NCBI GenBank assembly: GCA_903828975.1
Contig: CAIKOD010000016.1
Coordinates: 1-52,725 of the forward strand
Length of the DNA stretch: 52,725 nt
Source: an uncultured Methanomicrobiales archaeon
GTDB taxonomy: Archaea; Halobacteriota; Methanomicrobia; Methanomicrobiales; Methanospirillaceae
Direction: 5' to 3'
A program made the translations under genes and the position numbers. The first letter of the stretch is position 1; every line of letters starts with the position of its first letter. This document shows positions 1 through 52,725 of this stretch, one piece after another. The notes under the pieces are model-generated. The model saw only the letters and a list, made by a program, of their open reading frames with translations, had not been told where the DNA came from and did no database searches.

Positions 1-43
1 CATCTACAATATCATTTGAGACTTTGAGTATAACCTCAGTCAT
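1..43 (-). CDS. N-terminus of an unknown CDS running off the left edge (MTEVILKVSNDIVD...)
   Basis: Reverse complement reads ATG ACT GAG GTT ATA CTC AAA GTC ... open to the window edge. Confidence 0.45.
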   Translation of the reverse strand, partial: MTEVILKVSNDIVD

Positions 44-661
44 GGTGATCTCTTCTTACCTCGTGAGTGATTGATGCAATAATACTATAGATTGGTAATA
101 ATTAAATTAATCCACTCCAACAATCACCTTTATCCCGATATTTATCAGGTGAATAAAGGGCGATGTATTGCCGGGCGTCTAATGGAACTATTGTTCTGGC
201 ATTGTATGATTCTGGCTGTAAATGCAGGCTAGAAGGTCATACGATAATCACTACCCCTGTAATATTTCTCTTCCGGCAGCTTGCACCTGCATTCAACACC
301 GCAAATCGCATATATGACCCTATTGCGCCTCTGTTTCAGGCCAAGGCAAACCCCGGCCATTACACCCCCCAAACCAGTCAAATCAAGGCAATATAGCCGT
401 TGCTTTAGAATACGGCAAATTAAGGCGCATTTGCATTAACGGGCGGGAATCCTAACGTTACTGCCCAAAAACCAGGTTGATGTCAGATTGGGGGTTGGAA
501 GGGGTGTGGTTTGAGGGGGGATACCGGCTGATTTTGGCGATAAAGGGGCTGGGATTGGGGGAGGGGATGCGTTGATCAAATTAACGGAGATCTGATTCAC
601 TCGGACTCAAAATAATGGTAATGATCATGAAAATTCTAAAAAGGGTGGGGTTGGGATTATC

Positions 662-1486
662 TTAAAGATTAAGAACGTTTACGTCATAGGTTTTGATAAC
701 TATCCGGTCAACCTTTAGGTTTAATGTTGGGGTAACTCCAGGAGGTGTTACAGAATCTAACGAACCTAAAGGAAAAACCTGTTGATTATTGAAATAATTC
801 CCCCATGCCCATTTATAACCCTCCCCCCAATCGTTATATACAATTGTCACGGGGATGAGAGCACCACCCACGTCAATAGAGTCTTTTGGTGTAATATTCA
901 TCTGCACGGTTCCAATTCCACTTGATTTGCTTATCGCTCCGTTTGAAGTAATATTTATGATTGATATTACGAGAGTCCTTTTTCCTGCCAGATCGGTATC
1001 AAGGAACCATCTTGGTTCTGATAGCATTGTGGATCCGGATCCAACCTCACTAAACCCATTAGTTACAACCGCACCATTCTGTAATGCAATTATCTCATTT
1101 GTTGAACTAGCGTTGAATTGGAGTAACCCAGTATAGTACGTATGTGGGGGGGTACCACCCACAGTGATGACAAAATTAGATTTTCCTGGAAGGTTCGAAT
1201 CATAAACGGGACTAAGGAGATCGTTTGGCGGAATAACCTGAAGATATCCACCACTTATCTGCATCGAAGTTTCCCGGTAGGGCACACTCTTATAGGCGAG
1301 AAGTTTGACATCGTTCTGGAGAACAATCATATTCTTCTCCATATTCTTGATATTTGCATTTTCCTGTTGCTGTAATAATATCGGATAGCCATACAACGTA
1401 ACCATGCCAATTCCTGTTATCACAATTCCCAGGATAAGCACAAACCCGATTGTTTCTGAAACCCCTTTATGGTTAATCCTATTCAT
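662..1486 (-). CDS. Archaeal pilin-like protein with class III-type N-terminus (GVSETIGFVLILGIVITGIGMVTLYGYP)
   Basis: ORF 274 aa; polar N-terminus then a hydrophobic pilin-like helix; overlaps the upstream gene. Confidence 0.75.
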   Translation of the reverse strand: MNRINHKGVSETIGFVLILGIVITGIGMVTLYGYPILLQQQENANIKNMEKNMIVLQNDVKLLAYKSVPYRETSMQISGGYLQVIPPNDLLSPVYDSNLPGKSNFVITVGGTPPHTYYTGLLQFNASSTNEIIALQNGAVVTNGFSEVGSGSTMLSEPRWFLDTDLAGKRTLVISIINITSNGAISKSSGIGTVQMNITPKDSIDVGGALIPVTIVYNDWGEGYKWAWGNYFNNQQVFPLGSLDSVTPPGVTPTLNLKVDRIVIKTYDVNVLNL

Positions 1487-1958
1487 TTTTTAAAACCTCA
1501 TTCGGAATTGAATTATAACGGATCCGGTTAAACCCACTGCCGGTAGTGTTTCCTACAATTCCAAGTGTCGAACCGATTCCTGCCAGGGATGCATGATAGT
1601 TAACGGTATCCCTCGAAACAATGACTTCGTCGGTAAAATATTCGGCATTTACGTACCTGGTATTGAAAATATCAACAGAATAGGGTCGGCCCGCCACATC
1701 GTCCGGGATGTCGAATTTTGTAACAAGAGTTCCATTTGTTGGTGCAACCATATACACATCCACGATACGCGTGCTGATGCCGTTACTGATATCGGTAAAG
1801 GCATAGTAATTGAGACGGTCACTTGGTTCCTGGAGCATTACCGTGTTCAGCACCAGCATGGTAACAATCAATAATGTCATAAGAATTGCAGTAATCATGA
1901 GATATTCTACCATGGTTGAAACGCCATTCTCCCCGATTAGCCCGTCTCCCGGTTTCAT
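1479..1958 (-). CDS. Pilin-like single-TM protein (GVSTMVEYLMITAILMTLLIVTMLVL)
   Basis: ORF 159 aa in the same operon; N-terminal hydrophobic helix. Confidence 0.72.
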   Translation of the reverse strand: MKPGDGLIGENGVSTMVEYLMITAILMTLLIVTMLVLNTVMLQEPSDRLNYYAFTDISNGISTRIVDVYMVAPTNGTLVTKFDIPDDVAGRPYSVDIFNTRYVNAEYFTDEVIVSRDTVNYHASLAGIGSTLGIVGNTTGSGFNRIRYNSIPNEVLKNE

Positions 1959-1967
1959 ATCAATCCG

Positions 1968-2345
1968 TTATTTTTCCTCGTTATAGGCGCTGAAGTTGGT
2001 AATCCCATCGTTATAATGGAGGGTGACATTACTGTAGGGATTGGGTACGGTGATATTGATGACAACTCCTTTCCTGACGCTATACAAATCTTGTATATCG
2101 GTCATTATGTCTGGACCTATAATTGCATCATTAATATCAGGGGATGCGATCGGGTACATCGCGAGATCTTTTGTTTTCAGGTTAATATTCTGAATATCAG
2201 CTTTGGAAAAATCAAGCACAGATTCAGAAGTGGTCTGGCCGACAAGTGTTGATTCATTTACGATTGTTGCAAGGAAAAACAGGCTGATGGCTACGATAAA
2301 AGCAATCAGTACAATCCATTGGGCCTCGTCATTTATCCTCGCCAT
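1968..2345 (-). CDS. Pilin-like single-TM protein
   Basis: ORF 125 aa, MARINDEAQWIVLIAFIVAISLFFLATIV; overlaps the neighbouring ORF. Confidence 0.7.
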   Translation of the reverse strand: MARINDEAQWIVLIAFIVAISLFFLATIVNESTLVGQTTSESVLDFSKADIQNINLKTKDLAMYPIASPDINDAIIGPDIMTDIQDLYSVRKGVVINITVPNPYSNVTLHYNDGITNFSAYNEEK

Positions 2346-2902
2346 AATATCACCTCAACAAGCACGGCTTGTACACGTTGGTCTAATGGGATAGGGTTAG
2401 TTAAAACAGGATTATTAATAGGTGTATTGTTCACTATTACCAGGCGTGTCACCCGAATACTGTTCTCACGACCTGTCATCATTGCGGACTGGTTAAAATG
2501 ATAACTTTGTACTGGATTCTGTGGTGGTAGTAAAGTGGCATCCCGATACCATACGGTTGCATTGAATTGAATATTGTCAGGTAAACTGGACGGTAAACTG
2601 GATCCCGATCTATTATTGAGAGAACTATAGAACTTTTCTCCAAATGAATCTGATAGATTTTGCTGGATCATAAAACTCAGGGCTGTTGTATTCGGGCGAA
2701 TTTCAGTGACATTAAAACTATCCGGGGTATCCATCATCGCGAGTGCATCGTTCCCCGTCTGTTCGAGCTGCATATCAGTGATATGGACATCGCCGGGGGT
2801 GAATACGGTTGTGGTACTGAGGACCAGGTATGCAGTTACCAGCATAATAATCGCTGCAGTAAATCCTTCGATAGTATAGAGCTGGGCGTGATCATTCACC
2901 AC
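2333..2902 (-). CDS. Pilin-like single-TM protein
   Basis: ORF 189 aa, MVNDHAQLYTIEGFTAAIIMLVTAYLVLSTT; overlaps both neighbours. Confidence 0.72.
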   Translation of the reverse strand: MVNDHAQLYTIEGFTAAIIMLVTAYLVLSTTTVFTPGDVHITDMQLEQTGNDALAMMDTPDSFNVTEIRPNTTALSFMIQQNLSDSFGEKFYSSLNNRSGSSLPSSLPDNIQFNATVWYRDATLLPPQNPVQSYHFNQSAMMTGRENSIRVTRLVIVNNTPINNPVLTNPIPLDQRVQAVLVEVILWRG

Positions 2903-4089
2903 ACCTTCACCTCCATTACCGCCGGGATCAGGAATGGCATTGTGAGATAGGGATTTCGTCCCCCGGCGGGTAATGTGTAACTGTACGGGATTGGATCAGT
3001 ATTTGCAGTGACATAATCATCAAATGTGCATTCAAGGGATACATAGGATATATTTACACCGCTAAACGATTGCTGGAGATATCCGGGATCAACCACCAGG
3101 AGGATGCTGGAATTTCCATCTACCGTTTCACTAATCCCTTTCACCCATCGTTGTGACTCATTGATTTTAGTGGTATTCAGATATACCCTGACGGTTGGGG
3201 AATCTGATGAAATATTAAGCCTTAATGGAGCTGCAGTATTAGGGAAATATTGAAGTGTCCTCACATCTTTGAGGTTGACCGACGCGTGAGTGGTATTTAA
3301 TGTAACATTGATTGCGGTCTGTTCATTGACTGGGTCAATAAAGTATCTCAGGGAAACAGGAGACGATATTAATTCAGAGACATTGTACTGGACTGTAAAC
3401 TGGGTCTGGTTAGGGATGCCATTGGGGACGCCAAAAGGAGGTCCCGTAGAATTTGATAAATTAAAGTCCATGCTGCTCGGTTGTTTGATTACTACCAGCC
3501 GGCGGCTATAGCCATAATTTTGAACAGTAGAATCGTCTTCTCCTACATAGGCCGTGGTGAATATCGGGGCTGTGATATTTGGCACATGTTCTGAAGGGAT
3601 GTCAGACTGCCCGTCGAGGGATTTAAAGCGGATATTAAAATGATAAAACGTAGGTGTGATTGACAAAATCTTATTGTTGAAATTAAACAGCATCAGTTTC
3701 TGCTTGTAACTCAGATTTTCATTATCAGTTAACCCGGAATTGGCGTAAAAAAACTTGTCTATTTTTGCCGGGGATAAAATATTCGGATAATCTTTAGATA
3801 TTGCAAGGCCCAGTCTTATGATCTGCTTTTTTTCTTCGGTGGAGGCAAAGTTTTTCACTTCCCACCCGGGAGCTTTCGGGTCGTTGAGGTCCCCGGCTCC
3901 ACCGGGATCCCCTGCGTCCTCTGCCAGGACCACCCCGGTCCTGTATGCAATCGCATCATAGTCGATTGTTCTGCTTGATAGACCGACAAGTAATCCCGAG
4001 ACCATCGTTATAACCACAATAAAGGCGATCATGAAAATGGTGAAACCCGCAATGAAATCTATTGAAAGTAGCCCGGTGTCATCATTCAT
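2896..4089 (-). CDS. Large pilin-like/surface protein with N-terminal TM helix
   Basis: ORF 397 aa, MNDDTGLLSIDFIAGFTIFMIAFIVVITMVSGLL; first gene of the minus-strand cluster. Confidence 0.72.
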   Translation of the reverse strand: MNDDTGLLSIDFIAGFTIFMIAFIVVITMVSGLLVGLSSRTIDYDAIAYRTGVVLAEDAGDPGGAGDLNDPKAPGWEVKNFASTEEKKQIIRLGLAISKDYPNILSPAKIDKFFYANSGLTDNENLSYKQKLMLFNFNNKILSITPTFYHFNIRFKSLDGQSDIPSEHVPNITAPIFTTAYVGEDDSTVQNYGYSRRLVVIKQPSSMDFNLSNSTGPPFGVPNGIPNQTQFTVQYNVSELISSPVSLRYFIDPVNEQTAINVTLNTTHASVNLKDVRTLQYFPNTAAPLRLNISSDSPTVRVYLNTTKINESQRWVKGISETVDGNSSILLVVDPGYLQQSFSGVNISYVSLECTFDDYVTANTDPIPYSYTLPAGGRNPYLTMPFLIPAVMEVKVW

Positions 4090-4382
4090 AGGGGTTGCTC
4101 GGTTGCTGGTACCATTGCTTTCTGGTTGTTTTTATTGCTCAATAAATATTATCCCCCGTACCAGGTGACTTCCTGAACATTAATCCTTAACTATTTTTCG
4201 TTGTTACAGTTAGAAAATCACTTAGCAGATCAGATATTTTTATCCCATTGTAATTCTATATTGCAATTCATTAATATAATTCGTTGATCCATGTGAGAAA
4301 CACTTATGCATAAACCATAACAAGTGATCGTATAATCATAAGTTATATGGTGGGGAAATAATAGTCATGAAATGAAGGGGAG

Positions 4383-7300
4383 ATGAAAATGGGAAGTATT
4401 TCGCACATTTTGGCATATTCTTTAATTCTTACCATAGTTCTTGTCGGGGCAGCAGGTGCGGTGATTCCTGATAATACGACAATCTTCAACAGCAGCAAAG
4501 AATGGATGGTTGCAAACGGGGCTGATTCAGCAACCCTGTCCTTAATGGTACTCAATAATACGACTAATACAATACCATTTTCGCGCGTTGAATTTTCTGT
4601 CAATGATCCAACATTAGCAAGTCTAAGTGATACAACTATGGTTACTGGTTCAGATGGTATGATAACGACACAACTAGTCGGGAAGACCATAAGTGGGACC
4701 GTTCTGGTCTATGCCAATGTTTATTACAAAATTAACGTGAGTGACCTGTCTGAACAAAATATTATCTATACATACTCCCAGAAAATCGATCACGATACCC
4801 CGTATGCAATTTCCTATGATAATTTCCCGCTAGGAGTGGTAACTGTCGGGACGGAACTGCCGGTGACAATCAGGTTGAGGGACTACTGGGATAACGTCGT
4901 GGAAAATAAGAATAAAGCGGAAAAAATTACCTTTAGCATTCAGGGTTCTCCCGGTGATCTGGCAGCCTTCAATAACAGTGGTTCCTTGCTCAGTTACATG
5001 GATGTCTATGACGATAGTAATGGTAATTTTAATACAACCTTAAAAGTATCGACGCTCCCGGGGATGCACCAAATTCAGGTAAAACCCGTGGATATGCCGA
5101 TTAGTGAACATCCCTACTATATAAGAACAATTGCAAACGGGCTACCTGCCCGGATTACCAGCCTGGTTGGAATAAATAGGGGAATCGGATCCTCTACTGC
5201 CAATCCCCCGAATATCGTTGCAGATGGATTTGGCAGATATAATATTACATATACAATATTTGACCAGTATGGGAATCGTGTAAGTGACAGGGTCCTGCGT
5301 TTTACCTCCAATATCCCCGGGGAAGAACAAAACTTACCTGCGTCAACCGATATGGGGGAAGTCAAGATATTTTACGGGCCGAAAGACCGGATCATGGATG
5401 TCTCCCTCAATGTCGTTTCCATTGATAGCGGTGCGTATAACACAACCCTTGTAAGTTTTGTTTCCGGTGCCCCAAGAGATGTGAATTTAACTGCAAACCC
5501 GGAAATGATGCCGAGCAGGGATGTTCCGGGAATGGATAGTTTTCAATCCCAAATCATGGCAAAGGTGGTAGATGGGTTAGGTAATGCAAAACCTGGGGAA
5601 ACTGTTACTTTTTCATTGGGGACATCTGAATATGATCCCACTGATGTAACAAGAACGTCCGAACCGACATTTGATTCCTTTACTGCAGTAACGGACAACC
5701 TGGGATATGCAACCGTGAACTTTGCGCCTGGAAAGTTTACAACAGATGAAATAGATCCTCATTTCTCCGGTTCCGCAACAGGTCGCTGCACCGTGACCTC
5801 AGTATGGAATGGCATTAGTCAGAACCTGATCCTAACCTGGAAAAATTATCCATATCTGAGTGCTGATGCCTCAGTAAGCCCTAAAGAGGTCAATGTCAGT
5901 GATAACATTACCGTCACGTTAAAATTGAAAGGGGATGGCTGGGCCCTCTACAAACCGGTTGATATCGTGCTGATTACAGACCTTGCCGGAGGTATTGGTG
6001 GTCCGGGATTATTGGATGCAACACAAAAAGCAGACGAAGCATTTGTAAAAAATGCAGGAAATTCGACCTATATCGGATTGGTGTCTTTTGGGAGCACTCC
6101 GCCAATGTATAGTACCGATGCCTGGACGAGATGGAAACAACAGAATTCCGCAACTCATCTACCCTACTTATTTAATCCTTATCATAATGCAACGGTAAAC
6201 AAAACGGACTATTGCCTGTTGGATCCTACTTTGTGGGACAGTGGATTACATGCTAGTAGTATTATCGTCCCGGGTACTCCCTATTATAATACAACGTTAT
6301 GGCAAGGCAGTGGATATGGGTACATTAACGGCTACTCAGGCGCAACCATCGATCAAGGATTAACATCCATGAATAAAAAAGCAAATCTCCTCTCCACGAT
6401 TCTCGCCACGATTGGTCGTTACCGGACAGAATACAATGGAAGGGGTGGAACTAATTATGCAGCGGGTATCAATGCGGCTATTAAGGTCTTCGAGAACAAT
6501 CCCTATCCAGGCCATAAAAAGGCAATAATTATCATGGGTGATGGGATCCCCATGATGGCCCCGGTTGACCCGGGATCTCTCGACTCATATTGGCCATCAG
6601 ACTGGTATCCCCGTGAAAATCTTGGTTGGTACGATGAAAGTGATATCGCCATCGATGCGGCAGTTGATGCAGCAGACCGGGCTAAAGCCCAGGGAATTGA
6701 CATCTATGCAGCGGGATTTAAACTGGGTGGGCAGGTTGACAACGATACACTCCTAAAACTGGTATCCTCACCTGACAATTTCTACTATGTGCCGGATACA
6801 AACAAGCTGGATGAAGTATTACTGACCATCCAGGGACGGATCCAGAATGAGGCGGGAGTAGATACTACTGCCGATCTCGATTATGGGACTGTGAAGGTGG
6901 ACCAGCAACCGGTAAGCGGGGTCTTTAATTATGTATACCAACCATTGGCATCGACTAAAAATCAGACCTACTGGAAGAACGGCACCAACATACCTCCCGG
7001 TCCTAATTATTATGATCAGACCGCAGACTGGGCTGATAACATCCTGACATTTGATGTCGGGACTATTAAGGTGGACCAGGTCTGGGAAACAAGCTATAAA
7101 TTACAGGTACTGAAAAAAGGCACGATTAATGTCTTTGGACAAGGATCAAAAATCTCGTTTAATAACAACACTGCTAACTTATTACTACCAGGTATAACCA
7201 TTAATGCCCATTCAAATAGCAGTGGAAATGCCACGGAAAATGTTACAAAAACATTGGTGATTAATAACCTCACGGTCGATCAGACTGGGAACATAGCAAA

Positions 7301-7607
7301 TCTTACCGTAGATGTCCAAATCAATCCCGAAGAACAAAATCTGACCCTGACTGCGGATATATATATCACCGATGAAGAACAGCATAAAACAACCTGGTTG
7401 CAAACAGTTAATCTTACTCCGGTTGTAAACGGAAAGATGAATATCGCGTTGATTGACATATCCCAATTCCAGCTTGGTAAGCAGTATACGTTCTATGTCG
7501 ACTTCATCAACAAACGCCCCGGAACAAACCCGGTATACTGGCAACGGTTAACATCCGGGTTCGTCAGGGCGATTAAGCCATCTGGCGTGTACATCAGGCT
7601 GGAATAA
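4383..7607 (+). CDS. Secreted surface protein with Big/invasin-like Ig domains and a von Willebrand factor A-like domain
   Basis: ORF 1074 aa; N-terminal signal helix; Ig-like repeat sequences (NATVTFSL-type strands, 'DNLGYATVNF'); VWA-like segments 'VDIVLITDLAGG', 'GGTNYAAGINAAIKVF', 'KKAIIIMGDGIP'; many N-glycosylation sequons. Confidence 0.75.
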   Translation: MKMGSISHILAYSLILTIVLVGAAGAVIPDNTTIFNSSKEWMVANGADSATLSLMVLNNTTNTIPFSRVEFSVNDPTLASLSDTTMVTGSDGMITTQLVGKTISGTVLVYANVYYKINVSDLSEQNIIYTYSQKIDHDTPYAISYDNFPLGVVTVGTELPVTIRLRDYWDNVVENKNKAEKITFSIQGSPGDLAAFNNSGSLLSYMDVYDDSNGNFNTTLKVSTLPGMHQIQVKPVDMPISEHPYYIRTIANGLPARITSLVGINRGIGSSTANPPNIVADGFGRYNITYTIFDQYGNRVSDRVLRFTSNIPGEEQNLPASTDMGEVKIFYGPKDRIMDVSLNVVSIDSGAYNTTLVSFVSGAPRDVNLTANPEMMPSRDVPGMDSFQSQIMAKVVDGLGNAKPGETVTFSLGTSEYDPTDVTRTSEPTFDSFTAVTDNLGYATVNFAPGKFTTDEIDPHFSGSATGRCTVTSVWNGISQNLILTWKNYPYLSADASVSPKEVNVSDNITVTLKLKGDGWALYKPVDIVLITDLAGGIGGPGLLDATQKADEAFVKNAGNSTYIGLVSFGSTPPMYSTDAWTRWKQQNSATHLPYLFNPYHNATVNKTDYCLLDPTLWDSGLHASSIIVPGTPYYNTTLWQGSGYGYINGYSGATIDQGLTSMNKKANLLSTILATIGRYRTEYNGRGGTNYAAGINAAIKVFENNPYPGHKKAIIIMGDGIPMMAPVDPGSLDSYWPSDWYPRENLGWYDESDIAIDAAVDAADRAKAQGIDIYAAGFKLGGQVDNDTLLKLVSSPDNFYYVPDTNKLDEVLLTIQGRIQNEAGVDTTADLDYGTVKVDQQPVSGVFNYVYQPLASTKNQTYWKNGTNIPPGPNYYDQTADWADNILTFDVGTIKVDQVWETSYKLQVLKKGTINVFGQGSKISFNNNTANLLLPGITINAHSNSSGNATENVTKTLVINNLTVDQTGNIANLTVDVQINPEEQNLTLTADIYITDEEQHKTTWLQTVNLTPVVNGKMNIALIDISQFQLGKQYTFYVDFINKRPGTNPVYWQRLTSGFVRAIKPSGVYIRLE

Positions 7608-8207
7608 TCACCCTTGGATTAATCCCCCATTTATTGCATTGAACACAAATTTTTTTTGTTCAGATTCCTTTTTCAGGGTTAATGTGTAGTTTTTATTTTT
7701 TAAATCGATACGATAGAAATTCCAATTGTCATCCATATATGGTCTCAACTTCGATTGTTGTGTTCTGAAGAGATCTCCTGGTAAAATAACATTCATAGGA
7801 TCGATCTCAGAACCTGAAACAGTGCCAGACCATGCGCTCGTCGTAAGTCCCCGTCCGTTTACCTCAATAAATTTTGTTTTATTCTGCTGCCTGGCGATGA
7901 AAAGCCAACTATCTGCGTTTCCTTCATTATCTAGGTTCATACCCGTAACTGAAAAAATTCTGGCTACGGTGGTGGTGTTTTGATATTTTAAATGCCCTAT
8001 CGGAAGCTGTGAAAATGCCGAATAAAGCCCGATTTTCTGGGGGCTGTTATTCAGAATAACCGGTACCGCCCCAACATTTTTCGAAGATGTCAACGAGGAA
8101 AGTGGAGATAGAATCCCCCCGGTTACAAGAAAAATTCCAATAATAACTGCCAGAATTATAAGGATTATCGCAATAATCATTGATGATAAAGCAAGTCTGG
8201 ATTTCAT
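7608..8207 (-). CDS. Membrane-anchored/pilin-like hypothetical protein
   Basis: ORF 199 aa, N-terminal hydrophobic helix (MIIAIILIILAVIIGIFLVTGG); convergent with the VWA protein. Confidence 0.6.
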   Translation of the reverse strand: MKSRLALSSMIIAIILIILAVIIGIFLVTGGILSPLSSLTSSKNVGAVPVILNNSPQKIGLYSAFSQLPIGHLKYQNTTTVARIFSVTGMNLDNEGNADSWLFIARQQNKTKFIEVNGRGLTTSAWSGTVSGSEIDPMNVILPGDLFRTQQSKLRPYMDDNWNFYRIDLKNKNYTLTLKKESEQKKFVFNAINGGLIQG

Positions 8208-8300
8208 AACAATAATGCCTCTATGGGTGTCGTATTCCTATAATGATAGCGATTGCACAACTGTGTTCTTAATTATCAGTGAATAACAACATAATCAACA

Positions 8301-8747
8301 ATGCCCCCGCCAACCCCACCCCTGACCCGCGAACTTACCCATGCTGAATTCCCCCTCGTCAAAGAGGTATGGTACCACTACCACCAGCAGGAAGCCGACC
8401 CTGCAGAAGACCGCATCTTCGGCACCTTTATCGACGGGACGCTCGCTGCGGTAGCGCGTTGCCGGCTTCATCCGGACGGGCACGAAGTCGACGGTGTCTT
8501 TACGCTTGAAGAGTTCCGGGGGCGGGGTCTCGCCAGGCTTGTGGTGCAGGCGCTGATCGATGCCTGCGGGCATGAGGTGCTGTACATGCACTCAACCCTG
8601 CAACTCATCAGTTTCTACAAGACATTCGGCTTTGTTCCTATCCCCGAAGACCAGCTCCCGAAGATGATCAGGGACCGGTTCCTCTTCTGCTTCGGCGAGA
8701 TGGCCGGGTGCAACGTCTGCCCCATGCAGAGGGAGGCGGGAATTTGA
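8301..8747 (+). CDS. GNAT-family N-acetyltransferase, copy 1 (intact)
   Basis: ORF 148 aa with GNAT core 'VDGVFTLEEFRGRGLARLVVQALIDACGHEVLYMHSTLQLISFYKTFGFVPI'. Confidence 0.88.
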   Translation: MPPPTPPLTRELTHAEFPLVKEVWYHYHQQEADPAEDRIFGTFIDGTLAAVARCRLHPDGHEVDGVFTLEEFRGRGLARLVVQALIDACGHEVLYMHSTLQLISFYKTFGFVPIPEDQLPKMIRDRFLFCFGEMAGCNVCPMQREAGI

Positions 8748-8819
8748 ATGGCATTGGGGTGTCAGGAATATAGTCCATGACCCAAAAAAGATAGTGTCGG
8801 TTATTCCGGCACGACATGA

Positions 8820-9048
8820 TTATACTGTAACAGTTTCGATTCTTACTCGGCTGATGATAAACTCGTCATCAACGGGTATCATTTCATTGTCCTCCATTAA
8901 GCAGGAAATATGGAGTTCGATTGCGTCTTTGGTGTTAGCAATCGTCTCTTCAACAGTCTCCCCCTGCGAGAAGAATCCAGAAAGCGCCGGAACTTCAGCC
9001 AAGAACCCGCCTTCTTCAGCTTTTTTGGATAATAACCGTATATTCCAT
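8820..9048 (-). pseudogene. HicB-like antitoxin, frameshifted near the N-terminus
   Basis: Translation 'KKAEEGGFLAEVPALSGFFSQGETVEETIANTKDAIELHISCLMEDNEM...' is near-identical to the ORF at 15355-15582; the ATG at 9048 reads MEYTVII then one extra A in an A6 run breaks the frame. Confidence 0.7.
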
Positions 9049-9087
9049 GGTACTGGCTCTATCTGGTTTAGAGATGAATGAAGATTA

Positions 9088-9312
9088 TCATAACGCGATC
9101 CATTCTTCCCGTGAAATTTCAATCTCCCTGATAATCTCACGGATAAGTCCCACGCTGATATCATTTCCTGAATGCATCGGAATCGGGATGATCTTCTTCA
9201 TTGTCATATGGACCATCCTTTGATGCCTGCCTCCTGGGATAGGGCCAATAAAACCCAGTTTGCGAAGTTTTCTGATTACTTCATTTGTACTGATTGGCGT
9301 CAGTCTCGACAT
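9088..9312 (-). CDS. hicA: HicA-like toxin (start within the longer ORF 9088-9366)
   Basis: MSRLTPISTNEVIRKLRKLGFIGPIPGGRHQRMVHMTMKKIIPIPMHSGNDISVGLIREIIREIEISREEWIAL; typical small HicA/YcfA pattern. Confidence 0.8.
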   Translation of the reverse strand: MSRLTPISTNEVIRKLRKLGFIGPIPGGRHQRMVHMTMKKIIPIPMHSGNDISVGLIREIIREIEISREEWIAL

Positions 9313-9574
9313 ACTGGATAGTAATCCCCTTAATTGGTGGTATCTCAAAGCCGAGCTGAAGTGCAAGAAGGAGATTTCCTATAATAACATCACGTAAATT
9401 CTGTTCTGCCTCTTTTCGCGTATTCCCCTGTGCAAAAAATCCCGGGCATTCAGGTACCTTTCCAATAAAGATACCCTGGTCATCAGGATGATATTCTGCC
9501 CGTTTCAAAGCTTCTTCAACGTAGCCAAGAAGGGGAAAGATCCGAACACTATGAATTGACGCCTGTGCAGACAC
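9281..9574 (-). CDS. hicB: HicB-like antitoxin
   Basis: YHPDDQGIFIGKVPECPGFFAQGNTRKEAEQNLRDVI; overlaps the 5' end of hicA on the same strand. Confidence 0.78.
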   Translation of the reverse strand: MSAQASIHSVRIFPLLGYVEEALKRAEYHPDDQGIFIGKVPECPGFFAQGNTRKEAEQNLRDVIIGNLLLALQLGFEIPPIKGITIQYVETDANQYK

Positions 9575-9669
9575 GGGTACTCATAATAGTGTATGGTTAT
9601 TTGTCCATATACATTCCCCTTCGAGCCACCATTAGGGAGATTGCTCTTCATATTCCAGTCATATAATGA

Positions 9670-10122
9670 ATTCCTCATTCCACAACCCCTATCCCCCTCA
9701 CCCGCGAACTCACCCGTGCCGAATTCCCCCTCGTCAAAGAGGTCTGGTACCATTATCACCAGCAGGAGGTCAACCCCGCTGAAGATCGCATCTTCGGCAC
9801 CTTTATCGACGGGACGCTCGCTGCGGTAGCGCGTTGCCGGCTGCATCCGGACGGGCATGAAGTTGACGGTGTCTTTACGCTTGAAGAGTTCCGGGGGCGG
9901 GGTCTCGCCAGGCTTGTGGTGCAGGCGCTGATCGATGCGTGCGGGCATGAGGTGCTGTACATGCACTCAACCCTGCAGCTCATCAGTTTCTACAAGACAT
10001 TCGGTTTTGTTCCTATCCCTGAGGACCAGCTCCCCCGGATGATCCGGGACCGGTTCCTCTTCTGCTTCGGCGAGATGGCGGGGTGCAACGTCTGCCCGAT
10101 GTGGAGGGAGGCGGGAATTTGA
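9670..10122 (+). pseudogene. GNAT N-acetyltransferase, copy 2 (open body, no in-frame standard start)
   Basis: Frame reads IPHSTTPIPLTRELTRAEFPLVKEVWYHYHQQEVNPAEDRIFG...GCNVCPMWREAGI; in-frame TGA at 9667-9669 and no ATG/GTG/TTG before the GTG at 9916. Confidence 0.75.
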
Positions 10123-10247
10123 ATGACATTGGGGTGTCAGGAATATTTGGCAATAACCTAAAAAAAACACAATCCTAAAAACCACTTTGTTCCCTCTCCC
10201 ATATCTTTATAGAAGCCTCATGCATACGGTAAGCATAAGATTAAATT

Positions 10248-10487
10248 ATGAAATTCTCTATTCTCATCGAACAGGATGAAGACGGCAGGTATGTTGTGGA
10301 ATGCACCGATCTGCCGGGATGCATGACCGAAGGAGAAACGCTCAAGGAAGCAATCGAAAATATCAATGAGGCAATTGTCGGTTGCATCAAGTCCCGGTTG
10401 AAGCTAGCTTCGGATAATATTCACATCACATCCCTGCCTTCCCGCATGAGTATCGATGTCGATACTTCCGGTATAAATTATGCCTAA
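10248..10487 (+). CDS. hicB: HicB-like antitoxin
   Basis: MKFSILIEQDEDGRYVVECTDLPGCMTEGETLKEAIENINEAIVGCIKSRLK. Confidence 0.85.
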   Translation: MKFSILIEQDEDGRYVVECTDLPGCMTEGETLKEAIENINEAIVGCIKSRLKLASDNIHITSLPSRMSIDVDTSGINYA

Positions 10488-10719
10488 ACTCCCGCGATCA
10501 GGCGGGAAAAATCACATCGCTGCATTCAAACGGGCAGGATGGGTGGAGAACCACATTGAGGGCAGCCACCATATCCTGATTAAAGAAGGAAACCCGGTTC
10601 ACCTGTAAATCCCTGTTCATGCCGGACGGGATCTCGGTGTGGGATTGTTATGTAAACTCATTGATAAGGCCGGTATGACCCAAAAGGATTATTGCGCATA
10701 CTTCTATAGGGAAAAATAA
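10480..10719 (+). pseudogene. hicA: HicA-like toxin interrupted by a nonsense codon
   Basis: ATG overlaps the hicB stop; MPKLPRSGGKNHIAAFKRAGWVENHIEGSHHILIKEGNPVHL*IPVHAGRDLGVGLLCKLIDKAGMTQKDYCAYFYREK; TAA at 10606-10608 in frame. Confidence 0.75.
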
Positions 10720-10793
10720 TTATACCTTTTAGAAACAAGGATTGAATCCCACGGTAGCAACAGGTACCGTTTCTCGAATAAAGGTAATATCTC

Positions 10794-11057
10794 ATGATGC
10801 AGGCGCTGATCGATGCGTGCGGGCATGAGGTGCTGTACATGCACTCAACTCTGCAACTCATCAGCTTCTACAAGACATTCGGTTTTGTTCCTATCCCCGA
10901 AGACCAGCTCCCGAAGATGATCAGGGACCGGTTCCTCTTCTGCTTCGGTGAGATGGCCGGGTGCAAACGGTCTGCCCCATGCAGAGGGAGGCGGGAATTT
11001 AAGATGTATTGGAGCGGCGTTTTTTTTACTATCTTACCAATCCGGACAAAGGTATGA
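10794..11057 (+). pseudogene. GNAT N-acetyltransferase, copy 3 (5'-truncated; C-terminal half only)
   Basis: MMQALIDACGHEVLYMHSTLQLISFYKTFGFVPIPEDQLPKMIRDRFLFCFGEMAGC then divergent C-terminus. Confidence 0.85.
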
Positions 11058-11220
11058 TCTTATGCCTGTTACTGTGATAGTGCCATCCATAGACCGGGCA
11101 AGGTTCAATTTGGAAAAGGAGCGGGCGTGAGAGATTACTATTGTCTTTACGAGGATCTCTTGGAATTATCTCTTTTGTTGGGGGAAAATTTGTATAATCT
11201 CATAACTCCAAGATTATAGT

Positions 11221-11445
11221 ATGGAATATACGGTTGTCCTCGAACCACAGGAAGAAGGCGGGTATTTCGTCCAGTGTGTGGAGTTACCCGGGGCCATCAG
11301 CCAGGGGGACTCAAAAGAGGAAGCGCTTACCAATATTAAAGAAGCAATCGAACTTGTTTTAGAAGTCCAGCGCGAAGAACTCCATAAAAAAACAAACATC
11401 TTCCATTCGGAAATTGTCAAAGTAGACGTGGCGAATGTCTCGTAA
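11221..11445 (+). CDS. hicB: HicB-like antitoxin
   Basis: MEYTVVLEPQEEGGYFVQCVELPGAISQGDSKEEALTNIKEAIELVLE. Confidence 0.88.
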   Translation: MEYTVVLEPQEEGGYFVQCVELPGAISQGDSKEEALTNIKEAIELVLEVQREELHKKTNIFHSEIVKVDVANVS

Positions 11446-11656
11446 ACTTCCGGTAATCTCTGGTGAGAAGATGGTCAAGATCCTTGCAAAACAGGGCTTC
11501 GAGATCAGGCGGCAAACTTCAGGTCATATTGTTGTGCAGAAAGAATGGCGGGTATTTGCAGTTCCTCTTCATAATGAGTTGAAGAAAGGGACACTTATGG
11601 CAATTTTGAACCAAGCTGATATAACGGTTGAGGAATTTAAGCAATTTTTTAATTGA
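11435..11656 (+). CDS. hicA: HicA-like toxin
   Basis: MSRKLPVISGEKMVKILAKQGFEIRRQTSGHIVVQKEWRVFAVPLHNELKKGTLMAILNQADITVEEFKQFF; overlaps hicB. Confidence 0.9.
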   Translation: MSRKLPVISGEKMVKILAKQGFEIRRQTSGHIVVQKEWRVFAVPLHNELKKGTLMAILNQADITVEEFKQFFN

Positions 11657-11689
11657 TCTGGTGATACATCAGATTGGCGGAATATCTGA

Positions 11690-12139
11690 TGTGCGGAAAC
11701 CCGTGAACTCACCCGCGCCGAATTCCCCCTCGTCAAGGCGGTCTGGTACCATTATCACCAGCAGGAGGTCAACCCCGCTGAAGATCGCATCTTCGGCACC
11801 TTTATCGACGGGACGCTCGCTGCTGTAGCGCGTTGCAAGCTGCATCCGGACGGGCATGAAGTTGACGGTGTCTTTACGCTTGAAGAGTTCCGGGGGCGGG
11901 GTCTCGCCAGGTTTGTGGTGCAGGCGCTGATCGATGCGTGCGGGCATGAGGTGCTGTACATGCACTCAACCCTGCAACTCATCAGTTTCTACAAGACATT
12001 CGGTTTTGTTCCTATCCCCGAAGACCAGCTCCCGAAGATAATCAGGGACCGGTTCCTCTTCTGCTTCGGCGAAATGGCGGGGTGCAAACGGTCTGCCCGA
12101 TGCGGGGGGAGGCGGGTGGGTGATGATCATTTTGGTTAA
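11690..12139 (+). pseudogene. GNAT N-acetyltransferase, copy 4 (no in-frame standard start)
   Basis: Frame reads ..CAETRELTRAEFPLVKAVWYHYHQQEVNPAEDRIFG... to 12139; in-frame TGA at 11687-11689 directly upstream, first standard start is the internal GTG at 11915. Confidence 0.75.
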
Positions 12140-12154
12140 GATTGGATCCATTTC

Positions 12155-13429
12155 TTAACTATCTTCTGAAAACCATTTCCAGAGGGGGAGATATTGAACT
12201 GTCCCTTTCAGTCCAAACCACTCAGATTCCTCTGTCTTTTCCATATCCTCCGTAAGCATGAGGAGATTTGTGCATGATAAGTCCCTTCCTGCCTTCAGAA
12301 GTGCCCGAATCTCGCGCTCATACGTTTTTTTGGAGGAAATATCAGTACAGACCTGAATGAGTTGTTCAATCCGATGCCCGGCCTGGACTACAAAGTCAAC
12401 TTCCTCCTGCTCCTGGTTTTTCCAGAAATAAATTGCGGTGTCCCCGTTGTATTCCCTGGATTTAAGGGAGATTGCGACCAGGTTTTCATACAATTTTCCC
12501 CGGTTTTCCGAAAACCTGATCGCCTTTGCAGAAATAAAACCATTATCAATACAATAAATCTTTTTATTAAATGCCACCTGTTCCCTTACTTTGTAAGAAA
12601 ACCTGGGAATACTGAAGAAAAGAAACGTTTCTTCAAGGTAATGGAGGTATTTCTTCACCGTGTGAATGCTCCTGGCCGAACTTACTTTAGACAGGGCATT
12701 GTAGGAATATTCATTGCCGACCGTTGAGATCAGGTACGTTGCCAGATCCGCGATTTCCGGCACAAAACGGATACGATATCGCCGTACAATATCTTTGTAA
12801 ATGATCGCGTCAAAGAGTGCAGAAAGGTAATTTCCACCATTTATTTTTTTAATCAGCGGCTCCGGGAACCCTCCCGTCATGACGTAGGTAGCGAGATGTT
12901 CCTTCTTTTCGATGCCGGTGAGAACCCTGCCCTGGATACTCAGGTACTCCCTGAATGAAAATGGAAGGATTGTCTGTTCCAGGTGCCTCCCCGTAAGATG
13001 TGTAGCTAGCTCCTTCGAGAGCAGATTCGAGTTGCTCCCTGTGATATAGAGATGATATCCCTGCCGCTGGAGTCGGTTGACAAACAATTCCCACATAGGA
13101 AGGTTCTGGATTTCATCGAATAAGACCGTCCGGCAGCCGTCATAGACCACATCAATCGCTGAAATCAGTTCGTCATTATCCTGTAATTGGATGAGACGTT
13201 CATCATCAAAGTTCACATATGCGAAATTTCCCTGGCTTTTCAGATGATGAATGGCATAAAAAGACTTACCTGATCTCCTCGGACCTGTGATGACTTTGAC
13301 AAGAGTACCTGTTGAGTCATCGAACTTGATCTCCCTCTTAACGTATGCCTCGTTTTGGATAGTATCCAGTTCACGTTTCTGGATCTCAATAATATCCCGG
13401 ACCGACACAATAAAAATATCATACTGCAC
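12155..13429 (-). CDS. AAA-family ATPase with DUF4143-type C-terminus
   Basis: ORF 424 aa; Walker A 'GPRRSGKS', Walker B 'TVLFDEIQN', 'YITGSNSNLLSKELATHLTGRHLEQTILPFSFREYL', nuclease-like C-terminus 'AIYFWKNQEQEEVDFVVQ'. Confidence 0.9.
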   Translation of the reverse strand: MQYDIFIVSVRDIIEIQKRELDTIQNEAYVKREIKFDDSTGTLVKVITGPRRSGKSFYAIHHLKSQGNFAYVNFDDERLIQLQDNDELISAIDVVYDGCRTVLFDEIQNLPMWELFVNRLQRQGYHLYITGSNSNLLSKELATHLTGRHLEQTILPFSFREYLSIQGRVLTGIEKKEHLATYVMTGGFPEPLIKKINGGNYLSALFDAIIYKDIVRRYRIRFVPEIADLATYLISTVGNEYSYNALSKVSSARSIHTVKKYLHYLEETFLFFSIPRFSYKVREQVAFNKKIYCIDNGFISAKAIRFSENRGKLYENLVAISLKSREYNGDTAIYFWKNQEQEEVDFVVQAGHRIEQLIQVCTDISSKKTYEREIRALLKAGRDLSCTNLLMLTEDMEKTEESEWFGLKGTVQYLPLWKWFSEDS

Positions 13430-13490
13430 AATAATAGATAAAATTATGCATTGTGATATTTTAACTGCACAATTTCTAAAATCCCCTGTT

Positions 13491-13953
13491 AAAGAAGTGT
13501 GGTACCACTACCACCAGCAGGAGGCCGAACCCAGCTGAAGACCGCATCTTCGGCACCTTTATCGACGGGACGCTCGCTGCAGTAGCGCGTTGCAGGCTGC
13601 ATCCGGACGGGCATGAAGTTGACGGTGTCTTTACGCTTGAAGAGTTCCGGGGGCGGGGTCTCGCCAGGCTTGTGGTGCAGGCGCTGATCGATGCTTGCGG
13701 GCATGAGGTGCTGTACATGCACTCAACCCTGCAACTCATCAGTTTCTACAAGACATTCGGTTTTGTTCCTATCCCCGAAGACCAGCTCCCGAAGATAATC
13801 AGGGACCGGTTCCTCTTCTGCTTCGGCGAGATGGCCGGGTGCAAACGGTCTGCCCCATGCGGAGGGAGGCCGGTGGGTGATCCTGGATGCAGTCAGATTA
13901 TGGTAAAAATGTGGAGTGAAAGACCGTGGTTAAAAGGACGATCAGGGAAATAA
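13491..13953 (+). pseudogene. GNAT N-acetyltransferase, copy 5 (5'-truncated, frameshifted)
   Basis: Homology begins at VKEVWYHYHQQEAEP; +1 shift gives TGA at 13536-13538; body continues in another frame to KRSAPCGGRPVGD. Confidence 0.85.
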
Positions 13954-13990
13954 TTATTGTTAGGTGTGATAGAATAGGAATTGAGAATAA

Positions 13991-14284
13991 ATGACACCCC
14001 GCGATGAAATCCTCGATCTCCTCAGATCATTACAAAGCGATCTTACCGTACGGTATAAAGTCCGCAGGATCGGAATATTCGGCTCTTTTGCAAGAATTGA
14101 GTCCAGGCCTGATAGTGATGTGGACATACTCGTTGATTTTAATCCCGGCGCGGACCTCTTCGATCTCATTGAACTCTCTCAGTACCTGGAAGAAAAAATC
14201 GGCAGGCATGTGGACCTGGCAACACCCCGGGCACTCAGGCCTGAGATACGGGAAAGCGTCTTCCGGGACGTTGTGTACGCATGA
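13991..14284 (+). CDS. mntA: MntA-type nucleotidyltransferase antitoxin
   Basis: GIFGSFARIESRPDSDVDILVDF motif (GSxAR...DxDxxV). Confidence 0.88.
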   Translation: MTPRDEILDLLRSLQSDLTVRYKVRRIGIFGSFARIESRPDSDVDILVDFNPGADLFDLIELSQYLEEKIGRHVDLATPRALRPEIRESVFRDVVYA

Positions 14285-14619
14285 GAGAATACCGCCTTTT
14301 CCTGGTTGATATTATTAAGGCCGCAGAAGACATCGAGGCCTTCACCACGGGGATGTCTTTTAAAGAATTCGTTGACGATGACAAGACAATTTCGGCCGTA
14401 CTCTATAAGTTTGCAATTATGGGAGAGGCAACAAAAATGCTTCCCGATGAGGTCCGTGCAGAATATCCAGACATTCCCTGGCGAAGCATCGCAGGATTGC
14501 GTGACAAAGTGATTCATGGGTATATTGGTGTGGATTATGAACTCCTGTGGGAGACAATTGAGTTGAAAATTCCCGCTGTCATAAGATGTCTGCACACCGT
14601 CCTTGAAAAAGAGAAATGA
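14281..14619 (+). CDS. hepT: HEPN/DUF86 toxin (HepT-like)
   Basis: WRSIAGLRDKVIHGYIGVDYELLWETI matches the HEPN RxxxxH pattern (RDKVIH); overlaps mntA. Confidence 0.88.
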   Translation: MREYRLFLVDIIKAAEDIEAFTTGMSFKEFVDDDKTISAVLYKFAIMGEATKMLPDEVRAEYPDIPWRSIAGLRDKVIHGYIGVDYELLWETIELKIPAVIRCLHTVLEKEK

Positions 14620-14680
14620 TGCAGAATAAAATAATCCGGACATATATACACTCATGTTGACCATGATCCAGGTACAATTA

Positions 14681-14729
14681 CCTTCTGAAAACCATTTCCA
14701 GAGAGGTAATTATTCAATTCAAACCACAT
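14681..14729 (-). pseudogene. Remnant of the 3' end of a second DUF4143-type ATPase gene
   Basis: 'ttctgaaaaccatttccagagaggtaattattcaattcaaaccac' aligns by eye to the 3' coding end at 12172-12222 ('ttctgaaaaccatttccagagggggagatattgaactgtccctttcagtccaaaccac'). Confidence 0.6.
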
Positions 14730-14803
14730 TTTCCACTATCTTTTTAATATCCTTCTAAAAATGAGAGGACTATTTGGAGCAACCAACAGGAAAATGTAAA
14801 TGA

Positions 14804-15279
14804 TTGCTCTTCATGCATTCCTGTCATATCACGAATTCCTCTTTCCCCCCACTCACCCGCGAACTCACCTATGCGGAATTCCCCCTCGTCAAAGAGGTCT
14901 GGTACCATTATCACCAGCAGGAGGTCAACCCCGCTGAAGATCGCATCTTCGGCACCTTTATCGACGGGACGCTCGCTGCGGTAGCGCGTTGCAGGTTTCA
15001 TCCGGACGGGCACGAAGTTGACGGTGTCTTTACGCTTTGAAGAATTCCGTGGGCGTGGCCTCGCCAGGCTCATGGTGCAGGCATTGATAGACGCCTGCGG
15101 GCACGAGGTGCTGTTTATGCATTCAACCCTGCAACTTCATCAGTTTCTACAAGACATTCGGTTTTGTTCCTATCCCTGAGGACCAGCTTCCCCGGATGAT
15201 CCGGGACCGGTTCCTCTTCTGCTTCGGCGAGATGGCCGGGTGCAACGTCTGGCCCATGCAGGGGGAGACGGGAATCTGA
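14804..15279 (+). pseudogene. GNAT N-acetyltransferase, copy 6 (two frameshifts)
   Basis: Extra T gives 'tttacgctttga' stop at 15038-15040; a second extra T in 'ctgcaacttcatcag' near 15135; ends GCNVWPMQGETGI*. Confidence 0.85.
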
Positions 15280-15354
15280 ATAGTATTGGAGGTGTCAGAA
15301 TACCGGCTAATGACATTAAAAAAGATGGTATCTGTTGTTCCTGGTACGAAGTAA

Positions 15355-15582
15355 TTATACCGTAACAGTTTCGATTCTCACACGGCTGATAATGAACTCA
15401 TCATCAATTGGGACCATTTCATTATCCTCCATTAAACAGGCGATATGGAGTTCAATTGCGTCCTTTGTGTTCGTAATCGTCTCCTCAACAGTCTCCCCCT
15501 GCGAAAAGCATCCAGAAAGTGCCGGAACTTCGGCCCAGAACCCGCCTTCTTCAGCCTTGTGAATTATAATCGTATATTCCAT
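15355..15582 (-). CDS. hicB: HicB-like antitoxin
   Basis: MEYTIIIHKAEEGGFWAEVPALSGCFSQGETVEETITNTKDAIELHIACLMEDNEMVPIDDEFIISRVRIETVTV. Confidence 0.83.
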   Translation of the reverse strand: MEYTIIIHKAEEGGFWAEVPALSGCFSQGETVEETITNTKDAIELHIACLMEDNEMVPIDDEFIISRVRIETVTV

Positions 15583-15593
15583 GATTTTCCCAT

Positions 15594-15794
15594 TTATAGT
15601 AGATTTTCAAATGCCTTCTCTGTTAATCCCGCTTTTTTGATCGCTGCTTTCAGGAGTCCGATTTTTACTTCTCCTGATACCGGAATGGTGATCAATTATC
15701 CGTTCGGCATTTTAATATTCACATGATCCCCTTTACCCTGGCGAACCATTCCACCCGCATTCACGAATGCCCGGACTGCATCTTTTCCTTTCAC
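15594..15794 (-). pseudogene. hicA: HicA-like toxin with in-frame nonsense codon
   Basis: Reverse strand reads VKGKDAVRAFVNAGGMVRQGKGDHVNIKMPNG*LITIPVSGEVKIGLLKAAIKKAGLTEKAFENLL; TAA at 15698-15696. Confidence 0.75.
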
Positions 15795-15980
15795 GTTGTG
15801 GAATGAGGTCACCTTTCACGTTCCAATTAGCATTGTTGGGTTTTCTCATTCATCATCTTTGTTATGTGCTGAATGTGGTTGGGTTACTATGATTAGGCTT
15901 GGTGGTCTCAATCCCTCTACATTCGTTGCGAGTACAGGGGTGTTAATTAATGAAAAACGGTTGGGATGATGTTCCCTGGT

Positions 15981-16277
15981 TCATACTTTAGATTTTCGTT
16001 TCTTTTCCACCTGCGGGGTGATTTTCTCCTTTTTCGGAAGTGGTACGCATTCTTCATCCGGCCACTCATCTTCGAACATGAGGTCTTCTTCCAAGCATTC
16101 AGCCATCCGAAGGACGTTCTGGACAACCTCAAGCCTTGCATTTGCAGCCAGGACACACATCCCCTGATTGATGTTAAACAACCCGCCTTCAGGTAGTCCC
16201 GGTGTCGTTTCATCGTTTATCCACATAGGGCAGTCCTCTTCGGCACAAGGTTGACTGAGATCTCGCCAGCATTTCAT
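15981..16277 (-). CDS. Hypothetical small acidic protein with N-terminal cysteines
   Basis: ORF 98 aa, CWRDLSQPCAEEDCPMWINDE...; plausible composition, no family recognised. Confidence 0.45.
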   Translation of the reverse strand: MKCWRDLSQPCAEEDCPMWINDETTPGLPEGGLFNINQGMCVLAANARLEVVQNVLRMAECLEEDLMFEDEWPDEECVPLPKKEKITPQVEKKRKSKV

Positions 16278-16529
16278 GATCAGTACCCTTCGATATTGGG
16301 CAATTTAATAATTGGTGCCTTCCGGTATCGTATCCATATGAAAATGGTAGTAGGTTGATGTTTGCTACACTTCCAACCGCTTCTTCCGGTTTCAACCATT
16401 TTGTATCGGTAGAGGGAAAAATTTTATGAGGCCGTGCCTTCCTGGCAAATTGTGAAATCCTCTCTTCATTTCACATCCCCACTCCCAATCAATCTCACCC
16501 TTCAAGTCCTTTGAAGCAAATACTTCACT

Positions 16530-17144
16530 ATGGTACATCCCGCAACTCAAATCCCCTCATTTTCTGATGCAGTACAGTTCCACGGTCATACCTGTCCCGG
16601 TCTTGCACTTGGTTACCGGGCAGCATTAATCGCCCTCGAAGAGCTCAGGAGCGACCCATCACATGACGAAGAACTGGTCGCAGTCGTGGAGAATGATGCA
16701 TGTGGGATCGATGCCCTCCAGGTCGTCACCGGGTGCACGGCGGGGAAGGGAAACCTCATCTTCCTCGACTACGGGAAACATGTTTATACCCTGATCAACC
16801 GGCGGAAGGGGAAAGCGGTCCGGGTTGCTACGAAGCCCTCATTCTCAACGGCATCTCTCGATCCGGCATTTGGTGATCTCAGGTCAAAGGTGATGTCAGG
16901 GAACGCAACAGCCGAAGAACTGGAAGAATTCGAAAAACACCGCGATGCGGTCTGTCAGGCAATTCTCACGGTCCCTTATCCTGAACTTTTTTCTGTCCGG
17001 CGTGTGGATATGCAGGTCCCTGCTACGGCAACGATATACAAATCCGTTCCCTGTGACTGCTGTGGCGAGATGGTATCAGAACACAGGGCAATAACCGTGA
17101 GCGGGAATACACTCTGCATTCCGTGTTCGAAGAAAAAAGAGTAA
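16530..17144 (+). CDS. FmdE-family protein (formylmethanofuran dehydrogenase subunit E-like) with C-terminal zinc finger
   Basis: FHGHTCPGLALGYRAA motif; ACGIDALQVVTGCTAGKGNL; C-terminal CDCCGE...CIPC. Confidence 0.88.
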   Translation: MVHPATQIPSFSDAVQFHGHTCPGLALGYRAALIALEELRSDPSHDEELVAVVENDACGIDALQVVTGCTAGKGNLIFLDYGKHVYTLINRRKGKAVRVATKPSFSTASLDPAFGDLRSKVMSGNATAEELEEFEKHRDAVCQAILTVPYPELFSVRRVDMQVPATATIYKSVPCDCCGEMVSEHRAITVSGNTLCIPCSKKKE

Positions 17145-17321
17145 TTCTGATACACTCCTTTCTCCGAAGCCTGTATTGAGGTGGGATAGTGCAGATTTAT
17201 ATGAACCCTCCCCTCGGGCTGTCGTTGCACGGTACCAGTTAATAATATACGGGCTGGAAAAAAAGGCGTGTATCATTCCGGAAAGCACCCGGTCCGTCTT
17301 AAAATAAAGCCATATTCATGT

Positions 17322-17981
17322 TTAAAATTCAAGCAGGTCCATTGCTATGGCAGGGTCCTCGCAGATTCCAGGGCGGGCCTTCAACAACCGCATCACTTTT
17401 TTTAACCGTGCCTTCAGCCTGTTGTTCTCTGCTTCGAGCCGTTTCATCCGCTGGTACATCGGCTCCCTGCCTCCTGCACCGCACAGGCTCGCTATGTACT
17501 GCTTGAGGAAGCGGTCGGCGGTGTTATGCCGCCGTGGAATCCACTGGATCTCGATGGTTAATTCCTTTCCACGGATAAGGTCCTGGACCGCGACCGATTT
17601 TTTTACAAATGCAGATGATTTTGACTTGCGTTCGTCGGTCAGGTGCCAGACCACGGTCTGGCTGTCGGTACGTATCCGGGCGTGTGACCGCAGTGGGAGG
17701 TTTTCAAGCGCGAGGATGACGGCATTGAACTCTGCCTCGTTATTCGAGACCCCCTTCTCGTACATGAAATAGACCTCGTCATTGGGGAACAGTGCCACGC
17801 TATGGCCATCCCCGCTCCCGTCAACGGTGATGTCCAGGCGTTCATGTACCGGGGTATCATCCGGGGCTGGTATTCCCCGGGACCTCCGTTTCAGCGGAAA
17901 ACAAGGGTGCACAAAGGTGGTTCCGTCCGAAAAAAGAGAGAGTATGGGGAGAGAGGGGTCCCCATCAGGGAATTGGACCAT
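17322..17981 (-). CDS. RNase H-like protein with C-terminal coiled coil
   Basis: ITVDGSG, NNEAEFNAV, RTDSQTVV, RHNTADRF catalytic-type motifs; C-terminal RMKRLEAENNRLKARLKK. Confidence 0.8.
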   Translation of the reverse strand: MVQFPDGDPSLPILSLFSDGTTFVHPCFPLKRRSRGIPAPDDTPVHERLDITVDGSGDGHSVALFPNDEVYFMYEKGVSNNEAEFNAVILALENLPLRSHARIRTDSQTVVWHLTDERKSKSSAFVKKSVAVQDLIRGKELTIEIQWIPRRHNTADRFLKQYIASLCGAGGREPMYQRMKRLEAENNRLKARLKKVMRLLKARPGICEDPAIAMDLLEF

Positions 17982-18170
17982 TGGGACATGTTCCCGTGGC
18001 AGCAGGTTATTACCTCCCCGAAACCTTGATAGATTGGTAGATTCACCTTATATTTAATCATTTTGAAAAAAAGCCGGTGTAATTGTTTTGATTTCGCAAT
18101 CAGGATGGCTGAGCAACGACCTGTCTGGAAATAAATTATTGTGGTCATTGATTCAACTGATTCTCTGCTG

Positions 18171-18345
18171 TGGGTAAGACCGGTTGGGATAAGGAATGAT
18201 CTCTTTAATCTCTGAAATTTCCTTGAATGTCCCAATTGAACCCTGCCAATGGATATCTTATCGGGGATGGGGCAGGGAGGGGGTGAAACCCCCTCCTGGT
18301 CTTACGTATCTCCTCTTTTTTAAATATGCAAGGTTTCTACAGAGC
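18171..18345 (-). repeat. Dispersed intergenic repeat, copy A
   Basis: Reverse complement 'ggagggggtttcaccccctccctgccccatccccgataagatat...ggcagggtt...cttatcccaaccgg' aligns with 37701-37817. Confidence 0.65.
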
Positions 18346-18415
18346 TATTAGTCGTAAAAAAGAAAATGGAATTTTTTTCCGTTGTCACATGACCCCAGAA
18401 CCCCGCAGGACCCGG

Positions 18416-19288
18416 TCAGCGCACAATCTTCGTAATAGGGATCTCGAGGATATCTTCGGCACCTGATGCCTTGAGTTTCGGAATGAGGGTGTTTACGAGG
18501 TTCTTGTGGACGACCGTCTCGATGCTGAAGTAATCAATCCCGTGAAGCCGGGAAACGGTGGGTTTCTTCAGCGCAGGCAGGGCGGAGACTAATGATTCGA
18601 GCATCGCTGCAGGCACGTTCATCGTGAGGAGCACCTTGGTCCGGGCCTCGATCACGCCCATCAGGAGCGTTACGATCTCTTCCATCTCCCTCCGTTTGAC
18701 CGGGTCCTGGAACGATTCACTGTTCGCGATGATGACCGTGTACGACTCCATTATCTGGCCGATAATCTTGAGCCCGTTCTTCCGGAGCGTCGTCCCGGTT
18801 TCAGTAAGGTCGACCACCACGTCCATCAGGTCCGGGACCTTCGCCTCGCTTGCGCCGTACGATGGGAACATGCGGACCGGTATACCCAGGTGACTAAAAA
18901 ACTCTCTTGTCATCTCGGGGTACTCGGTCGTAACCCTGCTGTCAGGACGGATCTCGTTCACGGTTGAGATTGGCTCATCCCGGTGGACGGCAACTACGAT
19001 CTTAACGTTTCCCTGGCCGGTCTTGCTGTAATTGAGTTTTGCAATTTCCGAAACCTTTGCGCCTGATTCACAGACCCAGTCAAGGCCTGAAATCCCCATA
19101 TCGAAATATCCCATCTGGACGTAGGTCGGAATTTCCTGTGGCCTGAGGATCTTTACCTTTCCTATCCGTTCGTCATTGATCTGCGGGTTATAATCGCGGT
19201 CAGTCCTCCTGACCTCGAGATCAGCCTCCTTAAAGAGCTGGAGGGTCTGTTCCTCAAGGCTGCCTTTAGGGAGTGCGATAGTGATCAT
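18416..19288 (-). CDS. hisG: ATP phosphoribosyltransferase
   Basis: MITIALPKGSLEEQTLQLFKEADL...; long-form HisG; start chosen inside the longer ORF. Confidence 0.93.
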   Translation of the reverse strand: MITIALPKGSLEEQTLQLFKEADLEVRRTDRDYNPQINDERIGKVKILRPQEIPTYVQMGYFDMGISGLDWVCESGAKVSEIAKLNYSKTGQGNVKIVVAVHRDEPISTVNEIRPDSRVTTEYPEMTREFFSHLGIPVRMFPSYGASEAKVPDLMDVVVDLTETGTTLRKNGLKIIGQIMESYTVIIANSESFQDPVKRREMEEIVTLLMGVIEARTKVLLTMNVPAAMLESLVSALPALKKPTVSRLHGIDYFSIETVVHKNLVNTLIPKLKASGAEDILEIPITKIVR

Positions 19289-19329
19289 AGGAAATAGAAA
19301 TAGCAGGGAATAGATTAAACCCTGACGGT

Positions 19330-20601
19330 TCAGTTGAGCAGGTGAACAAGGAGGCCCGAGAGGAGTTTTGGTTCGAACCATGTCGATTTCGGGGGCATAA
19401 TACACCCGGCATCGGCAATGGCAAGCACCGTATCCACGTCCACCGGCTGCATGGAGAAGGCCGCCATAAACTCCCCCCGGTCAACAAGTTCTTCGAGGTC
19501 ACCAACCGGCCTCGCCCCGCCGAGGTACTGGAGCCGCATGTCCCCGCGGGGATCGGTGATACCGAGCAGTTTTTCAAGCACCAGTTTCTGGAGGACTGAT
19601 ACGTCCAGGGAATCGATTGGGCCTGCGCTCTCCTCGTATGGCAGTGAGCACTCGTACCAGATACCGTTCAGGTACATGTGGAAGACATGGTGCGGTGTAA
19701 AGTAGAGGTCCCGCGTCAGGACCTGGTACGCAGCGGGGTCGACACCGGATATCGAAGTTACCATGAATGTCTGGCTGATCTTCCCAAGCAGTGTTTCCGG
19801 AGGGACCTTCTTCTGCTGCGTGACGAGCCTGCTGTACCCGTGGATGGTAACCCTCCGGTGCGAGAACAGGACGCCCATGAAATGCCGTGCCTCTTCCGAT
19901 TTGTCACCGTTTGCCCTTCGTTTTTCCGCGACGTTTACCGCTGCCCTGGCACGGTGGTGGCCATCGGCGATATAGGTGTCGACTCCCTGGAACATTTCCC
20001 GGATGCGGTGATATACTGCATCATCGGAAATCTGGAATATTTCATGCACCGCACCCTTCTCGTCCCGTACTGTTGTAACCGGCTTCCGGCCGTTCGTGAC
20101 CTGTGACTCGATGAAGGTGTAGATGGTACCCGGGTCATTGTACAGGAGGACGACCGGACCGGTGTGGGCATTGACCGTGTCGATATGCCTTGTCCTGTCT
20201 TCCTCCTTGTCGTAGCGTGTCGCCTCGTGACGCCTGATATGGTTTGACAGGTAATCATCCACGTCGAGGCAGCAGGCGAGGCCAAGGTAACAGGAGCCCC
20301 CATCGGTCACCCGGTAGAGATAGAGGGCCGGACTCCCGTCCTGTATCATCTGGCCCTCCCTGACCATGCCCTGGAAATTCTCCCTTGCCAGGTTGTACAC
20401 CGGTGGGTCATAGGGAGAGCCATCCGGTAGCAGTGCATCAGAACGGCTGACACGGAGGAAGCTCCGGCAGTTTTTTCTGATACACTCACGCGCCTCTTCT
20501 GCACTTACGACATCATAGGGTACGGCAGCTATCCCCTGTGCATGTGCTGGTGCAGGACGCACCGCTGAAAAACGAAAGATCCCTACCATGGAAACCGGCA
20601 C
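19330..20601 (-). CDS. DUF1015 family protein
   Basis: VPYDVVSAEEARE, 'YIADGHHRARAAVNVAE', 'HFMGVLFSHRRVTIHGYSRLV'. Confidence 0.85.
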   Translation of the reverse strand: MPVSMVGIFRFSAVRPAPAHAQGIAAVPYDVVSAEEARECIRKNCRSFLRVSRSDALLPDGSPYDPPVYNLARENFQGMVREGQMIQDGSPALYLYRVTDGGSCYLGLACCLDVDDYLSNHIRRHEATRYDKEEDRTRHIDTVNAHTGPVVLLYNDPGTIYTFIESQVTNGRKPVTTVRDEKGAVHEIFQISDDAVYHRIREMFQGVDTYIADGHHRARAAVNVAEKRRANGDKSEEARHFMGVLFSHRRVTIHGYSRLVTQQKKVPPETLLGKISQTFMVTSISGVDPAAYQVLTRDLYFTPHHVFHMYLNGIWYECSLPYEESAGPIDSLDVSVLQKLVLEKLLGITDPRGDMRLQYLGGARPVGDLEELVDRGEFMAAFSMQPVDVDTVLAIADAGCIMPPKSTWFEPKLLSGLLVHLLN

Positions 20602-20659
20602 TCACTTTCTCATATAAATCAGCCCTGATTCTATATGATAGATATTATAGCAGTGACAA

Positions 20660-21142
20660 ATGGTGATCGAGAGAATGGAAGGCGACCAGGTTCAGATCAG
20701 GAGGGCTCGAATCACCGATGTCGATGCGATCGCCTCAATAGAGGCGGAATCGTTTCCTGACCCCTGGGGTGGGGATATTTTTTCAGAGTCGGTCGCCTGC
20801 TTTCCAAGCACTTTTTTTGTGGCCTCACAAGGTAACCGGCTCGCCGGTTTTGTCGTCGGTGGGCTGGAGGATACCGGTGACGAGGTATACGGCCACATCT
20901 GTAACATTGCGGTATCAAAGGTATTCCGGAATGCAGGCCTCGGAAGACGGCTCGTTCGGCGTATCGAGCACCAGTTTGCTCTCGAATCAGCGTCTGGTGT
21001 CCAGCTCGAAGTCCGTGTTTCTAACCAGAAAGCCCAGAAGTTCTACCAGAAACTCGGGTACCAGGACGTGTTCCGGATCGTTCACTATTATGCGAACGGC
21101 GAAGATGCACTCGTCATGATGAAATGGTTCAGGTTTTTATAA
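20660..21142 (+). CDS. rimI: Ribosomal protein S18-alanine N-acetyltransferase-like GNAT
   Basis: ICNIAVSKVFRNAGLGRRLVRRIE...LEVRVSNQKAQKFYQKLGYQ. Confidence 0.83.
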   Translation: MVIERMEGDQVQIRRARITDVDAIASIEAESFPDPWGGDIFSESVACFPSTFFVASQGNRLAGFVVGGLEDTGDEVYGHICNIAVSKVFRNAGLGRRLVRRIEHQFALESASGVQLEVRVSNQKAQKFYQKLGYQDVFRIVHYYANGEDALVMMKWFRFL

Positions 21143-21152
21143 AAAAACAGGG

Positions 21153-21779
21153 TTATTTTTTAAGGGCTTCGGACAACCGCCTGTTCACGGCATCCCAGTT
21201 TACGATACTCCAGAAGTTCTCCACATATTTCGCGCGGTCATTCTTATAATCGACATAATACGCATGCTCCCAGACATCGAGTACCATGATGATCCTGAAC
21301 GGGTAGGTGTTGACACCATGCTTTTCCACCTGCATGATCATGGGGCGCATCGTGGTCAGGCAAAGGGCAAGCGCTGCCCAGCCTGATCCCTCTGTGCTAT
21401 TCGCTGCCTGGGAAAACTCCTTCCTGAACCGCTCGAACGATCTGAATTCTGTCGTTATCATCTCCCCTGCTTTTCCGGAAGGGACCCCGCCCCCGCCCTT
21501 TCCTGCAGGAGCCATGTTCTCCCAGAACATCGTGTGCATCTGGTTCCCCCCGAGATGGAACGCGAGTTCCTTCAAGGTCGCTTTCATGTCGAGGTCAAGG
21601 TTAGCCTTTCGTGCGTTACCAAGCTTTTCAAGGACCGCATTCGCGCCATTGACGTAGGCCTGGTGGTGCTTGCCGTGGTGCAGCCTGAGCTGTTCTTCGG
21701 ATATTGCGGGTGCAAGGGCTGCATAGTCGTAGGGCAGAGCAGGAAGAGAATAATTGTCTGGTTCGGTCATGGGATACAT
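21153..21779 (-). CDS. Superoxide dismutase (Fe/Mn type)
   Basis: [37 protein letters not shown]...[26 protein letters not shown]. Confidence 0.95.
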
Positions 21780-21886
21780 TCCTCGTATAGTGAGGGTGTG
21801 GTCGTCCTGTCACATAATGATTGGGGAAATGATAGACTGGGAAAAAAGCTGTAAAAGAGTATGAATCCCTCCAAAAGGCCTGAGGT

Positions 21887-23095
21887 TCAACCACGCCCGA
21901 GCTGCTGGTGGGCACGTGCCAGGTGTTGCGCACCAAGTGCCCCGAGCAGCGATAACTCCCCTGCAAGGACTCCGGATGCCACGATCTCGGCAAATTTCCG
22001 TGCATGGGAGCCTGGCGGGTCCCCGCCACCTGAAACGCCAAGGAGCGAGAGGCATTCTGCCTGCGTGGCGATACCGGTACCTCCTCCGACAGTCCCGACG
22101 TTCAGCGAGGGAATAGTCACAGCAACGTAGATACCCCCCGGTGACTGGTCGACGGTCGTAATACAGCTGCTCCCCTCTACGACATGTGCAGGGTCCTGGC
22201 CGCACGCGATGAACATTGCCGCAATCACGTTTGCCGCGTGGGCGTTGAACCCGAGCGATCCGGCACGTGCTGAACCGACGAGGTTCTTGCGGAGGTTTAC
22301 CTCGGTAAGAGTTGACGCATCTGTTTTAAAGACCTCGTGGATAAGTCCGTCCGGGAGGAATACGCCGGCAACCACGCTTTTTCCCCGGCCCCGGACCATG
22401 TTAATTGCTGCAGGTTTTTTATCGGTGCACATATTCCCTGAAAGGGCAATGAGCCTTGCGCAGGTGGAATCCACGATGAGGTCTGCGACTTTTGCACTTG
22501 CGATAGTGACCATGTTCATCCCCATCGCATCCTTGGTATCAAACTCCAGCCGTACAAAAACACTGGTCCCGGTCACTGAGGTCGTGACATCGAGGAACTT
22601 CCCGTGCGAGGTCGTGCTCTCTGCCACCTCGCAGATCTCCCCGCGGTGGGACGCGACCCATTCTGCGATCTCCTTTGCATGGGCAACACTTCGAGCCGCG
22701 AAGACGGGTGCGCGTGTCATCCCGTCCCTCACAATCCTGACCTCAGCCCCCCCTGCCTTTGTGATCGCCCCGCAGCCCCGGTTGACCGAGGCGACGAGCG
22801 CCCCCTCCGTCGTTGCGAGCGGGAGAAAAAACTCCCCGTCTGCATATTCACCGTTCACGACGAGCGGGCCGGCAACACCCACCGGTACCTGTACTGCGCC
22901 AATCATGTTTTCACAGTTTTTCCTGACCACATTATCGATCCCGATGGTATAGGAACCAAGGTTCCTGAGGTCAGAACCCGTTACCTGCTCGATATATGTC
23001 CTCCGGATGCGTACAGCTTCGGGCGGAGGGAGTTCCTTCTCGAGGGCATATAATTTAAGAGACCCGGACTTAAGTCTCTCAAGATAGTCCTGCAT
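21887..23095 (-). CDS. hmgA: Hydroxymethylglutaryl-CoA reductase
   Basis: ENMIGAVQVPVGVAGPL, MGMNMVTIAS, GNMCTDKKPAAINM, GTVGGGTGIATQ motifs; start likely MQDYLERL at about 23095, not the 23167 ORF start. Confidence 0.93.
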   Translation of the reverse strand: MQDYLERLKSGSLKLYALEKELPPPEAVRIRRTYIEQVTGSDLRNLGSYTIGIDNVVRKNCENMIGAVQVPVGVAGPLVVNGEYADGEFFLPLATTEGALVASVNRGCGAITKAGGAEVRIVRDGMTRAPVFAARSVAHAKEIAEWVASHRGEICEVAESTTSHGKFLDVTTSVTGTSVFVRLEFDTKDAMGMNMVTIASAKVADLIVDSTCARLIALSGNMCTDKKPAAINMVRGRGKSVVAGVFLPDGLIHEVFKTDASTLTEVNLRKNLVGSARAGSLGFNAHAANVIAAMFIACGQDPAHVVEGSSCITTVDQSPGGIYVAVTIPSLNVGTVGGGTGIATQAECLSLLGVSGGGDPPGSHARKFAEIVASGVLAGELSLLGALGAQHLARAHQQLGRG

Positions 23096-23145
23096 GAAAT
23101 AATGTTTCGTTCCCGGGGTAAATGATTTAGTGGTGGTGAGTACCG

Positions 23146-24057
23146 GTGAAAGTTGAACAATGGGCATTATTGGTACCGAAAAAAAAGGGTGAAGAGGCCC
23201 GGCAGCAGCTCATTTCAAAGGGGCTGCTGGACACCAGTCTTAAGCCATTTGTTGAAGGGGACGACATTTTTTTCCCCCTGACCGGGAGCGGCGAAGGGGG
23301 GTTGCGGGCATCATTCGAGGGCCACGAAAAAGACTTGTCCCCGACAGCACGCCATGAACTGGTTGGCGGTATCGCGGTAATGCAGGAGAATGACCGTGTA
23401 GCGGCAGAGGCCCTCCTTGCATCACGGCCTGGCATCCATACTGTGCTCGCCACTACCAGCGATGTCCAGGGTGAGTACCGCACACGGGAGTTTGAGGTAC
23501 TGGCCGGAGTTCCCACCACCCGGACACTGGTCCTGGAGTACGGGCACCGTTTTACCGTCGACCTTTCAGAGGCCTACTTCTCACCAAGGCTCGCCACGGA
23601 GCGCCAGCGGGTGCTCCACCAGATGGGGGAACAGGAGACAGTACTCGATATGTTTGCAGGAGTGGGGCCGTTTGCCATTACGATGAGTAAATTCGCCCGG
23701 CTCGTCGTATCCTCTGACATCAATCCTGCGGCAGTTATCCTGATGAAAGAAAACTGTCTTGATAACCGCTGTTCCAATGTAATGCCCGTACTTGCGGACT
23801 CTGCCAGGCTTTCAAAGATCCTGCCCTGGAAATTCGACCGCGTGGTGATGAACCTGCCCCACCATGCCCCGCAGTTCCTTGAGGAAGCCTTCCGGCTGTG
23901 CCGACCGGGAGGAACAATTCATTGTTACGCGCTCGTGTCATCAGCTGGAGAATACCTTGATAAAATCTGCACATTTCAGCCTTCTGCAGTCCGGGAACAC
24001 ACGGTAAGGTCGTATTCACCGGGAAAATGGCATACCGTGTATGATATCACGGCTTGA
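23146..24057 (+). CDS. Class I SAM-dependent tRNA (guanine37-N1)-methyltransferase-like (Trm5 family)
   Basis: TVLDMFAGVGPFAITMSKFARLVVSSDINPAAVILMKENCLDN...VVMNLPHHAPQFLEEAF. Confidence 0.87.
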   Translation: MKVEQWALLVPKKKGEEARQQLISKGLLDTSLKPFVEGDDIFFPLTGSGEGGLRASFEGHEKDLSPTARHELVGGIAVMQENDRVAAEALLASRPGIHTVLATTSDVQGEYRTREFEVLAGVPTTRTLVLEYGHRFTVDLSEAYFSPRLATERQRVLHQMGEQETVLDMFAGVGPFAITMSKFARLVVSSDINPAAVILMKENCLDNRCSNVMPVLADSARLSKILPWKFDRVVMNLPHHAPQFLEEAFRLCRPGGTIHCYALVSSAGEYLDKICTFQPSAVREHTVRSYSPGKWHTVYDITA

Positions 24058-24080
24058 AAACAACTAAAAAATGGGGTCCC

Positions 24081-24482
24081 TTATTCATCAGGCACATATT
24101 TTGTGCCGTAATAAATAACACCGCTCGCACCGTCCGCCGCTATCCGGCGGAACGTCCCCTTCACGCGCATCCCGATCTTCACATCTTCAGGTGTGCATAC
24201 GATCTGGGCAGTTATCCGCGGACCTTCATCGAGCTGGACGATTGCGAGGGCGTAGGGTGTGAGGTCTTCAAACTGGTCACTGGCCGTCCTGATGATGGTG
24301 TGGGTGACGACCGTCCCCGTACCCTTGAATTTGTACTCCACGACATTACCGCTGCGGCGGCAGTCGGGACAGAATGAACGTGGCGGGAAGAAATGCCTCC
24401 CGCATGTCTTACAGACTGTCCCGATCAGGTTATACCGCTGCGGGATCTTTCTCCAGAACCGTGCTACAGACATGGCATTCAC
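24081..24482 (-). CDS. DUF35/OB-fold zinc-ribbon protein
   Basis: [27 protein letters not shown] followed by an OB-fold-like segment; adjacent to thiolase and HMG-CoA synthase. Confidence 0.9.
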
Positions 24483-25642
24483 ACCCCGAAAATGTGCACG
24501 GCAACCGTTGCACCGGTACCACCCACGTTGTGGGTCATTCCAATCTTTGCACCATCGATCTGCCGGCCTTTTGCATCGCCGCGGAGCTGGGTCACAATCT
24601 CGTAGACCTGCTTGATGCCCGTAGCCCCGACCGGGTGTCCGCAGGCCTTGAGGCCCCCGCTGGTATTGACCGGCAGGTCCCCGTTCAATGCAGTCACGCC
24701 CTCCATGGTCAGCATTCCCGCTTCTCCTTTTTTGCAGAACCCGAGGTCCTCGATTGCACAGATCTCGGCGATGGTAAAGCAGTCGTGCACTTCAACAAGG
24801 TCAATCTCTTTCGGTGTAATCCTGGCGGTTTTAAATGCCCGTTGTCCGGCGGTCACCGAGGCATCGAGTGTCGAAATATCTCTCCTGTCGTGCAGGGTGA
24901 TGGTATCGCTCGCCTGCTCACTTGCAAGTACCCGTACCGGGGTATCTGTAAATTCCCGGGCACGGTCGAATGGGGCTACAATTACTGCAGCAGCCCCGTC
25001 TGTGATTGGTGAACAGTCAAAGAGCCGCAGGGGGTCTGCGACCAGTGACGATTTGAGCACCGTGTCGATCGTGATCTCCTGCTGGAACTGTGCAATCGGG
25101 TTTCTTGCACCATTATAATGGTTTTTCACCGCTACCTGGGCCAGCTGCTCGCGGGTAAGCGGGTAGCGACTCATGTAGTCAGTCGCGATCATCGCGTAGA
25201 GTCCGGGGAAGGTAGCCCCGACAAACCCCTCCCATTCACGGTCTGCTGCACCGGCAAGCGCATCCACGCTCGCGCCTGTCCCGACGTCGGTCATCTTCTC
25301 GACTCCCGCCGCCACCACGATGTCTTCCATACCACTGGCGACCGCGATTACAGCCTGCCGGAACGAAAGCCCGCCTGAAGCACAGGCAGCTTCCACCCGT
25401 GTCGATGGGATATGTCGTGTGGAAAGGCCGGAGTAGTCCGCAATCAGTGCGCCGATATGCTCCTGCTCGATAAATCTCCCCGCACTCATGTTCCCGACAT
25501 ACATCGCGTCGATATCCTCACCAGACAGGTTTGCATCGTCAAGCGCTAGGGTACCTGCCTCGACAAAGAGGTCGCGGAATGAACTTCCCCATTTTTCTCC
25601 AAAGGGTGTACACCCGATCCCGATAACTGCTACGTCTCTCAT
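24479..25642 (-). CDS. Thiolase-family acetyl-CoA acetyltransferase
   Basis: [19 protein letters not shown]...[17 protein letters not shown]...[18 protein letters not shown]. Confidence 0.92.
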
Positions 25643-26691
25643 TCCTGCATCACGATTTTCCCTTTGTGTTTTGCATACTGGGCGTACTGGATATACACCG
25701 GGTTTTTCAGGAGGTGTTCCACCGACGGGGCGGAAGCCCGGTTAAAGTCCGGTGATTCGATCAGATCAGTCACGGAGATATCGAATGCATCGCTTCCTGC
25801 CCCGGAACCGAAAGAACAGACGAATATCCTGTCCCCCGCTTTTGCGATATCAAGGGTTGCTGCGAGTCCGATCATACTCGAACCGCTGTAAGTATTCCCG
25901 AGCCTTGGGACGACAAGTCCCGGCTTGATCTGGTCAATGGAGAACCCCAGTGTTTTTGCAACTTTCTGGGGGAATTTCGCATTCGGCTGGTGGAACACCG
26001 CATAATCATAATCTTTTGCGGATTTACCGAGCTCTTCAAGCATGAGACGGCTGGCGCCCTCGACATGTTTGAAATACCCCGGGTCACCAGTGAAACGTCC
26101 CCCGTGCCGTGGGTAGTCCTGCCCTTCCCGCCGCCAGAAATCCGGGGTGTCGGTGGTAAACGAGCACGTGTGATTGATCCGTGCGATCGGGTCCTGCCTG
26201 CCAATAAGAAATGCTGCACCGCCGGCTGCCGCCGTATACTCAAGTGCATCGCTGGGAGCCCCCTGGGCAACATCGGAGCCGATTGCAAAGCCGTATTCGA
26301 TCATGTTACTTTTTGCAAGGCCCATGCATGTCTGGATGCCGGCAGTCCCTGCCTTGCATGCGAACTCAAAGTCGGCTGCCATCATCCTCGGGGTTGCCCC
26401 GATCGCTTCACCGACCGTGCAGGCCGTTGGTTTCACTGCGTAGGGATGTGATTCGCTCCCGACATAGACTGCACCAATCTTCTCCGGGTCAATATTCCGC
26501 CGTAACAGTGCATTCCTTGCTGCTTCCACCGCGATAGTTGCCGTGTCCTCGTCGAGGTCAGGTACCGATTTCTCAAAAACTCCGAGGCCGCCGGTAATAT
26601 CACTGGCATTTGCGCCCCATACTTTTGCTATCTCTTCTACCTTAATGCGGTATCGCGGTATGTATACACCGTAGGTGATAATTCCTACCAT
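25639..26691 (-). CDS. Hydroxymethylglutaryl-CoA synthase
   Basis: [26 protein letters not shown]...[16 protein letters not shown]...[18 protein letters not shown]. Confidence 0.93.
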
Positions 26692-27416
26692 TTTTCTTCC
26701 CTCAAAGCGCTTACGATTTTGTCAATGCTCATCTCTGTACAGAGAACCGTGATCCGGTCCTTTTCTGCCATCTTCGACACGAGCGGGTGGACTTTCGACG
26801 CCTCGATACCCTGCAGCACCACGCACCTTGGTTTGAACGGTGTGACCCTGATGGCGACCATGGGCGATTTCCCGGTGGACACGTTGGTAAATATCAGGGC
26901 ACGTTCGGTGCTCCAGCCATAGATGCGGTTGAACTCGTTGGACGAGAGGTTCAGGATTGCATTTAAGCTGTTAACGACCGTGTAGCCGAAGATCGTCTGG
27001 TCCATCGATCCGCAAATTGGTGTGCAGGCAATTGCGGTGGAAAGCAACCCGAGCGGGACGGGGTTGGCATAGTCGTGCATGTCATAAATGACATCCTCGT
27101 CAAAGTCGCTGTACAGCATCTTTGCAAATTTCTGAATGTTTTTGCCGCCGTTCGCCTCGTCAATCGAGAGGATTGTGTCGACAATTTTTCCGACAACGGC
27201 AGTCCCCGGGCTCTTTCTCCTCCCACTCTCGTAGTCACTGATGACCGAAGGTGAGACCTCAAGATGGTCGGAGAGGACCCCCTGGGGAATGTCAAAACAC
27301 ATTCTCCATTTTTTCAGGGCCTTCCCCGGAGAGTCCGATAGGGTAATCTCACCAGCCATTTTTTCGGCCAGCTGATTCCGCAGTCCGGATTTCATGGTCA
27401 AGTACGTAAAACTCAA
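26685..27416 (-). CDS. XRE-type HTH transcriptional regulator with C-terminal sensory domain
   Basis: [39 protein letters not shown]; overlaps the HMG-CoA synthase start. Confidence 0.85.
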
Positions 27417-27683
27417 AAGATATTATAATTAACGAATGTGACTTCGACATTTCACGAATAATGGGTGTGAAATACACAGGGGCGCCACGGGGAGAGAAAT
27501 ACCGGGATTTCCCGGGTGATGTGATCCGCCATGGTAGCAGTGTGTTTTTAGTTAATCCCACTTAAAAATGCCTGGAATCAGGGAAAAAATGGTAATGCTC
27601 CTGGTATAAATGCTTCAGCAAATGTAATCCGGTACTATTTTTTTTCGCTCCATGCCAACTCATAAATAATAAGCATCTCAATT

Positions 27684-28355
27684 TTGATAAGCATGATACC
27701 ACCTGAAGACCTCCAGTGTCTCAAGGTAATAGCACTGCGGGGTGGTTGTAAGGGACCGGTCTTTGTTTCATCACAGACTATTGGTGAGATGCTTGCGATA
27801 AGCCAGCAGACCGCATCCCGGCGATTGAAAGGACTGGAAGCTGGGGGCTTTCTGACGAGGACGATAGTACCTGACGGGCAGCATGTTACCCTGACCGGGT
27901 CCGGAGAAGCAGAGCTCCGTAAGGAATACCAGGAATACAACCGGATTTTTTCCGAGCACAATAAGGGGTATCTCCTGAACGGGACCGTGGTGAGCGGGAT
28001 CGGGGAAGGGAAATATTACATGAGCCTCGTCCCTTACAGGGAGCAGTTCAATGCCCACCTTGGGTTTGAACCATACCCGGGCACGCTCAATATCCGCCTC
28101 TCTTCTGCAAGCATCCCGGTTCGCAAGAAGATCGATGCGCTTGAATGGATCCGGATCAAGGGGTTTTCAACTGACGGCAGGACATTTGGCGATGCAAAAT
28201 GCCTTCCATGCCGTATAGGGGCAATAGCCTGTGGCATTGTAATGCCGGGAAGAACCCACTACCCTGAGGATATCATTGAAGTGATCGCACCTGTGGCCCT
28301 CCGCAGGAAACTGGGCGTTGAAGATACGGACACGGTAACAGTTGAGGTGGAGTAG
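27684..28355 (+). CDS. ribK: CTP-dependent riboflavin kinase with N-terminal HTH
   Basis: SQQTASRRLKGLE; 'GIGEGKYYMSLVPYREQFNAHLGFEPYPGTLNI'. Confidence 0.92.
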   Translation: MISMIPPEDLQCLKVIALRGGCKGPVFVSSQTIGEMLAISQQTASRRLKGLEAGGFLTRTIVPDGQHVTLTGSGEAELRKEYQEYNRIFSEHNKGYLLNGTVVSGIGEGKYYMSLVPYREQFNAHLGFEPYPGTLNIRLSSASIPVRKKIDALEWIRIKGFSTDGRTFGDAKCLPCRIGAIACGIVMPGRTHYPEDIIEVIAPVALRRKLGVEDTDTVTVEVE

Positions 28356-29032
28356 TGATCGATGAGGCGCTGGCAGCATTACGTGATGGTAAGTTCATCC
28401 TGCTCTACGATTTTGATGACCGGGAAGGCGAAACGGATTTTGCGATACGTTCCGATGTGGTCACCCCGCGCCATATTTTCCAGATGAGAAAGGACGGCGG
28501 CGGACTGATCTGCACGGCAGTCCACCCGGAAGCTGCCCGGCGTCTCGGGCTGCCGTTTGCAAGCGACGCGCTCAGGGCAATTGCCGTGGCGGAACGGGAG
28601 GGGGATATCCCGTACGACCGGAAGAACCACTCTTCCTTCTCGCTCTGGGTGAACCACCGCAACACGTTCACGGGCATCACCGACCGTGACCGTGCACTGA
28701 CGGTTAACGCGATTGCAGAACAGGTAAAACAGGCCCTGAATGGCGGGAGCGTGAACTTTCACGAGGTCTTCCGCACCCCCGGGCACATGGCGCTTCTGAG
28801 AGCGGCAGACGGGCTCCTCGACAGGCGGAAAGGGCAGACCGAGCTCTCGATAGCCATGGCAGAGATGGCAGGTGTCACCCCGGCAATCACCATCTGCGAG
28901 ATGCTGGATGACGAGTCCGGCTATGCACTAACAAAAGCAGATGCAAGGCTTTACGCACAAAAACACGGGCTTGAATTTGTTGAAGGTCCTGAAGTAATGG
29001 AGCGGTGGGAAGTACAAAAAAGCCATCCATAA
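28355..29032 (+). CDS. ribB: 3,4-dihydroxy-2-butanone 4-phosphate synthase
   Basis: FDDREGETDFAI...FRTPGHMALLRA...TELSIAMAEMAGVTPA; overlaps ribK. Confidence 0.93.
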   Translation: MIDEALAALRDGKFILLYDFDDREGETDFAIRSDVVTPRHIFQMRKDGGGLICTAVHPEAARRLGLPFASDALRAIAVAEREGDIPYDRKNHSSFSLWVNHRNTFTGITDRDRALTVNAIAEQVKQALNGGSVNFHEVFRTPGHMALLRAADGLLDRRKGQTELSIAMAEMAGVTPAITICEMLDDESGYALTKADARLYAQKHGLEFVEGPEVMERWEVQKSHP

Positions 29033-29276
29033 ACCTTTCACGTTTCCGCTATTCTTGGCTGACAAAATTCAGACTACGATTTTGTTAATCCGTTCATGTA
29101 AAGAAACCCAAAAAAGGGGTTTTCAGAACGTATATACTGGCCTCTTATAAGAACCCGCAGCCGTGGGGCCACTTGTATCGTCATTTTACCATTGATTACA
29201 CCCAATGAACTTGCGATCCGGTCTATTCATGGAGGATTCACAAAGATCAAATGCACCAAAGCCCTAATGATATCTA

Positions 29277-30866
29277 ATGCAAGACGTCTCCCAGGCGCTC
29301 CATGGCCTTGGATACCCGGCATTCCGCCCGTTCCAGGAGGAGATTGTACGGGACGTTCTCGCCCGCCGGGATGTATTAGGTCTTTTTGCCACAGGCGCCG
29401 GAAAATCTCTCTGTTACCAGCTCCCTGCAGTGTTACTTGAAGGTGTGACCGTTGTTGTTTCGCCACTGATATCCCTGATGAAGGAGCAGGTTGACACATT
29501 ACAAAAGAAGGGTATCGCGGCCGCATCGCTCAACAGCACCCAGACGTACAGGGAGACAAAAGAGATAAACGAGGCGATTATTGCGGGGGATATCAGGATC
29601 CTGTTTGTTTCCCCGGAAAAGATTTCGACAAAATCTTTTTTTTCCCTGATGCAGAAGGCCCGGATCAGCCTTTTTGCGATCGATGAGGCCCATTGTATCT
29701 CAACATGGGGCCACCAGTTCAGGCCTGAATACCGGAATCTCTCTGTCCTGAAGGAAAAGTATCCCGGTACACCGATTATAGCCCTCACGGCTACCGCCGT
29801 GCCCGAGGTGAGGAGGGATATTATCAACCAGTTGCATCTCGTAAACCCGAAGGTCTACGTCGGCAGTTTTAACCGGCCGAACCTGTTTTACGATGTAAGG
29901 GTGACCCCCAATATCTACCGGCATATCACCTCCGATATCTCGTCACGCAGGAATGGTACGGGTATTATCTATTGTCATACCAGGAAGGAGACAGAAACGC
30001 TTGCAAAAAAGCTTCGCAATGACGGGTTTTCGGCCGCTGCATACCATGCGGGCCTTTCCGATGCGACCCGCACACGTGTCCAGAATGCCTTCAACAAGGG
30101 TACAACGAAGGTGATCTGCGCGACGGTCGCGTTCGGGATGGGCATAGACCGGCCTGACCTTCGGTTCGTTATCCATTACGGGATGCCGAAATGCATAGAA
30201 TCCTATTACCAGGAAAGCGGACGTGCCGGGAGGGACGGGGGGCCTGCGGACTGTATCCTCTATTACCGGAAGTCTGACCGTCCCCGGTTATCTGCCCTCA
30301 TTACAAAGGACTCATCCTCGTACGATCTACGGAAAAAGACACTGGAGAAACTCGAACAGATGGCCCGGTATTGCGAGACAACCGGTTGCCGGAGGGCTGC
30401 CCTGCTCCGGTACTTCGAAGAGGACTACGATGGTAAGGTAGAACGTTGTTGCGATACCTGTAATCCGTCGGAACATCCGGTCCTCTCATCAGGAGAAGAC
30501 ACTCCGGCGCCCAGGCAGGCAAGGAAACGCGCTCTCCGCAAGGCAGTTGATGTAACGCTGGTTGCCCAGCTCATTGTGCAGTGTGTTATCGACCTCGAAA
30601 ATCCTTACCCTGCATCGTATGTTGCCGGGGTCCTGACCGGGGCTGGCAACAAAAAAATTACGGCCTGTGCCCATGACAAGATAAAGAGTTACCGGACGGT
30701 CAGGGGCTGGACCGGGAAAGACCTCGCAGCCTTTATCCGTCACCTCGCGGACCAGGGGATCCTTCGGGAACTTAACGGTATCCCAAAGAAGGTTACGCTG
30801 AACGAACGGAGCGGAGAGGTATTCCGGTCAGGGGCAAAGATCCTGTATAGGATTCCTGTACCTTAA
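29277..30866 (+). CDS. recQ: RecQ-family ATP-dependent DNA helicase
   Basis: FRPFQEEIVRDVL, ATGAGKSLCYQLPA, IDEAHCISTWGHQFRPEYRNL, GRAGRDG, CDTCN. Confidence 0.92.
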   Translation: MQDVSQALHGLGYPAFRPFQEEIVRDVLARRDVLGLFATGAGKSLCYQLPAVLLEGVTVVVSPLISLMKEQVDTLQKKGIAAASLNSTQTYRETKEINEAIIAGDIRILFVSPEKISTKSFFSLMQKARISLFAIDEAHCISTWGHQFRPEYRNLSVLKEKYPGTPIIALTATAVPEVRRDIINQLHLVNPKVYVGSFNRPNLFYDVRVTPNIYRHITSDISSRRNGTGIIYCHTRKETETLAKKLRNDGFSAAAYHAGLSDATRTRVQNAFNKGTTKVICATVAFGMGIDRPDLRFVIHYGMPKCIESYYQESGRAGRDGGPADCILYYRKSDRPRLSALITKDSSSYDLRKKTLEKLEQMARYCETTGCRRAALLRYFEEDYDGKVERCCDTCNPSEHPVLSSGEDTPAPRQARKRALRKAVDVTLVAQLIVQCVIDLENPYPASYVAGVLTGAGNKKITACAHDKIKSYRTVRGWTGKDLAAFIRHLADQGILRELNGIPKKVTLNERSGEVFRSGAKILYRIPVP

Positions 30867-30923
30867 CATAGGTAACATGAAAAAAGGTTTTGGGGAAACC
30901 CACTCAAATCTATCTTGCGGATA

Positions 30924-30991
30924 AGGTTATTCCAATATTCGTCACGCTCCCCGGGCTCCGCCCCGCCGCTGAGGCACGCCGGTTGGAATAG
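30924..30991 (-). repeat. Dispersed intergenic repeat, partial copy C
   Basis: Reverse complement 'ctattccaaccggcgtgcctcagcggcggggcggagcccggggagcg' aligns with 'ctatcccaaccggggtcgccaaagcggcggggtggagccccgggagcg' at 37807-37854. Confidence 0.65.
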
Positions 30992-31127
30992 AGACCCAGG
31001 TCCTGGAACATAATGGGCCACATCCTTTTTTTTGAAATGAGAGAAATTTTATATCCAGATTGTGCAAAAATGCATGCCCCGGGCTTTACAAAAAACGTGA
31101 ATAACAAGGTTAATTCTATTCCCTTGT

Positions 31128-31939
31128 TTATGAATTTGCGGGCTCAATAATCCGTATAAGAGCAAGACGCCACTCAGTACCCCTGATACCAACGGTAGTC
31201 CACATCGCTTCCTTTGTAACGTTCATCCTGTCTGCATCAATAACGTTATAGGTACCATTGCCAACCCGTTCCCTGGACATGTCCCCTGCAAGTGTGATGA
31301 GTTCAGGGAACGGTGCAAAAAGCGGGTCTGAGAATGTATTCTTCCCAATCTGCCCGCTATCAGGGTCGTACACAATGAGTCCGTCTTTCTGCATCACCAT
31401 GAGATGCCATGGGGTCCCATCTGGCTTTTTTGGGGGGTTTTTGTAAAAAACGGTTCTGGTCTGAAAAGCAGGGTGGTCGCCCCGATAAATCTCCCATCGG
31501 GTGAAAACACTGGTGACGCGATATCAACGGCGGGTATCCCCTCCACTGACAGAATAACATCACTCATCACCGGCACTTTATCAGAGTAAAGCCGCTGCAG
31601 GTGTTTCTGATCACCCAGGTGTACCCCGATAACGGACTCGTAAATTTCCGGCTCGGCCATGGAAATGAATCCAGATTTATTGACCGTTATGGTGTCAACG
31701 GTCCAGGGAAACCGGCCCATCCTCGCAAGGGCAGCCTTTGTTCCAGTCCCGTTGAGCCCAACGGACCCTATCATCGTTGCACCTTCTGTAACCGCTGTGT
31801 CCATCGCGGCAAGGTCCTGGCCAACGGAACCCTCTGCCTCTAACAGCGCCCCCTGCATTTCATAATGTTCAGTGGCCGGACCTGGTGCCGGTTCACCGGT
31901 GGCCATGGTAGCAAGTGCGATCAGACCAATAAACAACAC
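31128..31939 (-). pseudogene. Cache/PDC-like sensor domain protein interrupted by a frameshift
   Basis: Two overlapping minus ORFs (31394-31939 and 31128-31400); third frame near 31430 reads FFYKNPPKKPDGTPWHLMVMQKDGLIVYDPDSGQIG, joining them across homopolymer runs. Confidence 0.65.
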
Positions 31940-32160
31940 GATTACGATTGCCCCTAATGCGATTACCGTGAGCCTGCACTGCCGTGATCCCGTAATGATC
32001 CCTCTCCTGAACTATTCAATGGCTTGTTTTAAGAACAGATTGATTTTTCCGGGGTTACAACCCCACCGGCCAATGGGTTGACTATACCAGGGTTGCAACT
32101 ACGGTCCGGGCGGTTTGATAGAGGACAATTTAATAAAAATCCCGGAGAGAGTACTACCTG

Positions 32161-33204
32161 ATGCCCGGTGTGTTAGAAGAAAGAAATCGCTACACCCTTT
32201 ACCTCGTCGCAGCAATTGCGGTTGTCGCGATAATTATATTCTGGCAGCTTATGGTGGCACTTATATTCGCAGGCTCAATTGCCGTTATTGCACTGCCACT
32301 CCACAAACGGTTCACCGGGAAGATTGGTGCAGAGGCTTCGGCAGCCCTTATCACCGTAATAATGTTTTTAATTTTTGTTGCAGTCATCGCGTTTGCCGTG
32401 GGATTATTACTCCAGAACCAGGAGTTCCTTAACAGTCTCGTATCGACAATTATCAACTGGGCAGGACCCGGGCAGAACAATCCCATCACAACGATGCTCC
32501 ATATCAACCAGACCGCGCTGGACGGATTAATTGGCAACAGCAACCAGAAGATCAACCAGTGGGGAGATTCGCTCATCGGGCAGATACCGGCACTCGGGTT
32601 TCAGCTCCTGGTTTTTTTCCTGAGCTTTTCCGTGTTCCTTTACAAGGGGGAGGACCTGTACCATTCTTCCTTCGCGATGCTCCCGGATAACGTTAAAGAA
32701 CCAGTGAGCCACCTGACGCACACGGCAGTTGACACCCTCTATGCCATCTATGTCGTCCAGCTGATCGTCGTGATAGTTACCTTCTTTCTCGCATTACCGT
32801 TTTTCTATCTCCTCGGATTTGAGCATGTACTCTTTTTTAGCACACTTGCAGGCCTCTTGAAAATCGTCCCCATTCTCGGACCTTCAATCCTTATGGCATT
32901 TCTCGCCGTGTATGCGGTATCAATATCAGATACGACGGCCCTGCTGCTCATTATTTTTATTGGTTACCCGGTTGTCTGCGCCTTTCCCGATCTTTTCATC
33001 CGCCCGGTACTGATGGGGCGGCGTACCTGCATTCATCCTGTTATCATGTGGATTGGATTTGTCGGGGGTCTTTATACCCTCGGACTCGTTGGGTTCGTCC
33101 TGGGCCCGCTAATTCTTGTCCTGCTGATCACGGGGTACCATATCCTGAAGGGTGACCATGAAACCTGCCGGGCTGGCAGTAACATCGGGAAAGAGGTGCA
33201 ATAG
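32161..33204 (+). CDS. AI-2E family transporter/permease (UPF0118)
   Basis: Multi-TM ORF 347 aa; FSTLAGLLKIVPILGPSILMAFLAVYA...FIRPVLMG. Confidence 0.87.
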   Translation: MPGVLEERNRYTLYLVAAIAVVAIIIFWQLMVALIFAGSIAVIALPLHKRFTGKIGAEASAALITVIMFLIFVAVIAFAVGLLLQNQEFLNSLVSTIINWAGPGQNNPITTMLHINQTALDGLIGNSNQKINQWGDSLIGQIPALGFQLLVFFLSFSVFLYKGEDLYHSSFAMLPDNVKEPVSHLTHTAVDTLYAIYVVQLIVVIVTFFLALPFFYLLGFEHVLFFSTLAGLLKIVPILGPSILMAFLAVYAVSISDTTALLLIIFIGYPVVCAFPDLFIRPVLMGRRTCIHPVIMWIGFVGGLYTLGLVGFVLGPLILVLLITGYHILKGDHETCRAGSNIGKEVQ

Positions 33205-33384
33205 CCCCGGGTATTCCCCGAAAATTCGTGTCAGCATTTCTGGTTTCCAGGCAACCTCACGCACTGAAACCTTCGAGAGGACAATGCTGACGAACTGAAA
33301 ATAGTACCCGTGGTGATGCCAGACCGGACCTGGACGGGGGAAGTGAGAATACAATAAATAAAGCCCGATCAGATATCTAGTGGA

Positions 33385-33469
33385 GCGAGGGTTGCCGAGC
33401 CTGGTCAAAGGCGATGGGTTTAGGGTCCATTCTCGAAGGGGTTCAGGTGTTCGAATCACCTCCCTCGCA
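33385..33469 (+). tRNA. tRNA-Leu (TAG)
   Basis: gcgaggg...ccctcgc acceptor; anticodon stem atggg/tccat, loop tttaggg; long variable arm; ggttcaggtgttcgaatcacc T arm. Confidence 0.92.
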
Positions 33470-33545
33470 TCCGTTACGCATTTTGTCATTTCTGGAAAAG
33501 ACTAAATTCTCACCTCATACAAAGAATGCATAAGAGTGAAAACCT

Positions 33546-34871
33546 ATGGCTAGGCTCAAATGGTTCCTGTGTGTGTTAATACTCCTGATCCTCATTATCC
33601 AGTCGGTGTCAGGAGCAATCAGTGTCAAAAATATGGTAGTTTCTCCATCAGGGGACCTCGTTTCCGGACAAAGTCCGCCTAAACAGGTTTCGGTCTACTT
33701 TGCGGTCAATTTCGTACCAGAAGGGGGAATGACGTTTTCGAGCAGCAACACCCTTGATATGTTTACCGACCTTGAAAACGCCCGCTGGTCATACTCGACA
33801 ATGCTGGACGGTAACGCAAATCCCCCGCTGACGAGTAACGGTAATAGTGTTGATATCAACGGCTGGGTGCTCTCGTACCCGTCAAGACGGGACCTCGCGA
33901 TACTGGTGAACCTGACAGGGGAGGTCCCCGCGGTATCAGCAACCGGGAAAAAGACCATGGTTAAGGTAGGGGTCTATAACGGAGGAAACGAGGTATATCC
34001 CGGTACTGCAGTACTACGCGAGGCAAATGTCATCCTGCCCGGCAGTCCGGCAGTACCATCAACAGCACCCACAATTCCGCAGTCCCCGGGCCAGACACCG
34101 AAGGGAACGGTCACCACACCCGTCAGCAGCATCCTGGTGCCTGCAACATCCGCCCCACCATCATCTGCCCTGGTAATACCTGTCGGCATCATTACCGTTA
34201 TCTTCCTTTTAATCTCGTTCATACCACTCGGACTACTGGTATTCCATGATTATTTCGGTCTTGGAAAACTTTCAATCCCGCAACCGTTCCCTGTGCGTGC
34301 GGCAATTGCCATCGTCCAGGTACTGTGCGGGATCGGCCTCCTTTTCGTCCTCTTTATGCTCCAGGCTATCTACACTGACCTTGTCGTGGCTGATAGCGGC
34401 CTCGCGCCGGTTTTTGTGTTACTGGTGCTCCTGTTAGTGTCATATGCCACGCTGTCGGCATTCGCCCTTGCAATTGGCTCGTTGCTCTCAAAGGCATTCC
34501 GCTGGACACTAAAAGCCCATAGTGTCGCCGGGATCGCAGTCCTAATCCTTGCACCTGTTACCATCATCACGCTCGGAACGACCCCCGATATCCTGCAGTC
34601 ACGGACAGTTGTGGTGGCGGTTGCCATTATTGCAGCACTGATTACAGCACTACTCGCATTATGGCAGGACCATATACTCCGGGACGATCTCGGGAGCGAC
34701 TGGGTCTCCTCATTGTCAGACTTATTCCAGCGTCTGAAAGGGAACTTCAGGCCGAAAAAGACCAGCCAGAATGAGACGGGGACGGCGATGGCCATCCTCA
34801 ATACCCGGCTGGCAAAGGGTGAGATCAGCCTTGAGGAATACAACCAGTTAAAAGAGGCCATTAAGAAATAA
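33546..34871 (+). CDS. Membrane protein with secreted N-terminal domain and C-terminal SHOCT-like motif
   Basis: Signal-like N-terminus, several TM helices, C-terminus 'AILNTRLAKGEISLEEYNQLKEAI'. Confidence 0.75.
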   Translation: MARLKWFLCVLILLILIIQSVSGAISVKNMVVSPSGDLVSGQSPPKQVSVYFAVNFVPEGGMTFSSSNTLDMFTDLENARWSYSTMLDGNANPPLTSNGNSVDINGWVLSYPSRRDLAILVNLTGEVPAVSATGKKTMVKVGVYNGGNEVYPGTAVLREANVILPGSPAVPSTAPTIPQSPGQTPKGTVTTPVSSILVPATSAPPSSALVIPVGIITVIFLLISFIPLGLLVFHDYFGLGKLSIPQPFPVRAAIAIVQVLCGIGLLFVLFMLQAIYTDLVVADSGLAPVFVLLVLLLVSYATLSAFALAIGSLLSKAFRWTLKAHSVAGIAVLILAPVTIITLGTTPDILQSRTVVVAVAIIAALITALLALWQDHILRDDLGSDWVSSLSDLFQRLKGNFRPKKTSQNETGTAMAILNTRLAKGEISLEEYNQLKEAIKK

Positions 34872-35194
34872 TCTCAATACGTTCATCACTGACAGGTACC
34901 AGGGAGATTATGCCTCGCCGGTACGGCCTGATCGGTCCCCTGTGGTGTATCGTGGCGTTTGATGGTGTAGAGGAAATCCAATGCCTCAGCCCCAGGTTCA
35001 TATGGAACTTCCATGAACAGGTCGGTCCTTCCGGTAACACCGGAAAATAATGCAGGGAAAATAAGGGAATTTTTATAATAACCCCGAATACTCATTTTTT
35101 ATCCGGCGGTGAACCATCTGTACCGATACAGAGCTTCTTATCCTAGTGGAGCTTGTATAGTATGCAGTTTTAATAGAGCTGTTTGAGAAATATC

Positions 35195-35362
35195 ATGTAT
35201 AAATCAAATTTTGGTGGATCGAGTAATTACGGCCCCCGTGAAATGACAAAAGTTGTCTGTTCAGATTGTGGAAAAGATTGTGAAGTACCATTCAAGCCAA
35301 CCGAAGGCAGACCTGTATATTGCCAGGAATGCCTCCCGAAACACAGGCAGCCCAGGTACTAA
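35195..35362 (+). CDS. Small zinc-ribbon-like protein (55 aa), absent from the ORF track
   Basis: MYKSNFGGSSNYGPREMTKVVCSDCGKDCEVPFKPTEGRPVYCQECLPKHRQPRY; CxxC...CxxC. Confidence 0.82.
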   Translation: MYKSNFGGSSNYGPREMTKVVCSDCGKDCEVPFKPTEGRPVYCQECLPKHRQPRY

Positions 35363-35760
35363 CCTGATAATCGTCTTTTTTTTAGTTCTCGTTTAATTGT
35401 CTCTCCATCAGCGATAGACACGCTATTCTTTACACAATTATCCAGCCGGCCTATTTTCTGCCTGTTCGCTGATACTTGGCACGTACCGCACCGGTTTTTT
35501 CTTCCCCTTCCGGTCAGGCAGTGTTATTCCATTTCCAGATATTCACACAAGGGTGACAGGGTGTTCCCTTTACATCTGGCAGGTTTGGTTTTCTTCCGGA
35601 AATACCTCTTTTACAAGGGTCATGCCAAGCGTGATAGAAATGGCGAAAAACGGTTCATTCTTCGCCCTGTCGGGTATATCAGCCATCAATGGGGTCAAAA
35701 CCAATGACTTATATATGGTAATTATCTATACTTTACTAAACAGAAAGGAACGAAGAGCTA

Positions 35761-36215
35761 TGAAGCCAGAAGATGCGAAGAAGATTATTTCAGCAGCAAT
35801 CGACAGAGAGGTCGAGGCATACACATTTTATCGTGGTATTGCCGATAAAGTAAAGGATGCTAACCTCAAGAAACTGTTTGCAGAACTTGCCGGGGAGGAA
35901 AAGCAGCACCGCGAATTCCTTCAGGGAATGCTCACAAAGGATGTATCGAAGATGAAATTTGATCCGTCACATGACTACAAGGTAGCAGATACGGTTCCGT
36001 CACCACCCCTTACGGCTGACCTGAAACCAATCGATGGCATTGTTATCGCTATCAAGAAAGAACTTGAAGCCATGCAGAGTTACACCCAGCTCGCAAACCT
36101 TGCCAGCGATACCGAGACAAAGCTGCTCTTTTCCCAGCTGGCAAACATGGAACGGGGACATAAGGCAAGACTTGAAGACATATATACCAACATGGCATTC
36201 CCTGAGTCCTGGTAA
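35761..36215 (+). CDS. Rubrerythrin/ferritin-like domain protein
   Basis: MKPEDAKKIISAAIDREVEAYTFYRGIADKVKDANLKKLFAELAGEEKQHREFL; internal start preferred over the 35553 ORF start. Confidence 0.87.
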
Positions 36216-36513
36216 AAATCCAGGGATTCAGCACAGTTTTAATCTAAACAGGGATAAAACCCTTTTTTTCATTCCTGCTGCCATCGAAGTTTTCATATTA
36301 ATCCCACAAGCCCCGGTTTTGCCGGGTTAATTGCCGGTCCTCATACTACCCTGCCATGAGCGATCACGGGCATCTGCAACTCCATTGATCGATTATTCCC
36401 GCATAGAGGTAAACTCCCAACCGTTGACCGCTATTATTCCCGAATATGCGTGCAATTTTTTTGTACGGTAAGGACAGGGTATTCATTCACATCAGTGTGT
36501 CAATGCCGGACAA

Positions 36514-36876
36514 TCATACCAGGCGGATATCCCCGGGTTGCTGGACAAGTATTTCTTTTTCGCCCCGGTATGTCTGGACAACCCCGTACAGCTGGACCTT
36601 ATCTCCTTTTTTCAATGAAACCCCCCTGGCAGAAGAGGCCGGAATAAACACGGAAGTCCCGTTCACATCAAGGATCAGGTCTGCCCCGTTTTTTGTGACT
36701 ACCAGCCGGTCCACATTTCCTTCGAGGAGGACAAGGGAGCCATCGGCCGATGTACTGGTATACCGGGTTGAAACGGTGGATTTCCCGGCTGACTCAATAA
36801 TAACGGATCCGGCAACAACGGCAAGCGTAACGATTGCAAGAAGGATGAACGCATTTCGTTCCTGCCGGGTCAGCAT
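36514..36876 (-). CDS. Membrane-anchored OB-fold-like protein
   Basis: N-terminal TM; GDKVQLYGVVQTYRGEKEILVQQPGDIRLV typical OB-fold C-terminus. Confidence 0.65.
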   Translation of the reverse strand: MLTRQERNAFILLAIVTLAVVAGSVIIESAGKSTVSTRYTSTSADGSLVLLEGNVDRLVVTKNGADLILDVNGTSVFIPASSARGVSLKKGDKVQLYGVVQTYRGEKEILVQQPGDIRLV

Positions 36877-36946
36877 AGATCCAGGTTATTGTCGTCCATT
36901 GTAATAACCGGTAGCTTTAAAGGTTAACAGTGTTAACATATGGAGC

Positions 36947-37177
36947 ATGTCAGGAACGAACCTGCCCCCCTCATCAAAAACCGTCCTTTCCCTCCTGGAC
37001 GAGAGCGGGGCAATGACCCACAAGGAGATTGTAAAGAAGAGTAACCTGGCTCCGAGGACAGTCCGCTATGCCTTAAAGAAGCTGAAGGAAAACCACCTCA
37101 TCATCGAGAAATTCAACTTCAGGGACGCACGCCAGATCATCTACCAGGGCCGGGCGCAAACGATGGTGTGTGCATGA
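36947..37177 (+). CDS. Winged-helix transcriptional regulator
   Basis: VLSLLDESGAMTHKEIVKKSNLAPRTVRYALKKLKENHLI. Confidence 0.82.
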   Translation: MSGTNLPPSSKTVLSLLDESGAMTHKEIVKKSNLAPRTVRYALKKLKENHLIIEKFNFRDARQIIYQGRAQTMVCA

Positions 37178-37488
37178 GCGAAAGCCCATGCAACATCATG
37201 AAATGCGATTCACTCGCCCGGAAATACCTCCCGGGTATCAGGGCCGAGATGGTGTACCGGCTGGTAAACAACAAGGGTATGAGCCAGAGCGATGCAGCGA
37301 AGCGGCTTGGAATTACGCGCGCTGCAATCTCTCAATATATGAGCAAAAAGCGTGGTGCGGACATTGGTGCGGATATAAAACTCTGCAGTGAGATCGATGC
37401 CGTGATTGACCGCTGGGCAATGGCGGTGGCCGGCGAAGATGACCATATAACGCTGTGTGATGTCTGCAAGTGTGCAATGAAAAAGTAA
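37168..37488 (+). CDS. HTH transcriptional regulator with Cys-containing termini
   Basis: GMSQSDAAKRLGITRAAISQYMSKKRG; N-terminal CNIMKC and C-terminal CDVCKC; overlaps the preceding gene. Confidence 0.8.
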   Translation: MCMSESPCNIMKCDSLARKYLPGIRAEMVYRLVNNKGMSQSDAAKRLGITRAAISQYMSKKRGADIGADIKLCSEIDAVIDRWAMAVAGEDDHITLCDVCKCAMKK

Positions 37489-37639
37489 CCATAGCCCATA
37501 TGGCTGTGACAACAATTCCTGACCGGATAACAATTCATTTTCACCACCCCTGATTTTTCCTGTTATTTCATCAATTGAGAAAATAGGGTGACATTATAAC
37601 CAGATTATAGACCCATAACAAGATCTAACAGATTTAAAG

Positions 37640-37920
37640 GATTATATGACTTTGTTGAAACCCTGCGGGATCATAAAAACGAAGAGGGAAATACAAATAC
37701 GGGAGGGAGTTTCACCCCCCTCCCTGCCGCACCCCCATTAAGATATTTTTCGGGCAGGGTTTCCGAAAATCTCAATAAATTAAGAGTCTTTTTGGATAAT
37801 CTCCATCTATCCCAACCGGGGTCGCCAAAGCGGCGGGGTGGAGCCCCGGGAGCGAGGGTTAATTTCGGAACAACCCGAAATCGTTAGAAATTATCAGAGC
37901 ATTTCTACAGAGCGGTTTAT
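37640..37920 (+). repeat. Dispersed intergenic repeat, copy B (longest)
   Basis: Inverted match to 18171-18345 and partial match to 30924-30991; flanks contain imperfect inverted ends gactttgttgaaacc / atttctacagagc. Confidence 0.6.
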
Positions 37921-37977
37921 ATGAAAAAGAATGAAAGATACCACTTCTTTGTTAATTAGTGTTCGTTCACCAACACT

Positions 37978-38370
37978 TCATGCTGGTGATCCAGTATTAT
38001 CACCATCAGATCCTTTGCGTACATCCATTTTTTCCCGTATTGTCATCCCGATACCCTGCAATTTTTCAACTCCACCCTCTCCTTCGCGAAAGTAAAACAG
38101 GAGGAGATGAAAATAATCCCCGACCAGGTCCCCGAACTCCTTACGGTAGCGTACTTCGACATCGGGGTCGCCAACAAAGCCCTTAATTGATATGAAATCC
38201 TCCTTTTCAAAAGAAAAATAGGGCTTTTTCATCTGGGATAGGAGACGAACGGACCCGTGATGCTTCAGGAATGCAAGAAATTCTTCGGTCAGCGGTTCAT
38301 CGAGCAGGTACTCTTTCAATAGGGAGCCATCAACGCAGACCTTGGATTGGACCGACCTGACAATTCGCAT
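37978..38370 (-). CDS. Hypothetical protein
   Basis: ORF 130 aa with plausible composition (MRIVRSVQSKVCVDGSLLKEYLLDEPLTEEFLAFL...). Confidence 0.6.
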   Translation of the reverse strand: MRIVRSVQSKVCVDGSLLKEYLLDEPLTEEFLAFLKHHGSVRLLSQMKKPYFSFEKEDFISIKGFVGDPDVEVRYRKEFGDLVGDYFHLLLFYFREGEGGVEKLQGIGMTIREKMDVRKGSDGDNTGSPA

Positions 38371-38403
38371 GTTGCACCCTGTTATGAGCGATCAATTACC
38401 TGT

Positions 38404-40074
38404 TCACTGGTTTTTTCGTCGCCAGTACAGTACCAGTAGGACCGCAACCACCATAACGGCTATCCCGATTTTCAAATATTCCGTTGTGGTACCCTGCATC
38501 TTTCCGGATGAGATGGAATGATCCCAGTCATCCTCAAACACAGCCGTATAGTACCGGGCCGCTTCCGGCTGCTCGATAATGACCCCGGCCTCGCGGTTGA
38601 ACGTCGGGGAATTGTAATTCCAGTTGACGCTGCTGACCAGGACTTTCTTCCGGTCAACAATAACACCCTTATTGTGAATTTTCTCCATTTCATTCCGTTC
38701 CAGTTCTGCGCACCGTGCTTCAAGCGGGAGGTGTTCGGATACCGCTATCTGGTTGATATAGGCCATCATTTCATCGTTATCGTCCTCTCCTTCCGTGTTA
38801 AACCAGTAGGAGTCGAGCAGGACCCTCACATGGACACCACGGCGTGACGCGTTGATCGCTTCGGCGAGGTACCGGTTTGGAACACCTTTCGATTCATTGC
38901 TGATATACGCCTGCTCGATATCGATCTCGCCTGTTGCAGAACGGAGGAGCTCCGGGATGAGATAACTGGTATCAGGGGCCAGTACCGGTGTGACCTTCGC
39001 ACCCTCAAAACGCAGTGGTGAAAATTCCCGGGTATGAGGCAGAGTTCCACCGGGTTCCAGCGCCCCGGTCTTCCCGGTAATGGGGCTGATACCCTTCCCG
39101 TTCAGGTCGGTCAGGAACACTCCCCTGAACCAGGTCGCAACCCCGGGGTCGATTATGCATACACCCCAGCCCCGGTTTCCGGATTTGCCTTCTGCGGGAA
39201 ACCCGTTCCCTTTGAAGTTTTCGCTGGTGATAAAAAGGTACAACGAATCGACCACGATATACTTGGCATGGTCATAGCGGTAGGGGGCATGGCTGTCACC
39301 GGTGGTGCCCATCTGCCGGACGACAATAGCATTCCTGGTGAGCAGGTCGCAGACAGCATTTCCTTCCGGCGATATCCCTCCGACAGGCCCGCCCTCGATA
39401 AGGACGGTAACATTGACACCCCGTTTCCGGGCTTCGATAAGCGCATCTGCCATTCCGGGACTTGAAAATTCGTATACATTCACGAGGATTTCGTACTTCG
39501 CCTGGTCGATACAATTCAGATAGAGTTCAAGCGAGCAATCAGGTGATACAAAACAGACCCCGGAAACGCCGGTAAAGTTTGCAGGAGCAATCCGGGACTG
39601 TCCAAGCATAAGGACACGGGTATCCCATACCCCGTTCTCCATGAAATGGACCTGCCCCTCGCGTGGTTTGACATCGGTGGGCCACGACACCTTTTGTATC
39701 AACGTGTCATGGTCATAGAGCATCAGCTCGTCCCCTGCATTGGCAAGCCGGAAAGCCCCTGCCGGAATGACATCCGGAACATCAGGGGAATAATTGTAGA
39801 ACTCAAAATCAGGCAGCCTGTCATGCACATCGGCGTACGCCCTGCCATTATACGCAACGGTGGTAAGACCGTCTATCCGTGATCCCGGCGGGAACCGGAA
39901 ACCCCCCTCGCCATCTGACACCAGAATACCATCCAGGCTACCCGTTCCTGATAGAACCACATATTCATCGGGGTCGTCCTTCTGGTACGTATCAGGGCAG
40001 AACGCGGTAATGGCGATCGCCGTGACACCGGGAATAAGAAGGCAGAAAAGAAGGAATACTGGTAGGAACCTCAC
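38404..40074 (-). CDS. Secreted/membrane-anchored phospholipase D-family protein
   Basis: HKD-like motifs 'YDHAKYIVVDS' and 'IHNKGVIVDRKKVLVSSVNWN'; signal peptide and C-terminal TM. Confidence 0.87.
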   Translation of the reverse strand: MRFLPVFLLFCLLIPGVTAIAITAFCPDTYQKDDPDEYVVLSGTGSLDGILVSDGEGGFRFPPGSRIDGLTTVAYNGRAYADVHDRLPDFEFYNYSPDVPDVIPAGAFRLANAGDELMLYDHDTLIQKVSWPTDVKPREGQVHFMENGVWDTRVLMLGQSRIAPANFTGVSGVCFVSPDCSLELYLNCIDQAKYEILVNVYEFSSPGMADALIEARKRGVNVTVLIEGGPVGGISPEGNAVCDLLTRNAIVVRQMGTTGDSHAPYRYDHAKYIVVDSLYLFITSENFKGNGFPAEGKSGNRGWGVCIIDPGVATWFRGVFLTDLNGKGISPITGKTGALEPGGTLPHTREFSPLRFEGAKVTPVLAPDTSYLIPELLRSATGEIDIEQAYISNESKGVPNRYLAEAINASRRGVHVRVLLDSYWFNTEGEDDNDEMMAYINQIAVSEHLPLEARCAELERNEMEKIHNKGVIVDRKKVLVSSVNWNYNSPTFNREAGVIIEQPEAARYYTAVFEDDWDHSISSGKMQGTTTEYLKIGIAVMVVAVLLVLYWRRKNQ

Positions 40075-40126
40075 TATTTCTGGTCACAGTCCGGTTTTAA
40101 TAAGCTGACGATATAGATCTTTACCC

Positions 40127-40717
40127 ATGCAGGGACCTTGCGTGATGAAAATCGGTGGGAGCCTGATTGATCAGGTACCCGGGATCACCCGCGCCCTCCT
40201 TTCATCACCGAGCCCCGTCCTTATTATTCCCGGCGGGGGGCCGTTCACAAATCTCGTAAGGACATTACACGCCCCGGAGAATGAGAGCCACTGGATGGCA
40301 GTTCTCGGGATGGAACAATATGGCTGGTATATCGCATCGTTCGGGATCGGCACCAGTCCCGGCCTGCAGGTACCGGGGCGCCCCACGGTGTTGCTCCCGT
40401 ATGCTCTGATGCAGAAAGAAGACCCGCTTCCGCACCACTGGGATATCACATCAGACACCATCGCCGCGTGGGCCGCGTACCGCCTCGGGCTCGACCTCGT
40501 GGTCCTGAAATCGGTTGATGGTATTATGAAGGGGAACATTCCCATGGAACAGGTCACTACACCCATGACATGCGGGGAATTGGACCCGGGTTTCATCCGG
40601 TTTGTCCTTGATCACGGCGTTAAAACGCTGATCATAAACGGGAGAAGGATCGAAAGGGTCCAGGCGTTACTCCGGGGAGAAGAGGTAGAAGGTACGAGGA
40701 TCGGTACAACCTTTTAA
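40127..40717 (+). CDS. Amino acid kinase family protein, possible MfnE (methanofuran biosynthesis)
   Basis: VMKIGGSLIDQVPGI, VLIIPGGGPFTNLVR, LVVLKSVDGIMKG; family-level call, MfnE inferred. Confidence 0.75.
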   Translation: MQGPCVMKIGGSLIDQVPGITRALLSSPSPVLIIPGGGPFTNLVRTLHAPENESHWMAVLGMEQYGWYIASFGIGTSPGLQVPGRPTVLLPYALMQKEDPLPHHWDITSDTIAAWAAYRLGLDLVVLKSVDGIMKGNIPMEQVTTPMTCGELDPGFIRFVLDHGVKTLIINGRRIERVQALLRGEEVEGTRIGTTF

Positions 40718-40758
40718 TTGTTTCAAAAGAGAAGTTATAAGGAATCTCAGGAGTTACC

Positions 40759-40920
40759 ATGTCAGACAAGAAATGCACATCATGCTGTGCTCCACTCGCA
40801 GAAGAAGGCGCCACAGAATTCGAATGCCCTTCATGTGGTTACGGCATCAAGAGATGCTACCGGTGTAGAGAACAGAGTATCCCCTATACATGTCCAAAAT
40901 GCGGTTTCGGGGGCCCATAA
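40759..40920 (+). CDS. Small zinc-finger protein (53 aa), absent from the ORF track
   Basis: MSDKKCTSCCAPLAEEGATEFECPSCGYGIKRCYRCREQSIPYTCPKCGFGGP; four CxxC-type knuckles directly upstream of aEF1-beta. Confidence 0.9.
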   Translation: MSDKKCTSCCAPLAEEGATEFECPSCGYGIKRCYRCREQSIPYTCPKCGFGGP

Positions 40921-40923
40921 ACG

Positions 40924-41181
40924 ATGGGAGACGTCGCACTGATTCTCAGGGTAATGCCGGAATCCCCGGAGGTTGACCTCGAGGTACTCAAAGCGGAGAT
41001 CAAACAGGTCCTCCCCCGCGTGCAACAGATTGTCGAAGAACCGATCGGCTTTGGTTTAAAAGCGTTGAAACTTGTCGTAGTGGTCGGCGATCAGGGCGGC
41101 GAGACAGATGCCGTTGAGGCGAAACTCAGCGGCCTGAAAGGCGTCGAGCGGGCAGAGATCGTTGAACTTACCCTGATGTAA
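40924..41181 (+). CDS. Translation elongation factor aEF-1 beta
   Basis: MGDVALILRVMPESPEVDLEVLKAEIKQVLP...EEPIGFGLKALKLVVVVGDQGG. Confidence 0.93.
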   Translation: MGDVALILRVMPESPEVDLEVLKAEIKQVLPRVQQIVEEPIGFGLKALKLVVVVGDQGGETDAVEAKLSGLKGVERAEIVELTLM

Positions 41182-41230
41182 CTAGTAAGAATTAGAGGAA
41201 CAGGATTCTTATCTTTTTTCGATTATTACG

Positions 41231-42223
41231 TTAAGAAACAGTTTTTTCGTTATTCCCTGGTTTCTGCCCGGTTTTATCTTTTTCGAGTTCCTGCAGTACC
41301 TGCTGGGTAATTGCCCGTATCTTTTCCACAGACTCCCGGAACTGGACCACTTCAGACTCATCAATTTTAATGGTAACCGGGAATACGCCGCTGCGGTTCA
41401 CCCGCGCCGGGACACTGATACAGACGTCCCCGATATCGTGGACTTCTCTTCGTATATACGCAGATACCGTCAGGATCCGGTTCTCGTCTCCAAGGATCGT
41501 CTTGACAAGGGTTGCGATCGCTTCTCCCGGACCGTATACTGTCGACCCTTTGCCCCGGATAATCAGTTCGCCGCTGTTTTTAACAGATTCCACCATCTCT
41601 TTGATGGGGATACGCGAAAATGCAGGCAGGTTACTGATCTGGATGCCCCCGATTGTTGTCGCCGACCAGAGCGGGACCATGCTGTCCCCGTGCTCCCCGA
41701 TAATTCGCGTGTGCACTTCGCTTGGGTGTACCCGGAAATACGATGCTATCAACGATTTCAGCCGCATGGAGTCAAGGTGCGTACCAAGGCCGAACACCTG
41801 CTGGGGCTGGAGTCCTGAATATTTCAACGCGACGGACGTCATCACGTCAACGGGATTGGTGATCATAAAGATCTTCGTGTCGGGCGCGACCTTCGCAATC
41901 GATTCCACAAGCCCGGATACTATGTGGGCATTCTGGAGCGCGAGATCAAGCCTGGTCTGGCCGGGAAGCCGTGCGTTTCCAGCGGTAAATACTACGATTT
42001 CTGACCCTTTGACTTCTTCAATATCGGTCGTCCAGTCGATTTTTGTATAGTTTCCGCAGGCAGCAAAAGAGTCCATCAGGTCATGGGCAATGCCGTCAAG
42101 GAGATCTTCCCTTCCCGGCCTGCCATGGAGCAGGATTTCGCTGACATAGGGTATTTCAGATATTGCGTGTGCGGCGAACATTCCGACATTGCCGGTTGCG
42201 CCGACGATTGTGACTTTCGACAT
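41231..42223 (-). CDS. mdh: Malate/lactate dehydrogenase
   Basis: MSKVTIVGATGNVGMFAAH...IFMITNPVDVMT...IIGEHGDSMVPLWS. Confidence 0.9.
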   Translation of the reverse strand: MSKVTIVGATGNVGMFAAHAISEIPYVSEILLHGRPGREDLLDGIAHDLMDSFAACGNYTKIDWTTDIEEVKGSEIVVFTAGNARLPGQTRLDLALQNAHIVSGLVESIAKVAPDTKIFMITNPVDVMTSVALKYSGLQPQQVFGLGTHLDSMRLKSLIASYFRVHPSEVHTRIIGEHGDSMVPLWSATTIGGIQISNLPAFSRIPIKEMVESVKNSGELIIRGKGSTVYGPGEAIATLVKTILGDENRILTVSAYIRREVHDIGDVCISVPARVNRSGVFPVTIKIDESEVVQFRESVEKIRAITQQVLQELEKDKTGQKPGNNEKTVS

Positions 42224-42240
42224 AGTTATAGCACAAAATT

Positions 42241-42546
42241 AGGGACACGTTATCGGTCGACAATACGCTGCTGCCTTCACTAAAGAACCCTTTCTCCACC
42301 CCGCGACCCTGTGGGCGCCGAATGTCCACAGTAAGTCTGCTCCCTTCCGGGCCTGGACCGGTCTCTGCGGCTGCAGGTCGCCACTCCCTCCGGAGTCTTG
42401 ATACCTGTCCACCGACCTCACAGGACGAGGCTTCTTCGTCAGGATACTAACAGCTCCAGCACCCCGCTGTTGCCTTCCTCAAACTTCGCCCCCCGCATAC
42501 CGACGGTTTCGGGTTACAAGTGACGCCGGGCCACCCGGGCTAGTCC
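42241..42546 (-). ncRNA. Archaeal signal recognition particle (7S) RNA
   Basis: Reverse strand: 'ctagcccgggtggcccggcgtc' 5' end and helix 8 'ggtccaggcccggaagggagcagact' with GGAA loop; about 300 nt, ends approximate. Confidence 0.9.
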
Positions 42547-42564
42547 CCATATTTAATGCACACT

Positions 42565-43590
42565 TCAGGGGATAAATACCTCACCGCTGACATGCTCCCG
42601 GTAAAGCGCGGTGATATGCTGTATAAGCCCGGCATCCTCTTTATTAAAGAGATCGAGGGCAGTAAGGACCGGGACACCGGGAAGTACCCGGTAAAGATCC
42701 GCGAGGTCCCCCTGGTACACCTCGATGCTCTGCCTGCCACGGGTTTCCGCAATCTTTTCGGGCATCCGGCCAACCGGCCGGTCTTTCATCTCCTCGTACG
42801 TCCTAAGCAGGACTACCTCGTCAATGGCAAGAAATTCGCTGTTCACAGATATATTGAATGCAGACCAGAACGCGGCAGAAAACCAGGCATCATTCATTAT
42901 GATATGCGGCACACCGAGCCGTGCTGCGGTCAGCCCGAGCGTACCGACGCCACATGCAGCGTCAACAAACCACTGGGTATTCAGAGTAATTTTTCGTTCG
43001 ACTGACTCAATTTTCGGGTTATAATTGCGGGGAAATTCAATATGGATCTGTGACTGCTGCTGGTACAACACCAGGGACCCGGAGGAGGTCGGAAAAATAC
43101 TTGCCCGCACATCACACCCGGCGAGGAGGTCATATGTCCTTGGCGCCACGCCAAGTTCAGGGTCTGCGATCCCGGGGACAAAGTCCCCGCTCCTGACAAC
43201 CCCCCTGACTTCCGGGACTTCATTGACAAGGCGTACTGCCACTTCACTGGTCACGACTGCGGATACAAGCACCAGTGAGCGTGCAGGGAGGTACGGGGGC
43301 ACCCGCATAACAAAGCCCGGGTGGATGAGCGGCATACCGACCTTTGCAAGGGGTTCGGTACCCGAAAAGATGCCCTCCTCAACCATGACCACGTAAATAT
43401 GCGCAAAAACCTCGTCGATAAACCTCTTCCCGCAGGTACATGGCGGCTCGTAAAAACGGTTTTTTAACGGTGCCCTTTTGTCCAGTATCCTGCCATGGCA
43501 CGCCGGGCAGGGAGAGAATACCTGCCCGGTTGCCAGAAGGATATCATGGGCTGTGTCAACACAGTCACCGCCACATACGGGGCATTTCAT
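42565..43590 (-). CDS. Predicted SAM-dependent methyltransferase with Cys-rich N-terminus
   Basis: MKCPVCGGDCVDTAHD...CPACHG...CTCGKRF; 'WFVDAACGVGTLGLTAARLGVPHIIMND'. Confidence 0.7.
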   Translation of the reverse strand: MKCPVCGGDCVDTAHDILLATGQVFSPCPACHGRILDKRAPLKNRFYEPPCTCGKRFIDEVFAHIYVVMVEEGIFSGTEPLAKVGMPLIHPGFVMRVPPYLPARSLVLVSAVVTSEVAVRLVNEVPEVRGVVRSGDFVPGIADPELGVAPRTYDLLAGCDVRASIFPTSSGSLVLYQQQSQIHIEFPRNYNPKIESVERKITLNTQWFVDAACGVGTLGLTAARLGVPHIIMNDAWFSAAFWSAFNISVNSEFLAIDEVVLLRTYEEMKDRPVGRMPEKIAETRGRQSIEVYQGDLADLYRVLPGVPVLTALDLFNKEDAGLIQHITALYREHVSGEVFIP

Positions 43591-43646
43591 ACGGTTCTGT
43601 TAACCGTTAACCATAGATAGTTTTTGAAAAACAAAATCATCCAGAA

Positions 43647-43721
43647 TGGGCCCGATGCGATTCGAACGCATGACCGCCCGGTTATGAGCCGGGCGCTCTA
43701 ACCGGACTGAGCTACGGGCCC
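43647..43721 (-). tRNA. tRNA with CAT anticodon (Met or Ile2)
   Basis: Reverse strand gggcccgtagctcagtccggttagagcgcccggctcataaccgggcggtcatgcgttcgaatcgcatcgggccc. Confidence 0.9.
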
Positions 43722-43735
43722 GGAAAGAGATTGAG

Positions 43736-43808
43736 CGCCCCCCACAGGGCTCGAACCTGTGACATTCGGATTAACAGTCCGACACTCTACCAACTGAGTT
43801 AGGGAGGC
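43736..43808 (-). tRNA. tRNA-Asn (GTT)
   Basis: Reverse strand gcctccctaactcagttggtagagtgtcggactgttaatccgaatgtcacaggttcgagccctgtggggggc. Confidence 0.93.
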
Positions 43809-43903
43809 ACATTGGTTGTGTCCTAATAGATTCTTTGTGAGCCTTTTTAAAAGTAGCTGTTTGAATGCTGGATCGTAAAAAAAACTAACCATCTGGATTT
43901 TCG

Positions 43904-44209
43904 TCATTTATTCATATGTTTGCCAGGTTTGAGTTTCATGGATTCCAGAAGCCCGATGAGATCATCGAGGTTATCATCCAGGTGGCACAGGAGATCCTCT
44001 GTCTGGGGGGTTGCCATTGCGCCGGTGGGTGTTGCCCTGATGTACCCAAGCTGCTCAAGCACGCGGAGTGAATAACGGATCCGGTGAAATGGCAGGTCCA
44101 GCAGCTCCGATAGTTTCATAATGCCAATCGGCTGGTGCTCCAAAACAGCCCTGATTACAATAACATGCCTTGAAAGAAGTTCGATTTCGTCTTTCATTTT
44201 CTTGAGCAT
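43904..44209 (-). CDS. Winged-helix regulator-like protein
   Basis: MKLSELLDLPFHRIRYSLRVLEQLGYIRATPTGA. Confidence 0.75.
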   Translation of the reverse strand: MLKKMKDEIELLSRHVIVIRAVLEHQPIGIMKLSELLDLPFHRIRYSLRVLEQLGYIRATPTGAMATPQTEDLLCHLDDNLDDLIGLLESMKLKPGKHMNK

Positions 44210-44222
44210 GATTTAGTGTACC

Positions 44223-44489
44223 TCAGGTCTCTTTTTTTTCTGTTTCCGGCTTCGGGCCGGGTTCCTGGTGCTCGCTGAGCCACTGCTTGGTAACCCTGTA
44301 TTTTTTGATGAAGACATAGATCATCACGAGATCAATTACCAGGAGTACTGGGGGGAGATAATATTTGAACGGTACAGGTACAAGGAACAGGGCAATTACA
44401 ATAACAGCAGCAACAAGGATAATCACGTTCAACAGGATAGTGAGCGAATAAAATTTATATTTAAACTGTTCTTTTACCTTCTCTTCCAT
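44223..44489 (-). CDS. Small two-TM membrane protein
   Basis: ORF 88 aa, two hydrophobic helices. Confidence 0.65.
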   Translation of the reverse strand: MEEKVKEQFKYKFYSLTILLNVIILVAAVIVIALFLVPVPFKYYLPPVLLVIDLVMIYVFIKKYRVTKQWLSEHQEPGPKPETEKKET

Positions 44490-44549
44490 TGCTCATAGGT
44501 CAGCCGTTATCATAAAAGTACTTGTGGTTTTACCGCGAATATTTCTCCC

Positions 44550-45680
44550 ATGGACTCGCTGGATGACGTGATCAGGCGTTCTGGTGCTGATGCATATGTC
44601 GCATTCGGCTCGTCACAAAATGCAGATATCAGGTATCTCACCCGGTTCCGGACGGAAGATCCTTTTGTCTATATCAAAAAACCCGGTGAGAAAGGGTTCA
44701 TGGTGATCGGCCAGATGGAATATGAACGTGCAATGAGAGAATCGATCGCCGCCGTGATGACCAGAGGGGAGTCCGGCCTCCTGGATATTATCAAAGAAGA
44801 GCCGATAAAACACCGCGCCTATGCAAAAATGATTGCAAATCATACAGGCCCACGCATCATTCTACCCGCTTCGTTTCCCTACGGGATCGGGCATGAACTG
44901 GAGTCACTCTGCGAGGTGACCATTGATCCCGGCTCGGTCGAGACCGCCCGGGCAATAAAATCAGATGATGAGATAAGGAACATCAGGGGGGTCCAGGCCG
45001 CAACCGATATCGCAATGGAACGGGCAATTTCCCTGGTAAAAGCAAGCAGGCCAAAAAAGGGTGTACTGTATCACGACGATCAGCCGGTCACTTCAGAGCA
45101 GGTGAGGTCACTCATACACAAAACCCTGATGGATTACGGGTGTCATGCGATCGATACGATTGTCACCTGCGGAAAAGATACCGCCCTGCCACACGCACTC
45201 GGGACTGGACCCCTTATGGAATCAGAGCCGGTTGTGATTGATACGTTCCCTGCTGATGACATGAACGGGTATTTCACCGATATGACAAGGACTGTTGTAA
45301 GGGGAGAACCATCCGCCGAATTGCTTGAGATGTATGGTGCCGTTCTGGAGGCACAGGACCTTGGCATATCCCTGGTAATGCACGGGGCCAGCGGCTCAGC
45401 GGTTCACCAGGCTGTTGTGGACCTCTTCGCCGAAAAGGGATATGGTACCGGCAATGAGGGATTTACCCATAACCTGGGGCACGGGGTAGGTCTCGAAGTC
45501 CACGAGCAGCCGACCCTTGGTCCGGTAGGGGGAGCTCTTGCTGCCGGCAATGTGGCCACTATTGAGCCCGGGCTCTATTACCGGGATATCGGCGGGGTGC
45601 GTCTCGAGAACACCGGGGTGGTCACAACAGCAGGGTTTGAATCTTTTACACGATTTCCCCGTGAATTTATACTCAGGTGA
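44550..45680 (+). CDS. M24-family peptidase (Xaa-Pro aminopeptidase-like)
   Basis: TFPADDMNGYFTDMTRTVV...FTHNLGHGVGLEVHEQPTLG...ATIEPGLY. Confidence 0.9.
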   Translation: MDSLDDVIRRSGADAYVAFGSSQNADIRYLTRFRTEDPFVYIKKPGEKGFMVIGQMEYERAMRESIAAVMTRGESGLLDIIKEEPIKHRAYAKMIANHTGPRIILPASFPYGIGHELESLCEVTIDPGSVETARAIKSDDEIRNIRGVQAATDIAMERAISLVKASRPKKGVLYHDDQPVTSEQVRSLIHKTLMDYGCHAIDTIVTCGKDTALPHALGTGPLMESEPVVIDTFPADDMNGYFTDMTRTVVRGEPSAELLEMYGAVLEAQDLGISLVMHGASGSAVHQAVVDLFAEKGYGTGNEGFTHNLGHGVGLEVHEQPTLGPVGGALAAGNVATIEPGLYYRDIGGVRLENTGVVTTAGFESFTRFPREFILR

Positions 45681-46561
45681 TCCCGGTGGATGACGAAATT
45701 TTTGATAACTACTGCCAGGCCGGGGCTTTTGCTGCATCGGTACTCAGGAAAGGGGCCATGGAGATCAGGCCTGGCGCCCCCTACCTCGAGGTTATCGAGT
45801 TCATTGAAGACCTGGCCGCAACAGACGAATCAGGCCTTGCATTCCCGCTTAATGTCTCTCTGAACGAAGATGCTGCGCATGATACCGCGTCGACCGGAGA
45901 TGACCGGGTATTTGCACCCGGGGACCTGGTCAAGCTAGACCTCGGTGTCCATTTCGACGGCTACATCGCAGATACAGCAATTACAATCGATCTGGGAAAT
46001 AACGGGCTGCTCGTGGACGCATCCAGGGAAGCACTTTCACGGGCTATTGAAAAGGTGCACCCGGGAGCGACCGTTGGAGAACTGGGGTTTGCCATCCAGG
46101 CCGAGATTGAAGGCAGGGGATACAGGCCAATCGCGAACCTCACTGGTCACGGGCTCGGCAGGTTTGCCGTGCACAGACCCCCGAGCATCCCTAATATTGC
46201 AATACAGGGGGGGGCAGTGCTTGAAGAGGGAATGGTATTTGCTATTGAGCCGTTTGCAACGACCGGCTCAGGCCATGTGAGCGAGAAGAAGCGGGTTGAG
46301 ATTTTCCAGCAGATCTCCCAGAAGCCGGTGCGACTGGCCACGGCAAGGCATGTCCTGGAGGCGGTTAAGGGACGGCAGGGCATGCCCTTTGCAAAGCGGT
46401 GGCTCCCTGATAACAAGCCGGAGATCGCCCTTGCGACGCTCATCCGCTCCGGTGTGGTCCACGCATACCCGGTACTATCGGACATCCCCGGCTCACTCGT
46501 CTCGCAGCATGAACATACAGTCATTGTTACCGAGGATCACTGTGTTGTGACAACGGCATGA
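45677..46561 (+). CDS. map: Methionine aminopeptidase type II
   Basis: PLNVSLNEDAAHDTAS, VKLDLGVHFDGYIADTAIT, NLTGHGLGRFAVH, VFAIEPFAT. Confidence 0.93.
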   Translation: MIPVDDEIFDNYCQAGAFAASVLRKGAMEIRPGAPYLEVIEFIEDLAATDESGLAFPLNVSLNEDAAHDTASTGDDRVFAPGDLVKLDLGVHFDGYIADTAITIDLGNNGLLVDASREALSRAIEKVHPGATVGELGFAIQAEIEGRGYRPIANLTGHGLGRFAVHRPPSIPNIAIQGGAVLEEGMVFAIEPFATTGSGHVSEKKRVEIFQQISQKPVRLATARHVLEAVKGRQGMPFAKRWLPDNKPEIALATLIRSGVVHAYPVLSDIPGSLVSQHEHTVIVTEDHCVVTTA

Positions 46562-46605
46562 GATACTCTTATCCGATGCCAGATTGAATATTTTAGGTTA
46601 CAGCC

Positions 46606-47880
46606 ATGTCTGGAGACGACGAGACCCTGAAAATTCTGGATGTGCTCCTCTGCGCAGAAATATTTAACCAGAACCCGAATCTGGATATCAATGACCTTAC
46701 GCCGGAGCATAGGACCATGTTCGGACTCGGCTCTGCGTCCGGAATTAAAAGGCCTGTTACTGTCAGCGAAAGTACAATCCGGAGGGTACTTCAGATCCAG
46801 AACCCGCGCGGAAAAGTCGCGGAAAACCCGGTCGTAATCTACGAAGAGTTCGGGCAGAGGTTCCGTATACCGGCACTCGAGGCTGCGGCGAAGTGGTTCC
46901 TTGGCCACGGGGGCATGCCATATATTAAACAGAACCCGGCACTGGCATATTATTTTGAGACGCTTGACTCTTTCGGCATTTCTTATCGGGAAGTAAAGGC
47001 TGAAAATCCACCGTTTGAAGACAGCAGGTCGTACCTTGACGGGAAAATTTCAGAGATAATTGCTGCCGATGAACGCCTGAGAACGGCCATGGACCTGATC
47101 ATCATCAACGCACCCGATGAGATCGAGCAGCAGATTGATGACCTCGTCTGCACTTCAGAGCAGAAAGACATCATCGCAAAAATGCGGATCGCAATTATCC
47201 ACCGTGAATTCCTGTTGAAGCACCGGATCCACGAGGTGGGAAAGCTGTTATTCGTCGGCCCGCCGGGACCGGGAAAGACATCGCTCGCACTCGCTATGTC
47301 CCATGCCATGCATATGCCAATCCTTGAGGTCAGGCTCTCGATGGTCACGTCACAGTACCTCGGGGAGACCTCGAAAAATATCGATAGGATATTCGAATTA
47401 GCCAAAAAACTTTCACCATGCATCCTGTTTATCGACGAGTTTGATTACGTTGCCAAGAGCAGGGTGACCGATGACCATGGCGCCATGAAGAGGGCGGTAA
47501 ACTCCCTCCTGAAAAATATCGACAAGATGAACCTCGTGAAAAACGGGGTGCTCCTTATCGGTGCGACCAACCATCCCCAGCTCCTCGATGAAGCTGCATG
47601 GCGCAGGTTTGACGAGGTCGTGGAGTTTTCGCTGCCCAGCGAAGAGATGAGGGAACGGATCCTGAAAAAGATCACCCATTCTGTAGGTTGTGAATGCGAT
47701 TTCCGTTACCTCGCTGCCCAGACAGATGGACTTTCAGGTTCTGACCTCCGGATGCTGGTAAAAGAGGCGATCCTCTTATCAATCATGGATGGCCGGAAGG
47801 CCCTTCTACAGAGCGATATTGAAAAAGGAATCCAGATGGTGAAAAGCAGGGGCGTAATCCGGAACCTTAACTGGTTGTAG
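46606..47880 (+). CDS. AAA+ ATPase with distinct N-terminal domain
   Basis: LFVGPPGPGKTSLALAMSH, CILFIDEFDYVAKSR, LLIGATNHPQLLDEAAWRRFDEV. Confidence 0.9.
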   Translation: MSGDDETLKILDVLLCAEIFNQNPNLDINDLTPEHRTMFGLGSASGIKRPVTVSESTIRRVLQIQNPRGKVAENPVVIYEEFGQRFRIPALEAAAKWFLGHGGMPYIKQNPALAYYFETLDSFGISYREVKAENPPFEDSRSYLDGKISEIIAADERLRTAMDLIIINAPDEIEQQIDDLVCTSEQKDIIAKMRIAIIHREFLLKHRIHEVGKLLFVGPPGPGKTSLALAMSHAMHMPILEVRLSMVTSQYLGETSKNIDRIFELAKKLSPCILFIDEFDYVAKSRVTDDHGAMKRAVNSLLKNIDKMNLVKNGVLLIGATNHPQLLDEAAWRRFDEVVEFSLPSEEMRERILKKITHSVGCECDFRYLAAQTDGLSGSDLRMLVKEAILLSIMDGRKALLQSDIEKGIQMVKSRGVIRNLNWL

Positions 47881-47881
47881 T

Positions 47882-48604
47882 ATGAAAATTACGCTGCTGG
47901 GCACAGGGGATGCAACAGGTACGCCAAAGATAGGCTGCAGGTGCCCCCAATGTACATACGCACAGGAAACAGGACAAACGAGGCTGCGCACTTCCCTCCT
48001 TGTGGAACATGCCGGGAAGCATATCCTTGTTGATTCCTCACCTGACCTCCGCCAGCAGTTACTCCGTTGCAGTTCACCCCACATTGATGCAGTGATATGG
48101 ACACACGGGCATTACGACCATTTTATGGGGTATGGGGAGTTCTACCGTGTCCAGGAACTGCCACCCGTCTACGCTGCCCCACCGGTACTCGGGTATTGCG
48201 GGGGCATTTTTTCATTCCTGCCGTTTCACCATAACCCGGTCGAGGCATACGAACCGTTCACCCTTTTTGGTGTTACCTTCACGCTGATCGAAGTAAACCA
48301 CCCGCCGGCCTACAGCTGCGGGATAGTGATTACCTGTGATGAGGTAACGATCGGGTACACTGCAGATACCCGTTCTAATATTCCGGAGCATAGCAAAGAA
48401 TTACTCTTTGGGGCAGATCTCCTGCTTATTGACGCGCTGGTACCAAAGGGATACCACATCTATAAGCATATGAATTATGACGAGGCATGCCAGATGGCAT
48501 CCGATCTGGAGGCAGGGGATTTCCGTTGCGTCCACCTGAGTCATGCAATCAGCTGGGACCTCCCTCATATCGGAAAAGACGGGGAATATTTCCAGTTCGA
48601 CTGA
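47882..48604 (+). CDS. MBL-fold metallohydrolase (PhnP-like)
   Basis: LLGTGDATGTPKIGCRCPQC, VIWTHGHYDHFMGYGEF, LHLSHAISWDLP-type tail. Confidence 0.88.
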   Translation: MKITLLGTGDATGTPKIGCRCPQCTYAQETGQTRLRTSLLVEHAGKHILVDSSPDLRQQLLRCSSPHIDAVIWTHGHYDHFMGYGEFYRVQELPPVYAAPPVLGYCGGIFSFLPFHHNPVEAYEPFTLFGVTFTLIEVNHPPAYSCGIVITCDEVTIGYTADTRSNIPEHSKELLFGADLLLIDALVPKGYHIYKHMNYDEACQMASDLEAGDFRCVHLSHAISWDLPHIGKDGEYFQFD

Positions 48605-48830
48605 ACCGGGAAGAACAGGCATTCCGTCGTACCATGTTTACTATCGCTGTCACACCAGGACCGGGTGAGAAAGGGGGCCCGGTTTTCACGTAGTATTGTT
48701 ACCAACCACCAGGGTACGCACATCCCTGGCAACCATGCGGCAGATGCCGGTTCCTGCCTAGCTTCCCCATCTTCCCTGGAGAGCATGTCACCAATACCAT
48801 TATGGGTGTCACATTCCCAATCATAGGTGA

Positions 48831-49100
48831 ATGAATATTAAGTTGCTCGAGCTGGAAAAAGACAAGGCCAGGCTGATTATTCAGGGGGAGGGACATACCT
48901 TCATGAATACCCTGACGGATGAGATCCTGAAGGACCCTGATGTCGATGTGGCCAGATATGTTATAGAATTCCAGTTTTCAGACCCTGAACTCCTGGTGAC
49001 CACAAATGGTAAAAAAGACCCCCTGGATGTGATCCGGGACGCATGCACCAGGATATCAGGGCACTGCGATGAACTCCTTTCAAACATGAAGAATCAGTAA
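48831..49100 (+). CDS. rpoL: DNA-directed RNA polymerase subunit L (Rpo11)
   Basis: MNIKLLELEKDKARLIIQGEGHTFMNTLTDEILKDPDVDVARYVIEFQFSDPELLVTT. Confidence 0.92.
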   Translation: MNIKLLELEKDKARLIIQGEGHTFMNTLTDEILKDPDVDVARYVIEFQFSDPELLVTTNGKKDPLDVIRDACTRISGHCDELLSNMKNQ

Positions 49101-49199
49101 CAAAACAAAGATTATTTTTTTCCCGGTACCTTTGAACCGGGCAGGCCCCTGTAATTATTGCCCGTCAGAAATGACAGGGATGATGTGGCCGGTATAAGA

Positions 49200-49814
49200 C
49201 TATACTGCCCGTTCTGTGAACACGATAGACCCGGATATCCGGGCAATCTTAACCTTGACTGTCTGCCCCGGCTTTGAATTTGAGACATACATGATGTATT
49301 TCCCCATCTTTACCACGCCGTCGCCCCGCTTCGAGACTGACTGGATCTCAACCTCGAGGATTGCCCCTTCCTGCAGTTCATTGGTAATAGGTTCTGTGCG
49401 TGCTTTCCTCTTTTTTACCGGGCGGTGACCCCCGCAGGCATCACAGCGCAGGAGGAGGAAGCGGTCATCTTTCACAAGACGGGTATCTGGCCGGCCACAT
49501 TCTGAGCAGATCACATAATCTTCCACGTAGCTTTTGACCAGTGAATTTATCAGGCTACTTTCGAATTTTCCGTTAAATATCGCCCTGTTGCCATCGATCT
49601 TCCCTGCAGTACCGAGTTCTCCAAGGAGGAACTTCATCAGGTGGTCCTTGTCACGTCTCGCAACATCTGCGATCTCTGCGAAATTTTCGAAGACGGTGGT
49701 TTTCCCTTCAATATAGCTCTTTGTTTCCGGAACGGTAAACCGTTCGTGGGACTCACTGACCTCGGGCATATGTGAATATGCCTTGTTTAAAAGTGCCTCA
49801 TACGATTCGACCAT
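49200..49814 (-). CDS. Translation initiation factor aIF2 subunit beta with C-terminal TRAM domain
   Basis: [16 protein letters not shown]...[23 protein letters not shown]...[31 protein letters not shown] + [42 protein letters not shown]. Confidence 0.92.
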
Positions 49815-50029
49815 AGTTGTATAGTATAAGGGATGTCCGAGGTAATAATTATGGGTAAATAGTACGCCCCTGCCTGGTCGGTCTCATATGGTTTTTGGGG
49901 TCCCGGGGCTGAATTTTTCCCCCGTGCCCTCCGCAAGGGACCCACGCCTTCGCAGAAACATTCCTCCCTGCAATGCCCCGGCAGAGCCTGGTGGTACTTC
50001 TTCCTTTAGAAAAAAAAAAAATATTCTGG

Positions 50030-51019
50030 TTATTGCTTAAACTGGGGCATAAGCGCACGGACTTCAGCACCGACCTTTTCAATCAGGTGGTCTTCGTCCC
50101 TCTTCGTCAGGGCATTAAATACCGGGCGGTTGACCGTGTTCTCAAGCATCCATTCCCTTGCAAACTCACCGCTCTGTATCTCCTCGAGTATCTCACGCAT
50201 CGCCATCTGGGACTCGCAACCGATAACACGCGGTCCACGGGTGAGGTCCCCGTACTGTGCAGTATTACTGACATATTTCCTCATCTTCGTAAAGCCGCCC
50301 TCGTAAATAAGGTCTACAATCAGCTTCGTTTCATGGAGAACCTCGAGATATGCCATTTCCGGAGAGTACCCGGCTTCGACAAGGGTCTCAAAACCGGCCT
50401 TGATCAGGGAGGTAATACCACCGCACAGTACTGCCTGCTCCCCGAAGAGGTCGGTCTCGGTCTCTTCGCGGAACGAGGTCTCAAGCACGACTGCACGGGT
50501 CGCGCCGATACCTTTTGCATACGCAAGCGCAATCTTATGCGCAGAGCCCGTGTAGTCCTGGTGAACGGCTATCAGTGCCGGGACGCCCTTTCCTTCTTCA
50601 TATTGCCGCCTTACCATGAACCCAGGTCCTTTCGGGGCGACCATGATAACGTTGACATCCGCTGGGGGGACGATCTGGCCAAAATGAATATTGAACCCGT
50701 GGGAGAACATCAGGGTTTTTCCCTTCGCAAGATACGGCTTTATTTCGCCCCGGTATACCGCCGCCTGGTTCTCGTCAGGAAGAAGTATCTGCACCACGTC
50801 AGCCATTTTTACGGCTTCTACGACCGAATACACCTTGAACCCATCCGCTGAAGCCGCATCCCAGCTTTTCCCGGGACGGAGCCCGATGATCACGTCGATC
50901 GCACTGTCACGAAGGTTCAGTGCCTGGCCCCTGCCCTGGGAACCATACCCGATAACCGCGATACGCTTCCCGGACAGGACACTCAGGTCTGCATCTGACT
51001 CATAGTATTTTTTCAGCAT
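50030..51019 (-). CDS. ilvC: Ketol-acid reductoisomerase
   Basis: [39 protein letters not shown]...MVAPKGPG...[16 protein letters not shown]. Confidence 0.95.
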
Positions 51020-51085
51020 GGTCTCTCCTTATTATATCAGCAACCAAGCACATAAATATTTTATAAAAAAACTAATCAGAGTACC

Positions 51086-52090
51086 TTGGGTCATATCCCT
51101 TTTGGAGAGCGATCAACCATTAATGAGACAACAGAACCGAGATTTGGGGGCATTCTGCCGGACGTTCAATCCACATGCCCTGATATCCGCATTAATCTGA
51201 CCCGGGTGGGGGTCAAGAATGTGAAAAAACTCGTGGAAGTCTCGCGCCCTGACAAGCGCCCGGTAATTTTCATTTCAAATTTTGATGTCTTCGTTGACCT
51301 ACCCGGAAGTCTCAAAGGAGCGAACCTCTCACGAAATTTTGAAGTGATCGATGAAGTACTCCAGCAGGCCATTGACGGGGATGTCAAGGAAATTGAAGAG
51401 CTCTGCAGCGTGGTCGCACGAAAACTGCTCGACCGGCATGAATATGCCGACCGCACAGAGGTATGGATGCGAAGCCAGTTCATGGTGAAACGGGAGACCC
51501 CGGTCAGCAAGACCAGTTGCCACGAGGTCGTCAGTGTCCACGCACGGGCTGTTGCCAGGCGCACGTTCCGGAGCCCCATCGTCAGGAAGAGTATCGGGGC
51601 GGAAGTGATGGGGATGACCGCCTGCCCCTGTGCCCAGAATATCATGAAGGAGCGGGCACAGTATGTCCTCGAGGACCTTAAGGTCGACAAGGAGACCATC
51701 GCAAAGTTCTTCGAAGAGGTCCCCATGGCCACGCACAACCAGAGGGGCCGCGGCTTTCTCTGCATTGAAACAGATGACGACCAGCACGTAAAACTCGAAA
51801 CGATCATCGATATCCTGAAGGAGTCAATGAGCGCCCCGATTTTTGAACTCCTCAAACGTGGCGATGAAAGTTATGTCGTCCTTTCCGCACATAAAAACCC
51901 AAGATTTGTTGAGGACTGCGTACGGGAGATGGCAAAAAAAGTCCTTGCAGAATTCCATGATCTCTCCGGCGATGCCCTCGTTACCATAAAGCAGACCAAC
52001 GAGGAGAGCATCCACCAGCACGATGCCTACGCGGAACGCCAGGCAACAATTGCCGAGCTTTTCGTCGAGCTGAACGGCGAAATCCAGTAA
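51086..52090 (+). CDS. mptA: GTP cyclohydrolase MptA (archaeal type); true start may be internal
   Basis: LPDVQSTCPDIRINLTRVGVKNVKKLVEV...GMTACPCAQNIM...PMATHNQRGRGFLCIE. Confidence 0.92.
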   Translation: MGHIPFGERSTINETTEPRFGGILPDVQSTCPDIRINLTRVGVKNVKKLVEVSRPDKRPVIFISNFDVFVDLPGSLKGANLSRNFEVIDEVLQQAIDGDVKEIEELCSVVARKLLDRHEYADRTEVWMRSQFMVKRETPVSKTSCHEVVSVHARAVARRTFRSPIVRKSIGAEVMGMTACPCAQNIMKERAQYVLEDLKVDKETIAKFFEEVPMATHNQRGRGFLCIETDDDQHVKLETIIDILKESMSAPIFELLKRGDESYVVLSAHKNPRFVEDCVREMAKKVLAEFHDLSGDALVTIKQTNEESIHQHDAYAERQATIAELFVELNGEIQ

Positions 52091-52545
52091 ATTTCCTCTT
52101 TTTTTGTGCCGATATCGGCAGTTTTCACTACATTTCCCTGGGGCAATTGTCCCTTTATAAGGGGGTGCCCCAGAACAATAATCACAGGGTATCACCAGGG
52201 TCCATTTGTCAGGATCCCGGGGATATTCCGGTACCCGGTCTGTTCCCCTATAGGTCCGGATCTGGGTCGTAACTGCCGTTCCTTTCCACCTTCATACTGA
52301 TAAGGGAATCCTATAAAAGTTACGACTCCATCGTCCCGGGAAAATACGAAAAAAACATGGATTATCTCTCTTCTCTCCCGTGAAATCGGCACTATCAGGA
52401 GAATTGCAAAGCAGATATATAATTGGAAGATGTAAAATTAAGCTGAACGTACTAGGTACGGTCAAAAGATCTCCTTAGAAGAGATTTGTGTGGATTACAC
52501 CGGTATCGAATATTGAACAACTCAGCATAAGATGAGGCGATAATA

Positions 52546-52725
52546 TTGTCGAAAGTTGTAGAGATTTCCCCAACCACAAGACACGAGGGACACTCAAAAC
52601 TTGTCTTGAAGGTTAACGACGCAGGTATCATCGAAACGGGTAACTGGTGTTCCATTACCCCGGTGAGGGGAGTTGAGAGACTCGCCGTCGGTAAGTCGAT
52701 GGAACAAGTCCCCAAAATTGCGTCC
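52546..52725 (+). CDS. frhA: Coenzyme F420-reducing hydrogenase subunit alpha, N-terminus (runs off the right edge)
   Basis: TTG start after a gaggcg SD-like site; [59 protein letters not shown]. Confidence 0.82.

Follow-up and report, generated by a model that had tools for sequence, protein, structure and literature searches.

A vertically inherited chromosomal acetyltransferase (GNAT) gene may well serve as a recombination anchor, or 'docking gene', on which toxin–antitoxin (TA) and defence-type cassettes are stacked one by one via single crossover and displacement of the gene body, a reading to which we assign a probability of about 55%. The locus lies in a 52,725-nt stretch of DNA from an uncultured Methanomicrobiales archaeon (genome G000), referred to here as the window. 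Its layout is best explained as a cassette stack that resembles an integron but shows no integrase that could be recognised, and in which displaced, start-less old GNAT copies separate the cassettes. The preliminary description of this DNA had proposed a repeated GNAT anchor accumulating TA cassettes, which is largely supported; the array recurs in relatives with the cassettes in other combinations. It had not mentioned that only the first copy is intact, that the extra copies resemble displaced bodies, or that cassettes have probably crossed species borders.

Between 8.3 and 15.8 kb, six direct GNAT copies (c1 to c6) alternate with HicBA, DUF4143-ATPase, and MntA/HepT modules (Table 1). The DNA copy search and Pfam bore out the six plus-strand copies alternating with TA/defence-type modules that had been described, and the alignment confirmed that c1, c2, c4, c5, and c6 share a 38-nt string without any difference, with c3 beginning after it. 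These are the sole DNA copies of the gene in the 2.58-Mb assembly. They are 86–94% alike overall; over shared columns, c1 to c5 are 89–94% identical among themselves and c6 is 86–87% identical to them. Only c1 is intact with a usual start, c2 to c6 being start-less in this sense or broken; the frame of c2 is open, but contains no ATG, GTG, or TTG until codon ~80. The GC content is 56–60% in the GNAT copies and 42–44% in the gaps.

From c1 to c6, the gaps contain hicB and hicBA (minus strand), hicB and a nonsense hicA (plus), hicBA (plus), an AAA_14/DUF4143 ATPase (minus), and MntA/HepT (plus), and a minus-strand hicB with a hicA carrying a nonsense codon lies to the right of c6. The earlier claim that each gap holds a different module needs correcting: the minus-strand hicB genes after c1 and after c6 are near-copies, forming together with the preceding GNAT an 87%-identical block (8315–9049 versus 14845–15583). 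Every gap is bounded by GNAT copies, an arrangement that recurs in other genera, and the cassettes are small and separated by a repeated element, as in integrons and CALINs. The cargo consists of type II / MNT-HEPN modules with adjacent toxin and antitoxin genes of known families, HicA/HicB and MntA/HepT according to Pfam in the window, and ParE/Phd, YafQ-like, HEPN/nucleotidyltransferase, and RhuM in relatives. An Rfam search near the array and a tRNA scan of the window gave no match at the array.

Table 1. Features of the GNAT array, in window coordinates
Feature	Position	Strand	Evidence
GNAT c1, intact acetyltransferase gene, 148 aa, own start	8301..8747	+	ORF; Pfam PF00583 E=3.8e-12
cassette remnant with a hicB antitoxin but no hicA; near-copy of hicB right of c6	8820..9041	-	Pfam HicB_lk_antitox
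hicA toxin, first hicBA cassette	9088..9309	-	Pfam PF07927; hicBA DNA 92.6% identical to G002
hicB antitoxin, first hicBA cassette	9281..9574	-	Pfam UPF0150
GNAT c2, frame open but lacking a usual start codon	9694..10122	+	DNA copy search; translation
hicB antitoxin, second cassette	10248..10487	+	Pfam; homologous GNAT-free segment in G014:C102, 89%
hicA, second cassette, inactivated by internal TAA	10481..10719	+	translation
GNAT c3, restricted to the 3' half, with 3' frameshift marker GCAAACGG	10795..11000	+	alignment
hicB antitoxin, third cassette	11221..11445	+	Pfam
hicA toxin, third cassette	11435..11656	+	Pfam PF07927
GNAT c4, no start, 3' frameshift marker	11699..12116	+	alignment
AAA_14/DUF4143 ATPase cassette, PADLOC candidate PDC-S01	12155..13429	-	Pfam; PADLOC E=2.9e-104
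GNAT c5, 5' and 3' frameshifts	13483..13873	+	alignment
MntA-type nucleotidyltransferase antitoxin	13991..14284	+	Pfam PF01909; NCBIfam MntA E=3.8e-12, below cut-off
HepT-like RNase toxin	14281..14619	+	Pfam PF01934 E=3.5e-25
DUF4143 gene 3' end remnant, 42 bp, before c6	14676..14717	-	83% to 12157-12198
GNAT c6, two frameshifts, most divergent copy	14845..15279	+	alignment
hicB antitoxin, right-hand cassette; near-copy of 8820-9041	15355..15582	-	ORF list; sequence comparison
hicA, right-hand cassette, inactivated by internal stop	15587..15798	-	translation

The array was found in all four genomes of the genus (g1), in which the window and its relatives have common cassettes in different combinations. 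An assembly artefact, named beforehand as a possible refutation, was rejected, since the same architecture recurs in the three other MAGs of the genus. Wherever the upstream end is assembled, the intact GNAT stands first, and the extra copies lie downstream of it, direct and start-less. The pseudogene marker GCAAACGG is common to three species. In G002, decay has gone less far in the downstream copy C356b than in its predecessor, which indicates that growth was not strictly from one end.

Three other Methanoregulaceae genera contain one-step versions, in which an intact GNAT and the cassette genes after it are followed by 66–146 bp of a GNAT 3' end in direct orientation, and two of these have clear empty sites in relatives, the single-GNAT sites that had been suggested as a check. 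In G031 the methylase region follows GNAT after 19 bp, while the same place in G020 is occupied by ~1.9 kb that includes RHH/RelE, a 3' remnant of GNAT, and a nucleotidyltransferase; in G016 the uvrB region follows after ~30 bp, while G012 has 2.35 kb at this place. In the locus pairs L117/L132 and L118/L127, an intact GNAT stands upstream and a direct 3'-end remnant past the insert, with the site empty in the relative, as in integration at gene ends. In L117 and L065, the native downstream flank of the relatives directly adjoins the remnant and the intact GNAT bears a different flank, which is the arrangement that a single crossover predicts; for L065, the comparison extends to the remnant and flank and yields no clean empty site. 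A second, decayed RHH antitoxin follows the remnant of L117.

GNAT is otherwise a single, non-mobile gene, mostly adjoining core genes such as uvrB without TA genes. Outside g1, a second, downstream copy was present in 3 of the 36 genomes with the subfamily and was not detected in the other 33, using a degenerate pattern that replaced a too-narrow exact 46-nt pattern and requires an undecayed motif, so that decayed remnants escape it. The same scan of the genomes found no dispersed copies of this kind elsewhere. An RHH-type antitoxin-like ORF lies near the single GNAT of L041 and L047, with no GNAT duplicate. Two UBA11803 GNAT contigs (L043/L045) were rejected as an array, since their 92.4% likeness over 2.8 kb including the flanks points to strain redundancy.

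Cassettes and GNAT copies have separate histories, and the cassette–GNAT junctions are partly common to species. The GNAT copies grouped by genome and not by array position; the AU test rejected c2 with G002_C356a (p = 2.7e-62) and c4 with G003_C125a (p = 0.0014) as positional orthologues, and did not reject c5 with G003_C125b (p = 0.16). Gene conversion has been described in Methanomicrobiales, for mtrA (PMC4632066). For hicBA and mntA/hepT, dS between the window and G002 was 0.20 (0.14–0.27) versus 0.45 (0.40–0.50) in core genes, and for hicBA between G001 and G002 it was 0.26 (0.16–0.37) versus 0.68 (0.61–0.75). Since these interspecies values of 0.20–0.26 are lower than the 0.45–0.68 of the neighbouring core genes, the cassettes were probably exchanged between species. 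A codon-composition artefact was rejected, because the GC3 correlation was -0.49 and low GC3 therefore does not explain the low dS. All pairs among c1 to c5 had dN/dS <= 0.16, and c1 and c2 differed by 4.5 nonsynonymous changes, compared with 39.7 expected with one copy dead since the split (P = 6e-13). Such divergence under purifying selection indicates that the start-less bodies c2 to c5 were working genes until recently.

From the observed layout, recurrence, empty sites, genome-wise GNAT clustering, low cassette dS, and purifying selection, we infer how the stack could grow. Incoming DNA, probably circular, would bring a cassette together with a GNAT body or at least the GNAT 3' end. One crossover within the resident GNAT would place the incoming body behind the promoter, start, and 5' part of the resident gene, keeping the gene working, and the old body would stay downstream of the cassette without a start. 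The direct GNAT repeats could later recombine, with cassettes and copies being excised, duplicated, swapped, or homogenised. These exchanges are most likely the work of the host's homologous recombination (RadA), and a site-specific recombinase supplied in trans is possible. Neither a circular form nor a transfer event was seen, nor any polymorphism at the read level. A mosaic test of intact GNAT 3' ends against donors was weak, with hints in L117 only.

Several observations sit uneasily with this docking-gene reading. The short remnants (~24–146 bp) would be poor RadA substrates unless they have decayed, and the junctions are non-random: the short remnants of three genera start within ~8 nt of one another, just before the R-F-L-F-C-F codons, and the junctions of five cassette types in g1 all fall within ~24 nt of the GNAT start. 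A preferred site would account for both clusterings better than homology alone, although L065 departs from that site. A recombinase in trans, acting at an att-like site in the GNAT 3' end near these codons as in islands that restore gene ends, is an explanation to weigh, though we think it unlikely. The clustered remnant starts lie beside the near-palindrome GGAACGGTTCC, the gene is restored upstream with the remnant downstream, and nine tyrosine recombinase genes occur elsewhere in G000. However, the overlap can be anything from ~24 to 430 bp long, neither the L065 remnant nor the g1 copies start at this site, and none of the nine scores as an integron integrase. No recombinase was found in any cassette or related GNAT locus compared, nor any integrase similar to the nine in the window or those loci, in agreement with the earlier observation that no integrase is visible, which now extends to the contig and the related loci. 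Gene conversion without displacement could also produce the genome-wise clustering and low dN/dS.

Local tandem duplication and decay would dispense with circles and interspecies exchange: ancestral GNAT + TA units would have been duplicated by unequal recombination, new TA genes would have entered the gaps, and species would have kept different subsets. This is rather unlikely in our judgement, given that cassette dS is less than half of core dS, that the start-less bodies show purifying selection and not drift, that the gaps hold unrelated modules, and that the cassettes common to the window and its relatives occur in different combinations. It would nevertheless account for the local position of all extra copies and for the second antitoxin past the L117 remnant, and the marker in three species, with the common junctions, shows that part of the array is older than the species. 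GNAT toxins are a known kind, and GNAT always adjoins TA genes in this genus, so it might be a toxin or accessory enzyme within a mobile TA unit. This is hardly credible, as c2 to c6 are start-less or broken and single copies mostly lie by core genes; the alternative that GNAT was once a functional part of each cassette is not supported, a second downstream copy being present in 3 of 36 genomes outside g1 at the sensitivity of the pattern. GNAT matched nothing in PADLOC or NCBIfam, the searches made did not find it in viral contigs or plasmids, and it was rejected as a mobile cassette gene for lack of dispersed copies and of plasmid or viral-contig hits. For a TacT/AtaT-type pairing, no RHH antitoxin gene adjoins c1 in the window; upstream of c1 is an unrelated membrane/pilin-like ORF. 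The array could also be an ordinary hot spot, a permissive intergenic region where TA genes pile up and GNAT copies are incidental, for which the general clustering of TA modules in defence islands and the loci L041 and L047 speak; we consider this very improbable, since GNAT copies bound each gap in the window and likewise in other genera, and the cassette and GNAT histories differ.

SCC elements in rlmH and islands in tRNA genes insert at the end of a gene, which is restored in the process. The GNAT locus resembles them in the gene restored upstream, the direct 3' remnant at the far side, and the possibility of serial insertions, but its inserts are ~0.6–2.4 kb without an integrase or recombinase and its repeat is ~24 to 430 bp. 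Integrons, including archaeal integrons and CALINs (Ghaly et al. 2022, PMC9668308) and the TA-rich chromosomal Vibrio superintegrons, share the unrelated short cassettes, many of them TA, between repeats, and the one fixed end with the only intact copy. Their repeat is a folded attC, whereas here it is a ~430-bp protein-coding gene with cassettes in either orientation. No IntI (TIGR02249, cut-off 265 bits) scored above the cut-off in four genomes, the best hit being 49.7 bits and off this contig, and a consensus test, as distinct from a covariance model, found no attC pair (RYYYAAC ... GTTRRRY) on either strand at 8300–15800; an integron or CALIN was rejected on these two results. In Neisseria maf islands, start-less mafB-CT silent cassettes with immunity genes similarly place partial copies of an intact upstream gene in alternation with small toxin/immunity-type genes (PMC4287609), but the repeated gene is the toxin itself, whereas here it is an apparently unrelated acetyltransferase and the TA modules are cargo. 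Concerted evolution of mtrA by gene conversion in Methanomicrobiales (PMC4632066) also leaves copies within a genome closer than positional orthologues, whereas the copies here are mostly start-less bodies between TA cassettes.

The movement and piling-up of small integrase-less TA modules are poorly understood, and this locus offers a countable record, in which every step leaves a displaced gene body with datable decay and the histories of cassettes and anchors are separable. More tentatively, Methanoregulaceae might capture cassettes without an integrase, on a platform not described before. GNAT would be both docking site and mark of a successful insertion, every capture would give the gene a new body and shift the old one further along the stack, and TA cassettes would pass from species to species by this route, possibly at a preferred site in the gene. 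If confirmed, the array would be an archaeal integron-like cassette stack that depends on homologous recombination within an ordinary gene, and TA cassette exchange between methanogen species would become directly testable.

The window is contig C16 of an assembly with a size of 2.58 Mb and a completeness of 98%. It contained the six direct GNAT acetyltransferase copies (c1 to c6) claimed in the preliminary description, and with no other DNA copies elsewhere in the window genome (G000) these form the full set. The 38-nt string said to be identical in five copies was confirmed by alignment, and the gaps indeed hold HicBA modules, a DUF4143 ATPase and MntA/HepT. Over shared alignment columns, c1 to c5 were 89-94% identical pairwise, and c6 was 86-87% identical to the rest. 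The GC content was 56-60% in the GNAT copies and 42-44% in the gaps. Only c1 is a complete gene, c2 to c6 being truncated, frameshifted or devoid of the usual start codon. The broken hicA genes beside open hicB genes (see table) follow the sequence of loss expected for a decaying toxin-antitoxin (TA) module.

Features of GNAT loci in the window and in other genomes (Lnnn, extracted GNAT locus; remnant, 3' GNAT piece left downstream of an insert)
Location	Position	Feature
Window	8301-15279	Six direct GNAT copies
Window	8820-9041	Third hicB, no hicA at all
Window	10481-10719	hicA after c2, internal stop; neighbouring hicB open
Window	15587-15798	hicA after c6, internal stop; neighbouring hicB open
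Window	9074-10132	Cassette-GNAT junctions common with G002
Window	13357-13836	Cassette-GNAT junctions common with G003
Window	16530-17144	Locus in the right-flank comparison
L092	2493-3107	Locus in the right-flank comparison
L095	6283-6897	Locus in the right-flank comparison
L089	1174-2511	Locus in the right-flank comparison
L090	4438-5775	Locus in the right-flank comparison
G001		Pilin-like gene, intact GNAT, hicBA, ~60-bp GNAT 3' remnant, FmdE
G002, short contig		MntA/HepT, hicBA, GNAT, YafQ-like toxin with upstream partner ORF, GNAT
G002, another contig		GNAT, ParE/Phd, GNAT, hicBA, GNAT remnant, binding protein, RNase J-like gene
G003, first stretch		Pilin-like genes, intact GNAT, HTH-nucleotidyltransferase/HEPN, GNAT
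G003, second stretch		GNAT, DUF4143 remnant, GNAT, RNase J-like gene
L065		RhuM between intact GNAT and 146-bp remnant
L117 (G020)		RHH-type antitoxin and RelE-like ORF between intact GNAT and remnant
L118 (G012)		Zinc-ribbon ORF and membrane protein of no known family between intact GNAT and remnant
L117 (also L126, L130, L132, L133)	2490-3133	Genus g9 site downstream of GNAT
L112 (G014:C68)	204-4478 and onward	Three genus-g1-type GNAT pieces with ParE/Phd, Schlafen/AlbA_2-like protein, hicB
G071:C2	1021889-1035524	Three diverged GNAT paralogues
G000, C136 and C11	223-726 in both	Tyrosine recombinase gene near contig end

Extra GNAT copies or remnants were found in all four genomes of genus g1, to which G000 belongs. 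The G002 and G003 contigs tend to stop within or close to the array, as expected from its repeats, and the breaks hide the full arrays of both genomes. Since junctions are common to the window and each of these genomes, and one frameshift marker is common to GNAT copies of three species, part of the array predates the species. To the right of the array, G000 and G001 have an FmdE-like gene, and G002 and G003 have one resembling RNase J. These differing right flanks mark a rearrangement breakpoint at the array; the FmdE locus of G003 is without the array.

A GNAT relative was present in 91 of 108 genomes, making this a family-wide gene, whose best solved structural relative is 3ec4, a putative acetyltransferase. 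The close subfamily, recognized by a degenerate DNA pattern at the conserved 3' end, occurred in 40 genomes, and most single copies neighbour core genes such as uvrB. A second copy, on the same strand and 0.9-1.4 kb downstream, was found in 3 of the 36 subfamily genomes outside the genus (G012, G020 and G057; L065 is assigned to the species of G057 by match coordinates and spacing). G014 and G066 each carry two copies on separate contigs, which in G066 looks like strain redundancy; at the sensitivity of the pattern, no further dispersed copies were seen. The single-GNAT empty sites sought in relatives exist, in G031 for G020 and in G016 for G012. In L117, whose toxin has no Pfam match and was named by eye, and in L065, the native downstream flank adjoins the remnant and a different flank lies at the intact GNAT; the two ORFs in the L118 insert do not identify it as a TA module. 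The genus g9 loci can be arranged in steps, from an empty site, through one with a nucleotidyltransferase module and one with an RHH antitoxin plus nucleotidyltransferase, to one where RHH is duplicated and a GNAT remnant is present. The G071 paralogues, from another genus, lie ~6.6 kb apart and are 50-55% identical to c1.

Contig G014:C68 was left out of the evidence. Its GNAT/TA stretch directly adjoins type I-E Cascade-like genes and tandem repeats that look like a CRISPR array. In ParE/Phd it shares 94.6% identity with G002, at a dS of 0.17, versus 1.44 between another G014 contig and the window, and the contig is either an inter-genus transfer or mis-binned.

The simplest history is serial displacement at the GNAT gene. 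For pairs among c1 to c5, dN/dS was at most 0.16, and between c1 and c2 4.5 nonsynonymous changes were seen versus 39.7 expected if one member had been dead since the split; this mark of purifying selection indicates that, until recently, the start-less bodies were functional genes or copies of such genes. Taken with the upstream position of the intact copy and the native flank beside the remnant, it points to displacement, in which an incoming cassette carrying a GNAT body or 3' end would undergo one crossover with the resident GNAT, the incoming body would be taken over by the resident start, and the old body would stay behind downstream.

In the way it works, the array resembles an integron, or a gene-end integration site that has been occupied serially. 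Integrons are described in Archaea (PMC9668308), but the array, with no IntI over the cut-off and no attC-like site, does not qualify as one, nor as a gene-end integrative element, no integrase having been found in any insert at the GNAT loci. Neisseria, with its start-less mafB-CT silent cassettes (PMC4287609), offers the closest formal parallel. Searches of an open-access library for TA arrays in Methanoregula returned nothing about the GNAT array locus.

Homologous recombination explains the variable overlap, the insertion at inner copies and the homogenisation. A trans-acting site-specific recombinase is a possible agent, kept as a candidate mainly because junctions cluster, within ~8 nt for short remnants in three genera and within ~24 nt of the GNAT start for five cassette types. 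Separately, the recombinase genes on C136 and C11 are probably copies of one element. Gene conversion, described in Methanomicrobiales (PMC4632066), could by itself mimic part of the pattern, namely the low dN/dS and the grouping of the GNAT copy tree by genome, where AU tests rejected two of three positional-orthologue pairs at array junctions (p=2.7e-62 and p=0.0014) and did not reach rejection for the third, which has a long branch (p=0.16).

Gene conversion alone could not, however, mimic the low cassette dS. Between the window and G002, all data here as throughout being from MAGs, dS was 0.20 (0.14-0.27) for cassettes versus 0.45 (0.40-0.50) for core genes, and between G001 and G002 0.26 versus 0.68, with cassette values resting on 337 and 153 TA codons; GNAT c1 versus G002_C356b gave 0.77. 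The twelve core genes ranged from 0.37 to 0.75, a thirteenth ORF antisense to hisG (dS 0.28) having been set aside. Low GC3 was rejected as the cause, since it did not lower dS in the gene set tested. Judged from these sequence divergences, cassettes were probably transferred between genus g1 species after the species had separated.
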